From the NCBI RefSeq assembly GCF_000585495.1, contig NZ_CP007264.1, forward strand, positions 1,426,001-1,490,000: DNA of 64,000 nt, written 5' to 3'. How positions within the stretch are numbered: the stretch's first letter is position 1; every line of letters starts with the position of its first letter. The DNA is from Thermococcus nautili (lineage in GTDB: Archaea; Methanobacteriota_B; Thermococci; Thermococcales; Thermococcaceae). Positions 1 to 64,000 of the stretch are shown here, in pieces. The position numbers were made by a program, and so were the translations under genes. The notes below the pieces were generated by a model, which saw nothing but the letters and a program-made list of their open reading frames with translations, searched no databases and was not told where the DNA came from.

Positions 1-197
1 CTGAGGGCGTGGCCCCTCTGGGAGGACTCTATGAGCTCCATCCTTGAGAGCTTTCTCAAAAGCGTTCTAACGCTCCCCTCTCCGATGCCAAGGAGCTCTG
101 AAATCGTCTTTCTTCCGACGGGATTCTTCATCAGGAACAGAACCGCAACCGCGTCTTCAATCGTGAACTCAGGATACGCTCCCCTCTTCCAGCTCAT
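1..197 (-). CDS. Winged-helix DNA-binding protein, 5' part only (DUF4443-like)
   Basis: The first 65 codons of a gene that runs off the left edge. The visible part reads as a winged helix-turn-helix: an alpha-helical stretch EDAVAVLFLMKNPVGRKTI, then a recognition region around GIGEGSVRTLLRKLSR, as in small archaeal transcription regulators (the DUF4443 family has this N-terminal layout). ATG at 197 follows GGTGGGTGA, so this start is preferred. It is transcribed away from nothing obvious; its neighbour on the same strand is inositol-1-phosphate synthase upstream, 46 bases away. The family assignment rests on the fold and remembered synteny, so it is tentative. Confidence 0.6.
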   Translation of the reverse strand, partial: MSWKRGAYPEFTIEDAVAVLFLMKNPVGRKTISELLGIGEGSVRTLLRKLSRMELIESSQRGHAL

Positions 198-243
198 TCT
201 CACCCACCGAGAAAAGTAGGAAAAGGGAGTTAAAAGCTTGCCG

Positions 244-1392
244 TCAGAGCCACTTGGGCTGGAGTCCGGCCCACATGCGCATCTTCTCGTGGGCAATGAT
301 GCGCGGGATGTTGTGCATCTCCTTCGGTCCCGGGTTCTTCATGTAGAAGGCGTTGACCTCGTAAACCGTTCCGAAGGCCTTCTTCTCGACGGCAATCTTT
401 CCAAGCCTGACGAGGTCGACGAGCAGACCTGCCAGAGCCGGGCTGTCGTTTATCCTTCCAGTTATGACGAGCTCGTCGTGGGCGCCGTTGAAGCTGACGT
501 ACTCGATGTGCATGGCGATGAACTTCTTGTCGCCGAGGGGTTCGAGGAAGCCGGTCGGCTTGATGTAGTGCGGGGCGTCGTAGCCGAGGAGGTCTTTGAC
601 GATGGAGCTCTTGGTGAACTCCTTGCTCTTGTTGCGCTCCTTGTCGGTGAGAGCCAGGAAGTCCTGGTTTCCGCCGATGTTGAACTGAGCTATATCGAGG
701 ACGTAGCGGTTCCTCTGGGCGAGGTGCGCGAGGACGTCAGCCGTCAGCGGGGTGGCGCCGGTGGCTCCGTCGTCGCCGAAGATAACGAGGTTGCTCTCCT
801 TCGCGAGCTCGACGAAGGCCGGGTCGTTGGCTATAAGCGTTGGAATCGCGTTGACGAAGGCCGCACCGCCGACCTCCTTGGCGTACTTGGCGGCCGCGTA
901 GGCGTAGACCTGGGTAGCTGTGAGCCTGTCCTTCCTGTCCTCGGCGATGGCCTTCTCAAGCTCCTCCTTCTTCTCGAAGGGAACGAAGGCCTCGGTGGTG
1001 CAGACGTTGACGAAAACCTCTGCCTTGAGCTCCTTCCACTCGTTGACGAGGTGCTCGACAGCCTCGCTGAGGGTCATCTCGTCGTCGAGACCGGTAGCCT
1101 CGAGCGGGAGGTTCCTGAGGCTTCCGAGGTGTATTCCCTTTCTGACGGTGATGCCCTTGAGGCTCTCCGGGGCCTCCGGGTCGTAGGCCTTGACGACCTC
1201 GTGGAGGTCCTTGCCGACCTTGGCCTTGTCAACGTCGTAGGAACCGACGATTTCGATATCCTTAATCTTAATCGGGAGCTCGTCCGCCAGCGGGACGCCG
1301 TAGGGCTCGAGCTTTCCGGCCTTTACCTTCTCAAGACCGCTCGCGAATATGCTTGCAACGTAACCCTGGCCGAGTATAACAACCCTGACCAT
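244..1392 (-). CDS. ino1: myo-inositol-1-phosphate synthase
   Basis: NAD-dependent isomerisation of glucose 6-phosphate to L-myo-inositol 1-phosphate in the cytoplasm, the first step of di-myo-inositol phosphate (DIP) and archaeal inositol lipid synthesis. The 382-residue protein has the Rossmann dinucleotide loop GQGYVASIF near residues 8-16 and the family block GDDGATGATPL and FNIGGNQDF in the middle. A GTG at 1401 is in frame, but AAGGAGGTG lies correctly spaced before ATG 1392, so 1392 is chosen. It was evidently the second gene of an operon with IPCT/DIPPS; a TnpB element now separates the two. A TATA-like stretch (ACTATTTAACC, about 1437-1449, minus strand) could give it an independent promoter. 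Confidence 0.95.
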   Translation of the reverse strand: MVRVVILGQGYVASIFASGLEKVKAGKLEPYGVPLADELPIKIKDIEIVGSYDVDKAKVGKDLHEVVKAYDPEAPESLKGITVRKGIHLGSLRNLPLEATGLDDEMTLSEAVEHLVNEWKELKAEVFVNVCTTEAFVPFEKKEELEKAIAEDRKDRLTATQVYAYAAAKYAKEVGGAAFVNAIPTLIANDPAFVELAKESNLVIFGDDGATGATPLTADVLAHLAQRNRYVLDIAQFNIGGNQDFLALTDKERNKSKEFTKSSIVKDLLGYDAPHYIKPTGFLEPLGDKKFIAMHIEYVSFNGAHDELVITGRINDSPALAGLLVDLVRLGKIAVEKKAFGTVYEVNAFYMKNPGPKEMHNIPRIIAHEKMRMWAGLQPKWL

Positions 1393-1474
1393 TTCACCCA
1401 CCTCCTTTTCGTTGTTCTCAAATATTTTACAGTGGTTAAATAGTTTTTGGTCGCGAAACCTTTCTGGATATGAG

Positions 1475-1650
1475 CTGACCTCCTCCCCGCTCTGGAGGGT
1501 TAATCCCTCACTAATGACGGGGAGGTTTGAGGGGTTTCATTCAAACCCACTAAAAAGTGGGTCTTCGACCCCTCTGGCCGGGTCTTCGGCCAGTTACCCC
1601 TCCTCTGAGCGTACAAACCGCTCAGATTCGGGGTTATGGTCGTCACAACC
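1475..1650 (-). ncRNA. Candidate omega-RNA scaffold at the right end of the TnpB element
   Basis: The 3' end of tnpB and the right end can fold into a chain of hairpins: ACCCC...GGGGT enclosing CTGAGCG/CGCTCAG, then TGGCC/GGCCA with loop GAAGACCC, then ACCCACT/AGTGGGT, then a terminal GC-rich hairpin ending in GGAGGAGGTCAG. In known TnpB systems this region is the RNA guide scaffold, with the guide being the flanking DNA just past the right end. The same fold with compensatory changes occurs in the TnpB-less element at 25492-25860. Transcription and exact ends are inferred. Confidence 0.65.
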
Positions 1651-2810
1651 TTCCTCAAAATGTTGAAAGCTCCAACTAAATCCGCGTTAAAGATAAGCCC
1701 CGTCACGGGACACTTAAACAATCCTCTAACAAAGCGAGCCCCCTCGTGGGGCTTCCCGCAAACGGGGCAAAGCTTAGAAGTGAAAGCCTCATTCACAACT
1801 TCAACAGAGATACCATACTCTTCAGCAACTTCTGTCAAGCGTTTAATGACGTAATTAAACCGCCAAACATGAGAAAGGATAAAATTCTGCCTTTTGCCCT
1901 TATCAGAATTCCGAGCTATTCCCTTTGGATAGCCGACGACAATTCTCTTAACTCCCGACTCGTAGAGCTTCTTAACCGTTTGTCTTACCGCCGTGTTAAT
2001 GTAGTGCTTTGCTTGAAGTTTGGCCTTTTCGTGCATTCTCTTGAGTTTTCTACTCGTTTTGGCTCCACTCTTGTTGAGTTTCGACTGATACTCAGCAATC
2101 TTCTTCCGCCAGTAGAAGTCAATGCTCTTCAAAGGCCTTCCATTCACGAGGAAGCTTTCCCCGTTTTCCACATAAACGGCCATGAGATTGTTCACTCCCA
2201 AGTCAATTCCTGCAGAGAGGTTTCCTCTTGGAGTTCTTGGGAGTTTAATCCACTCCCCACTCTCAAGTTTTTCCTCGACTGCGAGGCTTACGTGAGCATA
2301 CCATCTCCGCTTTACGGGGTCGTAGATGATTTCTAAGCGACCCTGCTTCCCCTTCAGGTGTATTCTACCCTTGAACTGGATTTCGAGACGTTTGAACTTT
2401 CCAAGACCCTTTAGAATGAGCTTATTCCCTTCAATCCTGTATTGGTCGTTTCTGAGAACGATTAATGGTTTCCTCCTCCCGTTTTCTTTGAGGTAGTTTG
2501 GTGGTTTGGGCTTAAGCCAGTTGGGAAGTTCTCCGTTCCGCTTCTTCCGGAGGAGTGAGAAGAAGCTTCTCCAAGCCTCGGCGTTTTTGCGGCATATTTG
2601 TTGAACGGTTGCAGAGCCGATTTCCCGCTTAAACTCATCATAAACGGTTTTCTCAGTCTTGTTAAAGTCCACGATTTGCTCTTTGAAGAATTGTTGTCGT
2701 CTAAGATAGTTTACTTGGTTCCAGACTTTAGCTTCAGTGTCCGCTAACTGGTGGAGGGTTTTCGCCTGCTCTTTTGAGGGCTGGAGTTTAAGCGTTACAG
2801 TTCTCTTCAT
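1500..2810 (-). CDS. tnpB: TnpB, RNA-guided nuclease of IS200/IS605 element
   Basis: 436 residues, normal for TnpB. The split RuvC catalytic residues are all present: D in AGIDLGVNNLMAVYVE (about residue 206), E in VEVVNEAFTSKL (about 344) and D in FNADLVGAFNIL (about 379). The zinc-finger insert begins with CPVC but ends KCPVTG, so the usual fourth Cys is replaced by Thr; the His in CGKPHEG might substitute as a ligand. The N-terminal half is basic, as expected for binding guide RNA. TATA-like CTTTTAAAG lies about 35 bases before ATG 2810. Known family role: guide-RNA-directed DNA cleavage next to a short TAM, which helps the element to persist. No frameshift is seen, so it may be functional. 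Confidence 0.95.
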   Translation of the reverse strand: MKRTVTLKLQPSKEQAKTLHQLADTEAKVWNQVNYLRRQQFFKEQIVDFNKTEKTVYDEFKREIGSATVQQICRKNAEAWRSFFSLLRKKRNGELPNWLKPKPPNYLKENGRRKPLIVLRNDQYRIEGNKLILKGLGKFKRLEIQFKGRIHLKGKQGRLEIIYDPVKRRWYAHVSLAVEEKLESGEWIKLPRTPRGNLSAGIDLGVNNLMAVYVENGESFLVNGRPLKSIDFYWRKKIAEYQSKLNKSGAKTSRKLKRMHEKAKLQAKHYINTAVRQTVKKLYESGVKRIVVGYPKGIARNSDKGKRQNFILSHVWRFNYVIKRLTEVAEEYGISVEVVNEAFTSKLCPVCGKPHEGARFVRGLFKCPVTGLIFNADLVGAFNILRKVVTTITPNLSGLYAQRRGNWPKTRPEGSKTHFLVGLNETPQTSPSLVRD

Positions 2811-2879
2811 TCTAAAGTGTAGTATGAATTTTAGGCTTTAAAAGAGTGTCGCTTTCTCGCTTAAAGACTGTTGGGTTGT

Positions 2880-4184
2880 TTACTGCATCCCCGCCCTAAA
2901 GGACGAGGCATTCAAAAGAATAAAGTAAACCGTCGCCCCGACGCGGAGGTTCGTCAGGACTGCGAGGAGCGCGAAGAGCGCCCTAACTGCGAGGCCCGAA
3001 GGAACGAGCAGGAACAGCATCGTCAGGAAGACCCTCTCGTCTCTCTTCCCGGGGAGCTTTCTGAGGGCGGGAACTTCCCGATATGCGTCCCTGCAGAAGG
3101 CCCCCTTAAAGCGCTCGGTCGAGTAGCTCACCATGACCGAACCGAGCAGAGCTAAGAGCGCGACCAGATACCAGAGGGGCTCTTTCAAAGCTGAGTAAGC
3201 AAGGAGCGCGAGGAAAGAGCCGTCAACGTAGCGGTCGAGGATTGAATCCACGTAGCCACCGAGCCTGCTCGTCCTCAGCTGGGCCCTTGCGAGCTCGCCG
3301 TCAACGCCGTCGAGGATTGAGCTCAGCTGGTAGAGGATTCCAGCTAAAGGCAGGCTGACGAGCGTTAGGAAGGCCGAGAGCACGCCGAGGGCGAAGGTGA
3401 CGACCGTCATCTGGTTTGGAGTGACCTTCTCAACGAGGAGATAGCTGATTCTCGTCGAGATTTTCCTGTTGAGGTGTCGGCTGATGAACCCGTCGCCGGT
3501 CCCCTTGACGGCCGTGAAGATGAGCATCTTTCGGGCCCTCTTGAGCTCCTCCGGCGTGTCCACGTCGGTCCAGCCGAAGCCGTCAACGAAGGTAACCGGA
3601 AGCCCAGCGCGCTCGACAACCTCGCTGAGGGAGTAGTCGCCGTTCCTCTCGTTTTCAAGCTCCTCCGTTACTTTGAAAATCCCTTCATCGAGGACGAGGA
3701 AGCCCGTATCCACGGCATCCCATTCTTTAAGGCCCTTCCCGATTCGCTCGACCCTGCCGTCCTTCACCTTAACCTTCGTCGCCTCGTCAACGTCAATCCA
3801 CCCCGGCCTTCGGTCCGCTATGAGACCGTTTCCCTTTATGGCCTCCGCAACGAAGGCCTCGCTGTAGACGTGGTCGCTCATGACGAGGACGAACCGCTCG
3901 GAGAGGTGGCCCTTGGCGAGGTGGAGTGAGTGACCGTTGCCCTTCTCGGGCTCGGGGTTTATCACGAGCTCGGCGTTGAAGCCGTTCCTCTCAACGAACT
4001 CGCGGTAAAGGGGCGCGTACCGCTCGTTGGTGACGATTAGGAAGCGCTCAACGCCGTTCCTCTGGAGGAGGTGCATCGTTCGGTACAGAATCTCCCTTCC
4101 GGCAACCCTAACGAGGCCCTTTGGCCTTCCGCCCATCCTCGTCCCAAGGCCTGCCGCGAGAATCACTGCCGTTTTTGGAGTCAT
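2880..4184 (-). CDS. Bifunctional inositol-1-phosphate cytidylyltransferase / DIPP synthase (IPCT/DIPPS)
   Basis: Two fused enzymes for DIP, the thermal-stress solute of hyperthermophiles. Residues 1-225 are a nucleotidyltransferase (VILAAGLGTRMGGRPKG near the N-terminus) that makes CDP-inositol; the C-terminal half is a membrane CDP-alcohol phosphatidyltransferase with the signature DGVDGELAR...GGYVDSILDRYVD at about residues 292-321, which condenses CDP-inositol with inositol 1-phosphate. The start at 4184 is preceded by GGTGATG; ATG 4190 and GTG 4193 are alternatives. The last 14 residues (FILLNASSFRAGMQ) and the stop codon are encoded by the left end of the inserted IS605 element, replacing about 12 native residues. 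The catalytic motifs are untouched, so the enzyme probably still works. Confidence 0.94.
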   Translation of the reverse strand: MTPKTAVILAAGLGTRMGGRPKGLVRVAGREILYRTMHLLQRNGVERFLIVTNERYAPLYREFVERNGFNAELVINPEPEKGNGHSLHLAKGHLSERFVLVMSDHVYSEAFVAEAIKGNGLIADRRPGWIDVDEATKVKVKDGRVERIGKGLKEWDAVDTGFLVLDEGIFKVTEELENERNGDYSLSEVVERAGLPVTFVDGFGWTDVDTPEELKRARKMLIFTAVKGTGDGFISRHLNRKISTRISYLLVEKVTPNQMTVVTFALGVLSAFLTLVSLPLAGILYQLSSILDGVDGELARAQLRTSRLGGYVDSILDRYVDGSFLALLAYSALKEPLWYLVALLALLGSVMVSYSTERFKGAFCRDAYREVPALRKLPGKRDERVFLTMLFLLVPSGLAVRALFALLAVLTNLRVGATVYFILLNASSFRAGMQ

Positions 4185-4276
4185 CGGCATCACCTTTTTA
4201 AGGCCCTCAAAGAGGCCCCATCAAGAGAACCAAGATTAAATTAACCGCAGGTAATTTAAAGCTTTCGGTGATGGAA

Positions 4277-4960
4277 ATGCGCGTGGCGGTCCTTTACTCG
4301 GGGGGCAAGGACTCGAACTACGCTCTCTACTGGGCGCTGGAGCAGGGGTTTGAAGTCAAGTACCTCGTCTCGATGGTGAGCGAGAGGGAAGACAGCTACA
4401 TGTACCACGTGCCGAACATTCACCTCACGGAACTGCAGGCGAGAGCCATTGGGATTCCGCTCGTCAAGGGGTTCACCAGCGGGGAGAAAGAGAAAGAGGT
4501 AGAGGACATGAAGGCCGTCCTTGAGGGCCTGAAGATTGACGGCGTCGTTGCCGGGGCTTTGGCCAGCGAGTACCAGAAGCAGAGGGTTGACAGGGTCGCA
4601 AGGGAGCTCGGCCTTGAGAGCTTCGCGCCGGCCTGGCACAGGGACCCCGTTGACTACATGCGCGAGCTGATTGGAATCTTCGACATCGTAATGGTCGGAG
4701 TTTCGGCCTACGGGTTGGACGAGCGCTGGCTCGGGCGGAGGATTGACGAGAAAGCTTTGGAGGCGCTTGTGAAGCTCCACGAGAGGTACAAAATCCATGT
4801 GGCCGGAGAGGGCGGTGAGTTCGAAACCTTCGTCCGCGACGCGCCGTTCTTCAAGGCTCGCATAGTGTTTGATGAAGTCGAGAAGAAGTGGAACGAGTGC
4901 AACTATTCGGGAGTGCTTGAGGTTAAAAGGGCGCACCTTGAGAGAAAGGACAACCTTTAA
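4277..4960 (+). CDS. dph6: Diphthine--ammonia ligase family protein (Dph6, ATP-PPase)
   Basis: Predicted to carry out the last step of diphthamide formation on elongation factor 2, amidating diphthine with ATP. The N-terminal ATP-pyrophosphatase P-loop SGGKDS is at residues 8-13, and the family's C-terminal block [10 protein letters not shown] is near residue 175. The length of 227 residues matches single-domain archaeal members. Start ATG 4277 is taken because GGTGA lies five bases upstream; in-frame GTG 4268 and ATG 4271 overlap that site. Divergent from IPCT/DIPPS. Function is by family; some members of this family are only annotated as DUF71 ATPases. Confidence 0.88.
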
Positions 4961-4992
4961 TTTTCCTTCCGCGAAGTTTTATCGGTGGGAGC

Positions 4993-5181
4993 ATGGAGGT
5001 TATTGAAGCCGTCTACGACCACGGGGTTCTGAAACCCCTGAAGAAGGTGGACCTAAAGGAAGGCGAGAAAGTTCGCATAGTCCTCAAGAGGTCCCTCTAC
5101 GAAGTTATCTCGGAACTTGAGAAGGAGTTCGAGGACGTAGATGAAGACCTCAGGGAAGTTCTCGTGAGGGAGAGAAAGTGA
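4993..5181 (+). CDS. Antitoxin of VapBC-like pair (DUF104/AF2212 type)
   Basis: 62-residue acidic protein opening with MEVIEAVYDHGVLKPLKKVDL, the typical DUF104 start in which a short beta-rich DNA-binding segment is followed by a helical toxin-binding tail (EVISELEKEFEDVDEDLREVL). Such proteins neutralise the PIN-domain toxin encoded next door and repress their own operon. The stop codon overlaps the GTG start of the toxin gene by four bases, so the two are translationally coupled. GGTGGGAGC precedes the ATG. Confidence 0.85.
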   Translation: MEVIEAVYDHGVLKPLKKVDLKEGEKVRIVLKRSLYEVISELEKEFEDVDEDLREVLVRERK

Positions 5182-5627
5182 TAGTTCTTGATGCATCTCT
5201 GATTATCGACTCCCTTCTTCCAAAACTTAGGGATAGGCATAAACTCGCTAAAGAGTTGCTTAAGGCAGTCTCAGAGGGCAACATTGTGGTTACAATGCCG
5301 AGAATAGCGAAGATTGAGATGCTGAGCGTGTTTAGCAGGAAAATAGGAATGAGGGCAGTTCAGGTTGTTGAGACCTTAGGAGAGGGCGTTGAGTTTGTTG
5401 GAGAAGAGGAGTTTTACCAAGTTGCGGAGGCTATTGCGCCCAAAATTCAGGGAAGGGCCGTGGATACATACTACATAGCACTCGCTTTCAAGAACTCAGC
5501 TATTCTGCTCTCCTGTGACAGACGACAGGTAGAAAACGCCAGAGTTGCGGGCGTTGAGGCATACTATGTCCCCGAAGAATTTGACAAGGCAATGAAAAGA
5601 ATAAATGAACTCAGGGCTTCACCCTGA
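5178..5627 (+). CDS. PIN-domain toxin, VapC-like ribonuclease
   Basis: 149-residue PIN domain. The acidic metal-binding residues expected for the fold are visible: D in MIVLDASLIID, E in RIAKIEMLSVF, D in GRAVDTYYIALAF and D in ILLSCDRR. Family members are magnesium-dependent endoribonucleases, often cutting tRNA. GTG 5178 overlaps the antitoxin stop. The last 17 bases overlap the 3' end of the convergent lipoprotein gene, which is compact but not unusual here. Target RNA cannot be told from sequence. Confidence 0.87.
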   Translation: MIVLDASLIIDSLLPKLRDRHKLAKELLKAVSEGNIVVTMPRIAKIEMLSVFSRKIGMRAVQVVETLGEGVEFVGEEEFYQVAEAIAPKIQGRAVDTYYIALAFKNSAILLSCDRRQVENARVAGVEAYYVPEEFDKAMKRINELRASP

Positions 5628-8136
5628 CCCAGAACCACGCCTTCGAGCAACCGCCCGAAACGCCACAGCTCGGGAACTCGAGGCTCCACTCCTTGGTCGG
5701 AATCGCCGAATCCGGCTCCCAGTCGAAGTAGTCATCGTCAAAGAGGAGCGTTATAGAAACCTGCCCCATCGGGTCGTCGTCGTTGCCCCAGTTTCCGGCA
5801 TCCTCTTCCCAGCCGTCGTATTCGAGGTAGAGGAACGGCACGTCCGCCCTCGTGTGGCCGATAATCAGAATCTGGGGTCTCGTGGTGAACCTGTTGCCCG
5901 AGAGCACTCCGGACTTTGGATAGCGGTTGACGGGCTGAACCGGCGCCATTCCAGTGGTTCTCTCGGCCGTTACGTCAGGAACGTCCACTTCCTCCGGCTT
6001 GAAGGAGATGAACCCGCTCGCGTAGAGGTAGTACTCGTCGTCGCCGAGTTCAGTATCCTTCGTGAACTGAACGGTGTCGAGGTAGGCCTGGAGGGTGTTG
6101 TAGCGGAGCGTCCTCGGGACTTCCACGGTTTGGACGAGGTAGGTAACCCTCATGTTGCCGTCCGTTGACCAGACCTCAACGAGAACTCCTTCGCTGTAAT
6201 CGGCCCTCGCGTCTATCGTGTAGCCGGAGTAGCCAACCATGTCAGGTTCGGTTCCAAAAGCGGCCAGAATCCTTGAGCCGTAGAACTCGCTCGCGCTTTC
6301 ACCTGTAACGAGCTGGTTGATGAACATGACTCCGTTGTAGCCGTACTTCATCGCGGTTCCGATTTCACCGGTGGCGAGGCCTAAAGCAGTATCAACGAGG
6401 AAGCCGACGCCCATCGTGACGTACTTTCCGGGACTGTCGATGTCCCAGCCAGCTGTGTGGACGTAGATTTTCCTGTATTCCCTAACCTCGTCAAGGGGCA
6501 TCGCGAAAATCGGGTAGCCGTTGATGAAGGGGTAGCCCACACTTATAGCCCTCTCATCATGGTATAAAAGCCGGCTGTGGTCGTCCGCCTCGACCCAGCG
6601 CTTTGCTGGATAGCCGACGGCGTAAATCGGCCCGTACTTCCAGTTCAGGTCGTTCTCGTGCTCCCAGTAAACCGGAAAGGCCCACGAGACGAGCTGTATT
6701 TCGCCCTCCGCGCTGTCCTTGTTGCCCTTTATGTAGACGTCCTCGACGACGATGACGAGGTAGCGGTCGACGTCTTTCTCTATGCTGAGCCCGTTGGTGG
6801 CGTTCACCCACAGGTTGCTATGAGATGGGAAGCGGGGCTTCATCGAGGGAGCATAGACCTGGCCCGCGAACCAGAGGCGGAAGTAGCGCCAGGGGACGAG
6901 GGAGAAGAAGTTCTCGATGGTGAACTCGACAACGTGCCTGTCGTTTTCGATGTAGGTGCTCACATTCCCCTCGCGGTAGACGCTTCCGTGCGCGTCCCTC
7001 AACTTAAAGGAGTCCTCGTTTACGTAGGCAATCCAGTCGGCCTCGCCGTTGTCGATGCTGTCGAAGAAGACCTTCATAGGCATCATGTCGCGGTACTTGC
7101 GGTCGTCGAGATAGAGCCTTATCATCAGGTCGTAGCCCCTCGCCTCCATGTAGAGCTTTCCTTCCTCCGTAAAGAAGCTGGCCGGCGAGTAGTAGTCAAT
7201 CCAGCCCTTCCCGGCCTCGATTACGAAGCTCCCGGTGTAGGGATAGACGAGGCTCGGGCTCTTGTCGGCCATCGTGCTCCCGTATATTCTGAGGTAAACC
7301 CGGTCGGGGAAAATTTCCGAGAAGTTCTCAACGGTGAAGCTAACGCGCCTCCCGTCGAGCCGGACGTTTCCAGCCCCCACTTCAACCGGCCCCTCGCCTG
7401 TCAGCTCGTAGAGCCTGAAGCCCGTTGAATAGAGGTGGAGCTCCCAGATTCTCCCGAACTCGTCGCCTTCATCAAAGCGGAGAACCGTCGGCTGGTAGGT
7501 GTACTTCCTGCCGGAGAGGTCGATGAAGACGGGAATGTGGACGTAGGCGTTGGCCAGGCTCTCGTTCTCAAAGGTTATCGTGAACTTAACGCTCTTTCCG
7601 GGGTCGGTCGAGGACGTTAGGAGCGAGACCCGCTCTATAACCTTCCCGTTCGGCTCGAAGGCGTCGCTCCAGATTGGCCCGGCGTATGTGAAGTTGGCGG
7701 TGAGCCTGTAAACCGGGATTACAACCGGTTCGAGCGTGACGTTGAGAAGCCCTATCGAAAAGCCCGGCCCGGTTCCGTTCCCGTTGGCCTCCCCGACCTC
7801 GCAACCGGAATCGGGGTCCGAGCTTTCATCGCAGAGAACTTTTCCATCCTCGTCGTACTGAAAGCTCGCGTTCGATGAGGGCGTCTCGGTTGGCGTTGGT
7901 GTCTCGGTTTGGGTTCCGGTTTGCGTTTCCGTCGCGGTTGAAGTCTGGGTTTCCGTTGTAGTGCCTGTCGGAGAATCGGTCTCAGAGTGCGCTCCGACAT
8001 CTTCAGAAGATGAGCTTCCGGTATCGCTTCCACCTGTTCCGGTCGGAACACCGATGCCGTTCCCGCCGAGACAACCGCCAGCCAGCACTAACCCTGTCAG
8101 AAGAAGGAGGAGCAAAACCCGTGAGAATTTTCTCAT
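5611..8136 (-). CDS. Large surface lipoprotein of unknown function
   Basis: 841 residues. A lipoprotein signal peptide is clear: MRKFSRV, a run of leucines, then the lipobox LAGGC at about residue 22. Residues 35-85 are a Thr/Glu/Pro/Ser-rich linker (repeated TETQT and TPTETP), typical of archaeal extracellular stalks and possible O-glycosylation sites. The rest is rich in aromatic and beta-strand-like segments with no motif I recognise. ATG 8136 follows GGAGGTG and fits the signal peptide; the frame stays open further upstream but without a signal. It is divergent from an ABC exporter operon, with both promoters in about 150 bp. A substrate-binding or cell-surface role is likely, but no function is assigned. 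Confidence 0.8.
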   Translation of the reverse strand: MRKFSRVLLLLLLTGLVLAGGCLGGNGIGVPTGTGGSDTGSSSSEDVGAHSETDSPTGTTTETQTSTATETQTGTQTETPTPTETPSSNASFQYDEDGKVLCDESSDPDSGCEVGEANGNGTGPGFSIGLLNVTLEPVVIPVYRLTANFTYAGPIWSDAFEPNGKVIERVSLLTSSTDPGKSVKFTITFENESLANAYVHIPVFIDLSGRKYTYQPTVLRFDEGDEFGRIWELHLYSTGFRLYELTGEGPVEVGAGNVRLDGRRVSFTVENFSEIFPDRVYLRIYGSTMADKSPSLVYPYTGSFVIEAGKGWIDYYSPASFFTEEGKLYMEARGYDLMIRLYLDDRKYRDMMPMKVFFDSIDNGEADWIAYVNEDSFKLRDAHGSVYREGNVSTYIENDRHVVEFTIENFFSLVPWRYFRLWFAGQVYAPSMKPRFPSHSNLWVNATNGLSIEKDVDRYLVIVVEDVYIKGNKDSAEGEIQLVSWAFPVYWEHENDLNWKYGPIYAVGYPAKRWVEADDHSRLLYHDERAISVGYPFINGYPIFAMPLDEVREYRKIYVHTAGWDIDSPGKYVTMGVGFLVDTALGLATGEIGTAMKYGYNGVMFINQLVTGESASEFYGSRILAAFGTEPDMVGYSGYTIDARADYSEGVLVEVWSTDGNMRVTYLVQTVEVPRTLRYNTLQAYLDTVQFTKDTELGDDEYYLYASGFISFKPEEVDVPDVTAERTTGMAPVQPVNRYPKSGVLSGNRFTTRPQILIIGHTRADVPFLYLEYDGWEEDAGNWGNDDDPMGQVSITLLFDDDYFDWEPDSAIPTKEWSLEFPSCGVSGGCSKAWFWVRVKP

Positions 8137-8291
8137 ATACACACCTCCAACCCAAACCTCGGCAAGAAAAGAAAGCCACACAGGTTTGGACTGTAGGTAG
8201 TAGGCACTCATTCTATTTAGGGCTTTTCATGAATGTCTCTTCACACAGAAAAGTTATTAAAGGAAGTGCAGAATTTACCCCGGGTGGTGGT

Positions 8292-9053
8292 GTGATAGAA
8301 GTCGAGAACCTCGTCAAGCGCTTCGGCGGGAAGGTTGCGCTCAAGGGAATCTCCTTCACCGTCCGCGACGGCGAAATCTACGGCCTCTTGGGCCCAAACG
8401 GGAGCGGTAAGAGCACCACGATGAGGATTCTGGCCGGGATTATTCCCTCGAGCGAAGGAAAAGTCCTGGTCGAGGGGATAAACGTCGCCGAGAACCCGAT
8501 TGAAGTCAAGCGGATAGTCGGCTACATACCAGAGACGCCGGTTCTCTACGAGAGCCTGACCCCGATGGAGTTCTTCTCCTTCGTGGGAAGCATAAGGGGG
8601 ATTCCAAAGGGGGAGCTTGAGGAGCGCGTTGAAAGGCTTGTCAAGGCCTTCGGAATCGAGGAATACCTCGGCGAGCTGATAGGGACGCTCAGCTTCGGAA
8701 CCCAGCAGAAGGTTTCGATAATAGCCGGTTTGCTCCACGACCCAAAGGCCCTAATCCTCGACGAGGCCATCAACGGCCTCGACCCCAAGAGCGCGCGCAT
8801 AATGAAGGAGCTCCTCAACGGCTTCAAGGAGGAGGGGAAGAGTATCGTCTTTTCGACACACATTCTCGCCGTTGCCGAGGCGTTGTGCGATAGGATAGGC
8901 ATAATCTACAACGGCGAGCTGATAGCCGAGGGAACGCCAGAGGAGCTCAAGAGCTTCGCCCACGAGGAGAGCCTTGAAGACGTCTTCCTCAAGCTGACCG
9001 AGAGCCAAGAGGAGGTAAGCTCCCTCGTCAGGGCCCTAAGGGAGGCCTTCTGA
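8292..9053 (+). CDS. ABC transporter ATP-binding protein (DrrA/NatA type)
   Basis: 253-residue nucleotide-binding subunit of an ABC-2 exporter on the cytoplasmic face of the membrane. Walker A is GPNGSGKST, the signature region is LSFGTQQKVS (a slightly diverged LSxGQ loop) and Walker B is ALILDEAINGLD, followed by the switch His in STHILAVAE. The GTG at 8292 is preceded by GGTGGTG; the open frame upstream has no ribosome binding site. The stop codon overlaps the start of the permease gene. Substrate unknown. Confidence 0.92.
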   Translation: MIEVENLVKRFGGKVALKGISFTVRDGEIYGLLGPNGSGKSTTMRILAGIIPSSEGKVLVEGINVAENPIEVKRIVGYIPETPVLYESLTPMEFFSFVGSIRGIPKGELEERVERLVKAFGIEEYLGELIGTLSFGTQQKVSIIAGLLHDPKALILDEAINGLDPKSARIMKELLNGFKEEGKSIVFSTHILAVAEALCDRIGIIYNGELIAEGTPEELKSFAHEESLEDVFLKLTESQEEVSSLVRALREAF

Positions 9054-10507
9054 TGGAGTGGGAGATAGTAAACGTCCTCTACCGCGAGATGACCTATAAA
9101 CGGCTGAAGGCAAATCCCCAGCTCTCGACGGACTGGAACAAGTTCATTAAGGCCTTCAAGCGGAGCGGAAGCCTTAAAAAGGCGTTGCTGAGCCAGTCAA
9201 TCCTCTTCGGAATCTTCGGCCTCATGCTCTTCCCAGGTGTTTACTACGTCAAAGACCCCTCCGGCTCGGCGGTAATCTACGCGAGCTACTGCCTGCTCCC
9301 GCTGATAATGGCCCTCTACGGAACGGCCGTTACGGCCCAGTACGCGGTTTCGCTCGGCCTCTTTGAGCCTCTACTCTCGCTCCCGGTTCGCGTCGGCGGG
9401 AAGTACCTCAGCGTAATGCTTTTGATTACACAGCTCCCGTCGGTTCTCTTCCTCCTTCCCCCTGCGGTGGCCCTATCCCTCAAGCTCGGGCCCGTTGCTG
9501 GAGTCCTCGGCTTCGCTTGGGCGTTAATGGGCGCCATGCTCGGCCACACCCTCGGTCTGCTCATCTACGACCGCTTTGGAAAGGCCTCCGGCGGGAAGTT
9601 CTCCGGCCTCAAAACGGCCTTCAAGGCCTTTGGAATACTCCTCGTGATGTCCCTCTTCTATGGCCTGAACTACCTCCAGCGCTACGTTGCAAGCCACTAC
9701 GAGGCGCTTAAGGGCGTTTTCGAGAGGTACTCTGTGGCATATCCCTTCTCGGTCTCGACGGTCGAGAAGCCCCTCCTCTCGCTCGGCCTCCTGGCCGTTT
9801 ACGGCCTCGTGATTGGAGCGGTCTACGTTTCAACGGTTAGAAGGCTCTGGAGGAGGGTAAGCGAGGGAACGGCAACCGAGAGGAGAGGCGGTAAGGCAAG
9901 GCTCTCGCTCCACAGCCCGGCCCTGGCGCTGGCGCTCAAGGACTTCAAGATAGCGACGAGGAACACGTCCCTTCTAACGGGCCTGCTGATGCCCGTCGTG
10001 GTCATAATCCCGTCTCTCGCCGGTGCGTTGAAGTCCGGAAGCGAGAACGCGGTGCTCGGCTTCGTTTTGGCGATTGGTTGGACTTCAGCGATAGCGATAG
10101 ATGCAGTTCTGAAGATAGACGGCAGGGCATTTGAAGTCCTTCACTCGCTCCCGCTGAGCCTCAGGACGTTTCTGAGGGGCAAGCTTGTGACGATGACTAC
10201 TGTTCCGGTAACGGCGGGCCTGCTGGCGGTTCTGGGTCTCTCGCTCAGAAATCCAGGCTCCCTGAAGGTCCTTCCCCTCGCGCTCCTCCTGCCGGTCGCG
10301 ACAGCCGGAACGACGCTGACGGTGTTCTACTGGGGAATCAGGGAGGTGGCACTACCCCAGACGACGTGGAAAAAGATGCTCTTGGCTCTGCTCGCGAACG
10401 GGCTGATAATTGGAGCTACAGCGGGGCTGTGGTACGTTGAGTGGTTCCTCTCGCTCCCCTTCGTGCTCCTCGTCGATGCGCTGTTGCTCTGGCACCTCAG
10501 CAGGTGA
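9053..10507 (+). CDS. ABC-2 type exporter permease
   Basis: 484-residue integral membrane protein with about 10-12 hydrophobic segments (for example GIFGLMLFPGVYY and LSLGLLAVYGLVIGAVY), partner of the ATPase just upstream, with which it overlaps by TGATG. A soluble N-terminal 45 residues precede the first membrane segment. The middle, around residues 265-300, carries a positively charged loop. Substrate is not recognisable; close linkage to a surface lipoprotein on the other strand may or may not be functional. Its last 11 bases overlap the convergent Mth938-type gene. Confidence 0.85.
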   Translation: MEWEIVNVLYREMTYKRLKANPQLSTDWNKFIKAFKRSGSLKKALLSQSILFGIFGLMLFPGVYYVKDPSGSAVIYASYCLLPLIMALYGTAVTAQYAVSLGLFEPLLSLPVRVGGKYLSVMLLITQLPSVLFLLPPAVALSLKLGPVAGVLGFAWALMGAMLGHTLGLLIYDRFGKASGGKFSGLKTAFKAFGILLVMSLFYGLNYLQRYVASHYEALKGVFERYSVAYPFSVSTVEKPLLSLGLLAVYGLVIGAVYVSTVRRLWRRVSEGTATERRGGKARLSLHSPALALALKDFKIATRNTSLLTGLLMPVVVIIPSLAGALKSGSENAVLGFVLAIGWTSAIAIDAVLKIDGRAFEVLHSLPLSLRTFLRGKLVTMTTVPVTAGLLAVLGLSLRNPGSLKVLPLALLLPVATAGTTLTVFYWGIREVALPQTTWKKMLLALLANGLIIGATAGLWYVEWFLSLPFVLLVDALLLWHLSR

Positions 10508-10853
10508 CGTGGAAGATTCCAAGGACTCTTTTCTTTTCGTTGAGCTCGTTGAAGAGCTCCACCGCTTCCCCGGTGGGGAGCTCATAGACCTCTTTGTCCC
10601 TGACCAGCTCCCTGCTCTCGGGGAGTAGCGAGAGGTAGCCGTAGTAGCCGGTGCCGACGAGTAGAACCTCGAAGTCCTCAGTAAGGTACTCCCTGAGCTC
10701 GTCGGGGTCAAGTTTGTGGCTCGTTCCGTGTTTGTTTTTGCTCAGCCACTTCTTTCTCTTTTCAACCCTTCCGCTCGGGTAAACCACGATGTCGTGCTCG
10801 TAGGTTCTTCCGTCAACCACTATCCTCCCGAAGGAGGGGTATTCGAGCTTCAT
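10497..10853 (-). CDS. Mth938/NDUFAF3-family protein
   Basis: 118-residue small alpha/beta protein of the Mth938 (DUF498) family: SFGRIVVDGRTYEHDIVVYPSG at the N-terminus and VLLVGTGYYGYLSLLPESRELV in the middle are the family's core strands and loop. Human NDUFAF3 is a complex I assembly factor with this fold, but archaeal members have no established job. ATG 10853 lies just after GGTGA at the end of the upstream Nudix gene, which it overlaps in control signals, so the two are an operon. Confidence 0.82.
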   Translation of the reverse strand: MKLEYPSFGRIVVDGRTYEHDIVVYPSGRVEKRKKWLSKNKHGTSHKLDPDELREYLTEDFEVLLVGTGYYGYLSLLPESRELVRDKEVYELPTGEAVELFNELNEKKRVLGIFHVTC

Positions 10854-10858
10854 GGCAC

Positions 10859-11371
10859 TCACCAGCAGTCCTTTGGGTGCAGTGCGTCCCTCAAAATCTT
10901 CGCGTGGTCAAAGGCCAGCGGAAGCTTCTCAACCTCGTCAATCGGAACAACCTCGACTTCCTTCGCATCGTCGCCGGCTTTAAGTTCCCCTTCGCCAATG
11001 CAGAGAAAGGCGACCGAAACGGTGTGTCCCCTCGGGTCTCTGCCAGGGTCGGAGTAAACGCCCACCAGTTTGAGGATTCTGACGTCCAGACCAGTCTCTT
11101 CCTTCATCTCCCTCTTCAGGGCTTCCTCAACGGTCTCGCCGTACTCGACGAAACCACCGGGAAGGGCAAAATGGTTCTTAAAGGGCTCGTTCTTTCGCTT
11201 TATGAGAACGACACCGCCCCGATAGAGTATGACGCCGTCAACGGTGAGTCCTATGCACCGATGGAGCTCGGCCTTGAAACCGTGTTTTTCTGCGAGGGCC
11301 TTAACCTCCTCGCGGAATTCGCTTACATCAGCCCCCTTCGGGGCTTTAACGAGCAGAACGTAACGGTCCAT
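10859..11371 (-). CDS. Nudix hydrolase, ADP-ribose pyrophosphatase-like
   Basis: 170 residues with a complete Nudix box G(x5)E(x7)REUxEExGU visible as GGFVEYGETVEEALKREM then KEETGLD at about residues 94-117. Such enzymes hydrolyse nucleoside diphosphates linked to another moiety; ADP-ribose or a related sugar nucleotide is a common substrate in Thermococcales. There is an N-terminal extension of about 45 residues before the usual Nudix core. ATG 11371 follows GAGGTGA. A longer frame starting at ATG 11401 exists, but that stretch is accounted for by a box C/D sRNA whose last box touches the ribosome binding site. Confidence 0.88.
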   Translation of the reverse strand: MDRYVLLVKAPKGADVSEFREEVKALAEKHGFKAELHRCIGLTVDGVILYRGGVVLIKRKNEPFKNHFALPGGFVEYGETVEEALKREMKEETGLDVRILKLVGVYSDPGRDPRGHTVSVAFLCIGEGELKAGDDAKEVEVVPIDEVEKLPLAFDHAKILRDALHPKDCW

Positions 11372-11378
11372 CTTTTTC

Positions 11379-11434
11379 ACCTCAGGGAAGTCCCTTCTCA
11401 TCAGCTTTCAGCGTGCTGACGTTTCATCATCGGT
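11379..11434 (-). ncRNA. Box C/D sRNA in the Nudix gene leader
   Basis: Read on the minus strand: box C ATGATGA (11424-11430), 12-nt guide AACGTCAGCACG, box D' CTGA (11408-11411), 3-nt spacer, box C' CTGATGA (11398-11404), 12-nt guide GAAGGGACTTCC, box D CTGA (11382-11385), and a 3-bp terminal stem ACC/GGT after one unpaired base. The symmetric spacing is exactly that of archaeal 2'-O-methylation guides bound by L7Ae, Nop5 and fibrillarin. It lies between the kinase stop and the Nudix ATG, and box D runs into the GAGGTGA ribosome binding site. Targets were not identified. Confidence 0.85.
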
Positions 11435-11449
11435 CGGTTGGAGTTATGT

Positions 11450-12274
11450 TTAATCACTTAAAGCCTCAACGGTTACACCCCTTGCGAGCTCGCTCACCTC
11501 GTCGAGGCTGAAATCCACGGAGCGATACCGGAGGAACAGCGCCGTGAAGGCGACGGCCCGCTTTAGGGACTGGATGAAGGGACACTCCATGTAAAAACCG
11601 GTGAAAGCTCCGAGAAAGACGTCTCCCGCGCCCGTTGATTCGCCGACGTCAACTTTCAGCGGAACGAAGCGGTAGGGCCTTCCGTGGAGGTAGGCCTTTC
11701 CAGGGTTAGGACCGTCCGAGAGGAGGAGAACCCCAACAGAGCCTGGGTCAAGGTTCACGTGGGGAAACTCCGCGACGTCGGCGTGCAGGATGCCGACTCC
11801 GCGAAGGAACGACCCGTCGCGCTCGATGAGCCTCACTGGGCCCTTCTCAGGGGAGCGTATGAACCCCTGAAGGTCGGCCGAGACGAGCCCTGCCCGGTTT
11901 AATGCTTCTCTCACGATGTCCTCTGGAATCTCGTTGGCAACGGGGTTGAGGATTATCGCGTCGTACTTCTGGGCCGGGAATTCAGTAATGGGGGAGGCGC
12001 GCGAAATCAGCCTTAGCTCCCGCCTGTTGGAGTCAAGGTAAGTCAGCTCGTAGGACGTTGTTTCATCGGAGGGCAGGACTGTCAGTTTGCCCAGGGAGCG
12101 GAGCTCGTCAATCCACTCCTCCGGGAGCTGAGAAAAGCTCGTGAGAATCTCAACATCGCAGAAGCGCGAAAGTGCCAGGGCGGAGTAGTAGGCTCCGCCG
12201 CCGAGTCTCTCTTCGATTTTCGAACCGCGCCTTATTACATCCCTGACGACGTGGCCGACGACGAGGCACTTCAT
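11450..12274 (-). CDS. PfkB-family sugar kinase, probable myo-inositol 3-kinase
   Basis: 274-residue ribokinase-fold enzyme: substrate-side block [14 protein letters not shown] (about residues 25-38) and the catalytic anion-hole motif [14 protein letters not shown] near residue 214. Length, sequence and position between the Nudix gene and gar1/tfb match the T. kodakarensis myo-inositol 3-kinase (TK2285, from memory), which phosphorylates myo-inositol with ATP in an inositol catabolic route. The proximity to the DIP solute genes fits inositol metabolism. ATG 12274 is chosen because GGTGA is four bases upstream. A generic PfkB sugar kinase is the fallback. Confidence 0.82.
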
Positions 12275-12334
12275 TTTCACCAGTCCCAATCTTATACTCT
12301 TTGTGAGTGGACATTAAAAACCTTTCCTAAATTA

Positions 12335-12355
12335 CCGAAAGGCTTTTAAGGGGAA
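12335..12355 (+). promoter_or_regulatory. Probable gar1-tfb promoter
   Basis: GAAAGG followed by CTTTTAAGG at about 12338-12350 looks like a BRE/TATA box and would start transcription near 12372, leaving room for the ribosome binding site of gar1. A second TATA-like stretch, AGTTTAAAAGG at 12365-12375, is an alternative that would make a very short leader. Confidence 0.45.
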
Positions 12356-12398
12356 AAAGCGAAAAGTTTAAAAGGAGATGTCGTTTTGGGGTGGGGCT

Positions 12399-12722
12399 AT
12401 GAAGCGCTTAGGAAAGGTTTCTCACTACGCAAAGCAGGGCTTCCTCATAGTCAGAACGAACTGGGTTCCATCGCTCAACGAGCCCGTCGTTGACAAGGAT
12501 TTGAGGCCGGTAGGCATTGTTAAGGATGTTTTTGGTCCCGTTGATTACCCCTATGTTGCCGTTAAACCCCGTGTTAAGGACCCCGAGAGATACGTCGGTG
12601 CTCTTCTGTACGTGGACAAGAGGAGGAAGGATAAAAAGCCGGGTAAGAAGGCTAAAGTCAGAGGCTCTAAGGGTTCTAAGAAGCCCAAGCGTTCTCGCCC
12701 CGCCCCCAGGAGAAGGGGGTGA
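12399..12722 (+). CDS. gar1: H/ACA RNA-protein complex component Gar1
   Basis: 107-residue core protein of the pseudouridylation guide complex with Cbf5, Nop10 and L7Ae. The beta-barrel core is visible as [19 protein letters not shown]...[19 protein letters not shown], and the C-terminal 30 residues are a very basic Lys/Arg/Gly tail that binds RNA. ATG 12399 follows GGGGTGGGG. The stop codon overlaps the GTG start of the TFB gene, so the two are co-translated, linking RNA modification with transcription initiation. Confidence 0.93.
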
Positions 12723-13639
12723 GAGCGATTACTCCGAAAAGGGTTTGTCCCGTGTGCGGGTCAACCGAGTTTATATACGACCCCAGGAGGGGTGAGATAG
12801 TCTGTAAGGTCTGCGGCTACGTCATCGAGGAGAACGTTGTCGATGAGGGGCCGGAATGGAGGGCCTTCGACCCGGACCAGAGGGCCAAGCGCGCGAGAAC
12901 CGGTGCGCCGATGACGCTGATGATACACGACAAGGGCCTCTCGACCGATATAGACTGGCGCGACAAGGACATACACGGCAACCAGATAACGGGAATGTAC
13001 AGGAGCAAGATGAGAAGGCTCCGCATGTGGCAGCGCAGAATGCGCATAAACGACGCCGCGGAAAGAAACCTCGCCTTCGCGCTGAGCGAGCTCGACAGGA
13101 TGGCGGCGCAGATGCGCCTCCCGAGGCGCGTTAAGGAGGTAGCGGCTTCTCTATACAGGAAAGCCGTCATGAAGAAGCTAATCCGGGGAAGGTCGATAGA
13201 GGGCATGGTTTCCGCCGCTCTGTACGCGGCCTGCAGAATGGAGGGCATTCCGAGGACCCTCGATGAGATTGCGGCGGTTTCCAAGGTTACAAAGAAGGAA
13301 ATCGGGAGGAGCTACCGCTTCCTTGCGAGGGGTCTCAACCTGAACCTCCGCCCGACGAGCCCGATAGAGTACGTTGACCGCTTTGGAGACGCCCTCGGCG
13401 TCAGCTCAAGGACCAAGGAGAGGGCGAAGGAAATCCTCCGCGAGGCCATAAAGCGTGGCATAACCAGCGGAAAAGGCCCAACGGGATTGGCCGCGGCAGC
13501 GCTCTACGTCGCTTCACTCCTTGAGGGCGAGAAGAAGACCCAGCGCGAGGTCGCCGAGGTCGCTCACGTCACCGAGGTGACCGTCAGGAACAGGTACAAG
13601 GAGCTCGTAGAAAAGCTCGGTATAAACGTGCCGATGTGA
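12719..13639 (+). CDS. tfb: Transcription initiation factor B (TFB)
   Basis: 306-residue TFIIB homologue. The N-terminal zinc ribbon has CPVCG and CKVCG (about residues 10-33), followed by the B-finger/reader region [21 protein letters not shown], which enters the RNA polymerase cleft, and two cyclin-fold repeats (about 110-200 and 205-300) that hold TBP and the BRE. Thermococcus species carry two TFBs; position after gar1 matches TFB2 (TK2287, from memory). It starts at GTG 12719, overlapping the gar1 stop. The next gene, a phosphoesterase, follows almost without a gap. Confidence 0.94.
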
Positions 13640-13641
13640 CG

Positions 13642-14130
13642 ATGATAGCGGTTTTAAGCGATACCCACGTGGGGGACAAGGCAAAGGCCCTCCCAATTCC
13701 CCTTTTGGAGAAGCTTGAGGAGATTAATCCAGAGCTCATTCTCCACGCCGGCGATGTAACGTCATCGAAGGTTCTTGAGACCCTTGAGGAGATAGCGCCC
13801 GTGATAGCGGTCCGGGGAAACGTTGACCACCTCAGTCTTCCGGAAGAGGAAACCGTTGAAGTCGAAGGAATGAGAATCGGCGTGATTCACGGGCATCAGC
13901 TTCTAAGTCTAAACGCGCAGTTTTTAAGCCTGAAGGCCCTCGACATGGAGGTTGACCTGCTCGTCTTCGGCCACACCCACCGCTTCTACTTCGATTCTTT
14001 CAGCGTCTACGGAAGAAGGGTTTATCTCCTGAATCCGGGTTCGCCGACGTTTCCACGGTGGAATGAGGCCGGCTTCGCGGTTCTGAAGCCCGGAGAAGAG
14101 CCAACCGTTAGAAGGGTTAAGCTTTGGTAA
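13642..14130 (+). CDS. Metallophosphoesterase, MJ0936/YfcE family
   Basis: 162-residue calcineurin-like phosphodiesterase with the metal-binding motifs SDTHVGD (residues 6-12), HAGDVT, RGNVD, HGHQ and GHTHR in the canonical order GDxHG/GDxx/GNHD/H/GHTH. The family hydrolyses small phosphodiesters in vitro; the cellular substrate is unknown. Start ATG 13642 is just after the TFB stop (13639); GTG 13636 in the same frame is an alternative, giving two extra residues. Likely in the gar1-tfb operon. Confidence 0.87.
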   Translation: MIAVLSDTHVGDKAKALPIPLLEKLEEINPELILHAGDVTSSKVLETLEEIAPVIAVRGNVDHLSLPEEETVEVEGMRIGVIHGHQLLSLNAQFLSLKALDMEVDLLVFGHTHRFYFDSFSVYGRRVYLLNPGSPTFPRWNEAGFAVLKPGEEPTVRRVKLW

Positions 14131-14156
14131 ACGGAAAAGAGAACGGGAAAAGGACA

Positions 14157-14360
14157 TCAGCTCTTGATGGCAAGCTTGATGTCCTCGGCCTTGACGGTCT
14201 TCCTGCCGGCGTGCTGGGCGAGGGCGACGGCCTTCTTGGCAATCTCGAGGGCCTTCTCCTCAAGGTGCTCGGCGAGGACCTTGGCGGCCTCCTCGCTGAC
14301 GCGGGCGGCACCGGCCTTCCTTATAAGCCTGTCAACCGGGGCAATTGGAAGCTCGGCCAT
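14157..14360 (-). CDS. hpkB: Archaeal histone (HpkB type)
   Basis: 67-residue histone-fold protein, three helices without tails: [21 protein letters not shown], the central long helix, and [16 protein letters not shown] at the end. Dimers stack to wrap about 60 bp or more of DNA. Position next to the phosphoesterase and RubisCO genes matches HpkB of T. kodakarensis. AGGAGGTG precedes the ATG. It has a very strong promoter with BRE and TATA in the gap toward rbcL. Confidence 0.95.
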
Positions 14361-14394
14361 TCACAACACCTCCTATCTTTTATTTGCAGGTTTC

Positions 14395-14440
14395 TGCGTT
14401 CTATTCTAGGAGTGAAGGCATATATAAACCTTTCGGAAAA
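14395..14440 (-). promoter_or_regulatory. Histone gene promoter
   Basis: Minus strand CCGAAAGG followed by TTTATATATGCC (about 14417-14436) is a near-consensus archaeal BRE/TATA pair, predicting a start near 14395-14400 and a short leader with AGGAGGTG before the histone ATG. The rest of the 352-base gap 14361-14712 holds only the rbcL promoter at its other end; I see no gene there. Confidence 0.7.
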
Positions 14441-14654
14441 GGAGCCCTCTGGGTGGGCCTATCGGCGCGATTTCAGTTAATCGTCGAGAATTCCGAGTCC
14501 GTCGGGCCCATCACTATTTTACACGAGAATGGCAACCCAGCCGGGAAGATTGAGAGAAGGTAGGAGATTGCCCCGCAAACCCGAAAGCCGCCCGAAAATC
14601 CTTCAAAAAAGTCTTCACTTATGTAAAAAGGCGTCCATCAGTCCTCAAAATTTG

Positions 14655-14710
14655 CCAGTAGGGTTTTTATAGTCAGGAATGCAATAGAGTGTTTACCGAG
14701 GAGGTGTTGC
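14655..14710 (+). promoter_or_regulatory. RubisCO promoter and ribosome binding site
   Basis: TATA-like GTTTTTATAG at about 14663-14672 and a strong GAGGAGGTG at 14698-14706. The ribosome binding site decides that translation starts at ATG 14713, not at the in-frame GTG 14689. Confidence 0.6.
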
Positions 14711-14712
14711 AG

Positions 14713-16047
14713 ATGGTTGAGAAGTTCGACAAGATATACGACTACTACGTGGACAAGGACTACGAGCCGAACAAGAAGAGGGACATCATAGCCGTGTTCC
14801 GCGTTACCCCCGCCGAGGGGTACACCATTGAGGCGGCCGCAGGTGCAGTCGCCGCCGAGAGCTCGACCGGAACCTGGACGACCCTTTACCCCTGGTACGA
14901 GCAGGAGCGCTGGGCCGACCTTTCAGCTAAAGCCTACGACTTCATAGACATGGGAGACGGAAGCTGGATTGTTAGGATTGCCTACCCGTTCCACGCCTTC
15001 GAGGAGTGGAATTTACCTGGCCTTCTCGCGAGCATAGCGGGCAACGTCTTCGGAATGAAGCGCGTTAAGGGCCTTCGCCTTGAGGACCTCTACATTCCGG
15101 AGATAGTCCTCAGGAACTTCAACGGACCGGCCTTTGGTATCGAGGGCGTCAGGAAGATGCTCGAGATATACGACAGACCGCTCTACGGCGTCGTCCCCAA
15201 GCCCAAGGTAGGCTACTCGCCGGAAGAGTTTGAAAAGCTCGCCTACGAGCTCCTCTCCAACGGTGCAGACTACATGAAGGACGACGAGAACCTCACAAGC
15301 CCCTGGTACAACCGCTTCGACGAGAGGGCCGAGATAATGGCGAGGATTATTGACAAAGTCGAGAACGAGACCGGCGAGAAGAAGACCTGGTTCGCCAACA
15401 TTACCGCCGACATCCGCGAGATGGAGAGGCGCCTTGAGATTCTGGCCGACCTCGGGCTCAAGCACGCGATGGTCGACGTCGTCATAACCGGCTGGGGCGC
15501 GCTTGAGTACATCCGCGACTTGGCGGCCGACTACGGATTGGCCATTCACGGCCACAGGGCGATGCACGCGGCCTTCACGAGGGACAAGTACCACGGCATC
15601 TCGATGTTCGTCCTGGCCAAGCTCTACAGGCTCATAGGAATTGACCAGCTCCACGTTGGAACCGCCGGCGCCGGAAAGCTCGAGGGCGGAAAATGGGACG
15701 TCATCCAGAACGCGAGGATTCTCAGGGAGGAAACCTACACCCCCGACGAGAACGACGTCTTCCACCTCGAGCAGAAGTTCTACGGCATGAAGGCAGCCTT
15801 CCCGACCAGCTCAGGCGGTCTCCACCCGGGCAACATCGAGCCGGTCATAGAGGCCCTCGGAAAGGACATAGTCTTACAGCTCGGCGGTGGAACTCTCGGC
15901 CACCCGGACGGACCGGGAGCCGGAGCGAGGGCGGTGAGACAGGCCATCGACGCCATAATGCAGGGAATCCCGCTCGACGAGTACGCCAAGACCCACAAGG
16001 AGCTCGCTCGCGCCCTCGAGAAGTGGGGCCACGTCACGCCGGTCTGA
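14713..16047 (+). CDS. rbcL: Ribulose-1,5-bisphosphate carboxylase, form III
   Basis: 444 residues, the length of T. kodakarensis Rbc, to which it is very similar from memory. Catalytic landmarks are intact: GVVPKPKVGYSPEE, GADYMKDDENL (carbamylated Lys followed by the metal-binding Asp-Asp/Glu) and GHRAMHAAFTR, with the phosphate-binding QLGGGTLGHPDGP near the end. In archaea this enzyme works in the AMP pathway, converting ribulose bisphosphate from nucleosides into 3-phosphoglycerate. Its partners, AMP phosphorylase and ribose-1,5-bisphosphate isomerase, are not in this window. Monocistronic, followed by a T-rich tract. Confidence 0.96.
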   Translation: MVEKFDKIYDYYVDKDYEPNKKRDIIAVFRVTPAEGYTIEAAAGAVAAESSTGTWTTLYPWYEQERWADLSAKAYDFIDMGDGSWIVRIAYPFHAFEEWNLPGLLASIAGNVFGMKRVKGLRLEDLYIPEIVLRNFNGPAFGIEGVRKMLEIYDRPLYGVVPKPKVGYSPEEFEKLAYELLSNGADYMKDDENLTSPWYNRFDERAEIMARIIDKVENETGEKKTWFANITADIREMERRLEILADLGLKHAMVDVVITGWGALEYIRDLAADYGLAIHGHRAMHAAFTRDKYHGISMFVLAKLYRLIGIDQLHVGTAGAGKLEGGKWDVIQNARILREETYTPDENDVFHLEQKFYGMKAAFPTSSGGLHPGNIEPVIEALGKDIVLQLGGGTLGHPDGPGAGARAVRQAIDAIMQGIPLDEYAKTHKELARALEKWGHVTPV

Positions 16048-16063
16048 TGACCTGTCCGGCTTC

Positions 16064-16080
16064 AGCTTTTCTTTTCGTCT
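16064..16080 (+). terminator. T-rich tract after rbcL
   Basis: GCTTTTCTTTTCGTC, 17-30 bases after the rbcL stop, is a typical archaeal oligo-T termination signal before the tdk promoter region. Confidence 0.45.
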
Positions 16081-16143
16081 TCCGTTCAAACTTTTCTCCA
16101 AAGGTGATTTAACGCACTTCCCCTTAGTTGCCCCGGTGGTTCC

Positions 16144-16722
16144 ATGCATCCGGAGGGATTCCTTGAGGTCATAACCGGCCCGATGTTCGCCGGAAAGACG
16201 AGCGAGCTGATAAAGAGAATCGAAAGGCAGGCCTACGCCAAGCGGAAGGTCGCCCTCTTCAAGCCGAGCATAGACGACCGCTATTCGCGAAGCGACGTGG
16301 TTGCCCACAACGGTCTCAGGTACAGGGCCTACGTCGTCCCCACGAGCGAGGAAGGGGTTGAGAGAATAGTCGAGCTGACGAGAAAGGAGGGCTTTGATGT
16401 AATCGGGATTGACGAGGTTCAGTTCTTCCCGATGGGTATAGTCGATGCGCTCAACGAACTCGCTGACGAGGGCGTTTACGTCATAGCGAGCGGTCTGAAT
16501 CTCGACTTCAAGGCGGAACCGTTTCCAGTCATGAAAGAACTCCTCGTCAGGGCAGACAACATAGTTTACCTTACCGCCGTTTGCACGGTCTGCGGAAGGC
16601 CGGCGACGAGAAGTCAGAGGCTGATAGACGGAAAGCCGGCCCCACGGGACTCACCGGTAATAATGGTGGGAGGAAAGGAAAGCTACGAGGCGAGGTGCAG
16701 GCTACACCACGAAGTCCCCTGA
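16144..16722 (+). CDS. tdk: Thymidine kinase
   Basis: 192-residue type II thymidine kinase for pyrimidine salvage. P-loop GPMFAGKT at residues 12-19, Walker B-like DVIGIDEVQFF at about 80-90, zinc-binding CTVCG and the C-terminal Cys-His block CRLHHE, plus the lid region RLIDGKPAP. Starts at ATG 16144 after CCCCGGTGG. The 3' end overlaps the convergent thrC by 21 bases, so antisense 3' ends may form if both are expressed. Confidence 0.95.
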   Translation: MHPEGFLEVITGPMFAGKTSELIKRIERQAYAKRKVALFKPSIDDRYSRSDVVAHNGLRYRAYVVPTSEEGVERIVELTRKEGFDVIGIDEVQFFPMGIVDALNELADEGVYVIASGLNLDFKAEPFPVMKELLVRADNIVYLTAVCTVCGRPATRSQRLIDGKPAPRDSPVIMVGGKESYEARCRLHHEVP

Positions 16723-17883
16723 GAGGACTTTCTCCCACGTCTTCACGTCCTTGAGGCCGTGTCCGGTCGCAACTACAACCACGGTCTCGTCTTTGTCTAT
16801 TACTCCCTCCTCGCGCATTTTCTTGGCGAGTGCGAGGGCCGTTGCAGAGGACGGCTCTACGAATATCCCCTCCCTTCCGAGGAGCATGCCCGCCTCCGCC
16901 GTCTCCCTGTTGGTAACCGTGTCAAGGTGGCCGTCGCTTTCCCTCACGGCCCTTATCACGTTCTCGCCGTCGACCGGCTTCTTGACCGCTATGGCACTCG
17001 CTATCGTCGGAACCTTCTTCTGGACCTTCTCAATCGGCTTGCCCGTCTTCCATGCCCTCACTATCGCGTCGTAGCCCTCTATCTGGGCCCCGGCAATCCT
17101 CGGCAGGTCCTCAACGAGGCCGACTTTGTAGAACTCCTTAACTCCCTTCCAGATTGCCCTTAAGTGGGTTCCTGCTCCAATGGGAACGATAATCCAGTCA
17201 GGGACGTTGTAGCGGAGCTGGTCAAGGATTTCGAAGCCCGTCGTCTTCTGTCCCTCGACGCGGTAGTGGTAGTTGCCCGTCAGGTAGTAATCCTCCTCCA
17301 TCGCCTTCCTCTCGGCCTCCGCCAAAGCTTCGTCGTAGGTCTTTCCGAAGACCTCGACCTTTGCCCCGTACATTCTCGCTTGAGTGAGCTTCTCCCCAGG
17401 AGTTCCCTCCGGGACGACGATGGTAACCTCAAGCCCGGCTTTGGCGCCGTAGGCTGAAACGCTCGCCGCCATGTTGCCGGTTGAGGCCACTATAACCTTC
17501 CTCGCGTGGAATTCCAGGGCCTTGGTTATCTCGACGCTCGAACCCCTGTCCTTGAAGGCTCCCGTTGGGTTCTCGCCCTCGTATTTGACGTAGAGCTTTC
17601 CAAAACCTAGCTTCTCCTCAAGGCGTTTGAGCCTGTAAAGCCTCGTTCCGCCCTCGTTGAGCGTGACGATTCTCTTGAGGTTCGAAACCGGAAGGAACAT
17701 CCAGTACTTCCACACGTGCGGACTTTCTCTGAACCAGGGGTCGTCGTCCTCGATTAGGTTCGCTATGTCGTCGTAGTGGTAGGTAACGTCCAGCGGGGCG
17801 CCGCACTTTGGGCATTTGTAGAGCCCGGAAGCGAGCGGGTATTCGGCACCGCAGTGGGTACAAACTAGCTTGGCCTCGAACAT
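16702..17883 (-). CDS. thrC: Threonine synthase
   Basis: 393-residue PLP enzyme turning O-phosphohomoserine into threonine. An N-terminal zinc ribbon (CTHCG and CPKCG, residues 8-31) precedes the fold type II core. The PLP lysine lies in GAFKDRGSS (about residue 112), and the glycine-rich phosphate loop is VPIGAGTH. ATG 17883 follows GGTGGTTGAG; GTG 17892 is an upstream alternative. It overlaps tdk at the 3' end. Confidence 0.94.
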   Translation of the reverse strand: MFEAKLVCTHCGAEYPLASGLYKCPKCGAPLDVTYHYDDIANLIEDDDPWFRESPHVWKYWMFLPVSNLKRIVTLNEGGTRLYRLKRLEEKLGFGKLYVKYEGENPTGAFKDRGSSVEITKALEFHARKVIVASTGNMAASVSAYGAKAGLEVTIVVPEGTPGEKLTQARMYGAKVEVFGKTYDEALAEAERKAMEEDYYLTGNYHYRVEGQKTTGFEILDQLRYNVPDWIIVPIGAGTHLRAIWKGVKEFYKVGLVEDLPRIAGAQIEGYDAIVRAWKTGKPIEKVQKKVPTIASAIAVKKPVDGENVIRAVRESDGHLDTVTNRETAEAGMLLGREGIFVEPSSATALALAKKMREEGVIDKDETVVVVATGHGLKDVKTWEKVLSGDFVV

Positions 17884-17995
17884 CTCAACCACCTGGGTTT
17901 ACATAGGTGAAGGTGGGTTTTTAAATTCAGCTTTTAAACCGAAAAAGGTTTAAAGGCCATTTTCTAACTTCAGGTTAGGGAAAGGGGGTGAGAAC

Positions 17996-18589
17996 ATGGA
18001 ATCGGGCGAGATGGGAAAACTGCTCGACATACTCGGAAACGAAACCCGGAGGAGGATTCTCATCCTTCTCACCAAGAGACCGTACTTCGTCAGCGAGCTG
18101 AGTCAGGAACTCGGAGTCGGACAGAAGGCCGTCCTTGAGCACCTGAGAATCCTCGAAAAGGCCGGGCTCATCGAGGGCCGAACGGAGAAGATACCCAGGG
18201 GAAGGCCGAGGAAGTACTACACCATAAAGCGCGGTTTCAGGCTTGAGGTACTGCTTACTCCCTACACGTTCGGCACCGAGATGTACGAGCCAAAGAAGCC
18301 GAGGCAGACGGCAGAATACGCCCAGGCGAGACAGCTCATAAAATCAACCGAGCCGGTTGAGACGAAGATAAACGAACTCCTCCAGTTCCTCGGCGAGATA
18401 GAGAGGCGCGTTGACGAGGTTATGAGAACCAAGCAGGAGCTCGAAGAGGTCAGACTGCTCATAGAGACCTACATAGAGAACCTTCTCAGGAGGATAGCCC
18501 AGGAGAACGAGAGGGAATTCGAGAGGCTCATGCGCGAGTTCGGTCCGAGGCTTCCGAGGAAGATAGTGGAAGACCTGAACGACTTTTAG
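17996..18589 (+). CDS. ArsR-type winged-helix transcriptional regulator with coiled-coil tail
   Basis: 197 residues. The wHTH is plain: ILGNETRRRILILLTKRPYFVSELSQELG, then recognition helix QKAVLEHLRILEKAGLIE and the wing KIPRGRPRKYYTIKRG (residues 10-80). Residues 120-175 form a charged heptad-like helix, probably for dimerisation. No Cys pair is present, so it is not SurR. AAGGGGGTG precedes the ATG. Common across Thermococcales; its regulon is unknown to me. Confidence 0.85.
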   Translation: MESGEMGKLLDILGNETRRRILILLTKRPYFVSELSQELGVGQKAVLEHLRILEKAGLIEGRTEKIPRGRPRKYYTIKRGFRLEVLLTPYTFGTEMYEPKKPRQTAEYAQARQLIKSTEPVETKINELLQFLGEIERRVDEVMRTKQELEEVRLLIETYIENLLRRIAQENEREFERLMREFGPRLPRKIVEDLNDF

Positions 18590-18616
18590 GAAGCGGATAG
18601 AGAATAAAGAGGGCCG

Positions 18617-18820
18617 TTAAAGTATCTTGCCCTCTTCCTTCATCCTGACGAGCCTGGTTATGTAACCGGCAATCCTGTTTCTGATGGTCTTGCTCGTGAC
18701 GTTGGTGAGCTCCTGAACCATCTTCTTGTTGTGCTCGAAGTCCCTGGTGAACTTGTCCGGATACCTGTCAAAGAGCTCGCGAGCGGTCCTCTTGATGAAG
18801 GTCTGCTTTATGTTCCCCAT
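18617..18820 (-). CDS. rps17e: Ribosomal protein S17e
   Basis: 67-residue small-subunit protein found in archaea and eukaryotes: [20 protein letters not shown] at the start and [18 protein letters not shown] near the end. The open frame extends upstream, but the conserved N-terminus and GGTGATGG decide ATG 18820. Stands alone here rather than in a ribosomal operon. Confidence 0.95.
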
Positions 18821-18936
18821 TTCCATCACCTCTAACCTGACCCTGTGGCCGTATCTCAAATCAAGGGCATCTTTTAAAAGTTTTCCCACACCGCCGGAAA
18901 CCCAAGGGTTTTATAGTGCCACGAAAAGCTCAACCC

Positions 18937-19362
18937 ATGCTGAGGGAGGTAATCCACTGCAGGGGACACGAGAACGTAAAAGCAACTCACCGCTCGACGC
19001 TCGAGATAACGACCGAGGACTTTCTAACGCCCCGGGGAGACTGCATAATCTGCGTTTCTGCCGACAAGGCCTTGAGCGACCTGAGCGAGGAGTTCAAGAG
19101 TGCCCTTAGGAGGGGCGCAAGGCTCCGCGTGGTCATACGCGCCGGAAACCTTTCCGATGAGCTCACCGCATACGGGAGTCCGGAGCTGAAGCTCGAAAGC
19201 CCGGTTTCGATGGTGATAAGGAAGAGTGACTACATAGACGCCAGAACCCTCGCGATAAAAGCTACTAAGTCCGCGAAGGACATAAAGCGGGAGCTCGTCG
19301 AGCTCCTCAGGAACCCCGAAACCATTGTCACGGTCGAGCTCGTAATCGAGGAAAAAGCTTAA
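18937..19362 (+). CDS. DUF371 family protein
   Basis: 141 residues, opening MLREVIHCRGHENVKATHRSTLE, the family's conserved RGHxNVxATHxTTxE block, followed by DCIICVSADKALSDL. A beta-rich archaeal family with no known biochemistry; the conserved His and Thr residues at residues 11-20 suggest a binding site. ATG 18937 has no ribosome binding site and a TATA-like TTTTATAG about 24 bases upstream, so the mRNA may be leaderless. Confidence 0.8.
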   Translation: MLREVIHCRGHENVKATHRSTLEITTEDFLTPRGDCIICVSADKALSDLSEEFKSALRRGARLRVVIRAGNLSDELTAYGSPELKLESPVSMVIRKSDYIDARTLAIKATKSAKDIKRELVELLRNPETIVTVELVIEEKA

Positions 19363-19398
19363 AAGCTCCAACTCTTTTATTTACTTGAGGTGAAGAAA

Positions 19399-20067
19399 AT
19401 GCTCGAGGGCTACTACATAGTCGAGAACACCGGAGTCGTTCCGGCCGAGAGGAGGTTCAAGTTCAAGGACCTGAAGGCGTGGGGCTACGACCTGCACCTT
19501 GGAACGATAGATGGAAAGGAGGCCTACTTCGTCTCAAGAACGGGAACCCACGAGGAGGGCGAGACCTACACGCAGGACGGCAGGGAGTACCACATCAGCG
19601 AAACTCAGAGGGAGATACCGAAGAACGCGAGGTTGCTTGCGAGAATCGTCATAGAGCGCGGTCAGCCCTACCTTGAGTTCTGGCTCGATACGGAGGAAGC
19701 CAACTACCCGCTCGCCAAGGAGGACCCGAGGCTAATCCTGCACCGCTTCTGGACGGCCAAGAAGTTCAACCAGCTCGAGAAGCACGTCGGGAGCGTCGGC
19801 CTGACCACGGACTTCTTCAAGGACAACGTCTTCGTGAAGAGCCTTCCGCTGCCCTTCGAGGAGTACCCGCCGAAGGTGAGGAGGGTTCTGAGGGAGGTCA
19901 GAGACGTTCACAGGGATTTGACCGGCTTCGGAAGGTTCGTCTTCCAGTACTACGGCGAGGAAGAAGAGACCCACAACTACCGCCTCTGGTGGCTCCTGCC
20001 GACGATACACCTCTTCGACGTCGAGGTCTCGAACGAGGTTGACAAGATTCTGGCGATGCTGGATTGA
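19399..20067 (+). CDS. Conserved hypothetical protein
   Basis: 222 residues, not recognised. It is soluble, with the N-terminal half rich in beta strands (GYYIVENTGVVPAERRFKF, YDLHLGTIDGKEAYFVSR) and a helical C-terminal half with many aromatic residues (NYRLWWLLPTIHLFDVEV). No catalytic motif stands out. GAGGTGA precedes ATG 19399; the in-frame GTG 19390 overlaps it. It follows the DUF371 gene by 36 bases and converges on the glycosyltransferase with a 7-base gap. Confidence 0.65.
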   Translation: MLEGYYIVENTGVVPAERRFKFKDLKAWGYDLHLGTIDGKEAYFVSRTGTHEEGETYTQDGREYHISETQREIPKNARLLARIVIERGQPYLEFWLDTEEANYPLAKEDPRLILHRFWTAKKFNQLEKHVGSVGLTTDFFKDNVFVKSLPLPFEEYPPKVRRVLREVRDVHRDLTGFGRFVFQYYGEEEETHNYRLWWLLPTIHLFDVEVSNEVDKILAMLD

Positions 20068-20074
20068 GGCGTGA

Positions 20075-21229
20075 TTAGGCCTCTCCATTTTTCCACAGCT
20101 CAAGGAGGTAGTCCTTCTCCTCCATGAAGACCTTTGCGCGCTCCCTTACGAGCTTCTCGGCTTCTTCCGTGCTCGCGTCCAGCGTCCTCCTCACGAAGTC
20201 CGCAGTCTTGGCGAAGTAAAGCGGTATCAGCGGCTCGGCTTCGCCCATAATCCCCTTCCTGTAGGCAGCGGCGCCCTCGTAGAGGACGTGGCTCCAGAGC
20301 CTGTCGTCGAAGTCGAAGTCCCTCAGAGCCCCTCTCACGGCCTCAAATGTTCCCGGCCTCAGGACCCTTTTGAGAACCCTCTCGTATTGTGAGAAGAGCT
20401 CTCTCGCCTTTCTCTCAAGGAGCTCAAGGGTGACGTTGACAGGCTCAGGCTCGCCACCTCTGAAGTCGCCAAAAACCGGAACGGGCTCGATTTTCCTGAC
20501 GTTCATCCAAACGTCCTCGTACCTCCCCATCAGCATGAAGAGAGTCCCGACGACCTGGTTGAACATCGGGCCGAGCGACTGTGCGGGGTCCTTGGGGTCG
20601 TGAACCTTGACTCCGAGGGGGGCCTGAACGATTCTCAGCCCGTTCGCTATCGCCGTAGTTGTCAGGAATATGTCTATCCCAAAGCGCGCAACGTGGGTGT
20701 TCCAGACGTCTTCGGAGAGGCAGAGCTCCATCAGCTTCCTCCCGAGCCCGAAGTCGCCGCCGATGGGCTGCCTGACGTCCCTGCCGTAGAGGGAAACGGT
20801 CATCGGGTAGGCTATGCCGTTGGTTATAGTCCCGTCCCACTTGTGCCTCAGGTAGAGCGGCGCGACGAAGTCGTAGCCCCTCCCAATGGGTTCAGCCAGG
20901 AGGCGAATCCACTCCGGCGTTATGCTCCTCAGGTCGCTGTCAACAAGGACCAAAACGTCAGCGTCCCTTCCCAGGGCAAACTCCATCAGCTCCTTCACAG
21001 CGCTCCCCTTGCCCGGAATCGGCCAGCGGTAGGTGAAGCTGTGAACCTCCACCCCCTCCGGAACCTCCGTGCCCATGACCACCTCCCAGGTCCCGTCGGT
21101 GCTCCCGCCGTCCGCGTTTACGATGATGCCCCCGCCGAAGTACCTCGCAAGGCCCTCCGCGGCCTGCCTCACCACAAAACCTATCGTCCCGGCGTTGTTG
21201 TAGCTCGGGATTCCGACGACGACCCTCAT
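20075..21229 (-). CDS. GT-A glycosyltransferase, similar in layout to mannosylglycerate / glucosyl-phosphoglycerate synthases
   Basis: 384 residues. N-terminal GT-A domain: VVVGIPSYNNAGTIGFVV, NADGGSTDGTW, IPGKGSAVKELMEFAL and the metal-binding DSDLRSITPEWI (about residues 98-110), then QPIGGDFGLGRKL and a conserved RFGIDIFLTTTAI. The order PGKG-DxD-GGE/DF-GID followed by a helical C-terminal domain is that of GT78/GT81 enzymes, which transfer a sugar to D-glycerate or 3-phosphoglycerate to make compatible solutes. Glycerate kinase lies 2 kb away in a divergent operon. Acceptor and donor are inferred; a generic family 2 glycosyltransferase is the safe call. Confidence 0.72.
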   Translation of the reverse strand: MRVVVGIPSYNNAGTIGFVVRQAAEGLARYFGGGIIVNADGGSTDGTWEVVMGTEVPEGVEVHSFTYRWPIPGKGSAVKELMEFALGRDADVLVLVDSDLRSITPEWIRLLAEPIGRGYDFVAPLYLRHKWDGTITNGIAYPMTVSLYGRDVRQPIGGDFGLGRKLMELCLSEDVWNTHVARFGIDIFLTTTAIANGLRIVQAPLGVKVHDPKDPAQSLGPMFNQVVGTLFMLMGRYEDVWMNVRKIEPVPVFGDFRGGEPEPVNVTLELLERKARELFSQYERVLKRVLRPGTFEAVRGALRDFDFDDRLWSHVLYEGAAAYRKGIMGEAEPLIPLYFAKTADFVRRTLDASTEEAEKLVRERAKVFMEEKDYLLELWKNGEA

Positions 21230-21294
21230 CGCGACCCCCTTGAAAATTATTCGGGCAAGGGTTAAATAGCTTTCGCGCCGAGTTAATAAAGGTG

Positions 21295-22311
21295 ATGACC
21301 TTGCTGAAGGTCGGCGTGGTGGGGTGCGGCAACATATTCAACCTCGCCCACAGGGACGCGCTGAAGGTTCTCCAACGCGAGGGGCTCATTGACGTCGTCG
21401 GCTGTTTCGACCTCGTGAGGGAGAGGGCTGAGGAAGGAGCGAGGGCCCTCAACGCCAGAGCCTTTGAAGGCCTCGACGAGCTGATAGGCGAGGTAGATGT
21501 CGTCGAGATTCTCACGCCGACCCACACGCACGCCGAACTGGCAGTTAAGGCCCTGAAGGCCGGCAGGCACGTGATTGTCGAGAAGCCGATAGCGCTCACG
21601 GTTGAGGAAGGCGAGCGAATGATTGGGGAAGCCATGAAAAGGGGCCTTCACCTGCTCGTGGGCCACGTCAGACGCTTTGACAAGCGCTGGATGAGCATGA
21701 AGGATGTCATAAGGAAGCGCAACATCCTGCCGACCCACGTCAGGAAGGTGGAGGTTCAGAACCTCCCGTTTCCAGCGGACTACTGGTACTGGGACGAGCG
21801 GAAGAGCGGCGGGGTCGCGCTCGACCTCGGCGTCCACGTGACGGACTTCCTGCGCTGGTTCCTTGATGCGGAACCGGTGAGGGTTTACGCGGTCGGGAAG
21901 GCGATAAAGGAGGAGGCGAGGAGGAACGGCACCTTTGACCACTTCGTCATGATGATTGAATTTGAGGGAGGGAAGACGGGCATAGGCGAGGTCAGCTGGG
22001 CCTACCCGTATCCCTCGCGCTACGGCGTCTTCTACCACCACGTGGACGTGATTGGAAGGAACGGGAGGATAAGGTACACACCCCTCGACACCCCCGTCGT
22101 CGGGGTCGCGAAGGCCAGCTTCGAGATGCCCCGCTTCTCCCCGCTCCTCTCGACGTTTCCCGACGCGTTCGAGCGCGAGCTGGAGCACTTCTTCAGGGTG
22201 ATAGCCGGTGAGGAAGAGGCAGTTGTAACGGCAGAAGACGCCCTGATTGCCCTCAGGATTGCAGAGAAAGCAAGGGAGAGCGCGAGAACCGGGGAGGTGG
22301 TGGAGGTATGA
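21295..22311 (+). CDS. Gfo/Idh/MocA-family oxidoreductase 1
   Basis: 338 residues. NAD(P)-binding Rossmann motif VGVVGCGNIFNLAHRDAL at the N-terminus, the EKPIALTVEEGERM block (EKP motif near residue 95) and the active-site-like GGVALDLGVHVTDFLRWF. Family members oxidise or reduce sugars and inositols at a carbinol carbon. Start could also be TTG 21301, which is better spaced from GGTGA at 21291. First gene of a three-gene operon, coupled by ATGA overlaps to a paralogue and glycerate kinase. Confidence 0.87.
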   Translation: MTLLKVGVVGCGNIFNLAHRDALKVLQREGLIDVVGCFDLVRERAEEGARALNARAFEGLDELIGEVDVVEILTPTHTHAELAVKALKAGRHVIVEKPIALTVEEGERMIGEAMKRGLHLLVGHVRRFDKRWMSMKDVIRKRNILPTHVRKVEVQNLPFPADYWYWDERKSGGVALDLGVHVTDFLRWFLDAEPVRVYAVGKAIKEEARRNGTFDHFVMMIEFEGGKTGIGEVSWAYPYPSRYGVFYHHVDVIGRNGRIRYTPLDTPVVGVAKASFEMPRFSPLLSTFPDAFERELEHFFRVIAGEEEAVVTAEDALIALRIAEKARESARTGEVVEV

Positions 22312-23318
22312 GACTGAAGTTTGGGGTGATAAGCTACGCCCATCCCCATGCCCTCCGCTACGCCCCGGCCATAGCGGGCGGGAGGTTCACGGAGCTCGTT
22401 GCCGTCTCCGGGGACGGCCCGAACTCGGACGTCGCCCAGGCCGAGGCGAAAAAGTACGGGGCGCGCTTTTACAGGAGCTACGAGGAGCTGCTGAGGGACG
22501 ATGAGGTCGAGGCCGTCTACATAGCCTCAGAATCCTTCAGGCACGCGGGGATGGCGATAAGGGCCATGGAAGAGGGGAAGCACGTCCTCCTCGAAAAGCC
22601 GATAGCCCTGAGCCTCAGAGAGGCAGACGAGGTAATCAGGACCGCGAGAAGGGCGGGGGTAAAGCTCATGCTGCCCTTCAACCCGCGCTTCACTGAGCCC
22701 CTTCGGAAGGCCAAGGAGCTCCTTGATGCTGGAGAAATCGGACCCCTCGAGTACGTTCACGCGATTTCCGAGAACGTAAAGCCCCCGATATTCATCCAGG
22801 GGCTGGACATGAGCTGGTTCCTCGACAAGAGCAGGGCCGGCGGCGGTGGCTTCATGGACACGGCCCCCCACGGCGTTGATTCCCTCATCTGGCTGACCGG
22901 CAGGGCTCCGAAGAGGGTCTACGCGGACATAGGGAGCAAGGTCTACGGCTTCCCAGTCGACGACATAGGGACGGCAATACTTGAATTCGATGACGTCTTG
23001 GCCGTCCTCACCGCTGGCTGGGGCAATCCAAAGGGCTACTCCTACGGAATCGAGATGAAGTACTACCTCGTCGGCAGGGAGGGCTTCCTCGACGTGAGAA
23101 CCGCCTACCCGGACTTCACCGTCTACCAGGACAGGGCCGAGAAAATCTACTGGGACAGGCCGGACGTGAGGGGAATCGTCGAGTCCTTCGCGAGGGCTGT
23201 CCTCAACGATGAACCCGTCCCGATAGACGGCGAAACCGGAAAGCTCAACCTCGCGGTAATACTCGCGGCATACGAGTCCTCCGAGAGGAAGAGACCCGTG
23301 ACGGTGAAGCTCCGATGA
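22308..23318 (+). CDS. Gfo/Idh/MocA-family oxidoreductase 2
   Basis: 336 residues, a paralogue of the preceding gene: EKPIALSLREADEVI at about residues 97-111 and GGGGFMDTAPHGVDSLIWL at about 184-202. The nucleotide-binding loop is diverged (ISYAHPHALRY in place of GxGxxG), so cofactor use may differ from the first paralogue. Starts at ATG 22308 within the stop of the previous gene and ends in ATGA overlap with glycerate kinase. Two linked Gfo/Idh enzymes plus a kinase suggest a route feeding sugar acid or inositol carbon into glycerate; this is inference. Confidence 0.85.
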   Translation: MRLKFGVISYAHPHALRYAPAIAGGRFTELVAVSGDGPNSDVAQAEAKKYGARFYRSYEELLRDDEVEAVYIASESFRHAGMAIRAMEEGKHVLLEKPIALSLREADEVIRTARRAGVKLMLPFNPRFTEPLRKAKELLDAGEIGPLEYVHAISENVKPPIFIQGLDMSWFLDKSRAGGGGFMDTAPHGVDSLIWLTGRAPKRVYADIGSKVYGFPVDDIGTAILEFDDVLAVLTAGWGNPKGYSYGIEMKYYLVGREGFLDVRTAYPDFTVYQDRAEKIYWDRPDVRGIVESFARAVLNDEPVPIDGETGKLNLAVILAAYESSERKRPVTVKLR

Positions 23319-24625
23319 TTGAGGAACTAATTCAGGAAGCCATAAGGGCCGGTGACCCTTACGGAGCCCTCAAAGGGGCGCTACACTACGGAGAGGGAAG
23401 ACTCGCAGTTTTGGGCAGGGAATTCAGGGTGGGGGGCAGGGTTTACGTCCTCGCCATCGGAAAGGCCTCCTGCCGGATGGCGAGGGCGGTCTTTGAGACC
23501 CTACCTCGTGAGCTGGTTGGAGACGCGCTGATAGTTACGAAGCACGGCTACGCTATGGACTGCGATGGAATTGAAGCGAGGATAATCGAGGCGGGTCACC
23601 CGATTCCGGACGAGAACTCCCTCCTCGCCGGAAAGCTGGGCCTTGAGCTCGCGGAGAAGGTTGGCAGAGACGACATCCTTCTCACCCTCATCTCAGGAGG
23701 CGGGAGCGCGCTCTTCGTTTATCCCGCTGAGGGGATAAGCCTCGAAGACCTCATCAGGACGAACGAGCTCCTACTTAGGAGCGGGGCGACGATAAGGGAA
23801 ATCAACACCGTCAGAAAGCATCTGTCAAGGGTCAAGGGCGGAAGGCTTGCGAAGGCCGTGAAGGGAACTGTGGTAAGCCTAATCGTCTCGGACGTCGTTG
23901 GCGACGACCTCAGCTCAATAGCATCCGGAATAACCTCCCCAGACCCGACAACTTACCGCGACGCCTACGAAGTCCTCGTGAGGCGCGGAATCTGGGACAG
24001 AGTCCCGGAGAGCGTGAGAAGAGTCATTGAGCGGGGCATGCGCGGGGAAATCGAGGAGACGCCGAAGGAACTCGGCAACGTCCACAACTTCATAATCGCG
24101 GGCAACTCAAAGGCGTGCGAGGCCGTGGCGAGGAAAGCTGAAGAGCTCGGCTTCAACTCGGCGGTGATGACGACGACGCTTGAGGGCGAAGCTAAGGAGG
24201 TCGCTTTGGCGGTCGGCTCGATAATAGAGGAAGTAGCAAAGCGGGACAGGCCCGTTAAAAAGCCCGCCGTCCTCGTCTTCGGGGGCGAGTGGACGGTGAC
24301 CGTTGGAGACGCGAAGGGCCTCGGCGGGCCCAACCAGGAGTTCGCGCTGAGCATCGCCCGGAAAATAGCGGGGCTCAACGTTACCGTTGCGGCCTTCGAC
24401 ACCGACGGGACGGACGGGCCAACAGACGCGGCGGGAGGAATCGTGGACGGGGAAACGCTGAGGAGGCTCGAGGAAGCTGGTGTTGACGTGGAGGAGGCCC
24501 TCAGGAATCACGACAGTTATCACGCCCTCGAAAGGGCCGGCGCGCTTCTCAAGACCGGCCCAACCGGGACGAATGTGAACTCGATGGTCATAGCGGTTGT
24601 TGGAGACCGCGGCGACGCCCTTTGA
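23315..24625 (+). CDS. gck: Glycerate 2-kinase (MOFRL family)
   Basis: 436 residues, full length for the archaeal GckA family, which makes 2-phosphoglycerate from D-glycerate and ATP. N-terminal Rossmann-like domain with AIGKASCRMA, LISGGGSALFVYPAEGI and RKHLSRVKGGRLAK (about residues 125-190); C-terminal MOFRL block with GGPNQEFALSIA and FDTDGTDGPTDAAGG near residues 345-380. Last gene of the operon. Its 3' end overlaps the convergent membrane-protein gene by 38 bases. Confidence 0.93.
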   Translation: MIEELIQEAIRAGDPYGALKGALHYGEGRLAVLGREFRVGGRVYVLAIGKASCRMARAVFETLPRELVGDALIVTKHGYAMDCDGIEARIIEAGHPIPDENSLLAGKLGLELAEKVGRDDILLTLISGGGSALFVYPAEGISLEDLIRTNELLLRSGATIREINTVRKHLSRVKGGRLAKAVKGTVVSLIVSDVVGDDLSSIASGITSPDPTTYRDAYEVLVRRGIWDRVPESVRRVIERGMRGEIEETPKELGNVHNFIIAGNSKACEAVARKAEELGFNSAVMTTTLEGEAKEVALAVGSIIEEVAKRDRPVKKPAVLVFGGEWTVTVGDAKGLGGPNQEFALSIARKIAGLNVTVAAFDTDGTDGPTDAAGGIVDGETLRRLEEAGVDVEEALRNHDSYHALERAGALLKTGPTGTNVNSMVIAVVGDRGDAL

Positions 24626-25298
24626 GACGGAGGTATTCCTCCACAAGGGCCCCTATGAGCAGAACGCTCATAAACACTGCCTTTCCTGGGTTTTCCTGAC
24701 CCTTGTATGCTCTGTAGAGGGTCAGCCCAACACCGACCACGAGGAACCACATCCCTATGAGAATCTCCCTCATTAGGAATGCGCGCCGTCCTCTTGAGAG
24801 AACCCTTACCTCAGAACTTTCCCTCAGGACAATCCGCTCGTCACCGGGCACGAACTCCAGCAGGGTTATCGGAACAACCGCCAGCAAAAGGTAGGGAAGA
24901 AACCACAAGAGAAGGAGGTACAAAAAGACCAGGTAAAGCACCCGCGCAAGGTTTATGTCACTGCTCCGCTGAAGTGAAAGGAACTTCCTCAACGGGTCGA
25001 GGAGGTGAAGTCCGACCCTTCTCGCCACGGCCTTTCTCTTTCCTTCAAACCTGGCGACGAGGTTGCCGAGAAAGGGAAGCTTCAGAGGGACTGTGGAGGC
25101 GAGAAGGAAGCTCTCCCCCTCGAAGTCCACCAGATAAAAGTGCCCCTCGTAGCGCTCCCGGATAAAGTCCGGCGCAAGGCCCCATATCTCCCTGTTAGTA
25201 CCTTTAACCCAGTACACGAATGTGTTCTCCCCAAGAAACTTTTCGAGCTTTTCGGGACTTCCTTCAACGACTACTACGCGCTCAAACGTTACTCGCAT
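24588..25298 (-). CDS. Conserved membrane protein, unknown
   Basis: 236 residues. N-terminal 120 residues are soluble (VVVVEGSPEKLEKFLGENTF...), then four hydrophobic segments: two in LYLVFLYLLLLWFLPYLLLAVVPITLLEF, one in EILIGMWFLVVGVGLTLYRAY and one in AVFMSVLLIGALVEEYL, ending in a basic tail. I do not recognise the family. Monocistronic, start ATG 25298 close to a TATA-like region shared divergently with the disrupted kinase-like gene. Confidence 0.65.
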   Translation of the reverse strand: MRVTFERVVVVEGSPEKLEKFLGENTFVYWVKGTNREIWGLAPDFIRERYEGHFYLVDFEGESFLLASTVPLKLPFLGNLVARFEGKRKAVARRVGLHLLDPLRKFLSLQRSSDINLARVLYLVFLYLLLLWFLPYLLLAVVPITLLEFVPGDERIVLRESSEVRVLSRGRRAFLMREILIGMWFLVVGVGLTLYRAYKGQENPGKAVFMSVLLIGALVEEYLRLKGRRRGLQQPL

Positions 25299-25491
25299 GT
25301 GTGTCGGTTTGATTATTCCTTTTTATAGTTAACGCTCGGCGGGAAAAACCGATAAATACTCCAATCCCGATGATTTTAGGGTGCAATCAATGGGCTTGAG
25401 CAGAAGGGAGCTGATAAGAAAGCTCTGGCACGTTTCGCCCGGAATCCTTGGGGCACCGATAATACTCTTCACGCCAAGATGGGCACTTTAC

Positions 25492-25860
25492 CACCCCACG
25501 AGCCTTAAAACACCAAAACCTTTTTAAGTCTTGCAAGCGTAATAGAATCTCGGAGAGGCCACCGTAAAACAACCCAAGCTGGATGAGGTGTTTCAAGTTA
25601 CCCTCCAGCATTGGAGGGTTGACGCCGTAAGGCGTCCTTATCAAGAACTGCCCGTTGTGGCAGTTAAAAGCTCTAATGGTGGCCTCCAAGCCATAACCCC
25701 AATCCGGCTTCGCCGGTAGGGGTAACGGGCCGAAGACCCGGCCCGCGGGCTGAACCGAAAGGGGCAACCCGAGTAAGTAATGGGCCCGCAAACCGAACCG
25801 CCCGTTAGCGAGGGGTTAACTCGTTGGAACCCTCGCCCTTCAGGGCGGGGAGGAGGTCAG
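25492..25860 (+). mobile_element. TnpB-less IS605-derived element (MITE-like)
   Basis: 369 bp directly after TTTAC, ending CAGGGCGGGGAGGAGGTCAG, the same right-end sequence and the same target as the TnpB element at 1475-2924. It has no open frame of note. Inside are a TATA-like box and a long chain of perfect hairpins. The left end lacks the GC-rich hairpin seen in the TnpB element, so mobilisation in trans would need a different left-end recognition or the element is now fixed. Confidence 0.8.
25550..25860 (+). ncRNA. Candidate stand-alone omega-like RNA
   Basis: TATA-like CCTTTTTAAG at 25519-25528 predicts a start near 25550. Downstream, GAGGCCACC (25555-25563) pairs with GGTGGCCTC (25679-25687), enclosing CCCTCCA/TGGAGGG, GACGCC/GGCGTC and AACTGCC/GGCAGTT hairpins. 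Next come ACCCC/GGGGT enclosing CCGGC/GCCGG, GGGCC/GGCCC with loop GAAGACCC, GCGGGC/GCCCGC, and a terminal GC hairpin. The part from CCATAACCCC onward matches the right-end scaffold of the TnpB element with paired base changes. Expression and function are inferred. Confidence 0.65.
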
Positions 25861-26387
25861 TCGTCGTCTGGTCGCTGGCTTTCCTCTACACACTTCAGCA
25901 TCTCAAGCTCCTCCGCGGCTGGAAGTTCACCGTTCCAGTAGCGGACCTCAGTTACCGAACGATGGCACGGGAAGACGAGCGCGACAACTTCCTCGGAAGC
26001 TTTCTCTTCTGGGTGACGATGGGGATTATCTGCACGGTCTTTCCAAAGCTCATGGCGCTCTCGGCCCTGTGGGTCTCGACCTTCGGCGACTGCTTCAACG
26101 CCATTGCCGGACAGGCCCTCGGCGGACCGAGGATTCCCTGGAACCCTCGAAAGACCCTAATCGGAAGCGCAACGATGTTCATTGTTTCAGTTCTGGCCCT
26201 CTGGGGTGCACACAGGGTCCTCTCGCTCGACCCGAGCTGGGGCATTATCGCAGGCGTCGCCCTTCTCGCCACTCTACTCGAAAGCCTTCCCCTCCGCTCG
26301 GCCTACGACGAGTTCACGGTTCCCTTCGCAACAGCTCTCCTCCTGTGGCTCGTCTACGGTGGGTCTCTGCTGTCGCCGGTGTGGTGA

Positions 26388-27188
26388 TTAAACCCGCACA
26401 AACCCCCAGCTCCTGAAGTGCGTCTCTATGCCCTCCGTTTTTATCCCCAGCGAGCGAACCTCGTCGCGGAGCTCCGAGAGAAAAGCCCTGAAAAGCTCCT
26501 CTCTGGTTAGGACGCTGTAGCTTTCGGGAAACTCGGAGCGGAGCGTTTCCCGAAATTCGTTTCCGGCCTTTCGGAGGTTTAGAACCTCGAAGAAGTAGTA
26601 ATCGACAAAACCTTTCGTTTCCTCAACAATCCGTGAAACGTCGGTGACGCCCGGTATTATCGGGCTGACGAAGGCGTACGTTCTTATTCCTTCCTCGTGA
26701 AGCCTCTGGAGGGCGTTAATGCGGGCTTTCATAACCGGTGTTCGGGGCTCGAGAATAGATTTGTCACGGCCCTCAAAGGAGTTGAGAGTTAAGCCAACCT
26801 CAATCGAGCGGAAGAGCTTGAGAAGGTCGATATCCCTCGTCACGAGGGGCGATTTGGCGAGTATCGCGAGCTCATTCCTCTTGTCCATGAAGCGGAGCGT
26901 CGAGCGGGTGAGCTTTAGCCCGGCCTCGACCGGCTGGTAGGGGTCGCTCACCGTGGACATCACGACCTTTCCCTTCACGTGCTTCCTCGCAAGTTCGGGC
27001 GCGTTGATTTTGGCTATCACCCAGCTCCCCCATTCCTTCCCTCTGAACTCCCGAACGACGCTCTTGGCGTAGCAGTATGGGCAGGCGAAGGAACAGCCAA
27101 CGTACTGGTTGACGCTCCATGAAACGCCGGGAATCCGCGAGCGCGTGTAGAGGGATTTGGCCCTTCGCCTTACGACCTCAATCTTCAT
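26388..27188 (-). CDS. Radical SAM protein, SplB-like
   Basis: 266 residues with the iron-sulfur motif CxxxCxxC in GCSFACPYCYAKS (about residues 32-44), in the context SVNQYVGCSFACPYCYA typical of SplB-related radical SAM proteins. Length is short and no DNA-photolyase role should be assumed; archaeal members are uncharacterised. Later conserved parts are STVSDPYQPVE and SPIIPGVTD. ATG 27188 has no clear ribosome binding site and is divergent from the metalloprotease-like gene 37 bases away. Confidence 0.87.
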   Translation of the reverse strand: MKIEVVRRRAKSLYTRSRIPGVSWSVNQYVGCSFACPYCYAKSVVREFRGKEWGSWVIAKINAPELARKHVKGKVVMSTVSDPYQPVEAGLKLTRSTLRFMDKRNELAILAKSPLVTRDIDLLKLFRSIEVGLTLNSFEGRDKSILEPRTPVMKARINALQRLHEEGIRTYAFVSPIIPGVTDVSRIVEETKGFVDYYFFEVLNLRKAGNEFRETLRSEFPESYSVLTREELFRAFLSELRDEVRSLGIKTEGIETHFRSWGFVRV

Positions 27189-27225
27189 AAGCACGGGTAG
27201 GGACTACTCCTTAAAAGGTGGTCGC

Positions 27226-27873
27226 ATGGAAGTCGAGGTTCGGCACCGGCCCGTCCGCTATGCGAGGCTCGAAATCAAGCCCGACGGGAGAATCGTCGTG
27301 ACGGCGCCGGAGGGCTTTGACGTGAACGCTTTCCTCAAAAAGCATGAGAGGTGGCTGAGCAACCGGCTGAGGGAGCTCGAAGAAGTCAGGAGGGAATCGG
27401 CGAGAGGTTTCCCGTTCTTCGGCGAGTTCTACCGGCTCGAGCTGGGGAACGTTCGAGAAATTGAGCGCGGTGAGGATAAGCTAATCCTTCCCGCCGAGCG
27501 TGAGCGGGCGCGAAAGGCCCTGAAGGAGCTCCTGCGGGCCAGGGTAACGGCGCTCGTCGCCCTCTACTCCGTCCTGATGGGCCTTTCCCCCGGCAAAATC
27601 TACATCAGGAACCAGAAGACAAAGTGGGCGAGCTGTTCGAGCAGGGGAAACCTGAGCTTCAACCTCCGCCTCGTGGCTTTACCCGAGAGGCTGATTGAGT
27701 ACGTCGTAATCCACGAGATGGCGCATCTGCGCTACCTCGACCACTCCAAGGCTTTCTGGAGGCTCGTGGGGAGATTTTATCCGGGCTACGGAACCGCGAG
27801 ACGAGAGCTGAAGCGCTGGTGGGGGATAATCGAGGTCAACGAGGGGTGGAGATGGCTGGAGGGAAGGGAGTGA
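27226..27873 (+). CDS. YgjP/DUF45-type metallopeptidase-like protein
   Basis: 215 residues. The zinc site is VIHEMAHLRYLDHSKAFWRLV (HExxH with a downstream His, about residues 162-182), preceded by the family block NQKTKWASCSSRGNLSFNLRL. N-terminal strands resemble the SprT-like wss1/YgjP group. AAAGGTGG precedes ATG 27226. The 3' end overlaps the NfeD-like gene by 22 bases, so they are co-transcribed. Substrate unknown. Confidence 0.88.
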   Translation: MEVEVRHRPVRYARLEIKPDGRIVVTAPEGFDVNAFLKKHERWLSNRLRELEEVRRESARGFPFFGEFYRLELGNVREIERGEDKLILPAERERARKALKELLRARVTALVALYSVLMGLSPGKIYIRNQKTKWASCSSRGNLSFNLRLVALPERLIEYVVIHEMAHLRYLDHSKAFWRLVGRFYPGYGTARRELKRWWGIIEVNEGWRWLEGRE

Positions 27874-28247
27874 TTGGGAGAATCCTTAAGCTCATCGCAC
27901 TGATGGCGGACGAGATAATCGTTGCCATAGTTCTGCTCGCGGTTCTGCCAGCCCTGGGAATAGAAGTGCCAGCCCTCGTCACGGGGCTGATTCTGGGAAT
28001 CCTCCTCGTCAAGGACGTTCTGATAGCTCCGTACGTGCTCGGAGGCGGGCTCGAAAAACGGCCCCAGACCGGGCCCGAATCGCTCGTCGGCAGAACCGCT
28101 ATGGTTGTTGAGGACCTCTCGCCCGAGGGCCTCGTGAAGCTCGACGGTGAACTCTGGCGCGCGAAATGCCTTCACGGAACGGCGAGGAGGGGAGAGAAGG
28201 TCAGGGTCGTGGGGGTTGAGGGGACTAAACTTATTGTCGAGCCCTGA
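27852..28247 (+). CDS. NfeD-like membrane protein
   Basis: 131 residues: two hydrophobic helices (IIVAIVLLAVLPALGI and ALVTGLILGILLVKDVLIAPY) followed by an OB-fold-like C-terminal domain (LVGRTAMVVEDLSPEGLVKLDGELWRA...GEKVRVVGVEGTKLIVEP), as in NfeD proteins that partner stomatins and membrane proteases. GGTGGAG precedes ATG 27852, inside the upstream gene. No stomatin gene is next to it here. Confidence 0.83.
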   Translation: MAGGKGVIGRILKLIALMADEIIVAIVLLAVLPALGIEVPALVTGLILGILLVKDVLIAPYVLGGGLEKRPQTGPESLVGRTAMVVEDLSPEGLVKLDGELWRAKCLHGTARRGEKVRVVGVEGTKLIVEP

Positions 28248-28314
28248 ACTGTTGCTGTACTTCGGCATGACTCTGTTCGTCCTCTACGGAAAGCTCAGGT
28301 CACTAACAGAATGA
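28234..28314 (+). CDS. Possible very small membrane peptide after the NfeD gene
   Basis: A 26-codon frame beginning at TTG 28234 and overlapping the NfeD stop: SSPELLLYFGMTLFVLYGKL and RSLTE, a single hydrophobic helix with a basic end. It could be a genuine small membrane peptide or the remnant of a longer gene. No ribosome binding site is clear; ATG 28267 would leave only 15 residues. Confidence 0.3.
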   Translation: MSSPELLLYFGMTLFVLYGKLRSLTE

Positions 28315-28412
28315 CAAATCATGAATCCAAACTTTAACAAAGGGTTAACAGCGACAACGGCAAGGTATATTTATTCCGCAGAAAACGGCGTTTGTACTGC
28401 GAGGGAAGGCTC

Positions 28413-29087
28413 ATGGTTCACCTTTACATCATCCTCGACGAAGCGGGCGACATGGGCTTCTCAAAAGGCAGTAGCAGGTACTTCGTTATGGGTGCCATCG
28501 TAGCTAAAGCGGAAGACGTTAAGAAAATCCGCCGGATTCCCAAGAAGGCCAGAGGGAAACTCGGCAAGAAGAAAAAGGACATACCTGAACTCAAGGCCTC
28601 AAAGAGCAATGATAAAATAAGGAAATTTGTTCTCGATGAGCTTTACAAGTGCAAGAGCGCTCACGTCTCGGCGGTTTACATAAACAAGGCGAACACTTAC
28701 GGCTACATCAGGGAAAACAGTTTCCAGAAGGCAGTTCACTACAACTATCTTGCGAGGGTTCTGATAGTCGAGTCGCTAAAGAGCTACCTCGAGAGCATCG
28801 GTTACACCTCTGACAAGGCCCTAACCGTTGAGATATTCCTTGACAGGTACCACACAACAAAATTCCGGAAGAAGAATCTGGAGGAGTATATCAGAAAGAT
28901 GATAAGAGACGCATTCCCCTACGAAGTTAACGTGCTCGTGCATCAGAAGGACTCCCAGGGAGAACCGCTGATTCAGGTTGCGGACTTCGTTGTCAACGCG
29001 TTTTACAGAAAGCTCAACGGAAAGGGAAACCTCCTCACAAAGTTCGAGAGCTCAGGAAGAGTTCTTAAATTCAAGCAAATTTACTGA
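28413..29087 (+). CDS. DUF3800 domain protein
   Basis: 224 residues. It opens with YIILDEAGDMGFSKGSSRYFVMGAIV, the DUF3800 signature in which Asp and Glu of DEAG(D/N) lie in an RNase H-like first strand; later EIFLDRYHTT and QVADFVVNAFYRKLNG supply the other conserved acidic residues of the fold. Such proteins are common near mobile or defence genes in bacteria and archaea, but none has a settled activity. ATG 28413 lies about 45 bases after TATATTTATTCC. Lower GC and a gene-poor neighbourhood suggest a transferred accessory gene. Confidence 0.8.
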   Translation: MVHLYIILDEAGDMGFSKGSSRYFVMGAIVAKAEDVKKIRRIPKKARGKLGKKKKDIPELKASKSNDKIRKFVLDELYKCKSAHVSAVYINKANTYGYIRENSFQKAVHYNYLARVLIVESLKSYLESIGYTSDKALTVEIFLDRYHTTKFRKKNLEEYIRKMIRDAFPYEVNVLVHQKDSQGEPLIQVADFVVNAFYRKLNGKGNLLTKFESSGRVLKFKQIY

Positions 29088-29111
29088 AACCAAACGAGAA
29101 GCAGGAATCGG

Positions 29112-29190
29112 ACCCCGGGCCGCCATTTGCGCGTACCTCAAGGTACGCGGCGGACACCGGGACTTACCCTCATCTCCATACGTACGTTAC
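29112..29190. other. GC-rich structured segment after the DUF3800 gene
   Basis: CGCGTACC-TCAA-GGTACGCG forms a perfect hairpin inside GCCGCC...GCGG and CCCGG...CCGGG arms. The minus strand has GGTCCGATTCC, similar to a tRNA T-loop, but no acceptor, D or anticodon arm fits. Either a transcript-end hairpin or a decayed tRNA-like remnant. Confidence 0.4.
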
Positions 29191-29230
29191 GTGCGCTCTC
29201 TTTTAAAAGTTTAGGTGCAAGTTTGTGTAG

Positions 29231-29665
29231 CTAAGCTCCTCGTTGAACCCCCAACGAGCGAAGAACCTCGGTGATTTCCTCCGGGCGGTTGGTCGAGAAC
29301 GAAACGTCCCAGCCCTTCCGCCTCTTGAGGTAGACGCAGGCCTTTCCGGGCAAGGTGAAGTGGAGCGGTGCGTTGCAGGAAACCCAGCTGTTCCTCACGG
29401 CGAACCACTCGATTTCGTCAATCCTGATGGTTTTTCTGATGAAAAGGCCGAGGAAACCGCTGAGAAAGATTCTGTCCTCGTAAACCCTCACACGGAAGGC
29501 CATTGCCTCAAGGATTACCGCTATCGTGAGGGCCGTTGCAACGGTCATTATGAGGACGCCCTGACCGGTGGCGAAGCTCTCGTAGAGGCCGATTGACATA
29601 CCTATTATCGGAGGGACGAGCAGGGCGATTATCCACTTGGAATAGAGCGTTTCCTCATAGAGCAT
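29231..29665 (-). CDS. Small membrane protein, PH-domain-like
   Basis: 144 residues: two N-terminal hydrophobic helices (WIIALLVPPIIGMSIGLY and VLIMTVATALTIAVILEAM) followed by a beta-rich region RVRVYEDRIFLSGFLGLFIRKTIRIDEIEWFAVR resembling the bacterial-type PH (bPH2) fold of small membrane proteins. Not linked in an operon. Function unknown; family call is from pattern only. Confidence 0.6.
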   Translation of the reverse strand: MLYEETLYSKWIIALLVPPIIGMSIGLYESFATGQGVLIMTVATALTIAVILEAMAFRVRVYEDRIFLSGFLGLFIRKTIRIDEIEWFAVRNSWVSCNAPLHFTLPGKACVYLKRRKGWDVSFSTNRPEEITEVLRSLGVQRGA

Positions 29666-29729
29666 GGCCCATCGGTAGAGGTTCCCGCCAACGCTTTAAA
29701 CCCCTTCCCAAACCTATGGTGGTGATACG

Positions 29730-30161
29730 ATGGTTAGGGTAATGCCGGTTGACAAGCTGACCGACGATGACGTGAGGGAGATTCTGACGAAGTACCGGAA
29801 GATAGCCCTCGTTGGAGCCTCTCCGAAGCCCGAACGCGACGCGAACGACGTCATGCGCTACCTCCTTGAGAAGGGTTACGAGGTCTATCCCGTCAACCCC
29901 CGCTACTCTGAAGTCCTCGGGCGGAAGTGCTACCCGAGCGTTCTCGACATTCCTGACGAGGTCGAGATAGTTGACCTCTTCGTAAGGCCAGAGTTCACGA
30001 AGGACTACGTTGAGCAGGCGATAAAGAAGGGCGCGAAAGTTGTCTGGTTCCAGTTCGGGACCTATGACCGGGAAGCCTTCAGAAGGGCAAAGGAGGCGGG
30101 CCTTACGGCTGTCGCCCACCGCTGTATCAAGCAGGAGCACGCGAGGCTTGTGGGAGAATGA
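29730..30161 (+). CDS. CoA-binding domain protein (YccU/DUF-type)
   Basis: 143 residues, a single Rossmann CoA-binding domain: KIALVGASPKPERDANDVMRYLL near residues 24-46, VYPVNPRYSEVLGRKCYPSVLDIPDEVEIVDLFV, and the terminal HRCIKQEHARLV. Widely distributed; binds CoA in solved structures, role unknown. GGTGATACG precedes the ATG. Confidence 0.9.
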   Translation: MVRVMPVDKLTDDDVREILTKYRKIALVGASPKPERDANDVMRYLLEKGYEVYPVNPRYSEVLGRKCYPSVLDIPDEVEIVDLFVRPEFTKDYVEQAIKKGAKVVWFQFGTYDREAFRRAKEAGLTAVAHRCIKQEHARLVGE

Positions 30162-30218
30162 AGAAACCGGAAAAGCCGGTGAAAGAGGACATTAACTCCA
30201 AAAGAAAGAATAACGGGG

Positions 30219-30467
30219 TCATTTTCTAAGGTAGTGCCACCAGGGATATATCATCTTCCTCAGCCTACCCATGAACCCGCCGAATTTCACCGCGATAATT
30301 GACACAATCACGAACAGGACGATGAAGAACGTGGCCTCGGATTGTGTGTAGAACGCCCCCGATTTGAGTTCGTACCAGATGGCCAGAGGAATGGCGATTA
30401 TCAGCCCAATCCCCAGATACCAGAGGGCCCTGTACACGTATCGCTCGACGAAGAGCGCGAAATCCAT
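30219..30467 (-). CDS. Small membrane protein, unknown
   Basis: 82 residues with two hydrophobic segments (LWYLGIGLIIAIPLAIWYEL and ATFFIVLFVIVSIIAVKFGGF) and a basic C-terminus (RLRKMIYPWWHYLRK), so probably both termini inside. GGTGGTG precedes ATG 30467; the frame continues upstream without signals. No family recognised. Confidence 0.6.
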   Translation of the reverse strand: MDFALFVERYVYRALWYLGIGLIIAIPLAIWYELKSGAFYTQSEATFFIVLFVIVSIIAVKFGGFMGRLRKMIYPWWHYLRK

Positions 30468-30639
30468 AGCACCACCAGTATAGGGGCAACTTCTCTGATA
30501 AATAAACTTTTCGATGAATGAACTTAAGATAACACCATGAACGGGAATAATCATGCATCCTGATTATCGTATCGCAAAACCAGCATTTCAAAGGATATAG
30601 GGGTCTGAAAGATGTATTCCATGAGGGGCATCTAAAGTT

Positions 30640-31370
30640 GAGTAAAGTTGATAGAAACCCCCTTCAAAACTTGCACTTCCAAAAAAGCACTTACTGTTCC
30701 GCCAGCGCTTGCGAAGCTAACGCTAAAGGGGGTGTGGGGGTGTTAGCCCCCTCAGCAAGCTTTGCTTGCGCAAAGCTTGACCAAAATGGTTTAACTGTCC
30801 AGAAGGGCAGAGGGAAAGTTGCATGCGTTATCAAAAAGTCGATGGATTCAGGTTTACTCTTATGATAGCGTGTGGAGGGAAGTTTTTAGTTTTAAACAGC
30901 GCCCGGAGGGCGCTAACGGGAGGAAAACACGTTCAAAACTGGCAGGTTTGGAAGTAAACCCCCTAAGAACAAACTATTCAAAAGGCATGCCAACCTTGAT
31001 GAAACTTTGCTGGGCAAAGTTTCTTAACGTGGGGGCGAAGCCCCACTCCGGGCGTTTAAGAGTACAGAGCAAGCTTTAACAAAGCTTGACCAAAAGTTAG
31101 TAGCTCCTTGACAGAAAACCCACCACAAGGATTTTCCCAACACTCACAAAATCTGCCTTCCCATAGGAGAACACTCTCAAACGGCTTTAAAAAGGGGTTT
31201 ACTTCTCTTGACGCCCTTCGGGCGTCGATTTAAAAGCAAACCCACGACAAGGGGCAATTTAAACCGTTCTCATGTCAAAACAAGCCATTCAAAGAGAAAA
31301 TCATACTTAAGATTCAATTTTCCAGAAGGAGCTACGGACTTTGATGAAACTTTTGCTTGGCAAAAGTTTC
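30640..31370. repeat. Hairpin-rich gene-poor region next to tRNA-Leu
   Basis: The 903 bases from 30468 to 31370 hold no gene I can support. They contain at least seven perfect hairpins: 30756-30779 (CAAGCTTTGC arms), 30898-30914 (AGCGCCC), 31001-31023 (GAAACTTTGC), 31029-31046 (GTGGGG), 31070-31088 (CAAGCTTT), 31210-31226 (GACGCCC) and 31346-31370 (GAAACTTTTGC). The unit TTGATGAAACTTT...AAAGTTTCT occurs twice (about 30996 and 31341), and AAAGCTTGACCAAAA twice (30772 and 31081). The last hairpin directly abuts the tRNA 3' end. Confidence 0.7.
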
Positions 31371-31458
31371 TGGTGCGGGGGCGGGGATTTGAACCCCGGA
31401 ACCCCTGCGGGACGGGACCCTAAATCCCGCGCCTTTGGCCAGGCTCGGCTACCCCCGC
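31371..31458 (-). tRNA. tRNA-Leu, anticodon UAG, CCA encoded
   Basis: Acceptor stem GCGGGGG/CCCCCGC, D-arm GCC...GGC, anticodon stem-loop CGGGA-TTTAGGG-TCCCG with anticodon TAG, a long class II variable arm (CCC/GGG), T-arm CGGGG-TTCAAAT-CCCCG, discriminator A and encoded CCA at 31371-31373. 88 nt. A perfect hairpin starts immediately after the CCA. Confidence 0.96.
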
Positions 31459-31503
31459 GCGGAAGTGAGTTTTCGCTCCACCTTTAAAAGCTTTGAGGGG
31501 AAA

Positions 31504-31548
31504 GCCTTATAAGGATGTAAAGGAAGCTTTACGTAAAGGAAACTTTAC
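31504..31548 (+). promoter_or_regulatory. Promoter with tandem 16-bp palindromic operator
   Basis: TATA-like CCTTATAAGG at 31505-31514 is followed at once by two adjacent near-perfect palindromes, GTAAAGGAAGCTTTAC (31517-31532) and GTAAAGGAAACTTTAC (31533-31548), differing at one base. They lie over the expected transcription start and just before the ribosome binding site, so a bound protein would block initiation. The HTH protein encoded at 32510-32719 in the same operon is the obvious candidate. Confidence 0.75.
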
Positions 31549-31559
31549 ATGGTGGGAGC

Positions 31560-31856
31560 ATGGAACCCGGTTCATTGCTCGGTCTCCTGGTGGGCCTCGC
31601 GGTGGGATTATACCTTCCAACCATTTACAGAAGAAACGTAGGGTTTCAGCGTGATGAGAGGGCGGAGCGAATTGAAGAGAAAGCCTCCCTTTGGGCCCTC
31701 AACTTTGTTCAGATTACGAGTGGAGCGGGAGTAGCGTACTCGGCTTTCATAGCCGGAGATACCAGCACAGCGGCGTTCTCGTTCCTATTGGTTGCGTTCC
31801 TCACCGCCACAGTTGGGAGGCTTCTTTTAAAGGTGTACTACTCGAGGGTGATGTAA
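31560..31856 (+). CDS. DUF2178 membrane protein 1
   Basis: 98 residues. Two or three hydrophobic segments (LLGLLVGLAVGLYLPTIY; SFLLVAFLTATVGRLLL) around the DUF2178 hallmark RDERAERIEEKAS, and a C-terminus ending YYSRVM shared with its two downstream paralogues. Cytosolic acidic-basic loop between helices; function of the family unknown. Starts after GGTGGGAGC. First gene of a six-gene operon under the tandem operator. Confidence 0.8.
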   Translation: MEPGSLLGLLVGLAVGLYLPTIYRRNVGFQRDERAERIEEKASLWALNFVQITSGAGVAYSAFIAGDTSTAAFSFLLVAFLTATVGRLLLKVYYSRVM

Positions 31857-32144
31857 ATGAACTGGGCGGTGATTGTTCTCCTTATCGCGGCCCTCCTGAT
31901 TTACTGCACCACATTCTATCGCTTCATGAAGGAGACCGAAGGAATGAAAGACGAACGTGGGAGGCGTATAAACCAGGCGGCCTCTGAGGTGACCTTAATC
32001 ATCGTCCAGACCCTACTCCTAGCTTCTCTAGTGACAGTGGAGCTTTTTGAAAGCATAAACCCCAGCCTATTGCTGGCCCTTATATTCACCGTGGCCGTTC
32101 TTGGACACAGCATACTGAGGTATCACTACGCAAAGGTGATGTGA
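31857..32144 (+). CDS. DUF2178 membrane protein 2
   Basis: 95 residues, paralogue: hallmark MKDERGRRINQAASEVTLI at about residues 28-46, hydrophobic N-terminus (AVIVLLIAALLIYCTTFY) and terminal YHYAKVM. Begins directly after the stop of the first paralogue with no gap (TAAATG), GGTGATG upstream. Triplication of such a small gene suggests hetero-oligomer formation. Confidence 0.8.
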   Translation: MNWAVIVLLIAALLIYCTTFYRFMKETEGMKDERGRRINQAASEVTLIIVQTLLLASLVTVELFESINPSLLLALIFTVAVLGHSILRYHYAKVM

Positions 32145-32510
32145 ATGGGATTCAAGACAATCCACTTCCTGTTTCTCTTCGCGACTATGTTGCTGATGAG
32201 CTACTATTCCGGGATAAACACCTACCTGAGCTGGCTCTTCTTCACAATCACATGGCTCGGGGTGTTGCTCCTCCTGAGGGTGTATAACAAGAGGGAACCA
32301 ATAACCGACGAGAGGACAGAGCTGATAACCATGAAGAGCCTCTACAACGGAATGGGGATTGGTCTCGTGGTCTTCGGCTACGAGCTGATATGGCTTATTG
32401 GCCACGACAGCGAAACGGCAGTTCTGCTTTCCAAGTGGCTCATGTTACCCCTGCTTGCAGGCGTTTTGGCCGCGGCAATTCTGAAAGCCTACTACGAGAG
32501 GGTGATGTGA
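32145..32510 (+). CDS. DUF2178 membrane protein 3
   Basis: 121 residues with four hydrophobic stretches and the hallmark ITDERTELITMKSLYNGMG at about residues 46-64, ending YYERVM like the other two. Immediately follows paralogue 2 (TGAATG) and overlaps the HTH gene start (TGATG). In related operons DUF2178 proteins accompany XRE regulators and ABC exporters, as here. Confidence 0.8.
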   Translation: MGFKTIHFLFLFATMLLMSYYSGINTYLSWLFFTITWLGVLLLLRVYNKREPITDERTELITMKSLYNGMGIGLVVFGYELIWLIGHDSETAVLLSKWLMLPLLAGVLAAAILKAYYERVM

Positions 32511-32719
32511 TGCGCAACAGGTTGCGCGACCTTAGGGAGGCGAAAGGGCTAACTCAAGAAGAGCTCGCAAGGGCCTTAGGAGTTACGAGGCAGACGATTA
32601 TTGCGATTGAGAAAGGGAAATACGACCCCTCCTTAAGGCTGGCCTTCAAGATAGCGCGGTTCTTCGGCGTTAAAATCGAGGACATCTTCATCTACGAGGG
32701 TGATGAAAATGCTCGTTGA
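32510..32719 (+). CDS. XRE-family HTH regulator
   Basis: 69 residues, a single lambda-repressor-like HTH: MRNRLRDLREAKGLTQEELA, then RQTIIAIEKGKYDPSLRLAFKIARFFGVKIEDIF, as in small YozG-type regulators that control linked membrane-protein operons. Dimeric binding would suit the 16-bp palindromes in the promoter. Coupled by overlaps to the genes on both sides. Confidence 0.9.
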   Translation: MRNRLRDLREAKGLTQEELARALGVTRQTIIAIEKGKYDPSLRLAFKIARFFGVKIEDIFIYEGDENAR

Positions 32720-33464
32720 GGTTGAGAACCTTGAGAAGGATTACGGAAAGGTCAAGGCCCTGAAGGGGGTAAGCTTCTCCATCCGGGAGGGCGAGATATT
32801 CGGCCTCATCGGGCCGAACGGAGCGGGAAAGAGCACGACCCTCAAAATCCTCGCAACGCTCCTGAAGCCAACCGGCGGGACGGCGAAAATAGCGGGCTAT
32901 GACGTCGTCAAGGAAGCCGACAGGGTCAGGGCACTGATAAGTTATCTGCCAGAGGAGGCCGGAGCGTACAAGAACCTCACCGGGAGGGAGTACCTGGAGT
33001 TCATGGCGAGGCTTTACGCCAAAGACGAGCGGAAAGCCCGGGAAATGCTCCAGCTCGGCGCTGAGCTCGCCGGCCTCGGGGAGAGGCTCGACGACAAGGT
33101 CTCAACGTACTCCAAGGGAATGACGCGCAAGCTGTTGATAGCGAGGGCCCTCATGATGAGGCCGAAGCTGGCAATCCTCGACGAACCGGCGAGCGGGCTC
33201 GACATAGTGAACGCTTACGAGATTAGGAAGACGATAAGGCGCTTCGCGAGGAGCGAAGGAACGACGTTCCTGATTTCAAGCCACAACATGCTTGAGGTCG
33301 AGTTCCTCTGCGACCGCGTTGCCATGATTGCCGGCGGAAGAATCGTGGAAATTGGAACGCCGGAGGAGCTGAAAACCAAATACGGCGCCGAGAACCTCGA
33401 GGAGGTCTTCATGAGGGCCATCGGCGTGAGCATCCCAGAGCCGGTCGGGGGTGAGGGCTCATGA
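32709..33464 (+). CDS. ABC transporter ATP-binding protein (NatA-like)
   Basis: 251 residues. Walker A GPNGAGKST (about residues 37-45), signature VSTYSKGMTRKL, Walker B LAILDEPASGLD and switch His SSHNMLEVE. GGTGATGAAA precedes ATG 32709, which overlaps the HTH gene by 11 bases. Partner of the next gene; together resemble sodium or drug exporters of the NatAB type, though substrate cannot be told. Confidence 0.92.
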   Translation: MLVEVENLEKDYGKVKALKGVSFSIREGEIFGLIGPNGAGKSTTLKILATLLKPTGGTAKIAGYDVVKEADRVRALISYLPEEAGAYKNLTGREYLEFMARLYAKDERKAREMLQLGAELAGLGERLDDKVSTYSKGMTRKLLIARALMMRPKLAILDEPASGLDIVNAYEIRKTIRRFARSEGTTFLISSHNMLEVEFLCDRVAMIAGGRIVEIGTPEELKTKYGAENLEEVFMRAIGVSIPEPVGGEGS

Positions 33465-34738
33465 GCGATTTTCTCGTCCTGGCCAAGAAGGAGATAAAGA
33501 ACCTGATGCGGGACAGAAAGCTGATTTTCGGCCTCATAATCGTGCCCCTTATCGTCTATCCCGCCCTTGGAAAGATGATGCAGTTCGGGTTTGAAAGCGC
33601 GACGAAGGAAACGCACGTGGCAATAGTCAACTTCGACGATGGAAAGTACGGTGAGTTGCTGATAAGGGCCCTAAACGTCACCCCCAACGTCACTGTAACC
33701 GTCATAAGCGCGGGTTCGGTTGACGACGCCCTGAGAAAGGCACTCCAGGAAAATCAAAACGTCCTGGTCGTGATTCCCCATAACTTCAGCGAGAGCATTG
33801 AGTCCGATGAAGCCGCGACGGTCCAGATATACGGGGTCTTCAAGGAGATTGGCTCGGGGATGAGGGAGAGCGTGAGCGAGGGCAGGATTAACGCCGTGAT
33901 AAACGTCCTCTCGGAGGAGATAGCGAAGCTCAAGGTTCAGGAACTCGGCGCGAAGAACCCGGACGCGGTTCTGCACCCGATAAGGGCGGAGAGCAAGTCA
34001 TACCTCCTTGGCAGAATCGTTGACGTTCCCCCAACGGTTGTCTCGCAGGTCCTGGCTTCCCAATCCTACGGACTGCCCCTCATAGTCTTCCTGATGGTCA
34101 TGATAACGTCCCAGATGTCGGCGGGAGCTGTGGCAAGCGAAAAGGAGAACAAAACCCTTGAGACGCTCCTGACGCTCCCTGTGAGAAGGACGACGATTGT
34201 GGCATCGAAGATAACTGGAACGGCAGTGATGGGCGTTATAGCGGCCTTAGCTTACATGATTGGCCTCAAGCAGTACATGGCGGGGTTCGGGACCCAGACG
34301 GGCGTCTCGCTGAGTGAACTCGGCCTCTCGATAACACCAACCGGCATGGCACTCTTCGGCGTCGTCGTCTTCCTGACGATAGCATTTTCGCTGAGCCTCG
34401 CGATGCTATTGGCTGTCTTCGCCGAGGACGTTCAGAGCGCCAACACGGTGGTCAGCTCGGTCATACTGCCCCTCGCCTTCCCGTCGTTCGTCCTGATGTT
34501 CGTTGATATCAGCCAGCTCCCGGCCCTCTGGAAGTACCTGCTCTTCGCCAGCCCCTTCACTCACCCTGTCGTGGACTACCGCTACCTCATAGCGAAGGAC
34601 TACACGGCTCTCGGCGCGAGCATAGCTTACCTCGCCATCGTCGCCGGTGCAACGCTCTACGTAACCGCGAGGGTCTTCGCCAGCGAGAAAATCCTGACCG
34701 CAAGGCTCGGGTGGGGAAGGCGGAAGGGGAGAGAGTGA
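33461..34738 (+). CDS. ABC-2 type permease (NatB-like)
   Basis: 425 residues with the NatB layout: one N-terminal membrane helix after KEIKNLMRDRKLIFGLIIVP, a large outside domain (residues 45-195), then five or six helices starting at LPLIVFLMVMITSQM, with the conserved ASEKENKTLETLLTLPVRRTTIVASK loop. Overlaps the ATPase gene by ATGA. Ends the operon; an oligo-T tract follows. Confidence 0.88.
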   Translation: MSDFLVLAKKEIKNLMRDRKLIFGLIIVPLIVYPALGKMMQFGFESATKETHVAIVNFDDGKYGELLIRALNVTPNVTVTVISAGSVDDALRKALQENQNVLVVIPHNFSESIESDEAATVQIYGVFKEIGSGMRESVSEGRINAVINVLSEEIAKLKVQELGAKNPDAVLHPIRAESKSYLLGRIVDVPPTVVSQVLASQSYGLPLIVFLMVMITSQMSAGAVASEKENKTLETLLTLPVRRTTIVASKITGTAVMGVIAALAYMIGLKQYMAGFGTQTGVSLSELGLSITPTGMALFGVVVFLTIAFSLSLAMLLAVFAEDVQSANTVVSSVILPLAFPSFVLMFVDISQLPALWKYLLFASPFTHPVVDYRYLIAKDYTALGASIAYLAIVAGATLYVTARVFASEKILTARLGWGRRKGRE

Positions 34739-34740
34739 GC

Positions 34741-34760
34741 GGGTTTTCTTTTCCTTTTTC
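34741..34760 (+). terminator. T-rich tract after the DUF2178/ABC operon
   Basis: GGGTTTTCTTTTCCTTTTTC begins two bases after the permease stop codon. Confidence 0.5.
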
Positions 34761-34845
34761 CGTGGAACGTTCCCGGCGTTTGCAACGAGAATTTGGCGTG
34801 TTGGAGTTGAGCTAAGAAACCTTTAAAAGTACGAGTGCATAACAT

Positions 34846-34990
34846 GAAGTTGAGCCCGCTAGAATATCGGGCGATGAGCCGCATGAGCATGAAGTCCCGT
34901 TGAGGGACGGAGTTGGCGGGCCCTTCGAGTGGTGGCCCTGGCAGACCCTTATGAAGCCGGGGACGCACCGTGAGAGGGGCTTCATAGTAT
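34846..34990 (+). ncRNA. Candidate structured RNA, class unknown
   Basis: TATA-like AAACCTTTAAAAG at 34818-34830 is followed by a GC-rich segment with nested pairing: GAGCCCGC (about 34852) with GCGGGCCC (34916-34923), the hairpin GTCCC-GTTGA-GGGAC (34894-34908) and TATGAAGCC (34950-34958) with GGCTTCATA (34979-34987). GATGAGCC...ATGAGC in the middle resembles an L7Ae kink-turn. It has no box C/D spacing and no clear ACA end. Its 3' end overlaps the stop of the convergent gene. Confidence 0.5.
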
Positions 34991-35467
34991 TCCTCTTTTC
35001 CGCAGTTCTTTCTTGAGAGCGTTTGGATTAGGATTCTTCTCGTAAATCTCGCGGCCGATGTATGCGAGGTTATCTGTGAGAAGAACAACGTGCCGGAACT
35101 CGTATCTTCTCTTAGCCAAACTTTCCTTGAAAACGTTCTTTTGGCCTGAATACTCGCTGAACTTTTTAAGCACGGCATCGTCGAGAATTAGAATGCGAGT
35201 ATTCTCCGATTTGTTAGCCACCTCATCCTTAATCTCGCTCAAAAAGGGAGTTATGATGATTTTCTCCAGATAGGGTTTTAGTTTTTCGAATCTGCCTGGG
35301 AATTTTGCAATGTAGTTCCTTCGCTCCTGCTTCGGAAGCTCCGCCAAGTGCTTAAGCCAGCTGCCTTTCTCTCGTATATGTCTGAGATTGTTGTAATCTA
35401 CCTCAACTAACGCGTAGATGGTTCTTTTCTGCCTGCTTCTGTCTACAGAGATTACAAGCGCCTTCAT
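34982..35467 (-). CDS. Unknown protein of a two-gene cassette, possibly a nuclease-like toxin
   Basis: 161 residues, not recognised. Hydrophobic strands each ending in Asp are spaced through the protein (ALVISVDRSR, RILILDDAVL, HVVLLTDNLAYIG), a pattern seen in RNase H-like or PIN/NYN folds, and the C-terminus is basic (ALKKELRKRGIL). The start overlaps the stop of a small basic-then-acidic protein gene, the layout of antitoxin-toxin pairs. It lies between a candidate RNA and the CRISPR array. The nuclease idea is inference from the Asp pattern only. Confidence 0.6.
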   Translation of the reverse strand: MKALVISVDRSRQKRTIYALVEVDYNNLRHIREKGSWLKHLAELPKQERRNYIAKFPGRFEKLKPYLEKIIITPFLSEIKDEVANKSENTRILILDDAVLKKFSEYSGQKNVFKESLAKRRYEFRHVVLLTDNLAYIGREIYEKNPNPNALKKELRKRGIL

Positions 35468-35664
35468 TCCGCCACCAGCCAGCTCGGCCTCTTCTCCTCG
35501 GGAATCAGCTCGACGAGCTCTCTGAGTTCTTCTGGAGTCAAGATGTAAACCTCATCGGGAAGCTCGGCCTTTGAGGGAACGTAAATAAGCCTCTGCTCGA
35601 CGTTATAGACCTTGCCCCTCTTCCTCTGCCTCTTGATTTGCTTGCGAACCTGCACCTTGAGCAT
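35464..35664 (-). CDS. Small protein of the two-gene cassette
   Basis: 66 residues. The first 25 are very basic (MLKVQVRKQIKRQRKRGKVY), the last 25 acidic (ILTPEELRELVELIPEEKRP). GGTGGGACCG precedes ATG 35664; the open frame extends five codons further. It overlaps the 161-residue gene by ATGA. The charge split would suit a DNA- or RNA-binding head with a partner-binding tail. No family recognised. Confidence 0.6.
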   Translation of the reverse strand: MLKVQVRKQIKRQRKRGKVYNVEQRLIYVPSKAELPDEVYILTPEELRELVELIPEEKRPSWLVAE

Positions 35665-35758
35665 CGGTCCCACCAGCATCCAGTAAAGAGACCCCTTTAT
35701 AAATTCTTCTACCGTAGAATGTAACGGACAATAGGTGGGGAAAAATCAAGAAGTTAGA

Positions 35759-36999
35759 TTTTCAATTCTCCTCGAGTCTTATTGCAACGTCCGACCACCT
35801 TCATTTTTTCCACCTCCGTTCCCTGCGTTTCAATTCTCCTCGAGTCTTATTGCAACACGACCTTAACGTCCCCCGGCTGTGGGGCGAAGCCATGTTTCAA
35901 TTCTCCTCGAGTCTTATTGCAACCTTCTCGTCCACCAGCAGGAAGATGGCCAGCACCAGGTTTCAATTCTCCTCGAGTCTTATTGCAACTTCGCTCATCA
36001 TAGACATTTCAAAAGCTCCAACGTGTTTCAATTCTCCTCGAGTCTTATTGCAACATAGTAAACATTCACCGTCGCGTCCGATTTTACCGCGTTTCAATTC
36101 TCCTCGAGTCTTATTGCAACTCGGGCACGTAGTCCGTTGCCCTTTGCTTCACGTAGGTTTCAATTCTCCTCGAGTCTTATTGCAACCTTCTTCTTCCACG
36201 CCTCGTAGTCGAAGTCGGCAGGGGTTTCAATTCTCCTCGAGTCTTATTGCAACTCTATGACCTGAGTGGCAACATGGTCAGAGTGCCGGCGAAGTTTCAA
36301 TTCTCCTCGAGTCTTATTGCAACATGAGAACGGCCGAGAGGTCCTCATCGTCATCTTCGAGGTTTCAATTCTCCTCGAGTCTTATTGCAACCTTCAGGCC
36401 TTAGTCTTGGGGCTATCGTTTACATCAACGCGTTTCAATTCTCCTCGAGTCTTATTGCAACAAGCGGTTAAGGTGGGGTTGAGATGGGCGACATAACGGT
36501 TTCAATTCTCCTCGAGTCTTATTGCAACGTAGCGGACAAGACAACAAAAGCGGTAGTCTATTCTTGTTTCAATTCTCCTCGAGTCTTATTGCAACCCTTC
36601 GGCAGTTTCTTTATCTGCTTGAGAAAATGCATGGTTTCAATTCTCCTCGAGTCTTATTGCAACCATTTTGTATGACGTGGCTTGATGACTGAGAAACAGG
36701 TTTCAATTCTCCTCGAGTCTTATTGCAACCGTTTTACACTTTTTCCTTAATCGTGACGACTTCATGAGTTTCAATTCTCCTCGAGTCTTATTGCAACAGG
36801 TCGGCAGGGTGGCATAAGCTAGAGTTTGTAAACAGTTTCAATTCTCCTCGAGTCTTATTGCAACATACCGGCAAGCGATAACTATAACAAACGAGAACAG
36901 CAGTTTCAATTCTCCTCGAGTCTTATTGCAACTATCAAGATTGGCAACCTTGGCCAAAGGAGAAAGGAAGTTTCAATTCTCCTCGAGTCTTATTGCAAC
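35759..36999 (-). CRISPR. CRISPR array, 19 repeats and 18 spacers
   Basis: 30-bp repeat, which on the minus strand reads GTTGCAATAAGAC...GAATTGAAAC, the Thermococcales type I repeat with an ATTGAAAC crRNA 5' tag. Spacers are 35-40 nt. Eighteen repeats are identical; the one at 35759-35788 has one changed end base, marking it as the trailer end, so the array is read from about 37030 leftward. Repeat starts: 35759, 35827, 35894, 35960, 36025, 36091, 36157, 36224, 36294, 36362, 36432, 36499, 36566, 36634, 36700, 36768, 36835, 36903, 36970. No cas gene is in the window, so processing must rely on distant cas loci. Confidence 0.97.
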
Positions 37000-37070
37000 A
37001 GGGCGCGAAACTCGCCCTTTCGCCCAACAGAAAAAGACGGACCGTCCAATATTTAAGCCTTTCTGGAAAT
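37000..37070 (-). promoter_or_regulatory. CRISPR leader with promoter
   Basis: On the minus strand AGAAAGG followed by CTTAAATATTGG (37047-37066) is a BRE/TATA pair predicting transcription from about 37028 into the first repeat. The remaining bases to 37465 carry no gene I can support and probably complete the leader, where new spacers are acquired. Confidence 0.65.
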
Positions 37071-37465
37071 CGAACTTTAACCCTGGCCTTTTGTTGGTTG
37101 TACAAACGCCCGAGGAGCACCCCCCACAAGTGCGAACAACCCGGATTAGCGCTTCCCCCAGCCGAGGGAATAGCTTACCGCGATTTCCCGAGGTGTTACT
37201 GACCTCTGTTGGGTCGTCCAACGGCTATCCTGCGTTTCTCCTGGAAACAATCCAATTTAAGCAGGTTTTACGGTCGCTCAGGCGCCAGGAAGACATCATT
37301 CGGAATGTTCGAAAATATTTCGTTACACAGACCAACAAAACCGTTCCGATAGGTTACGTCTATATGACCACAAAAATCGATTTCCGGAGCGGGCCTGTAA
37401 GAGCATTCTCAAAGGGAAGGCCAACGCGAGCCGAAAAATTGTGGAGAACAGCACTCGTCGAGGTG

Positions 37466-37882
37466 TCACTCAATCGGCACGCCGTCCTTCGTCCTTGGAG
37501 CGAGCCACTTCATGAGCTTCCTCGGGTTCTTTGTGCGGATTATTATCGTTATCGGGCCGAGCGGGCTCTCCTCGTTGAAGTTCACAACTCCCGCGTAAGC
37601 GGCCTGCTTGTTCACCTTGACTATTATCTCCTCGCCGAAGTAACCCTCCTCGAGGAAGGAGCGCGCGGTGTCGAGTATCGCCTGCCCTCTGAAAAGCTCA
37701 TAGAGCCTGCTGAGGGCTTTCCTGCTCCTCGTCTTCCCCGTGAGGATTACGTAATCGCCCCTGTCAAAGACCTCGAACTCCAAATCGGGCACAAGGTTCA
37801 GCATGGCTCTCTTTACCTTCTCGATGTCCTCGGTCGGGTAAACGTACGCCTCAAGCTCGACTTCCTCAAACAGCTCCTCCAT
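37466..37882 (-). CDS. RNA-binding protein, UPF0201 family
   Basis: 138 residues: [32 protein letters not shown] at the start and a later [29 protein letters not shown] are the conserved UPF0201 blocks; the fold resembles ribosomal protein L5-like RNA-binding domains. Archaea-specific, role unknown. Divergent from the ZIP transporter, with its own promoter in a 70-base gap (CTTATAAACC lies there on the plus strand). Confidence 0.86.
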
Positions 37883-37952
37883 GCTCTCACCGGGCTAAGG
37901 TCGAAAGAAGGCTTATAAACCCAACCGCCCAGATAATTAGGGTGGCCGAAAG

Positions 37953-38759
37953 ATGTTAGAAGGTTTCATCGAGGGGCTCGCGAGGTACCTCCTCGAAATC
38001 AGCGGGGGAAGCCTAATCTGGGTGTCCTTCTACGCGGGCCTCTTCGTGGCTTTGATGACATCGCTCGGAGCTATGGTGGCCCTCTTCGCCAAAAAGCTTC
38101 CGGCTGAAGGCGTTGACTTCTCGCTCAGCTTCGCGGCCGGGGTTATGATTGTCGCCTCGTTTACCTCGCTCATTCTGCCGGGAATAGCGAGCGCCGGGTT
38201 TCCGCCCGTGGCCCTTGGAATAGCCCTCGGCGTCCTGCTGATTTACGCCGTTGACAGGCTTCTGCCCCACGAGCACCTCGTTAGGGGCTATGAGGGGCCG
38301 AAGGGGATGAAGGAACGCCTCAGGAAGGTCTGGCTCCTCGTTTTCGCGCTCATAATCCACAACCTGCCCGAGGGGTTAGCGGTTGGAACGTCCCTCGTTT
38401 ACAACCTCGAGGTCGGCCTCATCACGGCCATAGCGATAGGTATACAGGACTTCCCCGAGGGAACCGTTGTCTCGCTCCCGCTCGCGGTCATACAGAAGAA
38501 GAGCCTCGGCCCTGTTCTCATCGGCGTCCTGAGCGGTTTGGCCGAGATGGTCATGGTAATCCTCGGCGCGGTCTTCTTCACTGCCTTCGCTTGGACGCTA
38601 CCTTACGGCCTCGGCCTCGCAGGAGGGGCAATGCTCTACGTCACAGTGAAGGAAATGATTCCGGAGATATACAGGGGAGAGAAGAGCGAGACCCTCGTCA
38701 CGCTGGGCTTCTTCGCGGGCTTCTACGTCATGCTCCTCCTCGATTCAGCCCTCGGATGA
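37953..38759 (+). CDS. ZIP-family divalent metal transporter
   Basis: 268 residues, about eight membrane segments. The ZIP signature helix IHNLPEGLAVGTSLVY (about residues 133-148) carries the metal-binding His and Glu, followed by IGIQDFPEGTVVSLPLAV in the next helix. A cytoplasmic loop with LLPHEHLVRGYEGPKG may bind metal. Imports zinc or iron by analogy. It overlaps the convergent nucleotide-kinase gene by 32 bases. Confidence 0.93.
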   Translation: MLEGFIEGLARYLLEISGGSLIWVSFYAGLFVALMTSLGAMVALFAKKLPAEGVDFSLSFAAGVMIVASFTSLILPGIASAGFPPVALGIALGVLLIYAVDRLLPHEHLVRGYEGPKGMKERLRKVWLLVFALIIHNLPEGLAVGTSLVYNLEVGLITAIAIGIQDFPEGTVVSLPLAVIQKKSLGPVLIGVLSGLAEMVMVILGAVFFTAFAWTLPYGLGLAGGAMLYVTVKEMIPEIYRGEKSETLVTLGFFAGFYVMLLLDSALG

Positions 38760-39300
38760 TTTCCCCGACGAGGGTAGCTACTTTCTCCTCGTATTCCTCT
38801 TTGCTCCCGTCGTTTATTAGCATGTGGTCGGCCATCGCTATAACGCCACCGATTCCAAAGCGGAGCTCCTTCCAGTCCCTCTCCTCAAAGTCCTCCCAGT
38901 TCTGGGGGTCATCGTGCCTTCCCCTGGCCTTCAGCCTCTCGAAGCGGAGCTTCGGCGGTGTGTGGACAGCAACGATGATGATTTCTTCCTCAGGAAAGGC
39001 CCCCCTGAAGGTTCCCACCTCGTCGAGGGAGCGAACGCCGTCTATGACCACTAACGGGCTCTCCTCTAAGAGGGCCCTCACCTTCTCGACCGCGAGCTTG
39101 GCAACGGCGTTCTGACCGAGCTCCTGTCTCAGGCGAATGCTGACCTTGGCAACGTTTTCCTTGGTGAGCTCGAGGCCACGCTTTAGGGTCTCCTCACGCA
39201 CGATGTCTCCGAGAGAAACGCTGGGAAAGCCCCTCTTCTCGAACTCCTTTACAATCCTGCTCTTTCCAGAACCGGGCATTCCAGTGACTATTACTATCAT
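38728..39300 (-). CDS. P-loop nucleotide kinase-like protein, UPF0200
   Basis: 190 residues. P-loop GMPGSGKS at residues 7-14, a NMP-binding-like region (SLGDIVREETLKRGLELT) and a lid RLKARGRHDDPQNWEDF with VVIDGVRSLDEV as the central block. The family resembles dephospho-CoA and adenylate kinases, but its substrate is not established. ATG 39300 follows GGTGGGCTCA. Overlaps the ZIP gene at the 3' end. Confidence 0.86.
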   Translation of the reverse strand: MIVIVTGMPGSGKSRIVKEFEKRGFPSVSLGDIVREETLKRGLELTKENVAKVSIRLRQELGQNAVAKLAVEKVRALLEESPLVVIDGVRSLDEVGTFRGAFPEEEIIIVAVHTPPKLRFERLKARGRHDDPQNWEDFEERDWKELRFGIGGVIAMADHMLINDGSKEEYEEKVATLVGEIIRGLNRGGA

Positions 39301-39345
39301 TGAGCCCACCCCGAGTAGCTCGGAGGGGATTTAAAAAGATAACCC

Positions 39346-41508
39346 TCACCGAAGAAAGTCCTCCAGCGTTCCCTTTCTCTTCGGCTTTTCTTCAGCCACT
39401 CTCTTCTCGATTCCGAGGTAGCGGTAGATTCCGTCGAGGATTTTGGCACCTATTCCCTCGACTTCGAGGAGTTCAGCAGGCTTCGCGTTCGCTATCGCCT
39501 CAACGCTCTTAAAGCCGGCGTTGTAGAGAGCTCTCGCCCTCTTCCTTCCGATGTTCGGCAACCTGACGAGTTCGAGGAGCTCTTCCCTAACGCCGTGTCT
39601 CAGGCGAAGGTGCAGGTCGCGGAGGTAGTTAAGGATTTCCTCCTTCGGCTCGAAGAGCTTGTAGAGCTCAATGAGCGAGTACATGAGCCAATCAGCCAAC
39701 TCAAGGAGCCGGTAGAGGTCGCCGGGGTCTATGAGGTATGTCTCGTAAATCCTCGCCTCGGGAACCTCGTTAATCCAGTCGAGGAGAACCTTCGCAGTCT
39801 TCACCTGTCCGAGGAAGCCCTGGAAGCGCGAGTCCTCGTAGTAGGGTATGCTCGCGTAGAGCTTGTCCTCAAGCTCGTAAGCCAGGTCAAGGTAGTCCTC
39901 CATCTCGCGCCTCCTCGCTGTTAAAGTCGCCATATCGGGGGTTGAGGCTATGAGCTGGAAGATTCCGAAGGGGTTCGGATTCCGCTCGATTGCCGGAAAG
40001 GCGTCCTTGAACTTCTTGGCCGTGAGCGGGTCTATGTAGAGCTGAGAAGTTCTCTTGCCGAAGGGCAGCGGCATAAAACTGTCGTCAAGGTCAAGGTCGA
40101 TGAACTCGTTCTCTATGAGGAAGTAGACCACCTCTTTCGCCTTGTACTCGAGCGAGCTCAAGTCCTTCCTCTGGTGGGCGTAGAAGGTTTTCTCAAGGAA
40201 GCGGACGAGCTCAGAAAAGCTCTTAATGCCAAAGTTCGTGATTAAAGCCAAAACCTGACTCCTGAAGGCCTGCTCGTTGGCGAGCATCGAGAAGAGCTTC
40301 TCGGGCTTCCCGCGGATGTAGCGCTCCATAAGCTTGCCCGGCTCGTCGGTTCTCGCTACTATTATCGCCTCGCCGTACTTGTCGTACCTCGGCCTTCCGG
40401 CCCTTCCCATCATCTGCTGGATTTCCAGAACGGGAATATCTGTCCAGCCGAAGCCGGCGTAGCGCTTGGTGTCGCGGATTATTACTCTGAATGATGGTAA
40501 ATTCACACCAGCCGAGAGGGTCGGCGTCGCGGTGATTACCTTAATTAAACCTTCCCGGAAGGCGTCCTCGATGAGGGTTCTCTCGACCCTGCTCAGTCCG
40601 GCGTGGTGGAAGGCGACGCCGCCCTTAATGGCTCTCTTCAGTTTCTCGCTCGTGGGGTTGTCCTCGAGCTGATTGGCAAGGCTTTCCAACGCCCGCTTCT
40701 CGGGCTTGGTAAGGTGAGACGATACGAGCTTCGAGATTGCTAAAGCTTCCTTCTCGGCCGAGCGCCTCGTGTTGACGAAGACGAGCGCGCCCTTGCCCCG
40801 CTTTACGGCATCGGTGACGAGGGAGTACCAGTTCTCGGGGTAGCTCTCAACTTTCCCGTCCTCCCAGACCAGCGTTCCGAGGTGGAAAACTCCCCGCCTC
40901 AGCTGAACCGGTCTCCAGTCGCTGACGACGAGCGATGCATCGAGCCACTCAGCCAACTCCTCCGCGTTGCCGACGGTGGCGCTCAAGGCCAATATCTGCG
41001 CCCTGCCGAGCATGTGGGTTAGAATCATCTCGAGCGTAGCGCCCCTGTCGTAGGAGCCGATTAGGTGAACCTCGTCGGCAACGACGAGCTTAACGTCGTC
41101 AATCCACCTCGCGCCGTGCCTGAGAAGGGAGTCGAACTTCTCAGCTGTGGCGACTATTATGTCGTACCGCCCAAGCCAGTCGTCGGTTGAGTCGTAGTCT
41201 CCTGTGGTTGCCGCGACCTTCAGGCCCAGCTTCTCCCACTCCTTGAACTCGCGGTACTTCTCCTCGGCGAGGGCCTTGAGGGGGACGAGGTAGACGGCTT
41301 TACCCCCCTCGCGGAGAAGCTTGTCCACCATGACTATCTCGCTCACGAGGGTTTTTCCGCTCGCCGTTGGGATTGCCAGAACGAGGTTTCTGCCCTCTAA
41401 GGCACCGCTCTTCAAAGCTTCAGCCTGCGGTGGGTAGAGCTCCCCTATGCCCCTCTCCTTGAGGACTGCCTTAAGCCTCTCGTCAACGGGAAGTTCATCA
41501 ACCCTCAT
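39346..41508 (-). CDS. hel308: Ski2-type DNA helicase Hel308 (Hjm)
   Basis: 720 residues, full length. Motif I IPTASGKT (about residues 46-53), DEVH box VVADEVHLIGSYDRG, SALSAT motif III, motif IV-VI with FVNTRRSAEKEA, TATPTLSAGVNLP and QMMGRAGRPRYD, then winged-helix, ratchet and the C-terminal helix-hairpin-helix domain (RLPNIGRKRARALYNAGF, EVEGIGAKILDGIYRYLG). A 3'-5' helicase acting at stalled forks and recombination junctions. ATG 41508 matches the conserved MRVDELPVDERL start. No intein. Upstream is the RAM protein on the opposite strand. Confidence 0.95.
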   Translation of the reverse strand: MRVDELPVDERLKAVLKERGIGELYPPQAEALKSGALEGRNLVLAIPTASGKTLVSEIVMVDKLLREGGKAVYLVPLKALAEEKYREFKEWEKLGLKVAATTGDYDSTDDWLGRYDIIVATAEKFDSLLRHGARWIDDVKLVVADEVHLIGSYDRGATLEMILTHMLGRAQILALSATVGNAEELAEWLDASLVVSDWRPVQLRRGVFHLGTLVWEDGKVESYPENWYSLVTDAVKRGKGALVFVNTRRSAEKEALAISKLVSSHLTKPEKRALESLANQLEDNPTSEKLKRAIKGGVAFHHAGLSRVERTLIEDAFREGLIKVITATPTLSAGVNLPSFRVIIRDTKRYAGFGWTDIPVLEIQQMMGRAGRPRYDKYGEAIIVARTDEPGKLMERYIRGKPEKLFSMLANEQAFRSQVLALITNFGIKSFSELVRFLEKTFYAHQRKDLSSLEYKAKEVVYFLIENEFIDLDLDDSFMPLPFGKRTSQLYIDPLTAKKFKDAFPAIERNPNPFGIFQLIASTPDMATLTARRREMEDYLDLAYELEDKLYASIPYYEDSRFQGFLGQVKTAKVLLDWINEVPEARIYETYLIDPGDLYRLLELADWLMYSLIELYKLFEPKEEILNYLRDLHLRLRHGVREELLELVRLPNIGRKRARALYNAGFKSVEAIANAKPAELLEVEGIGAKILDGIYRYLGIEKRVAEEKPKRKGTLEDFLR

Positions 41509-41617
41509 TTCGACCGCAACCCCTATTGACGGAGCGGTTAAATAGGTTTGGGCTACGAAAAGCTTAAATGAGCGGGGCTCCAACTAAAGAGCGAAGAAAA
41601 TTTCGGCGGTGATGCCA

Positions 41618-41860
41618 ATGGTTAGGTCGTATGTTTTGTTGACTGTGGAAATTGGGAAAGTTGAGAGCGTTATCGAGGCCCTCAAGCAGATACCGGGCGT
41701 TACCAAGGCCGACGCCGTCACCGGTCCCTACGATGCCATCGTCCACATCGAGGCCAAGGACCTCGGTGAGCTGACGAGGAGAATCCTCCACGACATCCAC
41801 AACATCGACGGCGTTATAGACACCACTACCGCCATCGTCGTCGAGATGGAGGAGGAGTGA
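41618..41860 (+). CDS. Stand-alone Lrp/AsnC ligand-binding (RAM) domain protein
   Basis: 80 residues, only the RAM effector domain: YVLLTVEIGKVESVIEALKQI, PGVTKADAVTGPYDAIVHIEAKDLGEL and HNIDGVIDTTTAIVVEMEEE. There is no DNA-binding HTH. Such proteins form ring-like octamers that can bind amino acids and may co-assemble with full-length Lrp proteins. GGTGATGCC precedes ATG 41618. Abuts the convergent SRP19 gene with no gap. Confidence 0.88.
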   Translation: MVRSYVLLTVEIGKVESVIEALKQIPGVTKADAVTGPYDAIVHIEAKDLGELTRRILHDIHNIDGVIDTTTAIVVEMEEE

Positions 41861-42193
41861 TTACCTTCTCTTCCTCTTAGCCTTGCCCTTCTTGGACTTT
41901 GCCCTCGAACGGAGTTCTCTAATCTTCTCCGCAATCATTTTGAGGCTCTTCCCCTTCCCGTAGGGGCTCTCAACCCTCAGAAAACCGTAGGTTCTGAGCT
42001 CCTCGTCGAGACCCGAGAGACGGGGGTTGAGCTTGCTGTGGTCCTTTTCAATGACCTTCATCCCGAGGATTAGAACGGCGTCCTCTATCTCGGAGAGCTT
42101 TGGAGCATCAACCGCGACGTTCTTGGGAACCGTTCTCCCGTACTTCCTGCTGAGTCTCGCGTCGAGCTCGCTCGGCCACACCGCGAACTTCAT
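41861..42193 (-). CDS. srp19: Signal recognition particle 19 kDa protein
   Basis: 110 residues. KFAVWPSELDARLSRKYGRTVPKNVAVDAP is the typical start with the RNA-binding loop, followed by HSKLNPRLSG and a very basic C-terminal tail (SKKGKAKRKRR). Binds 7S RNA and prepares it for SRP54. ATG 42193 is the conserved start. The SRP RNA itself is not in the window. Divergent from a DUF257 gene. Confidence 0.92.
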   Translation of the reverse strand: MKFAVWPSELDARLSRKYGRTVPKNVAVDAPKLSEIEDAVLILGMKVIEKDHSKLNPRLSGLDEELRTYGFLRVESPYGKGKSLKMIAEKIRELRSRAKSKKGKAKRKRR

Positions 42194-42250
42194 CTTCCCA
42201 CCCGGCAAGATTTAAAAGACCGGCCGTTAAAAACCCTTTTGGTGAAGGTC

Positions 42251-42871
42251 ATGGCCATCAAAAACCTTGAGAAAGACGTGCTCAGCTTCATGACCCCCGG
42301 AGACGTTGTTTTAATCGAGTACCAGTCGCGAGAACCCATAGAGAACCTTGCGTGGGGTGAGCTGTTACCCGCCATAAACGCAGGCGGAGTGGTTGTGGTT
42401 GACTTCTTTGGAATGGGCGAGATTCTTCTCAGGAAGTTCATGAGGAGGGGAGATGTTGATTACTCCGGCGTTCTGGAGCTCCTCAAAGACCTAAGGGTCG
42501 TGAGGGTCGGGCCGGGAACGGTAACCTACGGCGAAATCCTTGAGGACGTCGTGCCAAGCTATGACCCGCACACGTTCCTGAGGAGCTACCACTCCATCAT
42601 GAGCAAGATATCACGGCTTCCCCAGAAGCCAAAGTACATGGTGACCTTCGGACTCGGCCACTACATCCACTTCAACCCCGAGAACGCCATCAAGTCGATA
42701 CTCACGGCGGTGAGCACGATTCCAGCGGAGGACCTCGTCATAATCAACTTCGTGAACGCCGACGTCATAAAGCGCGCCCACCTTGCGATACTCGAGGAAC
42801 TCAGCACGGCAATAGTGGAGGTCTCAGGAGGGGAGTTCAAAGTCTACAAGGACGGTGGGATTGGTGATTGA
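42251..42871 (+). CDS. DUF257 family protein
   Basis: 206 residues of a Thermococcales-restricted family resembling a RecA-like fold without P-loop: PGDVVLIEYQSREPIENLAWGELLPAI, VVDFFGMGEILLRKFM and VIINFVNADVIKRAHLAILEEL. GGTGA lies six bases before ATG 42251. It overlaps the trmI gene by eight bases, so the two are co-expressed. No activity known. Confidence 0.78.
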   Translation: MAIKNLEKDVLSFMTPGDVVLIEYQSREPIENLAWGELLPAINAGGVVVVDFFGMGEILLRKFMRRGDVDYSGVLELLKDLRVVRVGPGTVTYGEILEDVVPSYDPHTFLRSYHSIMSKISRLPQKPKYMVTFGLGHYIHFNPENAIKSILTAVSTIPAEDLVIINFVNADVIKRAHLAILEELSTAIVEVSGGEFKVYKDGGIGD

Positions 42872-43625
42872 GGAGGGAAGCAGGGTTCTTCTCGTCGATA
42901 AGCGGGGAAAGCGCTACCTCGTGAAGGTTGAGGACAGGGAGTTCCACACCGACCTCGGAATCCTCAGGCTGGGCGAGCTAATCGGAAAGCCCTACGGGAG
43001 CAGAATAGAGAGCCACAAGGGTGAAACCTTCGTGGCGCTCAAGCCGGACATCAACGACATAATAGCGAAGATGAAACGGGGGCCACAGATAGTCCACCCC
43101 AAAGACGCGGGCATAATAATAGCCTACGCAGGCATTTCACCCGGCGACACCGTCATAGAGGCCGGAGCCGGGAGCGGGGCCTTGACAATCTTCCTCGCCA
43201 ACGCCGTAGGGCCGGAGGGCAGGGTTATAAGCTACGAGGTCAGGAAGGACTTCTACGAGATAGCGAAGAGGAACATCGAGCTCGCTGGCTTCTCGGACAG
43301 AGTTGTTCTGAAGAACAGGAGCATCTACGACGGAATAGAGGAGGAGACCGCCGACCATATCGTCTTAGATTTACCTCAACCGGAGAACGTCCTCCCGCAC
43401 GCGGTTGACGTTTTAAAGCCCGGGGGATACTTCGTGGCCTACACGCCCTGCATGAACCAGGTCCACCGCTTCTTCAGGGCGCTGGAGGAGTACAGGGAGC
43501 ACTTCATGAGGCCGAGGGTCGTCGAGGTCCTCGTCAGAGAACAGGAAGTAAAGAGGGACTGCATGAGGCCGAAAACGACGATGCTGGCTCATACAGGCTA
43601 TATAACCTTCCTCAGGAAGCTGTGA
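42864..43625 (+). CDS. trmI: tRNA (adenine-57/58-N1)-methyltransferase TrmI
   Basis: 253 residues. A small N-terminal beta domain (GSRVLLVDKRGKRYLVKV), then the Rossmann methyltransferase: KRGPQIVHPKDAGIIIAYAGI, SAM-binding EAGAGSGALTIFLANAVGP (about residues 92-110) and the substrate motif DLPQPENVLPHAV. It methylates A57 and A58 of the tRNA T-loop, which stabilises tRNA at high temperature. GTG 42864 corresponds to the known Pyrococcus start; GTG 42855 is an alternative. Two Cys near residues 197 and 233 fit the Pyrococcus disulfide-linked tetramer. Confidence 0.93.
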   Translation: MIEEGSRVLLVDKRGKRYLVKVEDREFHTDLGILRLGELIGKPYGSRIESHKGETFVALKPDINDIIAKMKRGPQIVHPKDAGIIIAYAGISPGDTVIEAGAGSGALTIFLANAVGPEGRVISYEVRKDFYEIAKRNIELAGFSDRVVLKNRSIYDGIEEETADHIVLDLPQPENVLPHAVDVLKPGGYFVAYTPCMNQVHRFFRALEEYREHFMRPRVVEVLVREQEVKRDCMRPKTTMLAHTGYITFLRKL

Positions 43626-43818
43626 CCTTTTCTCCTCTTTCCTCGAACGTGAAGTAGGCCGTTAGCCAGCCAAGTGCTATTACCGCGAGGGATTTAAGTA
43701 GGGGATTGCTCCCAAGGAGTTCCCTGACTAGGGGCACCGCCCCGTAGAGGAGGGGCAGAAACATCCCTAAGGCCGCCACGACTACCGCGACGTGGTACAC
43801 AACCCGCTTCCACTCCAT
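43612..43818 (-). CDS. Small membrane protein, unknown
   Basis: 68 residues with two hydrophobic helices (HVAVVVAALGMFLPLLYGAV and LKSLAVIALGWLTAYFTF). ATG 43818 is preferred because the hydrophobic region follows at once; an upstream start at 43836 is possible. Converges on trmI with a 14-base overlap. No family recognised. Confidence 0.55.
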   Translation of the reverse strand: MEWKRVVYHVAVVVAALGMFLPLLYGAVPLVRELLGSNPLLKSLAVIALGWLTAYFTFEERGEKVTAS

Positions 43819-43901
43819 TTTCGGCACCGTTCTCACCTCGGCGTCCCGGTTAAAAAGCGTTTCCTTCAGGTTTCAAAGTCCTCCCTCGAAATCCATTCGG
43901 A

Positions 43902-43952
43902 GTTCTCAACCAAAGGTTGAGCACATCTTTATAAACACTAAGGGTTCTGAAC
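43902..43952 (+). promoter_or_regulatory. Nfn/Sud operon promoter with two SurR-type sites
   Basis: TATA-like CTTTATAAAC at 43927-43936 is flanked by GTTCTCAAC (43902-43910) and GTTCTGAAC (43944-43952), both fitting the GTTnnnAAC core recognised by SurR, the sulfur-responsive regulator of Thermococcales. CAACCAAAGGTTG at 43907-43919 is a further palindrome next to the first. Position around the TATA box suggests activation from the upstream site and repression from the downstream one, or repression by both. Confidence 0.65.
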
Positions 43953-43995
43953 CTTTAGATGTCCAACTTTGGGCTCATGCACGGAGGTGTTCATC

Positions 43996-46304
<2,309 letters not shown>

Positions 46305-46330
46305 GGGTTCTCCCTCTCCCTGTTTTCTTG

Positions 46331-47428
46331 TTACTTAAACACAGCCTCAAGCACCGGGTCAGGGATTTTGTAATGGACGTTCCGACCGTCCCTGACCTTC
46401 TGGAGGAAGGAGGAATCTACGAGCGCCTTTAGAAGCCTCGCCAGCACGCTGTCGGCTATGCTCTTGCCCTCTTTCCGTTCGAGGTGCTCTTTTATCTCTT
46501 CCCACGTGTTCCGTCCGCTCGCAACTGCGCGCATTATCTCCAGGTAGCGTTTCCTCGCGGCAGGTCTCTTAGAGAGGAAGTTCTCAAACTCCTCCAGCGC
46601 GAGTCTCTTGGCCTCTTCAAAGACCTCTTCGACTATTTCACTGGAGGAGCCCTTCTCGAGAACCCTCCTGCCAAAGAGGACGAGCCAGCCGACGATACCG
46701 TCGAGCTTCTCCACTGCGTCCTCGATTATCTCTTCTGGAGGGGCAACCCCAACCTGCTCGAACCCCTTAATAAGGAAGTCCCTGCTCTGCTCCCGCGTGA
46801 ACCTTGAGAGTGTAACCTCGTGAAAGTATCTGCCGTAGAGGGGCGCCTTGGGGTCGTCCACGCCGAGGTAGTCGTGGAGCAGGCCAACTTCGGAGCCGGT
46901 CATGACGATTCTCAGGTTCGAGTAGTCATAGAGGTGAGCGATTAAACCAGAGAACTCGCTTCCGACGGGGCCCCTCAAATACTGCACCTCATCGAAGGCC
47001 AGAACGACGTCGTGCTTCTCGAGCTCCCGGAACAGGGCTATCAAGTCCGTTTTCTCCTCGCGCCAGGAGAGGTTGACGCCGAAGCTCAGAACTCGAAGGC
47101 CCGTTATGGTTCTGAGGTTCTCCTTGAGTTCCTCCCAGAGGTTGCGGTTCTCGCGGAAGAAGAGGTTTAACGCGCTTTCTATCCGCTTGTAGACGTCCAT
47201 TCTGGAGTTCGGGTTCACCCCCCTGAAGTCCACGAGGATATAGGGAACGCCGAGTTCGTTCAGTCCAACGAGGAGGAGAGAGGTTTTCCCCAGCCTCCTG
47301 ATTCCCGTGATGACCGTGAGGGGATTGTTTGAGCGGAGAGAGTTTTCAAAGTCGCTCAGCTCTTTCTCCCTGTCGTACAAATCCTCGCGCTTCCTCTTGG
47401 GTCGGGTATCGAAGTACGTAACTACCAC
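46331..47428 (-). CDS. Archaeal ATPase (AAA, MNS-clade) with C-terminal winged helix
   Basis: 365 residues. P-loop VITGIRRLGKTSLL (about residues 39-52), Walker B DVVLAFDEVQYL (about 139-150), sensor region IVMTGSEVGLLHDYL and a C-terminal winged-helix (TWEEIKEHLERKEGKSIADSVLARLLKALVDSSFLQK). These STAND-like ATPases are abundant in Thermococcales and usually autonomous accessory genes. GTG 47428 is at the edge of a perfect 22-bp palindrome, so the protein probably controls its own synthesis. Function unknown. Confidence 0.9.
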   Translation of the reverse strand: MVVTYFDTRPKRKREDLYDREKELSDFENSLRSNNPLTVITGIRRLGKTSLLLVGLNELGVPYILVDFRGVNPNSRMDVYKRIESALNLFFRENRNLWEELKENLRTITGLRVLSFGVNLSWREEKTDLIALFRELEKHDVVLAFDEVQYLRGPVGSEFSGLIAHLYDYSNLRIVMTGSEVGLLHDYLGVDDPKAPLYGRYFHEVTLSRFTREQSRDFLIKGFEQVGVAPPEEIIEDAVEKLDGIVGWLVLFGRRVLEKGSSSEIVEEVFEEAKRLALEEFENFLSKRPAARKRYLEIMRAVASGRNTWEEIKEHLERKEGKSIADSVLARLLKALVDSSFLQKVRDGRNVHYKIPDPVLEAVFK

Positions 47429-47449
47429 CCCAGTAGTTAACTACTGGGG
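47428..47449. promoter_or_regulatory. 22-bp perfect palindrome overlapping the ATPase start codon
   Basis: CCCCAGTAGTT is followed immediately by its exact reverse complement. It lies between TATA-like CCTTATAAC (about 47455-47463, minus strand) and the ATPase GTG, and includes the first base of that GTG. A protein bound here would stop both transcription and translation initiation. Confidence 0.75.
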
Positions 47450-47498
47450 CAGAAGTTATAAGGGTTTGGTTTTTTAAGTCGCGGGTGGGAGTAGGGAA

Positions 47499-47554
47499 GG
47501 CGATGACGAGCCTCACGGTAGCTGAAGAATGATGAGGGGTATACTAACCGAGCC
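47499..47554 (+). ncRNA. Box C/D sRNA 1 of a tandem pair
   Basis: Box C ATGACGA (47503-47509), 12-nt guide, box D' CTGA (47522-47525), 3-nt spacer, box C' ATGATGA (47529-47535), 12-nt guide, box D CCGA (47548-47551), terminal stem GGC/GCC. TATA-like TTTTTTAAG at 47469-47477 is about 25 bases before the predicted 5' end. The D' guide GCCTCACGGTAG can pair over ten bases with UACCGUGAGG, which I recall as part of the universally conserved 23S rRNA segment AGUACCGUGAGGGAAAGG, predicting methylation of the second C of UACC. Confidence 0.87.
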
Positions 47555-47589
47555 GTTAGGCTTTTATCCTCCCCTTCTTGAAAGAAACC

Positions 47590-47664
47590 GAGCGATGACG
47601 ACCTCTAGGGTATCTGAGTCCGTGTTTTACACGGCAAAAATGATGAAAGCCAAGGGCCGAGCTC
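47590..47664 (+). ncRNA. Box C/D sRNA 2 of a tandem pair, with an extra hairpin
   Basis: Terminal stem GAGC/GCTC (47590-47593, 47661-47664), box C ATGACGA (47595-47601), 12-nt guide CCTCTAGGGTAT, box D' CTGA (47614-47617), a 22-nt spacer containing the hairpin CCGTG-TTTTA-CACGG, box C' ATGATGA (47640-47646), 10-nt guide AAGCCAAGGG, box D CCGA (47657-47660). TATA-like GCTTTTATCC (47560-47569) suits its own start. The last two bases overlap the end of the convergent gene. Targets not identified. Confidence 0.8.
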
Positions 47665-48004
47665 ACTCCTCCTCAAGCTCTTCAATCTCCTCAAGGATTT
47701 CTTCAAACTTCTTGAAGTCCTCGGTTTGGGCGAGGAGAGTTATGAAGTCGTCTATCTCCTTCTTCTCCAGGAACGCTCCAGCTAAGAGCTTTCCGGTGTA
47801 GCGGTTGTTCTTAATCTCCCAGAACATATAGAACTCGGGGAAGTTCTCCTTTATCTTCCTGTAGGCGACGCCGTACTTTGAATCCTTGAGCGGGTTCTGT
47901 TCGAGGTAGAAGTGCCCCGGCTCCAGTTCAATCATGTGGAGAATCGCTCCCCTCTTTGTCTTAACAAGCTTCACCTTAACGTCCCATTCCTTCAGAACCT
48001 TCAT
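47663..48004 (-). CDS. Conserved hypothetical protein
   Basis: 113 residues, mixed strands then helix (KEWDVKVKLVKTKRGAILHMIELEPGHFYLEQNPL), with a C-terminal run of glutamates (FEEILEEIEELEEE). Not recognised. GGTGGTTCCT precedes ATG 48004. It sits between gcvH and the C/D sRNA pair, on the same strand as gcvH but with a separate promoter region. Confidence 0.6.
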   Translation of the reverse strand: MKVLKEWDVKVKLVKTKRGAILHMIELEPGHFYLEQNPLKDSKYGVAYRKIKENFPEFYMFWEIKNNRYTGKLLAGAFLEKKEIDDFITLLAQTEDFKKFEEILEEIEELEEE

Positions 48005-48061
48005 AGGAACCACCGGGAAGAATAGGCAAGAAAATACTTAACGGTTGCGGAAAGGAGAAGG

Positions 48062-48466
48062 TCAGAGGCTCTCCAGATACTTCGCGTAGGCCTCGGCGTC
48101 CATGAGCTCCTTGAGCTCCTCGTCGAGGTTGCTGGGCTTGAGCTTGGCAATCCAGTGCTCGTAGGGGTCCTCGTTGAGAACCTCGGGGCTGTCCTCAAGT
48201 TCTTCGTTGACTTCAATGACTTCGCCGCTGACCGGGGCGTAAACCTCCGAGACGGCTTTGACGCTCTCGAGCTCACAGAGGACGTCGCCCTTGCTGAGCT
48301 CCTTGCCGACCTCGGGAAGCTCGACGTAGGCCAAATCGCCCAGCTCCTTCTGGGCGTAGTCGCTTATGCCGACGAGAACGGTTCCGTCGTCAAGGACCTG
48401 AACCCACTCGTGGTCCTTGGTGTAGTAGAGGCCTTCCTTAACCTTGTACTCCCCGACTTCAATCAT
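48062..48466 (-). CDS. gcvH: Glycine cleavage system H protein
   Basis: 134 residues. The lipoyl domain carries the target lysine in CELESVKAVSEVYAPVSG (about residue 73), with YTKDHEWVQVLDDGTVLVGISDYAQKELGDL before it and the C-terminal helix ELKELMDAEAYAKYL. It shuttles the aminomethyl group between P, T and L proteins; those genes are not in this window. ATG 48466 follows GGTGATG. Confidence 0.95.
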   Translation of the reverse strand: MIEVGEYKVKEGLYYTKDHEWVQVLDDGTVLVGISDYAQKELGDLAYVELPEVGKELSKGDVLCELESVKAVSEVYAPVSGEVIEVNEELEDSPEVLNEDPYEHWIAKLKPSNLDEELKELMDAEAYAKYLESL

Positions 48467-48577
48467 GAACATCACCGTTCACGGTAGCAGGTTTGAGCAT
48501 TTAAACCTTTCTCGAAATGGTTCCGGAAACCCGGGGTGTCCAAAACCATTATTAACTTCGACGTCCAAACTTACCGT

Positions 48578-49183
48578 ATGAGTCGCGTTCCCTTCTACCT
48601 GAAGGAAAGACTAGAGGCCATGAACGAGAGGGTTTTGAGGAGCAGGTTTGAGGCCTCAAAGCTCCCCCCTTGGGAGAGAGTAGTTCTCACCTGGCTCCTT
48701 CTCCTGGCCTTCTGGGCCGTCATAACCGCGAACACGGAACCCTCTAACTTAGTCCTCGGCTCCGTTGTCACCCTCGTGATAGCACTCTTCATGCGCGACC
48801 TCATCACGGAGGACATACGTCGAAGTGGCAACATAGTGGAAAAAATCCTCTACTTCACCCTGATTTACCTGCCCCAGTACCTGGTCATAATGGCCTTCCG
48901 CCTGCTGGAGAGCAACGTGAAGGTAGCGAAGAACGTGATTCTCATGGACATAAGGCCGGGCATAGTCAAGATAAAGACGGACTTAAACTCGGACACAGGC
49001 GTAACGATACTGGCGAACTCAATAACCCTCACCCCGGGCACTCTAACGCTGGACGTCAAGAAAAAGCTCGGAGAGACCTACCTCTACGTCCACTGGATAG
49101 ACGTCGAGACCCTCGACCGAGAGAAGGCCGGAGAGAAGATAAAGGGGGACATCGAGGAATGGCTCAAGAAGGTCTTCTGGTGA
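48578..49183 (+). CDS. mnhE: Mrp/Mnh Na+/H+ antiporter subunit E
   Basis: 201 residues: two or three hydrophobic helices (VVLTWLLLLAFWAVIT; LVLGSVVTLVIALFM) and the MnhE core ILYFTLIYLPQYLVIMAFRLLESN...SITLTPGTLTLDV. First gene of an eight-gene operon whose order E-F-G-(DUF4040)-(MbhE-like)-B-C-D equals the antiporter part of the membrane-bound hydrogenase. ATG 48578 is preferred; an upstream GTG frame lacks signals. TATA-like ATTATTAAC lies near 48550. Confidence 0.88.
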   Translation: MSRVPFYLKERLEAMNERVLRSRFEASKLPPWERVVLTWLLLLAFWAVITANTEPSNLVLGSVVTLVIALFMRDLITEDIRRSGNIVEKILYFTLIYLPQYLVIMAFRLLESNVKVAKNVILMDIRPGIVKIKTDLNSDTGVTILANSITLTPGTLTLDVKKKLGETYLYVHWIDVETLDREKAGEKIKGDIEEWLKKVFW

Positions 49184-49428
49184 GCGCCTTCTACCTGCTA
49201 GTCTTCACGGCACTGCTGGTCTCGTACCGCGTGCTCAGGGGACCGACCCTTCCGGACAGGGTGGTGGGGCTTAACACGATAACGACGAAGGTGGTGGTGA
49301 TAATAGCCCTGGTGGCGGCGATGAGGGGGGAGTACTACCTGATAGACCTCGCCATAGTCCTGCTGATGGTGAACTCCGTGGGAGGGCTTATACTGGCAAA
49401 GTACATGGAGCGTGCCGGCGGTGCTTGA
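49159..49428 (+). CDS. mnhF: Mrp/Mnh antiporter subunit F
   Basis: 89 residues, three hydrophobic helices with the family block RVLRGPTLPDRVVGLNTITTKVVVIIAL. Starts within the end of mnhE (25-base overlap) and overlaps mnhG. Part of the multi-subunit cation/proton antiporter in the cytoplasmic membrane. Confidence 0.9.
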   Translation: MAQEGLLVSAFYLLVFTALLVSYRVLRGPTLPDRVVGLNTITTKVVVIIALVAAMRGEYYLIDLAIVLLMVNSVGGLILAKYMERAGGA

Positions 49429-49732
49429 GGGACTAATCCTCTTCGGCGAGGCGGTGATGCTCTTTGGAGCCCTGGGGATACTCCGGTTCCCGGACGTTTA
49501 CACCCGGCTTCACGCGGCGAGCAAGTGCGACACGGGAGGGGCCATGAGCATAATCCTCTACCTCGTCCTCACGATGGACGCACCGGGAATCGTCAAGGCC
49601 AAGTTCCTCGTGCTGGCCTTCCTGATAGCGATGATAAACCCGATGGTGAGCCACGCCCTCGCGAGGGGGGCCTACCGCTACGGCGTCAAACCCGAGGCAG
49701 TGGTGGATATGTATGCTTGGGACAATCCTTGA
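49412..49732 (+). CDS. mnhG: Mrp/Mnh antiporter subunit G
   Basis: 106 residues with the MnhG hallmark LGILRFPDVYTRLHAASKCDTGGAM (about residues 22-46) and three hydrophobic helices. Overlaps subunit F by 17 bases and the next gene by 20, so translation of the set is coupled. Start GTG 49412. Confidence 0.92.
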   Translation: MPAVLEGLILFGEAVMLFGALGILRFPDVYTRLHAASKCDTGGAMSIILYLVLTMDAPGIVKAKFLVLAFLIAMINPMVSHALARGAYRYGVKPEAVVDMYAWDNP

Positions 49733-49943
49733 CGTGGTCTTCGTGGCGATGGTGGTTCTAGCTATTGCCGTGGTCGAGGAGGAGAACCTCATAAACGCGG
49801 TGGTCAAGTACTCCCTGCTCAGCCTGCTCTTTATCCTGGCCCTCTTCGAGCTGAACGCACCGGACGTGGCGCTCTCGGCGATAGTGGTGGGGGCGATAGT
49901 GATAGGCGTGTTCCTGTTCACAATTGAGGAGGTGGGGCGGTGA
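49713..49943 (+). CDS. DUF4040 antiporter subunit (MbhD-like)
   Basis: 76 residues, hydrophobic, with NAVVKYSLLSLLFILALFELNAPDVALSAIVVGAIV matching the DUF4040 domain, which in bacterial MrpA is the region after the large channel domain. In the membrane-bound hydrogenase the same segment is a separate subunit, MbhD. Starts inside the end of mnhG. Confidence 0.85.
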   Translation: MLGTILDVVFVAMVVLAIAVVEEENLINAVVKYSLLSLLFILALFELNAPDVALSAIVVGAIVIGVFLFTIEEVGR

Positions 49944-50179
49944 GGGGCGCAGTCGTTCTGACCCTGGCCCTCGGCTTGCTGTTGCTCTCGCTCGACTACC
50001 ACTTCCCCGCCGGCGGGAGCTTCACCTACTACGTGGCCCACTGGGGGGAAATCGGCGTTTCGAACCTGGTCTCGGCCATTTTAGCCGGCTGGAGGGCCTA
50101 CGACAGCCTCGGCGAGGCGAGCCTGCTATTCACGGCGGTGGTCGGCTTCTACGTCCTCTTAGGGGGGAAGAAGAAGTGA
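49940..50179 (+). CDS. MbhE-like antiporter subunit
   Basis: 79 residues: a signal-anchor-like helix (AVVLTLALGLLLLSLDYHF), a short outside segment PAGGSFTYYVAHWGEIGVSNLVSAILAGWRAYDSLGEA and a second helix. Corresponds to the C-terminal piece of MrpA, here independent as in MBH. GTG start overlapping the previous stop (GTGA). Confidence 0.83.
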   Translation: MRGAVVLTLALGLLLLSLDYHFPAGGSFTYYVAHWGEIGVSNLVSAILAGWRAYDSLGEASLLFTAVVGFYVLLGGKKK

Positions 50180-50181
50180 AG

Positions 50182-50577
50182 ATGAGCGTCGTGGTGAGGA
50201 CAACCACCAAGATGGTCAGCCCGTTTCTCGTCACGTACGCCGCGTACCTGATGCTCTACGGCCACGTGAGTCCCGGGGGCGGCTTCCAAGGAGGTGTGAT
50301 TCTCGCGGTCGCGGTGATACTGCTCATAACCTCCCACGGCTACCGGAAGGTCAGGAGGAGGTTCCACTTCAACTGGGCGAGCCTGATAGAAAGCTCCGCA
50401 GGGGTCATGCTAGTGCTCCTGGGCGTGGTGGGACTTATGGCAGGCGCGTTCTACGCCAACTTCCTCGACACCGAGGGGGGCATAATCCTGCCCTTCAACG
50501 TCATCGTCGGGCTGGAGGTCGGCGCTGCCTTCACCTTCGTCTTCTACATACTCCTGAGGTGGGTGGAAAGTGATTAG
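50182..50577 (+). CDS. mnhB: Mrp/Mnh antiporter subunit B
   Basis: 131 residues with four helices; hallmark FLVTYAAYLMLYGHVSPGGGFQGGVILAVAVILL near the N-terminus and EVGAAFTFVFYILLRWVE at the end. ATG 50182 is three codons after the previous gene's overlapping GTG; GTG 50176 is an alternative start. Confidence 0.92.
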   Translation: MSVVVRTTTKMVSPFLVTYAAYLMLYGHVSPGGGFQGGVILAVAVILLITSHGYRKVRRRFHFNWASLIESSAGVMLVLLGVVGLMAGAFYANFLDTEGGIILPFNVIVGLEVGAAFTFVFYILLRWVESD

Positions 50578-50857
50578 TCCTGAGCTTGCGGGCATAGCGG
50601 TGATGCTGGTCGGAATCTACGGCCTGATGGCAAAGAGGGAGCCGGTAAAGCTCGTGCTGTCCCTCAACGTGGTGTCCCTCGGCCTGGTCCTGTTCTTCGT
50701 CGGTCTGGCGTATTACCCGGGCGGCGACGTCCCGGTCATGCCGACCGAACCCGTTGACCCGCTCCCGGCGACGCTGATGCTGACGACGCTCGTCGTGGAC
50801 GTGGCGATAACGTCGCTCGCCCTTGCGATGGTGCTTAGAGGGGGTGATGCCCCTTGA
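50570..50857 (+). CDS. mnhC: Mrp/Mnh antiporter subunit C (NuoK-like)
   Basis: 95 residues, three helices, NuoK-like: MLVGIYGLMAKREPVKLVLSLNVVSLGLVLFFVG and DPLPATLMLTTLVVDVAITSLALAMVLR with the conserved PLPxALxLTxIVI pattern. GTG start overlapping mnhB by eight bases. Confidence 0.92.
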   Translation: MISPELAGIAVMLVGIYGLMAKREPVKLVLSLNVVSLGLVLFFVGLAYYPGGDVPVMPTEPVDPLPATLMLTTLVVDVAITSLALAMVLRGGDAP

Positions 50858-52347
50858 TTTCCCTCGCCCCGGCCACCGCGATGGGCCTCGCTTTCCTCAT
50901 CGTCCTGCTCGACACCCTCAAGGTCAGGGGGTGGCCGGTGAGGCTGGCCTTCTTAACCGGCGCGGTACTGCCGGGCCTCGTGCTCCTCCTCTCCGACCCG
51001 GTGGAGGTCGTGGGCGGCTGGGACAGGAGGGCGGGGATAGAGGTAGCCTTCACGCCCCTCAACGCGCCCTTCCTCGTGGGGGAGGGGGTGCTGTTCCTCT
51101 TCGTTGCCCTCTACGCGGTGAGCTACTTCCGGGAGGACGGGAGGTACGCGAAGGTGCTCTCCCTGCTACTCCTGATGCACGCCGGCCTGATGGGGGCGTT
51201 CGTGGCGAGGGACCTCTTCAACTTCTACATATACTCCGAGATAGCCTCGGTCTCGGCCTTCGCCCTCGTGGCGCTCCCGGGAAAGGAAGCCCGGAGGGCG
51301 GCCTTCAAGTACCTCATAGTCTCCCTGCTCGCGTCGTACCTCTTCGTCTTCGCGGTCGGGATTATCTACATGGAGACGGGCTACCTGAACGTCGCGCTCA
51401 TAGCCGAGAACGCGGTGGAGAGTAGGGAACTCAGCGTTGCCCTCGGGATAGCCCTCTCCGCCCTGCTCCTCAAGGCCGGAATCTTTCCCCTGCACTCCTG
51501 GCTTCCAGATGCCCACTCGATGGCACCGACGCCGGTGAGCGCCATGCTGAGCGGTGCCCTCGTCAAGGCGCCAGCATACGGAATGGTTCTCCTCATCTCC
51601 TCCCTGCCTTCAGGTGAAGCCCTTCGAACCGCCCTGCTTGCTGTGGCGGTAGCGTCGTTGTTCTTCGGCGTGGCGATGGCGCTCCTCCAGAAGAACGCCA
51701 AGAGGCTGCTGGCGTATCACACGGTCTCCCAGATGGGCTACGTGCTCCTCGGCATAGCGAGCCTCAACTTCCTCGGGGCCGCTTACTACGCCATGGCTCA
51801 CTCGATTTTCAAAGGGGGCCTTTTCCTCGGCGTTGGCTCCCTCGCGGGCGAGAGGAAGGAGCTGGGAACATTCGGGTACAGGGGGGACCACTTCCTCTCC
51901 ATCTCGATAATCGCCCTGAGCCTGGCCATCGGCGGGGTTTCACCCCTCGTTGGGGCCTACGGCAAGGGACTGCTGTATGAGAACCTTGACGGGCTGTGGA
52001 AGCTCGCGGTTCCAGCTGGGAGCGTTGGGACGCTGGCCTCGTTCACGAAGCTCAACGCTCACCTCGCGGCGAAGCGCGCGGGGAAAATCCCGCTCCGGCT
52101 GAAGGTCCCAGTCTTCGGGCTGGCCCTCGCGGCCATCGCGGGCGGCGTTTACCTTAACCCCCATCCGAACCCGAAGGACACCCTCTACCTGGCCCTGGCC
52201 GTTGCGCTCTTCCTGCTCCTCAGGAGGGCAGGGCTGTTGGGGATTAAAGGTGCGGAAAAAGGAGGAGAAATCGGGGAGGAGATAAACCGCCTGGTGGCCG
52301 GGCTGGTGGCGTTCGTCGTTCTGCTCTCGCTAATCCAGGGGCTTTAG
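50854..52347 (+). CDS. mnhD: Mrp/Mnh antiporter subunit D (NuoN/M-like proton channel)
   Basis: 497 residues, about 14 membrane helices, the large proton-conducting subunit. Conserved channel parts are HAGLMGAFVARDLFNFYIYSEIASVSAFALVAL (Glu in TM5), LKAGIFPLHSWLPDAHSMAPTPVSAMLSGALVK and NAKRLLAYHTVSQMGYVLLG with the key lysines. Starts at TTG 50854, overlapping mnhC. Its 3' end overlaps the convergent AbrB-ACT gene by 18 bases. The operon has only this one channel-type subunit, lacking a full MrpA. Confidence 0.93.
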   Translation: MISLAPATAMGLAFLIVLLDTLKVRGWPVRLAFLTGAVLPGLVLLLSDPVEVVGGWDRRAGIEVAFTPLNAPFLVGEGVLFLFVALYAVSYFREDGRYAKVLSLLLLMHAGLMGAFVARDLFNFYIYSEIASVSAFALVALPGKEARRAAFKYLIVSLLASYLFVFAVGIIYMETGYLNVALIAENAVESRELSVALGIALSALLLKAGIFPLHSWLPDAHSMAPTPVSAMLSGALVKAPAYGMVLLISSLPSGEALRTALLAVAVASLFFGVAMALLQKNAKRLLAYHTVSQMGYVLLGIASLNFLGAAYYAMAHSIFKGGLFLGVGSLAGERKELGTFGYRGDHFLSISIIALSLAIGGVSPLVGAYGKGLLYENLDGLWKLAVPAGSVGTLASFTKLNAHLAAKRAGKIPLRLKVPVFGLALAAIAGGVYLNPHPNPKDTLYLALAVALFLLLRRAGLLGIKGAEKGGEIGEEINRLVAGLVAFVVLLSLIQGL

Positions 52348-52734
52348 GAGGACCTCCTTGACCTCCGGGAGGGCCTCAAGCTCGCTCCTGAGGTCGTCGA
52401 GGCTCTCAACGCCGCTGACGTCCACCACCGCGACGATGCCGGCCAGGCCTATGGCGGAGAGCTCCTCGGACTCGCTGAAGAGGATGTTCACCCCGTGCCT
52501 GCCGAAGAGGCCGCTTATCTTCGCCAGAACCCCCGGCCTGTCCTCAACGACCAGCTCGACCTCCGCGAGCCTCTTGCCGGGCAGGGCTATGCGCTCGAGG
52601 TGAACCTCCTTAAGGTCGGTGTCTATCTCTACGAGAAAGTATGCCCCCTCCAGGAGGCCCAGCTCGTATGCGTATTCCGTTGGAATCTCAACGACGCCGT
52701 TTCGCCGTATCTTAACTATCTCGTAGTGCCTCAT
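52330..52734 (-). CDS. AbrB-like and ACT domain fusion protein
   Basis: 134 residues. Residues 1-45 (IVKIRRNGVVEIPTEYAYELGLLEGAYFLVEID) look like a SpoVT/AbrB DNA-binding swapped hairpin; residues 55-134 are an ACT domain (AEVELVVEDRPGVLAKISGLFGRHGVNILFSESEEL). The combination suggests a small-molecule-sensing transcription factor, ligand probably an amino acid. Divergent from the CPA2 antiporter, so it might regulate it. Confidence 0.8.
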   Translation of the reverse strand: MRHYEIVKIRRNGVVEIPTEYAYELGLLEGAYFLVEIDTDLKEVHLERIALPGKRLAEVELVVEDRPGVLAKISGLFGRHGVNILFSESEELSAIGLAGIVAVVDVSGVESLDDLRSELEALPEVKEVLLKPLD

Positions 52735-52812
52735 GACGAAAGTTTCACGGGAGGGTATTAATCATTTGCCGTGACCGGAAGATTTTTAGCCTGACCTAAG
52801 AAAGGATAGAGC

Positions 52813-53961
52813 ATGCAAATCATAGGGTACGTCTTCATAATTATAGCTTTCGCCAGACTTCTTGCCGAGGGCTTTGAGAGACTCGGCTATCCCGGCTTCC
52901 TTGGCGAAATTACCGCCGGTATGATTCTAAGCGCAGTTCTCATAAACATGCCACGAGACCAGATGGAACTAATGGCAGAGCTCGGCCTCTTCTTTCTAAT
53001 GATTTCGGCGGGACTTGAGGTCACTCCCGAAGAGCTTCACTACGCGGGTAGAATAACGGTGCCCCTCTACGCCCTAACGTACTTGGTGATGTTCGCCGTG
53101 ACACTGCCGTTTACGGGGTGGACGGTTAGCTCGGACAACATTATATCGGCCGCAATACTCTCCACCGCATCCGCCCCTATAGTCGTCAGGCTGAAGCGCT
53201 TCTTTGGAGAGGACTTCCTTCACGTAGCCCTTTCTTACGCCGTGATAAGCGAGATAATGGGACTTCTTATAGTCTACATGGTGGTGCGCTTTCACGAGAG
53301 TCCTGGACACTACGAGATGATACTGTCCAGCATAATAAAGGACGCCCTCTTCGTGGGGGCAATACTGTACGCCAACTACCTCCTGGGCATAAAGCAGAAG
53401 GTCCGCATAATACGCTTCCTCCGCAGGCTCAAGAGCGACGAAGCTGTCTTCGGGCTTTTCATGGTGTTTTCAACTTCCCTTGCCTTCATCAGCGAGGAGA
53501 TAGGAATGCACTTCAGCATAGGCGGCTTCCTGGCCGGTTTGATGATGCACAGCGACCTGGTCGGGACGAAGCAGTACGACAGGCTGACCACCATAGTGAG
53601 CGGCGTCACTTACGGAATCTTCGCCCCGATATTCTTCGCCTGGCGCGGCCTGAACTTCGAGACCGAGCTGTCGTTCGTGGTCATAGAGTTCTTCGTGGCG
53701 ATATACATCGTTAGACTGGCTCTATCAACAATGGCCGTCAGAAAAACAGACCTGCCGACCAGCATAGTTAGAGGAGCCGGCATTGCCAGTTTCGGAGTTC
53801 TCGGTTTGCTCATGGGCGAAATCGGTTTTGTCTCGGGAGTTCTAAGCGAACACATGTACGCTATGTCTTCACTTGCGAGCGTCCTTGGAATCTTTACGTC
53901 AGCCACGCTGGGAAGGCTGGTAAATCAGCGCACCTCAAAGAACCCCGGAAGCCTCACCTGA
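52813..53961 (+). CDS. Cation:proton antiporter, CPA2 (NapA/Kef-type) family
   Basis: 382 residues, 11-13 membrane segments. Family blocks: GFLGEITAGMILSAVLINM (first conserved PxxxGEIxAG), ELGLFFLMISAGLEVTPEEL (LFFxxAGLE) and FLAGLMMHSDL later. It exchanges sodium or potassium for protons; no TrkA-N nucleotide-binding tail is attached. Begins at ATG 52813 after AAAGGATAGAGC. Ends 166 bases before pdaD. Confidence 0.9.
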   Translation: MQIIGYVFIIIAFARLLAEGFERLGYPGFLGEITAGMILSAVLINMPRDQMELMAELGLFFLMISAGLEVTPEELHYAGRITVPLYALTYLVMFAVTLPFTGWTVSSDNIISAAILSTASAPIVVRLKRFFGEDFLHVALSYAVISEIMGLLIVYMVVRFHESPGHYEMILSSIIKDALFVGAILYANYLLGIKQKVRIIRFLRRLKSDEAVFGLFMVFSTSLAFISEEIGMHFSIGGFLAGLMMHSDLVGTKQYDRLTTIVSGVTYGIFAPIFFAWRGLNFETELSFVVIEFFVAIYIVRLALSTMAVRKTDLPTSIVRGAGIASFGVLGLLMGEIGFVSGVLSEHMYAMSSLASVLGIFTSATLGRLVNQRTSKNPGSLT

Positions 53962-54127
53962 CCATGACAACAGATTTAGAAGGGAGATTTAAGGTAAATC
54001 CCCTCTCACAGGCTTTCTTTTAGATATAGCGAAACGTTTTTAAGCCGCCCACAGACTAGCGAGTAAGCGAACCGTTGCTTTCGAGTATAATCGCCTAACA
54101 GGTGAGAAAAGAAAGGAGGAGGCTGAG

Positions 54128-54601
54128 ATGAGCTGGACGACACCTAAGAGGGCTTTCATAGGAGCGGCCGCCGCAGAGGGCGGAACTAAGTTAAACGCCT
54201 TCGACAACGCACTCCTCAAGCTCGGCATAGGGAACGTCAACCTCGTCAAGCTCAGCAGCGTTATCCCGGCACACATCGAGTGGATGGACAAGGTCCACGA
54301 CGTCCCGATAGGAATGCTTCTGCCGACCGTTTACGCGCACATCGAGAGCGACGAACCGGGGATGACCATCAGCGCGGCCCTTGGAGTTGGGATAAGCAAG
54401 AACAACGAGGGTGGCCTAATCTACGAGTACGCCGGCTACTGCACGAAGGAAGAAGCCGAGAGAATCGTGAAGAAAATGGTCGAGGAGGGCTTTGCCAACA
54501 GGGGCTGGGAGCTGGCAGAGTTCAAGGTTGCAAGCGCCGAGATAACAGTCAAGGACAAGCCTGCCGCGGCAATAGCGGTCGTCGTCATGTTCCCCTACTG
54601 A
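54128..54601 (+). CDS. pdaD: Pyruvoyl-dependent arginine decarboxylase
   Basis: 157 residues. Self-cleaves at the Ser-Ser of LVKLSSVIPAH (about residues 37-47) to give beta and alpha chains with an N-terminal pyruvoyl group; the alpha chain holds GVGISKNNEGGLIYEYAG. Makes agmatine from arginine, the entry to archaeal polyamines. AAGGAGGAGG precedes ATG 54128, and TTTTTAAGCC near 54031 is a TATA candidate. An unknown gene lies between it and speE. Confidence 0.95.
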   Translation: MSWTTPKRAFIGAAAAEGGTKLNAFDNALLKLGIGNVNLVKLSSVIPAHIEWMDKVHDVPIGMLLPTVYAHIESDEPGMTISAALGVGISKNNEGGLIYEYAGYCTKEEAERIVKKMVEEGFANRGWELAEFKVASAEITVKDKPAAAIAVVVMFPY

Positions 54602-55071
54602 ACCTTTTTCTTTTCAACCAGGGTGAACTCGTTGTCACCTGTTCTCTGAAAGACCATTTCGTAGCGGGCCCTTCCCTTAACCGCCCACACTTCAACCACC
54701 GAATCGCCGGTCATCCACAGAACCTCAAACCCGAGCTTTCCAAGGGCCTCGCTCAGCGGGCCCTCAAGCTTTACCCCGGGAATCAGAAGCTTTGGGACTC
54801 CCTTGCCCTGGAGGAATCGCCAGAGTGACACGAAGAGGGCCCTTGGACTGCCTTCGTCAGCGGGAAAGACGAAGAAGAGAACACCATCGTCGAGGAAGCG
54901 CTCAAGGCGGTAGTCATCAAAAAAGGCAACGTCAAGCTCAACTGTAAGCCCAGGACTCGCGCTAATTTCACCGACTAGATGGGGAATCCCCTCTCCAAAT
55001 CCGCCAGAGATTTCAGCCCACAAATCCGCTATTTCCTGGGCGAGTTTTCTTCTGAGCTCTGCCTCGGCCAT
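54595..55071 (-). CDS. Conserved hypothetical protein between pdaD and speE
   Basis: 158 residues, opening MAEAELRRKLAQEIADLWAEISG and then a mixed alpha/beta domain (SPGLTVELDVAFFDDYRLERFLDDGVLFFVFPADEGSPRALFVSLW, GVPKLLIPGVKLEGPLSEALGKLGFEVLW). No motif recognised. ATG 55071 is preferred over an open frame that runs antisense through speE. Its stop overlaps pdaD's end by seven bases. The same arrangement exists in T. kodakarensis (TK0149-TK0147, memory), hinting at a link with polyamines. Confidence 0.7.
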   Translation of the reverse strand: MAEAELRRKLAQEIADLWAEISGGFGEGIPHLVGEISASPGLTVELDVAFFDDYRLERFLDDGVLFFVFPADEGSPRALFVSLWRFLQGKGVPKLLIPGVKLEGPLSEALGKLGFEVLWMTGDSVVEVWAVKGRARYEMVFQRTGDNEFTLVEKKKVQ

Positions 55072-55164
55072 CGCTACTAACTCTCGGAAGGGCCTTAATA
55101 ACTTTGCCCTGTGAAAACCCATAGGTTTAAAACCCAAACGGTGAGCTAAGCTCAGGTGAGGTTC

Positions 55165-56010
55165 ATGGGCTACAGCGAGGAGGAGAGGGCCTTTATCGAG
55201 TGGTATCCGAGGGGCTACGGCGTCGGTTTCAAGGTTAAGGAGAGACTCTTCGAGACGCAGACGAAATACCAGAGGCTCGAGCTCTACCAGACGGAAGGGT
55301 TCGGCAAACTGCTCGTCCTCGATGGAACGGTTCAGCTCGTCGAGATAGGCGAGGAGAGCTACCACGAGGTTCTCGTTCACCCGGTCATGCTCGCGCACCC
55401 GAATCCAAAGAGGGTGCTCATCATAGGCGGCGGCGACGGCGGGACGCTGAGGGAAGTGCTCAGGCACGAGAGCGTGGAGAAGGCCACGATGGTCGAGATT
55501 GACGAGATGGTCGTCGAGGTTTCGAGGATTTACCTCGGCATAGACAGGGGCGCCTTCGACGACCCGAGGGCCGAGCTGATAATCGGCGACGGCGTCAAGT
55601 ACCTAAAGGAAACTGAGGAGCGCTTCGACGTCATAATCGTGGACTCAACCGACCCTGTTGGTCCAGCGAAGCTCCTGTTCAGCGAGGAATTCTACCGCTC
55701 GGCCTACGAGAAGCTCAACGAGAAGGGCCTCTACATCACCCAGGCGGGGAGCGTCTACCTCTTCACCAACGAACTCCTCGACGCCTACAAAGCCATGAAG
55801 AAGGTCTTCGACAGGGTCTACTACTTCAGCTTCCCCGTGATAGGCTACGCCTCGCCCTGGAGCTTCCTCGTGGGAGTTAAGGGCGACTTGGACTTCAGGA
55901 AGGTGGACGTGAGCAGGGCCCCCGAGAAGCTCTACTACTACGACCCCGAGAGGCACGAGACGCTCTTCCAGATGCCGAAATACGTCAGGGAACTCCTTGA
56001 GAAGGAGTGA
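55165..56010 (+). CDS. speE: Agmatine/polyamine aminopropyltransferase (spermidine synthase family)
   Basis: 281 residues. N-terminal beta domain [27 protein letters not shown]-like binding loop [19 protein letters not shown] (about residues 81-99), and catalytic region [26 protein letters not shown] (Asp general base). It transfers aminopropyl from decarboxylated SAM; in Thermococcus agmatine is the main acceptor, giving N1-aminopropylagmatine, which is then hydrolysed to spermidine. ATG 55165 is used; GTG 55156 overlaps the ribosome binding site. Stop overlaps the next gene's region. Confidence 0.94.
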
Positions 56011-56015
56011 AGGGC

Positions 56016-56897
56016 GTGAACTGGAGAAAACCGGCAACGCTACTCCTAACCGTTGCCATAACCGCCTACCTGCTCCACAAGGTCTACGCCGAAGCCTCAA
56101 AGGTGAACCTGAGCGCTTCCTCGCTGTTATCTCCCTATTTCCTGACAGCAGTTCTGACGGGTTTCGTGGCGTACCTCCTCTACACCGCCCTCTGGTACGT
56201 TTACGTTCACCACGCCTCGGGAGTTTCGTTCAGAAGAACGCTGCTGGCGACGCTCTCGGGAACGTACTTGGGGTTCTCCCTCAACAGCGCCGTTGGAGTT
56301 CTCGTTAAAGTCAGACTCCTCGGAACGGACTACTGGTACACGATGGGTGTCGGTCTTCTTGCGATAGCAACCGAGTTCCTCGCGGGCCTGCTGTTAATCG
56401 CGTTCATCGGGAAAAATCCGATAGCATTAACCATCGCCGGAGCCCTTCTCGTGGCGATTATTTTTGACAGAGTGGCCTACTACTTCTTATACCCGTTGTT
56501 CTGGGCAATTAAAAAGCTCCAAACTCTCGAAAAGATGTATTCTGGCTGGCACAGGGCCAGGGGAGAGCTCAAAACTGTTCTTCTAGCGATAGCCGTTGGA
56601 ATGCTCCTAGCAGTTGCGAACTCAACGGCGCTGTACCTGACGGCAAGAACTTTTGGAGTGGGAGAAAACTACATCAAGTTCCTTGAAGCGGTGCTGTACT
56701 CAAACTTTCTCGGTGGGCTTCTTGGAACTCCCGGGGGGATTGGAGCGAACGAGCTTGGAGTAACGCTCGCCATCGGCGACAGTCCAACTGCAATCGTTGT
56801 GGCGTTTCTCTACAAGTTCATAACCCAGTACGCCTACGCAATCGTTGGGGCAGTCGCATTTTACCGCCTCGTGGCGGGCGAGGTTAAAGCTAATTAA
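56016..56897 (+). CDS. UPF0104 membrane protein (LPG synthase TM domain-like)
   Basis: 293 residues, about eight hydrophobic helices with the family pattern SGTYLGFSLNSAVGVLVKVRLL in the first third and FLGGLLGTPGGIGANELGVTLA near the end (PxGxGxxE motif). In bacteria the fold occurs in lysylphosphatidylglycerol synthases/flippases; archaeal members lack the soluble domain. AAGGAG precedes GTG 56016; GTG 56007 is the alternative. Probably in an operon with speE. Confidence 0.86.
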   Translation: MNWRKPATLLLTVAITAYLLHKVYAEASKVNLSASSLLSPYFLTAVLTGFVAYLLYTALWYVYVHHASGVSFRRTLLATLSGTYLGFSLNSAVGVLVKVRLLGTDYWYTMGVGLLAIATEFLAGLLLIAFIGKNPIALTIAGALLVAIIFDRVAYYFLYPLFWAIKKLQTLEKMYSGWHRARGELKTVLLAIAVGMLLAVANSTALYLTARTFGVGENYIKFLEAVLYSNFLGGLLGTPGGIGANELGVTLAIGDSPTAIVVAFLYKFITQYAYAIVGAVAFYRLVAGEVKAN

Positions 56898-56944
56898 GCA
56901 CATCACCTTAATGGTTAATAATCATCAGGCATCTGGTGAACAAC

Positions 56945-57625
56945 ATGGAAAAGGAAGGGGTTCTTGGGGAGATTGACAGGCGGATAAAGCGCCTCCAGGC
57001 AGAGATAGAGATAGCCGAGACAGGATTAAGGAGAATTGAGGAGCTCGGGGCCAGGGCAAAGGGGCCGGAGGTGAAGGACTACTCCCCCTATTACCTCGCG
57101 GGAATGCTCCTCTGGTTCGCAATAGGCCTCGTCCTCCTCGTGGTCATCTCAAGGAGGGCCCCCTCAGGTGTTAAGATACCCACCGGGCTCTACGCGCTGA
57201 TGATTATCGCCTTCAGCGTGCCCCTTGCCTACTACCTCCTGACCCGGGAGAGGAAGGAAGAACCGGGAAAGGACCTGCTTGAGAGGGAAAGAATGGCAAG
57301 GCTTGTTCTCAAGGCCTTCTACGAGCCCCTGAGAAGGGCCGTGGAAAGGGACGACAGGAAGGCCCTCGAAACCCTCGCGGATGAGCTCCTGAGGAATCCC
57401 CCGCTCGCGAGCGCAATCGAGAGGCTCGGTGAGGGCGACCCGAAGGTCATCGCCTACGCCCTGCTCCTCTACGCGAACTTCAGGGACGGCCTTGAGAACG
57501 AGGTTGCGGAAACCGTGGAAAGGATTCACAACAAGCCCGTAAAGGCCCTCCTCCAGTCCCTGCTCAAGCCGAAAGGTTATAACGGTGAAGGGCGCTCGAT
57601 AGAGGGGGAAGACCATGAGGTTTGA
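56945..57625 (+). CDS. Membrane protein with coiled-coil N-terminus, unknown
   Basis: 226 residues: EIDRRIKRLQAEIEIAETGLRRIEELGARAKG is a likely coiled coil (residues 6-37), then two membrane helices (PYYLAGMLLWFAIGLVLLVVI; GLYALMIIAFSVPLAYYLL) and a helical soluble part of about 120 residues. No family recognised. GGTGA precedes ATG 56945. Overlaps the next gene by 11 bases, so the two form a pair. Confidence 0.65.
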   Translation: MEKEGVLGEIDRRIKRLQAEIEIAETGLRRIEELGARAKGPEVKDYSPYYLAGMLLWFAIGLVLLVVISRRAPSGVKIPTGLYALMIIAFSVPLAYYLLTRERKEEPGKDLLERERMARLVLKAFYEPLRRAVERDDRKALETLADELLRNPPLASAIERLGEGDPKVIAYALLLYANFRDGLENEVAETVERIHNKPVKALLQSLLKPKGYNGEGRSIEGEDHEV

Positions 57626-58427
57626 AGTTCTCACCAAGGACGATATGAACGCCCTCTCGCGCGAGCTCAGCAGGGCGGGAATAATGAACAGGACGAAGGA
57701 AGAAACCAGGGCCGAGATTGAGCACTACGTTGTAATCCGGGGCACCTACGCCGAGCTCGTCGAGGTGGCCTCAGAGGTTCCGGCCATAGGTGAGGAGCTT
57801 GAGGCTGTAAAGCTGGCCTACGACGAACTTCTCGAAAACTGGGAGCCCGGCGAGGTTAAGGAGCTCGGAACCCTCTTCGAAGAGCCCGACCTGCCAAAGC
57901 TATCGGTTGTGAGCGCGCTTATTGAATCCGGGGCGATAGAGGAAACCGAGGGAGGCTTCCTGCTGAGGGAAAGAGTTCCCCTCGACGCGCTGAGCCTTGA
58001 GCTACGCTTCCCGATTGAGGAAATCGGCGACGAGCTCGAGGAGCTTGAGGAAAGGTTAAAGGCGACGCTCGTAACCGAGTACACCCTTGAGAAGCGCTAC
58101 TACGTTGAGGTTTTGGAGGTCGAGAGGGAGCTAATAGAGACTGCCCTTGATATAGCGGAGGACTACGCGACAGAGGAGAGCTACGTCGAGGCAATGTTCG
58201 ACGGAATAGCCCGCTCCGTTTTGGCGGAGAGAATCCTTGAGCTGGCCGAGAAGTACAGGAGGAAGAACGAGCTCATCGAGGCAATCATGGAGCTCGAACC
58301 GATAACCGTCGAGGGCAGGAACGAGAGGATAAACATCTACTACGACGAGGACGCGATAGAGGACTTCCTGAAGGTTCTTCAAACGCTCGGCTACCTCAAG
58401 GTCAAGGGCAACAGGATATGGATTTAG
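57615..58427 (+). CDS. Conserved hypothetical acidic helical protein
   Basis: 270 residues, almost all helical and very rich in Glu (EEIGDELEELEERLKATL, VEVLEVERELIETALDIAEDYATEESYVEA). The C-terminal 40 residues (YYDEDAIEDFLKVLQTLGYLKVKGNRIWI) look like a small winged-helix. No function assigned. GGGGGAAGACC before ATG 57615. Confidence 0.65.
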   Translation: MRFEVLTKDDMNALSRELSRAGIMNRTKEETRAEIEHYVVIRGTYAELVEVASEVPAIGEELEAVKLAYDELLENWEPGEVKELGTLFEEPDLPKLSVVSALIESGAIEETEGGFLLRERVPLDALSLELRFPIEEIGDELEELEERLKATLVTEYTLEKRYYVEVLEVERELIETALDIAEDYATEESYVEAMFDGIARSVLAERILELAEKYRRKNELIEAIMELEPITVEGRNERINIYYDEDAIEDFLKVLQTLGYLKVKGNRIWI

Positions 58428-58473
58428 CAAAGTTTAAAAGCCCGAATCAAAACTCCGCTCGGGGGTGGAGGAG

Positions 58474-58617
58474 ATGGCGGTGTTGAAGGCCATCAAGATT
58501 AAGGACAGGGACGGGGAGATACTCTTCCGCTGTCCGAGGTGCGGAATGGTCTTCCGCGACGCCAAGGCCTTCACGAGGCACGTGAACAGGGCTCACGGCC
58601 ATCTCTTCCGCAAGTGA
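58474..58617 (+). CDS. Small C2H2 zinc-finger protein
   Basis: 47 residues, missed by length cut-offs. After [19 protein letters not shown] comes [20 protein letters not shown] and AHGH: C-x2-C...H-x4-H with finger-like spacing. GGGGGTGGAGGAG precedes ATG 58474, and AAAGTTTAAAAGCCC about 40 bases upstream is a TATA box. Likely a nucleic-acid or protein binding peptide. The upstream gene stops at 58427. Confidence 0.85.
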
Positions 58618-58632
58618 TTTCCTTCTTTTCTT
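58618..58632 (+). terminator. T-rich tract after the zinc-finger gene
   Basis: TTTCCTTCTTTTCTTGC directly follows the stop codon. Confidence 0.45.
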
Positions 58633-58692
58633 GCGGGATGAAGAAACAGCCAGGACCCTGAAAAAGTGATGAGCGGAGGGCTTAACCGACCG

Positions 58693-59706
58693 CTACTCGC
58701 GCATTATGATTTCCTTCGTGAGGCGGACTATGAAAGTTTTCCCAACCTTCTCCCTCTCGACGAGCTGTTTCTTCTCGAGCTCCTGAATGATTCTGCTTAT
58801 CGTCGGCCTTGAGTAACCTGTGAGCTCCGGCAGTTCCTCCTGCTTTACGGTTCCGCCCTTGTCGAGGATTGCCTTGACGACTATGCGCTCCTTCTCGGTC
58901 AAAACCTCGATTGGAACCTTGTTGGCGGACCACTTCTTCTTGGCGTAGTAGAGTGAAGCCGGAATCGCAACCGCGAGGGTAAGTATCACCGCGCCGATGA
59001 CGAGGGTCCAGTCGGTCTTGGCCGGGGGTGTTGGGGACGAGACCGTTATCGTTATGCTTTCCTTCACCCAGTACGTCTGATACCCGAGTTCCTGAAGCTG
59101 GGTCTGGATGTCCTTGGACATACCCGCCCCGATGAGAACCACGAGGTTCGGGTGGAGCCTCTTGAGGGCGCTGATAACGGACTGGGAAAGGTTGTTTGGA
59201 TTCGTCAGAAGGAGCGGGTTCTCGTAGGTCATCGCCCACCTCGCGGCGGCAAGGGCAGAGCCATAGTCACTTGCACTAGCGAGGATTACAGTCTTGGCGC
59301 CGTTTGGATAGAACTCCTCGGCGAGCTTGACCGAAGTGTCAACCCTCGTGGCGCCGCCTATCCTCGTGACCTGAAACCCGAGGCCGATGAGCTGTTCCTG
59401 CACCTTCTGGCTGATTGCCTTGTAGTCACCTATAACGAGCACCTTGTACCAGCCGAACTGTTCATAGCTCTGGAGCTGGGCGAGGGTGGTTGTGTCAAGC
59501 TCATCTGGATTAACTGGGAGAATTGGTATTCCCAAAAGCCGTGAATAGGGGAGAGCGACTATATAATCAATCAGGTTGTCGTTTCTCACGATTATCAGGT
59601 CGTAAGGGGGGCTTTCCCCCGGAACCTGGGCCCCAACGGGATGAACGAGCGGAGTGATGAACATCAAAACCAGTGCAAAGATAAGAAACCCAGCCCTTCT
59701 GCCCAT
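58693..59706 (-). CDS. Membrane-spanning regulator: outside cell-wall-binding-2-like domain, TM helix, inside winged helix
   Basis: 337 residues. Signal peptide (GRRAGFLIFALVLMFITPLVHPVGAQ), then an outside part of about 190 residues with RVDTSVKLAEEFYPNGAKTVILASASDYGSALAA-type repeats as in cell-wall-binding repeat 2, a membrane helix at about 232-254 (WTLVIGAVILTLAVAIPASLYYA), and an inside MarR-like winged helix (LTEKERIVVKAILDKGGTVKQEELPELTGYSRPTISRIIQELEKKQLVEREK). It should carry a surface signal directly to DNA. GGTGGTGAA precedes the ATG. Its targets are unknown. Confidence 0.88.
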   Translation of the reverse strand: MGRRAGFLIFALVLMFITPLVHPVGAQVPGESPPYDLIIVRNDNLIDYIVALPYSRLLGIPILPVNPDELDTTTLAQLQSYEQFGWYKVLVIGDYKAISQKVQEQLIGLGFQVTRIGGATRVDTSVKLAEEFYPNGAKTVILASASDYGSALAAARWAMTYENPLLLTNPNNLSQSVISALKRLHPNLVVLIGAGMSKDIQTQLQELGYQTYWVKESITITVSSPTPPAKTDWTLVIGAVILTLAVAIPASLYYAKKKWSANKVPIEVLTEKERIVVKAILDKGGTVKQEELPELTGYSRPTISRIIQELEKKQLVEREKVGKTFIVRLTKEIIMRE

Positions 59707-59751
59707 TTCACCACCTGAAAAGGAGATAAAGGGAGGCTCTTAAAAGGTTTT

Positions 59752-60426
59752 TCAAAGCTCAAGCTCCTCGCCGGGCTTGAGGATAACGACCTCGGCTTTA
59801 TCCCCAACGAGCCTCTTGAACTCCTCGGGGTCGGCCGAAATCGGGGGCCAGGTGTTGTAGTGCATCGGGACGACCTTCTTGGGCTTGAGCAGTTCGACGG
59901 CTTTAGCGGCCTCCCTCGGGCCCATAGTGAAGTGTCCGCCTATCGGGAGCAGGGCAACGTCAATCGGGCCGTAGAGCTCGCTGAACAGACCCATGTCGAG
60001 GAACACGAAGGTGTCGCCGGCGTGGTAAATCGTCTTTCCATCGAGCTTGACTATGTAGCCACACGGGTTGCCGATGCCGTACTTGCCGTCGCTGCTGGAG
60101 TGCCAGGCCGGAACCTGGACGATTCCGACACCGTCTATCTCAGTCGGTCCGTAGTTCATGCCGATGACCTCAACCCCCTCGGCCTGCTCGCTGATGTAGT
60201 TGGCGACGTCGAACATTGCAACTATCTTCGCGCCGGTCCTCTTGGCTATCTCGACCGCGTCGCCAATGTGGTCGCCGTGAGCGTGGGTAACGAGTATCAG
60301 GTCGGCCTCAACCTCCTCAGGCTTCACCGCCGCCTGCGGGTTGCCGGTGAGGAACGGGTCTATCAGAATTCTCTTGCTCCCCTCAATCAGAAAAGCCGCG
60401 TGGCCGAGGAACTTCACCTTCACCAT
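59752..60426 (-). CDS. Metallo-beta-lactamase-fold hydrolase, UPF0173
   Basis: 224 residues. The metal motif THAHGDHIGDAVEIA (HxHxDH, about residues 50-64) plus HSSSDGKYGIGNPCGYIV, HAGDTFVFLD and PMHYNTWPP with the remaining His/Asp ligands. The family is conserved in archaea and bacteria as YtkL; substrate unknown. ATG 60426 follows GGTGATG. Followed at 45 bases by the membrane regulator gene on the same strand. Confidence 0.9.
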   Translation of the reverse strand: MVKVKFLGHAAFLIEGSKRILIDPFLTGNPQAAVKPEEVEADLILVTHAHGDHIGDAVEIAKRTGAKIVAMFDVANYISEQAEGVEVIGMNYGPTEIDGVGIVQVPAWHSSSDGKYGIGNPCGYIVKLDGKTIYHAGDTFVFLDMGLFSELYGPIDVALLPIGGHFTMGPREAAKAVELLKPKKVVPMHYNTWPPISADPEEFKRLVGDKAEVVILKPGEELEL

Positions 60427-60589
60427 CGCCATCACCTCCGAGGATAAAATAACCAGAGCTTACTTAAATCTTTCGCCGTGACTCTGGGTTACATTAAAAC
60501 CCCACAGTTCCCGTTGTTATGGGTAAGCAAAAGCGTTTACTTCGGAGTAAAAGCTAGCCCTGCATTACAAAATGTCACCATTACTGAAC

Positions 60590-60630
60590 GTTCATGTCCG
60601 TTAATGAACATAAATGGCAAAATTTATAAG
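60590..60630 (+). promoter_or_regulatory. SSS symporter promoter with an inverted repeat
   Basis: GTTCAT (60590-60595) and ATGAAC (60604-60609) are separated by eight bases; TATA-like AATTTATAAG follows at 60621-60630. The position just upstream of TATA suits an activator site. The bases 60427-60589 contain no gene I can support. Confidence 0.5.
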
Positions 60631-60665
60631 GATGAACTTCAATGAATATGAGAGGTGGTTCAACT

Positions 60666-62123
60666 ATGGAGTCCCAGACTCAAATACTGACCGTTCTCGT
60701 TCTGTACCTTTCGTTTCTCGTTGGATTTGGAGTTTACCAGGGCAGAAAAGCCAAGAGCGGAAAGGACTTCGCCATAGCCGGAAGACGTCTTCCCGGATGG
60801 GTGGCGGCCCTTTCAGAAAGGGCGACGGGTGAATCCGCGTGGGCCCTCCTCGGCCTGCCAGGACTGGCATACGCTGCCGGTTTATCTGCAATATGGGTCG
60901 CTGTGGGCTGTGTGGCAGGAATAGTGACCGTATGGGCCGTCTTCGCTGGAAGGCTCAGGAAGGAAGCCGAAACCTACGACGCCAGAACCTTCGTTGATTA
61001 CATCGCCAAACGCCACTCGGAGGCCGAGAAGTGGATACGTCTCCTTGGTAGCGTCACGATAGTGTTCTTCTTTTTCTTCTACGTGGGTGCGCAGTTCATC
61101 GGCGGCGGAAAGACGCTCAACGTGCTCTTCGGGGTGGACCCCAAGGTCGGCATGCTGATTACCGCGATGATAATCCTGCCCTACACCGTCCTCGGCGGCC
61201 TTCAGAGCGTCGCCTACACCGACACCGTTCAGGCCATCGTCATGATACTTACCCTCACTATAGCACCTATTGTTGGAATAATCTACATCGCGAACCACCC
61301 CGGCCTCTTCGCGAGCTCCGTCACGGAGGCCCTTAAGCTGGCCGGTCCAAAGTACTCAACAATACTCGGCGGACTCGCGGGGACGTCGGCGCTGATATTC
61401 ATAATCGCAGAGTTCTCGTGGTTCTTCGGCTACCTCGGAGGAATGCCCCAGCTCAGCATAAGGTTCATGGCAATCAAAGACGAGGAGAACGCCAAGCTCG
61501 CAAGGAACGTTGGAATCGGCTGGACGATTCTCGCCTATATCGGAGCGCTCATGATAGGCTGGATTGGAATAGCAATCTTCGGCCCCCAGGGGCTCGCTGA
61601 CAGGGAGAACGTTATGCCCTCTGTCATGCTCAAGCTCTTCCCGCCGGCGATAGCGGCGGTGTTTATAACCGGTGCCATAGCGGCGATGCTCTCAACGGCT
61701 GACTCGCTCCTAATCCTGTCCGCAACGGAGCTTTCCGAAAACATTCTCAAGCCATTCCTCGGCGAAACCGACGAGAGAAGAAGCCTTAGAATATCAAGGC
61801 TGTCAACGGTTGCCCTCGCCCTCTTGGCCCTCGTCACCGCCTACCTCGTACCAACGAAGCTCATCTACACGATAGTCGGCTACACCTGGGCCGGCATTGG
61901 GGATACGTTCTCGGTGATAGTCATACTGACCCTGTTCTGGAAGAGGTTCCACGGAAGGGCCGTGCCGCCGACAATCATCACGGGCCTGCTCTTCACGGTG
62001 TTCTGGATTAGCTCCGGGCTGGACGAGAAGGTATCCGCAAGGCTCATGACCTTCATAGTAACTGCGGTAGTGGCAGTGATTGCAACCTACCTCCTCAAAC
62101 CGAAAGAGCGACCAACCTCCTGA
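60666..62123 (+). CDS. Sodium:solute symporter (SSS, PutP-like)
   Basis: 485 residues, about 13 membrane helices. Sodium-symporter blocks: DFAIAGRRLPGWVAALSERATGESAWALLGLPGLAYAAGLS, PYTVLGGLQSVAYTDTVQAIVMIL (GGxxAVxxTDxxQ) and AMLSTADSLLILSATELSENI (Na2-site Ser/Thr). Most like proline permeases; the substrate is not certain. GAGGTGG precedes ATG 60666; an upstream in-frame ATG 60642 would place that site inside the gene. Confidence 0.92.
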   Translation: MESQTQILTVLVLYLSFLVGFGVYQGRKAKSGKDFAIAGRRLPGWVAALSERATGESAWALLGLPGLAYAAGLSAIWVAVGCVAGIVTVWAVFAGRLRKEAETYDARTFVDYIAKRHSEAEKWIRLLGSVTIVFFFFFYVGAQFIGGGKTLNVLFGVDPKVGMLITAMIILPYTVLGGLQSVAYTDTVQAIVMILTLTIAPIVGIIYIANHPGLFASSVTEALKLAGPKYSTILGGLAGTSALIFIIAEFSWFFGYLGGMPQLSIRFMAIKDEENAKLARNVGIGWTILAYIGALMIGWIGIAIFGPQGLADRENVMPSVMLKLFPPAIAAVFITGAIAAMLSTADSLLILSATELSENILKPFLGETDERRSLRISRLSTVALALLALVTAYLVPTKLIYTIVGYTWAGIGDTFSVIVILTLFWKRFHGRAVPPTIITGLLFTVFWISSGLDEKVSARLMTFIVTAVVAVIATYLLKPKERPTS

Positions 62124-62146
62124 AACCTTTTTCCTTTCATTGACGT

Positions 62147-62188
62147 CTTTTTTCGAGCATTGTAACCATCCTATGGCCCACAATGCTC
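62147..62188. terminator. T-tract and inverted repeat between symporter and ACS genes
   Basis: TCTTTTTTC (62147-62154) ends the symporter transcript. Directly after it GAGCATTGT (62155-62163) and ACAATGCTC (62180-62188) are perfect 9-bp arms 16 bases apart; they could be an operator for the acs gene, whose TATA-like GCTTATATACG lies near 62219-62229. Confidence 0.5.
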
Positions 62189-62257
62189 GTATCTACCACG
62201 ATGTAGCTTTTGGGAAAGCTTATATACGATTCCACGGAGATTTTAACGGTGAGGTTC

Positions 62258-63634
62258 ATGAACCTGGACTACTTCTTCAAACCGAAGGGTATAGCCGTCA
62301 TCGGTGCATCGAACGACCCGATGAAGCTCGGCTACGAAGTTTTCAAGAACCTCAAGAAGTACAAGGAAGGAAAGGTTTACCCCGTCAACGTCAAGGACGA
62401 GGTTGTTCAGGGCGTTAAGGCCTACAAGAACGTCAAGGACATCCCCGACGAGGTTGACCTTGCGATAATCGTCGTTCCCAAGCGCTTCGTGAAGCAGTCG
62501 ATAATAGACTGCGGTGAGAAGGGAGTTAAGGGAGCGGTCATCATAACGGCCGGCTTCGGCGAGACTGGTGAAGAGGGCAAGAAGGAGGAGCGCGAGCTCG
62601 TCGAGATTGCCCACAGGTACGGAATGCGTCTGATAGGCCCGAACTGCGTCGGCGTCATGAACACCCACAACGACATGAACGCGACCTTCATAATGGACGC
62701 CAAGAAGGGAAGCATAGCCTTCGTGAGCCAGAGCGGAGCTTTAGGAGCGGGAATCGTCTACAAGACCGTCAAGGAGGGAATTGGCTTCTCCAAGTTCATC
62801 AGCGTCGGCAACATGGCAGACCTCGACTTCGCGGAGCTCATGGAGTACCTGGCGGACACCGAGGAGGACAGGGCCATAGCCCTCTACATCGAGGGAATCA
62901 AGGACGGAAGGAAGTTCATCGAGGTCGCCAAGAGGGTCACCAAAAAGAAGCCCGTCATAGCCCTCAAGGCAGGAAAGAGCGAGAGCGGAGCGAGGGCAGC
63001 ATCAAGCCACACGGGTTCCCTGGCCGGAAGCTGGAAGATTTACGAAGCTGCTTTCAAGCAGAGCGGAGTTCTCATCGCCGAAACAATCGACGACATGCTC
63101 AGCATGGCTCGCGCTTTCACCCAGCCGTTGCCCAAAGGAAAACGCGTCGCAATAATGACCAACGCCGGCGGACCGGGCGTTTTGACGGCCGACCAGATTG
63201 ACAAGAGGGGCCTTAAGCTGGCCGACCTCGAGGAGGAGACGATAGAGGAGCTCCGCTCGTTCCTCCCGCCGATGGCCGCCGTAAAGAACCCCGTTGACAT
63301 GATAGCTTCTGCAAGGGGCGAGGACTACTACAGAACCGCCAAGGCCCTCCTCCAAGACCCGAACGTCGACATGCTCATAGCGATATGCGTCGTCCCGACC
63401 TTCGCGGGAATGACCCCAACGGAGCACGCTGAGGGCGTTATCAGGGCAATCAAGGAAGTCAACAACGGCAAGCCAGTTCTCGGCCTCTTCATGGCCGGTT
63501 ACGTCAGCGAGAAGGCGAAGGAGCTCCTTGAAGAGAACGGAATCCCAAGCTACGAGAGGCCGGAGGACGTTGCCGCCGGTGCCTACGCGCTCGTCCAGCA
63601 GGCGAGGAACGCTGGGGTTTTGGAGGATGAGTGA
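62258..63634 (+). CDS. acdA: ADP-forming acetyl/acyl-CoA synthetase, alpha subunit
   Basis: 458 residues: CoA-binding domain (FFKPKGIAVIGASNDPMKLGYEVF), Rossmann-like middle with GPNCVGVMNTHNDMNATF and SQSGALGAGIV, and the phosphorylated His in AASSHTGSLAGSW (about residue 265). It converts acyl-CoA, ADP and phosphate to acid, CoA and ATP, the main substrate-level ATP step in peptide fermentation. ATG 62258 is the conserved start. The adjoining IorA gene suggests aryl-acyl-CoA from aromatic amino acids as a substrate. The beta subunit is elsewhere. Confidence 0.94.
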   Translation: MNLDYFFKPKGIAVIGASNDPMKLGYEVFKNLKKYKEGKVYPVNVKDEVVQGVKAYKNVKDIPDEVDLAIIVVPKRFVKQSIIDCGEKGVKGAVIITAGFGETGEEGKKEERELVEIAHRYGMRLIGPNCVGVMNTHNDMNATFIMDAKKGSIAFVSQSGALGAGIVYKTVKEGIGFSKFISVGNMADLDFAELMEYLADTEEDRAIALYIEGIKDGRKFIEVAKRVTKKKPVIALKAGKSESGARAASSHTGSLAGSWKIYEAAFKQSGVLIAETIDDMLSMARAFTQPLPKGKRVAIMTNAGGPGVLTADQIDKRGLKLADLEEETIEELRSFLPPMAAVKNPVDMIASARGEDYYRTAKALLQDPNVDMLIAICVVPTFAGMTPTEHAEGVIRAIKEVNNGKPVLGLFMAGYVSEKAKELLEENGIPSYERPEDVAAGAYALVQQARNAGVLEDE

Positions 63635-63674
63635 CTTTCATTTTTCATCAACTTAATTTCGGAGGTGTTGTTTG

Positions 63675-64000
63675 ATGGCGAAGGTGACGGACATAGTGCT
63701 GTGGGATAAGCCCGGGGAGAGGGTTCTCCTCCTCGGAAACCAGGCAATAGCGCGCGGAGCTTTGGAGGCCAACATAGCGGTTTTCGCGGCTTATCCCGGA
63801 ACCCCGAGTTCGGAGCTGACCGATACGATGGCGATGGTGGCCAAGAAGGCAGGAGTTTACATGGAGTACTCCACCAACGAGAAGGTCGCCTTTGAAACCG
63901 CGCTTTCCGCTGCCTGGAGCGGTCTCAGGGCCATGACGGCCATGAAGCACGTCGGACTGAACGTTGCAGCGGATACGTTCCTCAGCGCCGTCGGCATGGG
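63675..64000 (+). CDS. iorA: Indolepyruvate ferredoxin oxidoreductase alpha subunit, 5' part
   Basis: The first 108 codons, cut by the window end. VLLLGNQAIARGALEANIAVFAAYPGTPSSELTDTM and VYMEYSTNEKVAFETALSAAWSGLRAMTAMKHVGLN are the typical N-terminal domain of IorA, which with IorB oxidatively decarboxylates aryl-pyruvates to aryl-acetyl-CoA with reduction of ferredoxin. GGAGGTG precedes ATG 63675, 40 bases after the ACS alpha stop, so the two are an operon in which IorAB makes the CoA ester and ACS turns it into ATP. Confidence 0.93.
   Translation, partial: MAKVTDIVLWDKPGERVLLLGNQAIARGALEANIAVFAAYPGTPSSELTDTMAMVAKKAGVYMEYSTNEKVAFETALSAAWSGLRAMTAMKHVGLNVAADTFLSAVGM

Follow-up and report, generated by a model that had tools for sequence, protein, structure and literature searches.

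What does a short insertion that encodes no protein do in the genome of the archaeon Thermococcus nautili, when it resembles a TnpB element lying 24 kb away? The question arises from a 64,000-nt stretch of DNA (hereafter the window, to which positions refer unless stated otherwise). A sequence-only reading of the window proposed that the insertion is an orphan guide RNA that uses TnpB in trans. We compared the locus with related genomes; the resulting features are collected in Table 1.

Insertion site and host gene

The boundaries of the insert are exact. In a relative, G032, the site is uninterrupted (GGTCACTTTAC/TCGTCGTCTGG), and comparison with it places the 369 nt of positions 25492 to 25860 directly 3′ of TTTAC. 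As G032 holds the uninterrupted site, the insertion occurred without duplication of the target, as in IS200/IS605 insertions. Most other copies of the element (see below) are likewise preceded by TTTAC or TTAC. The gene at this site had been described as interrupted; the part downstream of the insertion, however, is still constrained. Between the T. nautili genome (G000) and G022, two species that have the insertion in common, changes in positions 25861 to 26387 are distributed 10/2/27 by codon position, with pN/pS about 0.15. This coding constraint suggests that the host fragment is presumably translated. No good in-frame start is evident for it: the nearest candidate, a TTG, lies 12 codons within the element, and after it comes an ATG located 34 codons downstream.

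Constraint on the downstream part would also be expected of an IStron-like element, self-splicing or processed by an endonuclease in the manner of an intron, that leaves the host message intact, and archaeal omega-RNAs can circularise (PMC12558985). Relative to its relatives, however, G000 has lost one base of the host gene just upstream of the element, and exact removal would not restore the frame. On this ground the intron reading was rejected; no Rfam intron family matched either, and we find it scarcely credible.

Family distribution and element ends

BLAST followed by covariance searches revealed a multi-copy family across the Thermococcaceae. A covariance model of the 5′ part (R1) detects 196 copies, spread over 51 of 94 Thermococcaceae genomes; among the 115 genomes of the phylum that were searched, there is no carrier outside this group. 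Matches of a DNA-pattern scan outside the Thermococcaceae were mostly due to chance and were set aside. The sequence-only reading had named a covariance search with no matches beyond the two loci of the window as its refutation; the search had the opposite outcome. By these matches we classify the copies as a large non-autonomous IS200/IS605 family. Like elements of the MITE/PATE type, they have the target and right end of the autonomous copies, no target duplication, no transposase gene and multiple dispersed copies; the left-end hairpin that also marks this type is missing from the window copy and its orthologue. On this comparison the family qualifies as MITE/PATE type, with the window copy as a left-end-deleted member.

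The canonical left end, present in most copies, spans about 67 nt with a hairpin (TTTAC/ATTTTTCTTTTGAAAGCCTCGCCCTTTAGGGCGGGGATGCAGTAAAC); tnpB elements and tnpA-tnpB elements (e.g., in G076) have the same left end. In the window copy and its G022 orthologue, TTTAC is joined straight to CACCCCAC, a junction that indicates loss of the hairpin. The window copy is probably immobile, since it lacks this hairpin and its genome has no detectable TnpA. In the same genome, a copy at genome position 1928688 keeps the left end, and a third, at 1567885, is also without the hairpin. Left truncation recurs in the family: in L001/L007, L008, L033, L042, L043, L048 and L069, host TTAC or TTTAC is joined exactly to differing internal element positions, as if the loss had begun at a TnpA nick, and L002, L038, L092 and L114 are other left-truncated copies without such an exact join. 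At the right end, GAGGTCAG is nearly invariant across the family, and the junction between right end and flank is retained in nearly all copies.

Promoter and RNA structure

Conservation was measured position by position over 55 non-redundant copies, in bits per column. It is high (1.1-2.0 bits) in a block at positions 25514 to 25528 (consensus CGAAACC-CTTTTAAA), with poorly conserved stretches on both sides, which argues that the element carries its own conserved archaeal promoter. The TATA-like box had been placed about 30 bases before the first stem; the conserved box ends about 26 bases 5′ of stem P1, in agreement with this. From the TATA spacing, transcription would be expected to start at about position 25546. 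That the element encodes no protein was borne out, as there is no conserved open reading frame, indels distinguish the copies, and their covariation is that of an RNA.

What follows the promoter is a structured RNA sequence of about 315 nt, composed of a family-specific 5′ domain and a tnpB-type omega-RNA scaffold that ends at the right end. Folded as a single sequence, the element has an energy z score of -6.3. In the 55 copies there are 151 double-change cells in the 5′ domain and 105 in the 3′ domain, compared with 62 and 36 in shuffles, and none of 500 shuffles reached the observed covariation in either domain. Kinship of the sequences can inflate the shuffle control; in a slid-partner control, which preserves relatedness, pairing falls from about 90% to 32-52%. 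Departures from Watson-Crick pairing by a single transition result in G-U more often than in A-C (175 versus 79 in the 3′ domain, 118 versus 89 in the whole 5′ domain, and 73 versus 35 cells in the robust 5′ helices), an excess that fits RNA of the plus strand rather than single-stranded DNA. An RNAalifold fold of the whole set, in which a 5′ GGCC pairs with a terminal GGTC, was dropped in favour of the P1 pairing with positions 25678 to 25687 because of double changes at several pairs of the latter.

The G000 and G022 copies differ by 27 substitutions. With pairing defined by the consensus, 8 of these hit the 162 paired positions and 19 the 161 unpaired ones (P 0.025), which modestly supports the view that the RNA structure still mattered once the copy could no longer move. 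A count based on pairing of the window sequence itself (5 versus 22 substitutions, P 0.002) was biased and was discarded.

The ends match those of autonomous copies, the copies associate with TnpA, and the haloarchaeal PATEs are described as transposase-free relatives (PMC3119063); these points suit a plain TnpA-mobilised miniature element, the interior of which would be a leftover with no function as RNA. However, transposition should not require a conserved promoter and covariation over about 300 nt, on which grounds a neutral remnant was rejected, and the structure is respected even after loss of the left end. We therefore regard this explanation as quite improbable.

Scaffold shared with tnpB elements

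Model R2 was built only from protein-free copies. In the window it matches the 3′ part of the element with 189 bits (positions 25687 to 25860) and, on the minus strand, the tnpB element with 80 bits (positions 1475 to 1643). In each of the 30 tnpB loci examined, R2 also matches the 3′ end over its full length (E 1e-17 to 1e-41), while R1 gives chance-level matches only in these loci (at most 17.7 bits). The presence of R2 in these 30 tnpB 3′ ends together with the absence of R1 indicates that the protein-free element combines an omega-RNA scaffold with a private 5′ domain. Protein-free and tnpB copies diverge in the middle of the scaffold. The sharing of TTTAC, of the right end GCGGGGAGGAGGTCAG and of an RNA fold with the TnpB element was correctly recognised from the window. 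That element lies at the end of an ORF on the minus strand (2880-4193) resembling sugar-phosphate nucleotidylyltransferase/CDP-alcohol transferase, the stop codon of which is now inside the element's left end.

Table 1 Features of the protein-free element, its host gene and the related TnpB element (window positions)
Feature	Positions	Strand	Basis
Host gene, 5′ part, 34 codons	25390-25491	+	Comparison with relatives
TTTAC, insertion target site, predicted TAM	25487-25491	+	Empty site TTTAC/TCGTCG in G032
Whole protein-free element, 369 nt, left-end hairpin deleted	25492-25860	+	Empty-site, family and left-end comparisons
BRE-like motif, consensus CGAAAC, here CAAAAC	25514-25519	+	1.2-2.0 bits per column, 55 copies
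TATA box, consensus CCTTTTAAA, here CTTTTTAAG	25520-25528	+	1.1-2.0 bits per column, 55 copies
Conserved start region, consensus TAATA-AGGCCTCG	25540-25552	+	Conservation, 55 copies
5′ RNA domain, model R1, about 140 nt	25546-25688	+	R1 match G000:1451546-1451688; covariation; no real match in 30 tnpB loci
Stem P1, 5′ arm, pairs with 25678-25687	25554-25563	+	Covariation, helix 1
5′-domain hairpin ACCCTCCA/TGGAGGGT	25600-25619	+	Covariation, helix 3
5′-domain hairpin GACGCC/GGCGTC, C-G to U-A in 15 copies	25621-25636	+	Covariation, helix 4
5′-domain hairpin AACTGCC/GGCAGTT, 21 double changes at one pair	25646-25665	+	Covariation, helix 5
Stem P1, 3′ arm	25678-25687	+	Covariation, helix 1
Omega-RNA (reRNA/HgcC-like) scaffold, domain of about 171 nt	25687-25860	+	R2 189 bits; 30/30 tnpB 3′ ends; covariation
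Right-end hairpin CCTCGCCCTTCAGGGCGGGG	25831-25850	+	Common to tnpB elements
Right end GCGGGGAGGAGGTCAG	25845-25860	+	Common to TnpB element 1475-2924
Predicted guide TCGTCGTCTGGTCGCTGGCT, host gene	25861-25880	+	reRNA position rule (PMC8612924)
Host gene, 3′ part, under coding constraint	25861-26387	+	G000 versus G022
tnpB-bearing element, same family, TTTAC at 2925-2929	1475-2924	-	Shared ends
TnpB, 436 aa, intact frame, OrfB_IS605 and Cas12f1-like TNB domains	1500-2810	-	
Omega-RNA region of tnpB element	1475-1643	-	R2 match 80 bits, E 9e-26

Relation to HgcC RNA

No Rfam family matched the element at gathering threshold. A relaxed search gave HgcC (RF00062; 41.8 bits, cut-off 50) and sot0042 (27 bits), both confined to the 3′ half, along with chance matches; the 5′ domain corresponded to no Rfam family. 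Elsewhere in the window, the C/D box RNA sR51 (51 bits) lies at positions 47499 to 47553 of the plus strand.

We take genome G024 to be T. kodakarensis. Its HgcC and tnpB loci agree with those reported (PMC4247193). According to that study, five of the seven HgcC sequences of T. kodakarensis are expressed; three lie in transposase genes, HgcC4 (TK1679) and HgcC5 (TK1820) do not, and HgcC4 has the start site of TK1679. Three of the HgcC-model matches in G024 are at tnpB ends. Another, at genome positions 1474300 to 1474447, is a shortened member of the present family (L033) that has neither promoter nor P1 and lies within the 5′ part of a small gene. A further match, at 1630043, is a hairpin-only fusion of left and right ends next to a membrane metalloprotease gene. 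L033 fits the expressed HgcC4, and a shortened member thus appears to be transcribed, from a host promoter. HgcC5 is fitted by L198 (about 1541-1591), a minimal fusion of left-end and right-end hairpins next to a metalloprotease gene. The T. kodakarensis loci, like the window copy, score below the gathering threshold of RF00062; at that score, the HgcC model misses all but one match in G024, G000, G077, G086, G012, G008 and G009. To judge from these matches, RF00062 seems to model a short portion of tnpB omega-RNA scaffolds, and HgcC, an archaeal RNA listed without function, thereby gains a likely identity as a tnpB-type omega-RNA.

The start site common to HgcC4 and TK1679 (PMC4247193) raises the possibility that the element in the window acts as a leader of its host gene, its promoter driving the downstream coding part and the RNA forming a 5′ untranslated region. 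The promoter points into the downstream fragment, which has remained constrained since the insertion, but the want of an evident in-frame start speaks against it. Moreover, a leader would account for this locus and not for the family, and it is compatible with a guide RNA. We consider it improbable.

Guide position and proposed supply of TnpB in trans

As the sequence-only reading supposed, the host sequence just past the right end occupies the guide position (reRNA position rule, PMC8612924), and empty sites exist in other genomes: G032, G043 and G065 each carry TTTAC and the first 13 guide bases without interruption, and two of them (G032 and G043) also hold TnpB of the family. The same sequence is absent from the element's own genome. 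The element thus shows several features of an omega-RNA locus, namely, a scaffold fold in common with tnpB 3′ ends, the flank in the guide position, and a target motif plus flank that equals the empty site. In addition, ISDra2 TnpB and reRNA expressed from separate plasmids give an active complex (PMC8612924), which makes supply in trans feasible.

Across genomes, copies co-occur with TnpB (46 of the 51 carriers versus 24 of 43 others, P 0.0003, phylogeny ignored), and co-occurrence with TnpA is equally strong, again with phylogeny ignored. Five of the 51 carriers are without TnpB of this family, which indicates that the link between the RNA and this TnpB is not strict; the best copies in these five score lower (P 0.018).

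We favour, with moderate confidence, the reading that the locus is a gene for a trans-acting omega-RNA on a non-autonomous IS200/IS605-type element. RNA polymerase would read through the right end into host DNA, and each copy would make an omega-RNA with the flank at its own insertion site as guide. TnpB from other copies would bind this RNA in trans and cut TTTAC-plus-flank, that is, element-free alleles, and the break would favour copying the element back in, leading to its retention. The element would exploit the TnpA of its relatives for mobility, where the genome has TnpA, and their TnpB for retention; in the window copy, which is without the left end, the guide function alone could remain. 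Against this reading, a plain guide model does not account for the 5′ domain, the middle of the scaffold is not the same as in tnpB copies, and HgcC4 is transcribed from a host promoter rather than the element's own.

The 5′ domain, which has no counterpart in 30 tnpB elements yet covaries strongly, could instead be the working part of an RNA that binds TnpB or another protein without guiding it, a decoy or regulator that limits TnpB or stabilises tnpB transcripts; the scaffold in common with tnpB omega-RNAs would suit such binding. Retention of the junction between right end and flank is what a guide needs, however, although transposition alone also explains it, and we hold the decoy or regulator to be rather doubtful. 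A bolder version of the trans-acting guide, which we put forward tentatively as one possibility, sees a dedicated class of mobile guide-RNA genes in which the 5′ domain, far from being a remnant, would work as a module enabling an RNA driven by its own promoter to capture TnpB from elsewhere. The guide RNA of the window would then have outlived mobility and been kept at its locus by selection.

Comparison with known systems and significance

Stand-alone HEARO/IscB omega-RNAs are omega-RNA copies without a nuclease gene; in these systems the RNA lies upstream of the gene, and its sequence is unrelated to the window element. The sotRNAs of Halobacterium (RF02656, sot0042) are 3′-end RNAs of IS1341-type tnpB and match here weakly (27 bits); they lie inside tnpB genes, whereas the window element is free-standing. 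With the omega-RNA/reRNA of ISDra2-type TnpB (PMC8612924) the element shares a 3′-end scaffold extending to the right end, the flank as guide, and a target motif identical to the insertion site. It differs in having no tnpB, its own promoter, and the extra 5′ domain of about 140 nt that the 30 tnpB elements lack. Among the T. kodakarensis RNAs HgcC1-5 (PMC4247193), HgcC1-3 correspond to tnpB 3′ ends and HgcC4 to a shortened member of the family, and the Rfam model spans the 3′ part only. The PATEs of Haloquadratum, in the sections of PMC3119063 considered here, are alike in being protein-free, with near-terminal palindromes like those of IS605-type elements and no target duplication, and one of them, HqIRS71, retains part of the non-coding C-terminal region of the transposase. 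Those sections describe neither a promoter nor a conserved RNA, and the ends and hosts differ. Protein-free IS605 relatives (PATEs; PMC3119063) and HgcC RNAs that are expressed yet unconnected with transposase genes (PMC4247193) have thus been described already; the combination of a free-standing element with its own promoter, a private 5′ RNA domain and a tnpB-type scaffold was not found in the open-licence papers searched.

The 5′ domain adds a structured RNA that is not in Rfam and for which about 200 natural variants are available, and T. kodakarensis provides a genetically tractable host for testing. Should TnpB take up the RNA in trans, parasites of parasites would use the RNA-guided retention of IS200/IS605 elements with an RNA gene alone. 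Such a step, if true, would resemble the split of CRISPR arrays from Cas effectors.

Follow-up and report, generated by a model that had tools for sequence, protein, structure and literature searches.

The right ends of two mobile elements in the window, that is, in the whole 64,000-nucleotide stretch of DNA analyzed here, probably both specify a TnpB guide-RNA scaffold (omegaRNA, or reRNA), and the RNA of the second element would work with TnpB in trans. The window is part of the 1.98 Mb single-contig genome of Thermococcus nautili (G000). Element 1 lies on the minus strand and carries tnpB, a gene that the short element 2 lacks (Table 1). The sequence CCATAACCCC occurs in the window exactly twice, at 25691-25700 (+) and at 1639-1630 (-), against a chance expectation of 0.04. 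An earlier sequence-only reading had pointed to shared stems and a conserved loop in this segment; all of them are present in both elements when the sequence is read directly, although the segment of element 2 begins at 25691, slightly before the 25700 given in that reading.

In element 1, the scaffold would lie inside the 3' end of tnpB, the same bases serving as RNA stems and as the C-terminal tail of TnpB; the RNA would be made from the tnpB 3' end, and its putative guide would run onward from the scaffold into position 1474 and below. In element 2, the same scaffold stands behind a promoter-like motif and a folded 5' domain some 140 nt long; the element would thus have an RNA of its own, whose final part would be a guide copied from the adjoining chromosomal DNA. 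Since element 2 has no tnpB and carries a promoter-like motif and two domains, an RNA of about 310 nt is its only likely product.

Table 1. Features of the two elements (window positions).
Feature	Position	Strand	Details
Element 1, TnpB-encoding, IS200/IS605-type	1475..2924	-	After TTAC (2928-2925), end GGAGGTCAG; sequence read
tnpB, 436 aa	1500..2810	-	PF01385, PF07282, NF040570 guided_TnpB; last codons overlap guide-RNA scaffold
Element 1 guide-RNA (omegaRNA) scaffold, putative	1475..1639	-	CCATAACCCC to element end
Element 1 P1 around P2	1596..1634	-	P1 ACCCC/GGGGT (1634-1630 with 1600-1596); P2 CTGAGCG/CGCTCAG
Element 1 P3	1574..1593	-	CTGGCC (1593-1588) / GGCCAG (1579-1574), loop GAAGACCC
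Element 2, TnpB-less	25492..25860	+	After TTTAC (25487-25491), end GGAGGTCAG; empty site in G032 (L272), copy comparison
Promoter-like motif, BRE + TATA	25515..25527	+	AAAACCTTTTTAA; column conservation, 81 copies
5' RNA domain	25555..25686	+	Closing helix GAGGCCACC (25555-25563) / GGTGGCCTC (25678-25686)
5' domain hairpins	25601-25607/25612-25618, 25621-25626/25631-25636, 25646-25652/25659-25665	+	
Element 2 guide-RNA scaffold, HgcC-like, putative	25691..25860	+	
Element 2 P1 around P2	25696..25723	+	P1 ACCCC (25696-25700) / GGGGT (25719-25723); P2 CCGGC/GCCGG
Element 2 P3	25726..25745	+	CGGGCC (25726-25731) / GGCCCG (25740-25745), loop GAAGACCC, GACC 25735-25738
Element 2 P4	25745..25789	+	GCGGGC (25745-25750) / GCCCGC (25784-25789)
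Element 2 P5, inside P4	25761-25763/25768-25770	+	GGG-GCAA-CCC
Element 2 right-end terminal hairpin	25831..25850	+	CCTCGCCC-TTCA-GGGCGGGG
GGTC, candidate pseudoknot partner of GACC	25855..25858	+	Partner at 25735-25738

The end of element 1 was set by rule, a G following GGTCA in 89/90 TnpB-less copies. With its TnpB as query, the relatives recovered belong to Thermococcus and other Thermococcales; TnpB matches are present in 82/94 genomes of the order and are strong (E < 1e-100) in 60/94. The T. nautili genome itself holds five tnpB-type and three TnpB-less right ends that could be assigned, and nine scaffold matches to model R1, which leaves one match unassigned. Element 1 sits at the extreme end of a gene for a bifunctional inositol-phosphate cytidylyltransferase/CDP-inositol transferase (NF041135; window 2880-4193, minus strand). 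Its TnpB family (window 1500-2810, minus strand) reads IVVGYPKGI at about the position of the RuvC-II glutamate in solved TnpB-like proteins, and the VG.P pattern is found there in 45/48 ORFs. A possible substitute Glu at V.EAFTSK was matched in 32 of these 48 ORFs and left unmatched in 16. A rearranged active site was reportedly described by Altae-Tran and colleagues in 2023, and that of this family may be similar.

For the covariation analysis, right ends were collected by patterns (ATAACCCC with one mismatch, a motif of the P1 3' strand, a motif of the P3 loop, and the 3' end), from which the stems P2, P3, P4, and P5 were absent; percentages for P1, the loop, and the pseudoknot are therefore overestimates. 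The 194 right ends found yielded 110 TnpB-type and 81 TnpB-less sequences, three loci (L240, off-target; L044; L046) being left out, and a 95% identity filter reduced these to 106 and 70, or 176 combined. A right end was classed as TnpB-type from a tnpB-like reading just upstream or from a short upstream piece in the scaffold search, the ORF being checked in some only; two TnpB-less copies without a right end were dropped. Covariation was scored with our own script, built on the idea of R-scape (Fitch-placed substitutions, G-test, APC) and distinct from R-scape itself.

Compensatory pairing is found in both kinds of right end. When the two elements are compared alone, the compensatory changes claimed by the earlier reading come down to one alignable double change in the second stem, where a T-A pair is replaced by G-C. 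The inner hairpins keep their pairing, but as they are of unequal length, two sequences do not suffice to claim base-by-base compensation for them. A larger alignment, which that reading had named as the test that could refute it, upheld the claim, since P3 covaries among 106, 70, and 176 sequences. With 59 right ends, 96.3% of cells pair in the P1-P4 structure and the covariation score is 0.319, a value reached by none of 500 shuffles, versus 0.034-0.140 when the partners are slid by 1-3 columns. In the phylogeny-aware test of the 106 TnpB-type sequences, the P3 pairs 48-65, 51-62, 52-61, and 53-60 pass with set E <= 6e-4; the corresponding all-pairs list contains 19 pairs at E <= 0.05, which lie mostly outside the structure (P3 offsets and poorly aligned P2/P5 columns). 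In the 70 TnpB-less sequences, P3 pairs 39-50, 40-49, and 41-48 and P5 pairs 70-79 and 71-78 pass the set test, a single P3 pair passes the all-pairs test, and at helix level P3 and P5 reach z values of 11.6 and 12.4, with 0/200 nulls as high. The P4 pair 54-98 also passes in this set, but as 25 of its cells are T-T it is not counted as pairing. For all 176 sequences, the all-pairs list has seven pairs at E <= 0.05, of which four belong to P3 (E <= 0.017), two are P3 offsets, and the seventh is an apparent P2 alignment artefact.

The remaining helices are less informative. P1 is 97-100% paired, a figure inflated by the collection patterns, and being almost invariant it gives no covariation evidence either way. 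P2 is kept as a hairpin whose length varies between subfamilies, with columns that are not alignable; when P2 interiors are folded alone, 84/88 distinct TnpB-type and 35/48 TnpB-less interiors fall within the best 5% of shuffles. Neither P1 and most of P4, which are nearly invariant, nor the terminal hairpin shows significant covariation. Two other folds of the 3' end, a long-range P6/P7 structure and a local one, were scored along with the terminal hairpin, and no significant covariation came out for any of the three.

The TnpB-type scaffolds are also held to the protein frame. The sequence-only reading had noted that part of the element 1 RNA encodes the TnpB C-terminus, and the ORF indeed crosses most of the scaffold, with its stop at 1502-1500. 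Across the right ends read, the TnpB frame stops 126-135 nt after the ACCCC start in 46/61. In 66 of the 74 TnpB-type sequences covered (out of 110; p 3e-23), the number of nucleotides between ACCCC and the usual stop motif is divisible by three, whereas in the 56 TnpB-less scaffolds covered (out of 81) the same distance is spread 21/20/15 over the frames (p 0.57). Similarly, the length of the P1 interior leaves a remainder of 2 on division by three in 104/106 TnpB-type sequences, and the two exceptions, L027 and L233, look like single-base losses. P1-interior lengths of the TnpB-less copies are uneven (22/37/13 over frames, p 0.002), with a bias that is not toward the TnpB frame. Together, the in-frame scaffold and P1-interior lengths indicate that the tnpB-bearing RNA changes in frame-keeping steps; judging from these lengths, the TnpB frame is lost in scaffolds without TnpB. 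At the level of sequence, this is evidence that selection acts on the structure of TnpB guide RNAs even as they overlap a protein-coding frame.

Pairing on this strand would be of use to the RNA and equally to the single-stranded DNA of the transposon, and covariation alone does not decide between them. The earlier argument that the RNA, and not only the DNA ends, is under selection is supported, but by evidence other than covariation, which fits single-stranded DNA too. TnpA recognizes subterminal hairpins of IS200/IS605 elements, and it could be argued that the stems are kept as DNA hairpins for this Y1 transposase, with the RNA incidental; we regard this as very unlikely. IS200/IS605 elements do transpose in single-stranded DNA form and carry subterminal palindromes (PMC8612924), and the top strand is the RNA sense strand, so that pairing would serve both molecules. 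In the TnpB-less copies, moreover, the right-end hairpin resembles the left-end hairpin, and the 5' domain that characterizes them occurs in 22/25 genomes with TnpA vs 29/69 without it (p 6e-5). However, P1-P5 occupy a stretch about 70-165 nt from the end, at a distance from the terminal hairpin, and a search for TnpA (PF01797), which matches 25/94 genomes of the order, gave no match in G000 or in G022, a genome carrying the same insertion as element 2. The promoter-like motif, the reported transcripts of T. kodakarensis, and a plan like that of ISDra2, each of which is described below, favor RNA.

A conserved BRE/TATA-like motif stands just upstream of the 5' domain, at spacings of about 23 and 33 bp, and promoter element spacings of 23 and 33 bp have been reported (PMC4247193). 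At these spacings transcription would start at the edge of the 5' domain, which in element 2 corresponds to a predicted start at about 25546-25552. In T. kodakarensis, the HgcC1-3 transcripts arise in sense orientation inside the transposase genes TK0298, TK0495, and TK0850; HgcC4 and HgcC5 have no such link to transposase genes and are transcribed away from them (PMC4247193). Processed sense RNAs have also been described for two of six IS605 transposases in this species (PMC8303175), and such ncRNAs are cited as earlier reports in PMC8612924.

The HgcC family of Rfam (RF00062) matches element 2 at 41.8 bits (E 1.2e-6), below the curated gathering score of 50, and element 1 at 24.4 bits (E 0.057), far under it; the tnpB right ends scanned match more weakly than element 2, at 32 to 20 bits. 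The HgcC match extends from P3 to beyond the element 3' end and is obtained with both tnpB-type and TnpB-less right ends; P1/P2 and the 5' domain are outside it. Over the order, HgcC matches occur in 75/94 genomes and exceed the cut-off in 21. Ten over-cut-off loci were inspected: L114-L116 lie at the end of a close tnpB, three others have no visible TnpB, and L107-L110 stand beside a distant TnpB on the other strand. In genome G024, three tnpB genes among those listed (at 250, 425, and 743 kb) each have an HgcC match at the 3' end. HgcC and TnpB were never named together in the open-access papers searched, and our results support reading this orphan family as a TnpB guide RNA.

A locus of T. 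nautili itself, L283 (G000:C1:1594886-1594987, minus strand; HgcC 49.2 bits), has the same layout as L107-L110. The distant TnpB beside these five loci is 26-30% identical to P0001, and L107 has a TATA-like motif of its own, identified by eye. From their sequence, L107-L110 and L283 may represent a third layout of guide RNA and nuclease.

The scaffold also follows the plan of the ISDra2 guide RNA, in which the loop of stem 1 pairs near the 3' end and a late stem carries a tetraloop (PMC10097598). Here P3 would be stem 1: its loop sequence GACC can pair with a GGTC lying six to three bases before the guide, which explains the conserved loop noticed earlier. All four pairs are possible in 86/91 TnpB-type and 52/52 TnpB-less right ends with a recognized loop motif (of 110 and 81), a conservation that comes partly through the selection patterns and gives no covariation proof. 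In many copies, the terminal stem has a UUCA or UUUA loop, UUCA being the commonest, and the terminal hairpin of element 2 is likely, by analogy, the counterpart of ISDra2 stem 4. As in known TnpB omegaRNAs (ISDra2; PMC8612924, PMC10097598), the scaffold is located at the right end and in element 1 overlaps tnpB, a feature unmet in element 2, which lacks the gene; in addition, the putative guide would be the flanking DNA immediately after the scaffold, with a match to the empty site in the case of element 2. Unlike those RNAs, the Thermococcales scaffolds have an additional conserved hairpin pair, P1/P2, ahead of the core; the TnpB tail runs in frame across most of the scaffold; and TnpB-less elements put the scaffold behind a second RNA domain.

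Two other known systems can be compared. The sotRNAs likewise map in sense orientation to the 3' end of IS1341-type (tnpB) genes, including those of T. kodakarensis (PMC8303175), but in the seven loci scanned sot0042 (RF02656) scores 27.3 bits at best against a gathering score of 88. The PATEs of Haloquadratum share with the TnpB-less family the absence of protein, near-terminal palindromes, the absence of target duplication, and IS605-like ends (PMC3119063). However, the Thermococcales family has two RNA domains and a promoter-like motif, and no RNA figures in the consulted passages of the PATE description (PMC3119063). The TnpB-less family as a whole shows the PATE features, element 2 itself being without the left palindrome; of the IS200/IS605 features, it has insertion after a short motif without duplication and subterminal hairpins, and the T. 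nautili genome has no match to the Y1 transposase. In bacteria, a link between PATEs and omegaRNAs is said to have been made by Meers et al. in 2023.

The 5' half of element 2 was initially considered a tnpB relic, an idea rejected in view of its fold and conservation. Positions 25550-25690 fold far better than shuffles (z = -6.75), and the 5' half aligns over 90 fetched copies, some of them left-truncated. Element 2 is a member of a Thermococcales family with a promoter-like motif, a 5' domain, and the scaffold. At helix level, three hairpins of the 5' domain covary in 81 copies (z 4.1-4.8, 0/200 nulls as high); neither the closing helix (z 1.7) nor the AACCC/GGGTT hairpin (z 0.3) reaches significance in these copies. 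The signal consists of helix-level sums and single-pair p-values over 40 structural pairs, and no pair reaches E < 0.1 in the all-pairs test. No Rfam family matches the domain at E <= 5 in the three copies scanned from the T. nautili genome.

Model R2, which is mostly a sequence model because its RNAalifold structure held 13 pairs only, detects the 5' domain in 51/94 Thermococcales genomes and in no further genome among 115 of the phylum (21 outside the order, by subtraction); the order-wide searches used the stricter filters of Infernal, with which weak matches are lost. The domain co-occurs with TnpB, being present in 0/12 genomes without any TnpB match vs 51/82 with one (p 3e-5), and in 41/60 genomes with strong TnpB vs 10/34 without a strong match (p 5e-4). 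Ten of the 51 genomes have weak TnpB matches only. For these tests and that of TnpA, the genome grouping was read by hand.

These observations bear on the possibility that element 2 arose by deletion from a tnpB element and is now decaying, with an inherited scaffold that is a functionless relic. Such IS605 derivatives are known in Haloquadratum in the form of PATEs (PMC3119063), and element 2 has lost its left end: the left-end hairpin, recognized in 63/90 TnpB-less copies (51 of which have TTAC within 20 nt upstream), is missing both from the window copy and from the orthologue in G022. This orthologue is 91.1% identical to element 2, against 95.3% (128 columns) and 93.2% (470 columns) in the flanks, and it shows some broken pairs and an altered loop. 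As the element is conserved no better than its flanks, selection at the window's own site is not required, and the idea of such selection was dropped. Nevertheless, a 5' domain that is not tnpB recurs in 51/94 genomes with helix-level covariation, and P3 and P5 covary in 70 TnpB-less scaffolds though the TnpB frame is not kept there, and decay of this kind therefore seems to us improbable.

The insertion site of element 2 supports the guide-RNA reading. The host gene is uninterrupted in G032, where its sequence is ...CACTTTAC|TCGTCGTCTGG..., and the window reads ...CACTTTAC[element...GGAGGTCAG]TCGTCGTCTGG; at this site, the one examined, target duplication is absent. The putative guide starts at 25861 (TCGTCGTCTGG...). 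Since the empty site of this relative reads TTTAC + TCGTCGTCTGG, the guide would correspond to the unoccupied allele next to TTTAC, and TnpB from elsewhere in the genome could then cut empty alleles, thereby keeping the element. Alternatively, the TnpB-less RNA might not guide cutting at all but titrate TnpB (or TnpA), as a decoy or regulator: it carries the scaffold that TnpB should bind, and a decoy role has been suggested for circular omegaRNAs (PMC12558985). This is rather unlikely, as the 3' end is intact and is followed, in guide-like fashion, by host DNA that would match the empty site beside TTTAC.

We thus prefer to see in element 2 a guide-RNA gene, which is probably transcribed into an RNA of its own and would rely on TnpB supplied in trans; from the features above, we infer transcription in T. 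nautili, binding by TnpB, cutting, and any role of the 5' domain. For Thermococcales more broadly, the balance tips slightly toward mobile elements whose sole product is a two-domain RNA with its own promoter, which borrow TnpA and TnpB and in which the RNA has been kept by selection after loss of the nuclease gene. If so, guide RNA and nuclease have come apart here, as crRNA and Cas12 later did. Such TnpB-less elements could use the nuclease in trans, which raises the question of whether one TnpB serves many separate guide-RNA genes. The general kind of RNA is already known, and the TnpB-less two-domain family appears to be new here, no description of it having been found in the open-access literature, searched mostly at listing level.

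Four loci (L044:2499-2672, L127, L172, and L175) have scaffolds with the P2 length of the tnpB type behind a 5' domain sequence like that of TnpB-less elements, and these mixed layouts suggest that the modules recombine. The gene split by element 2 (window 25390-26387), intact in G032 and with homologues in further relatives, may be dolichol-kinase-like; its 3' part matches no Pfam or NCBIfam family at 1e-3. Elsewhere in the window, the C/D-box snoRNA sR51 (RF01305) at 47499-47553 (+) is the sole Rfam match at the gathering score.
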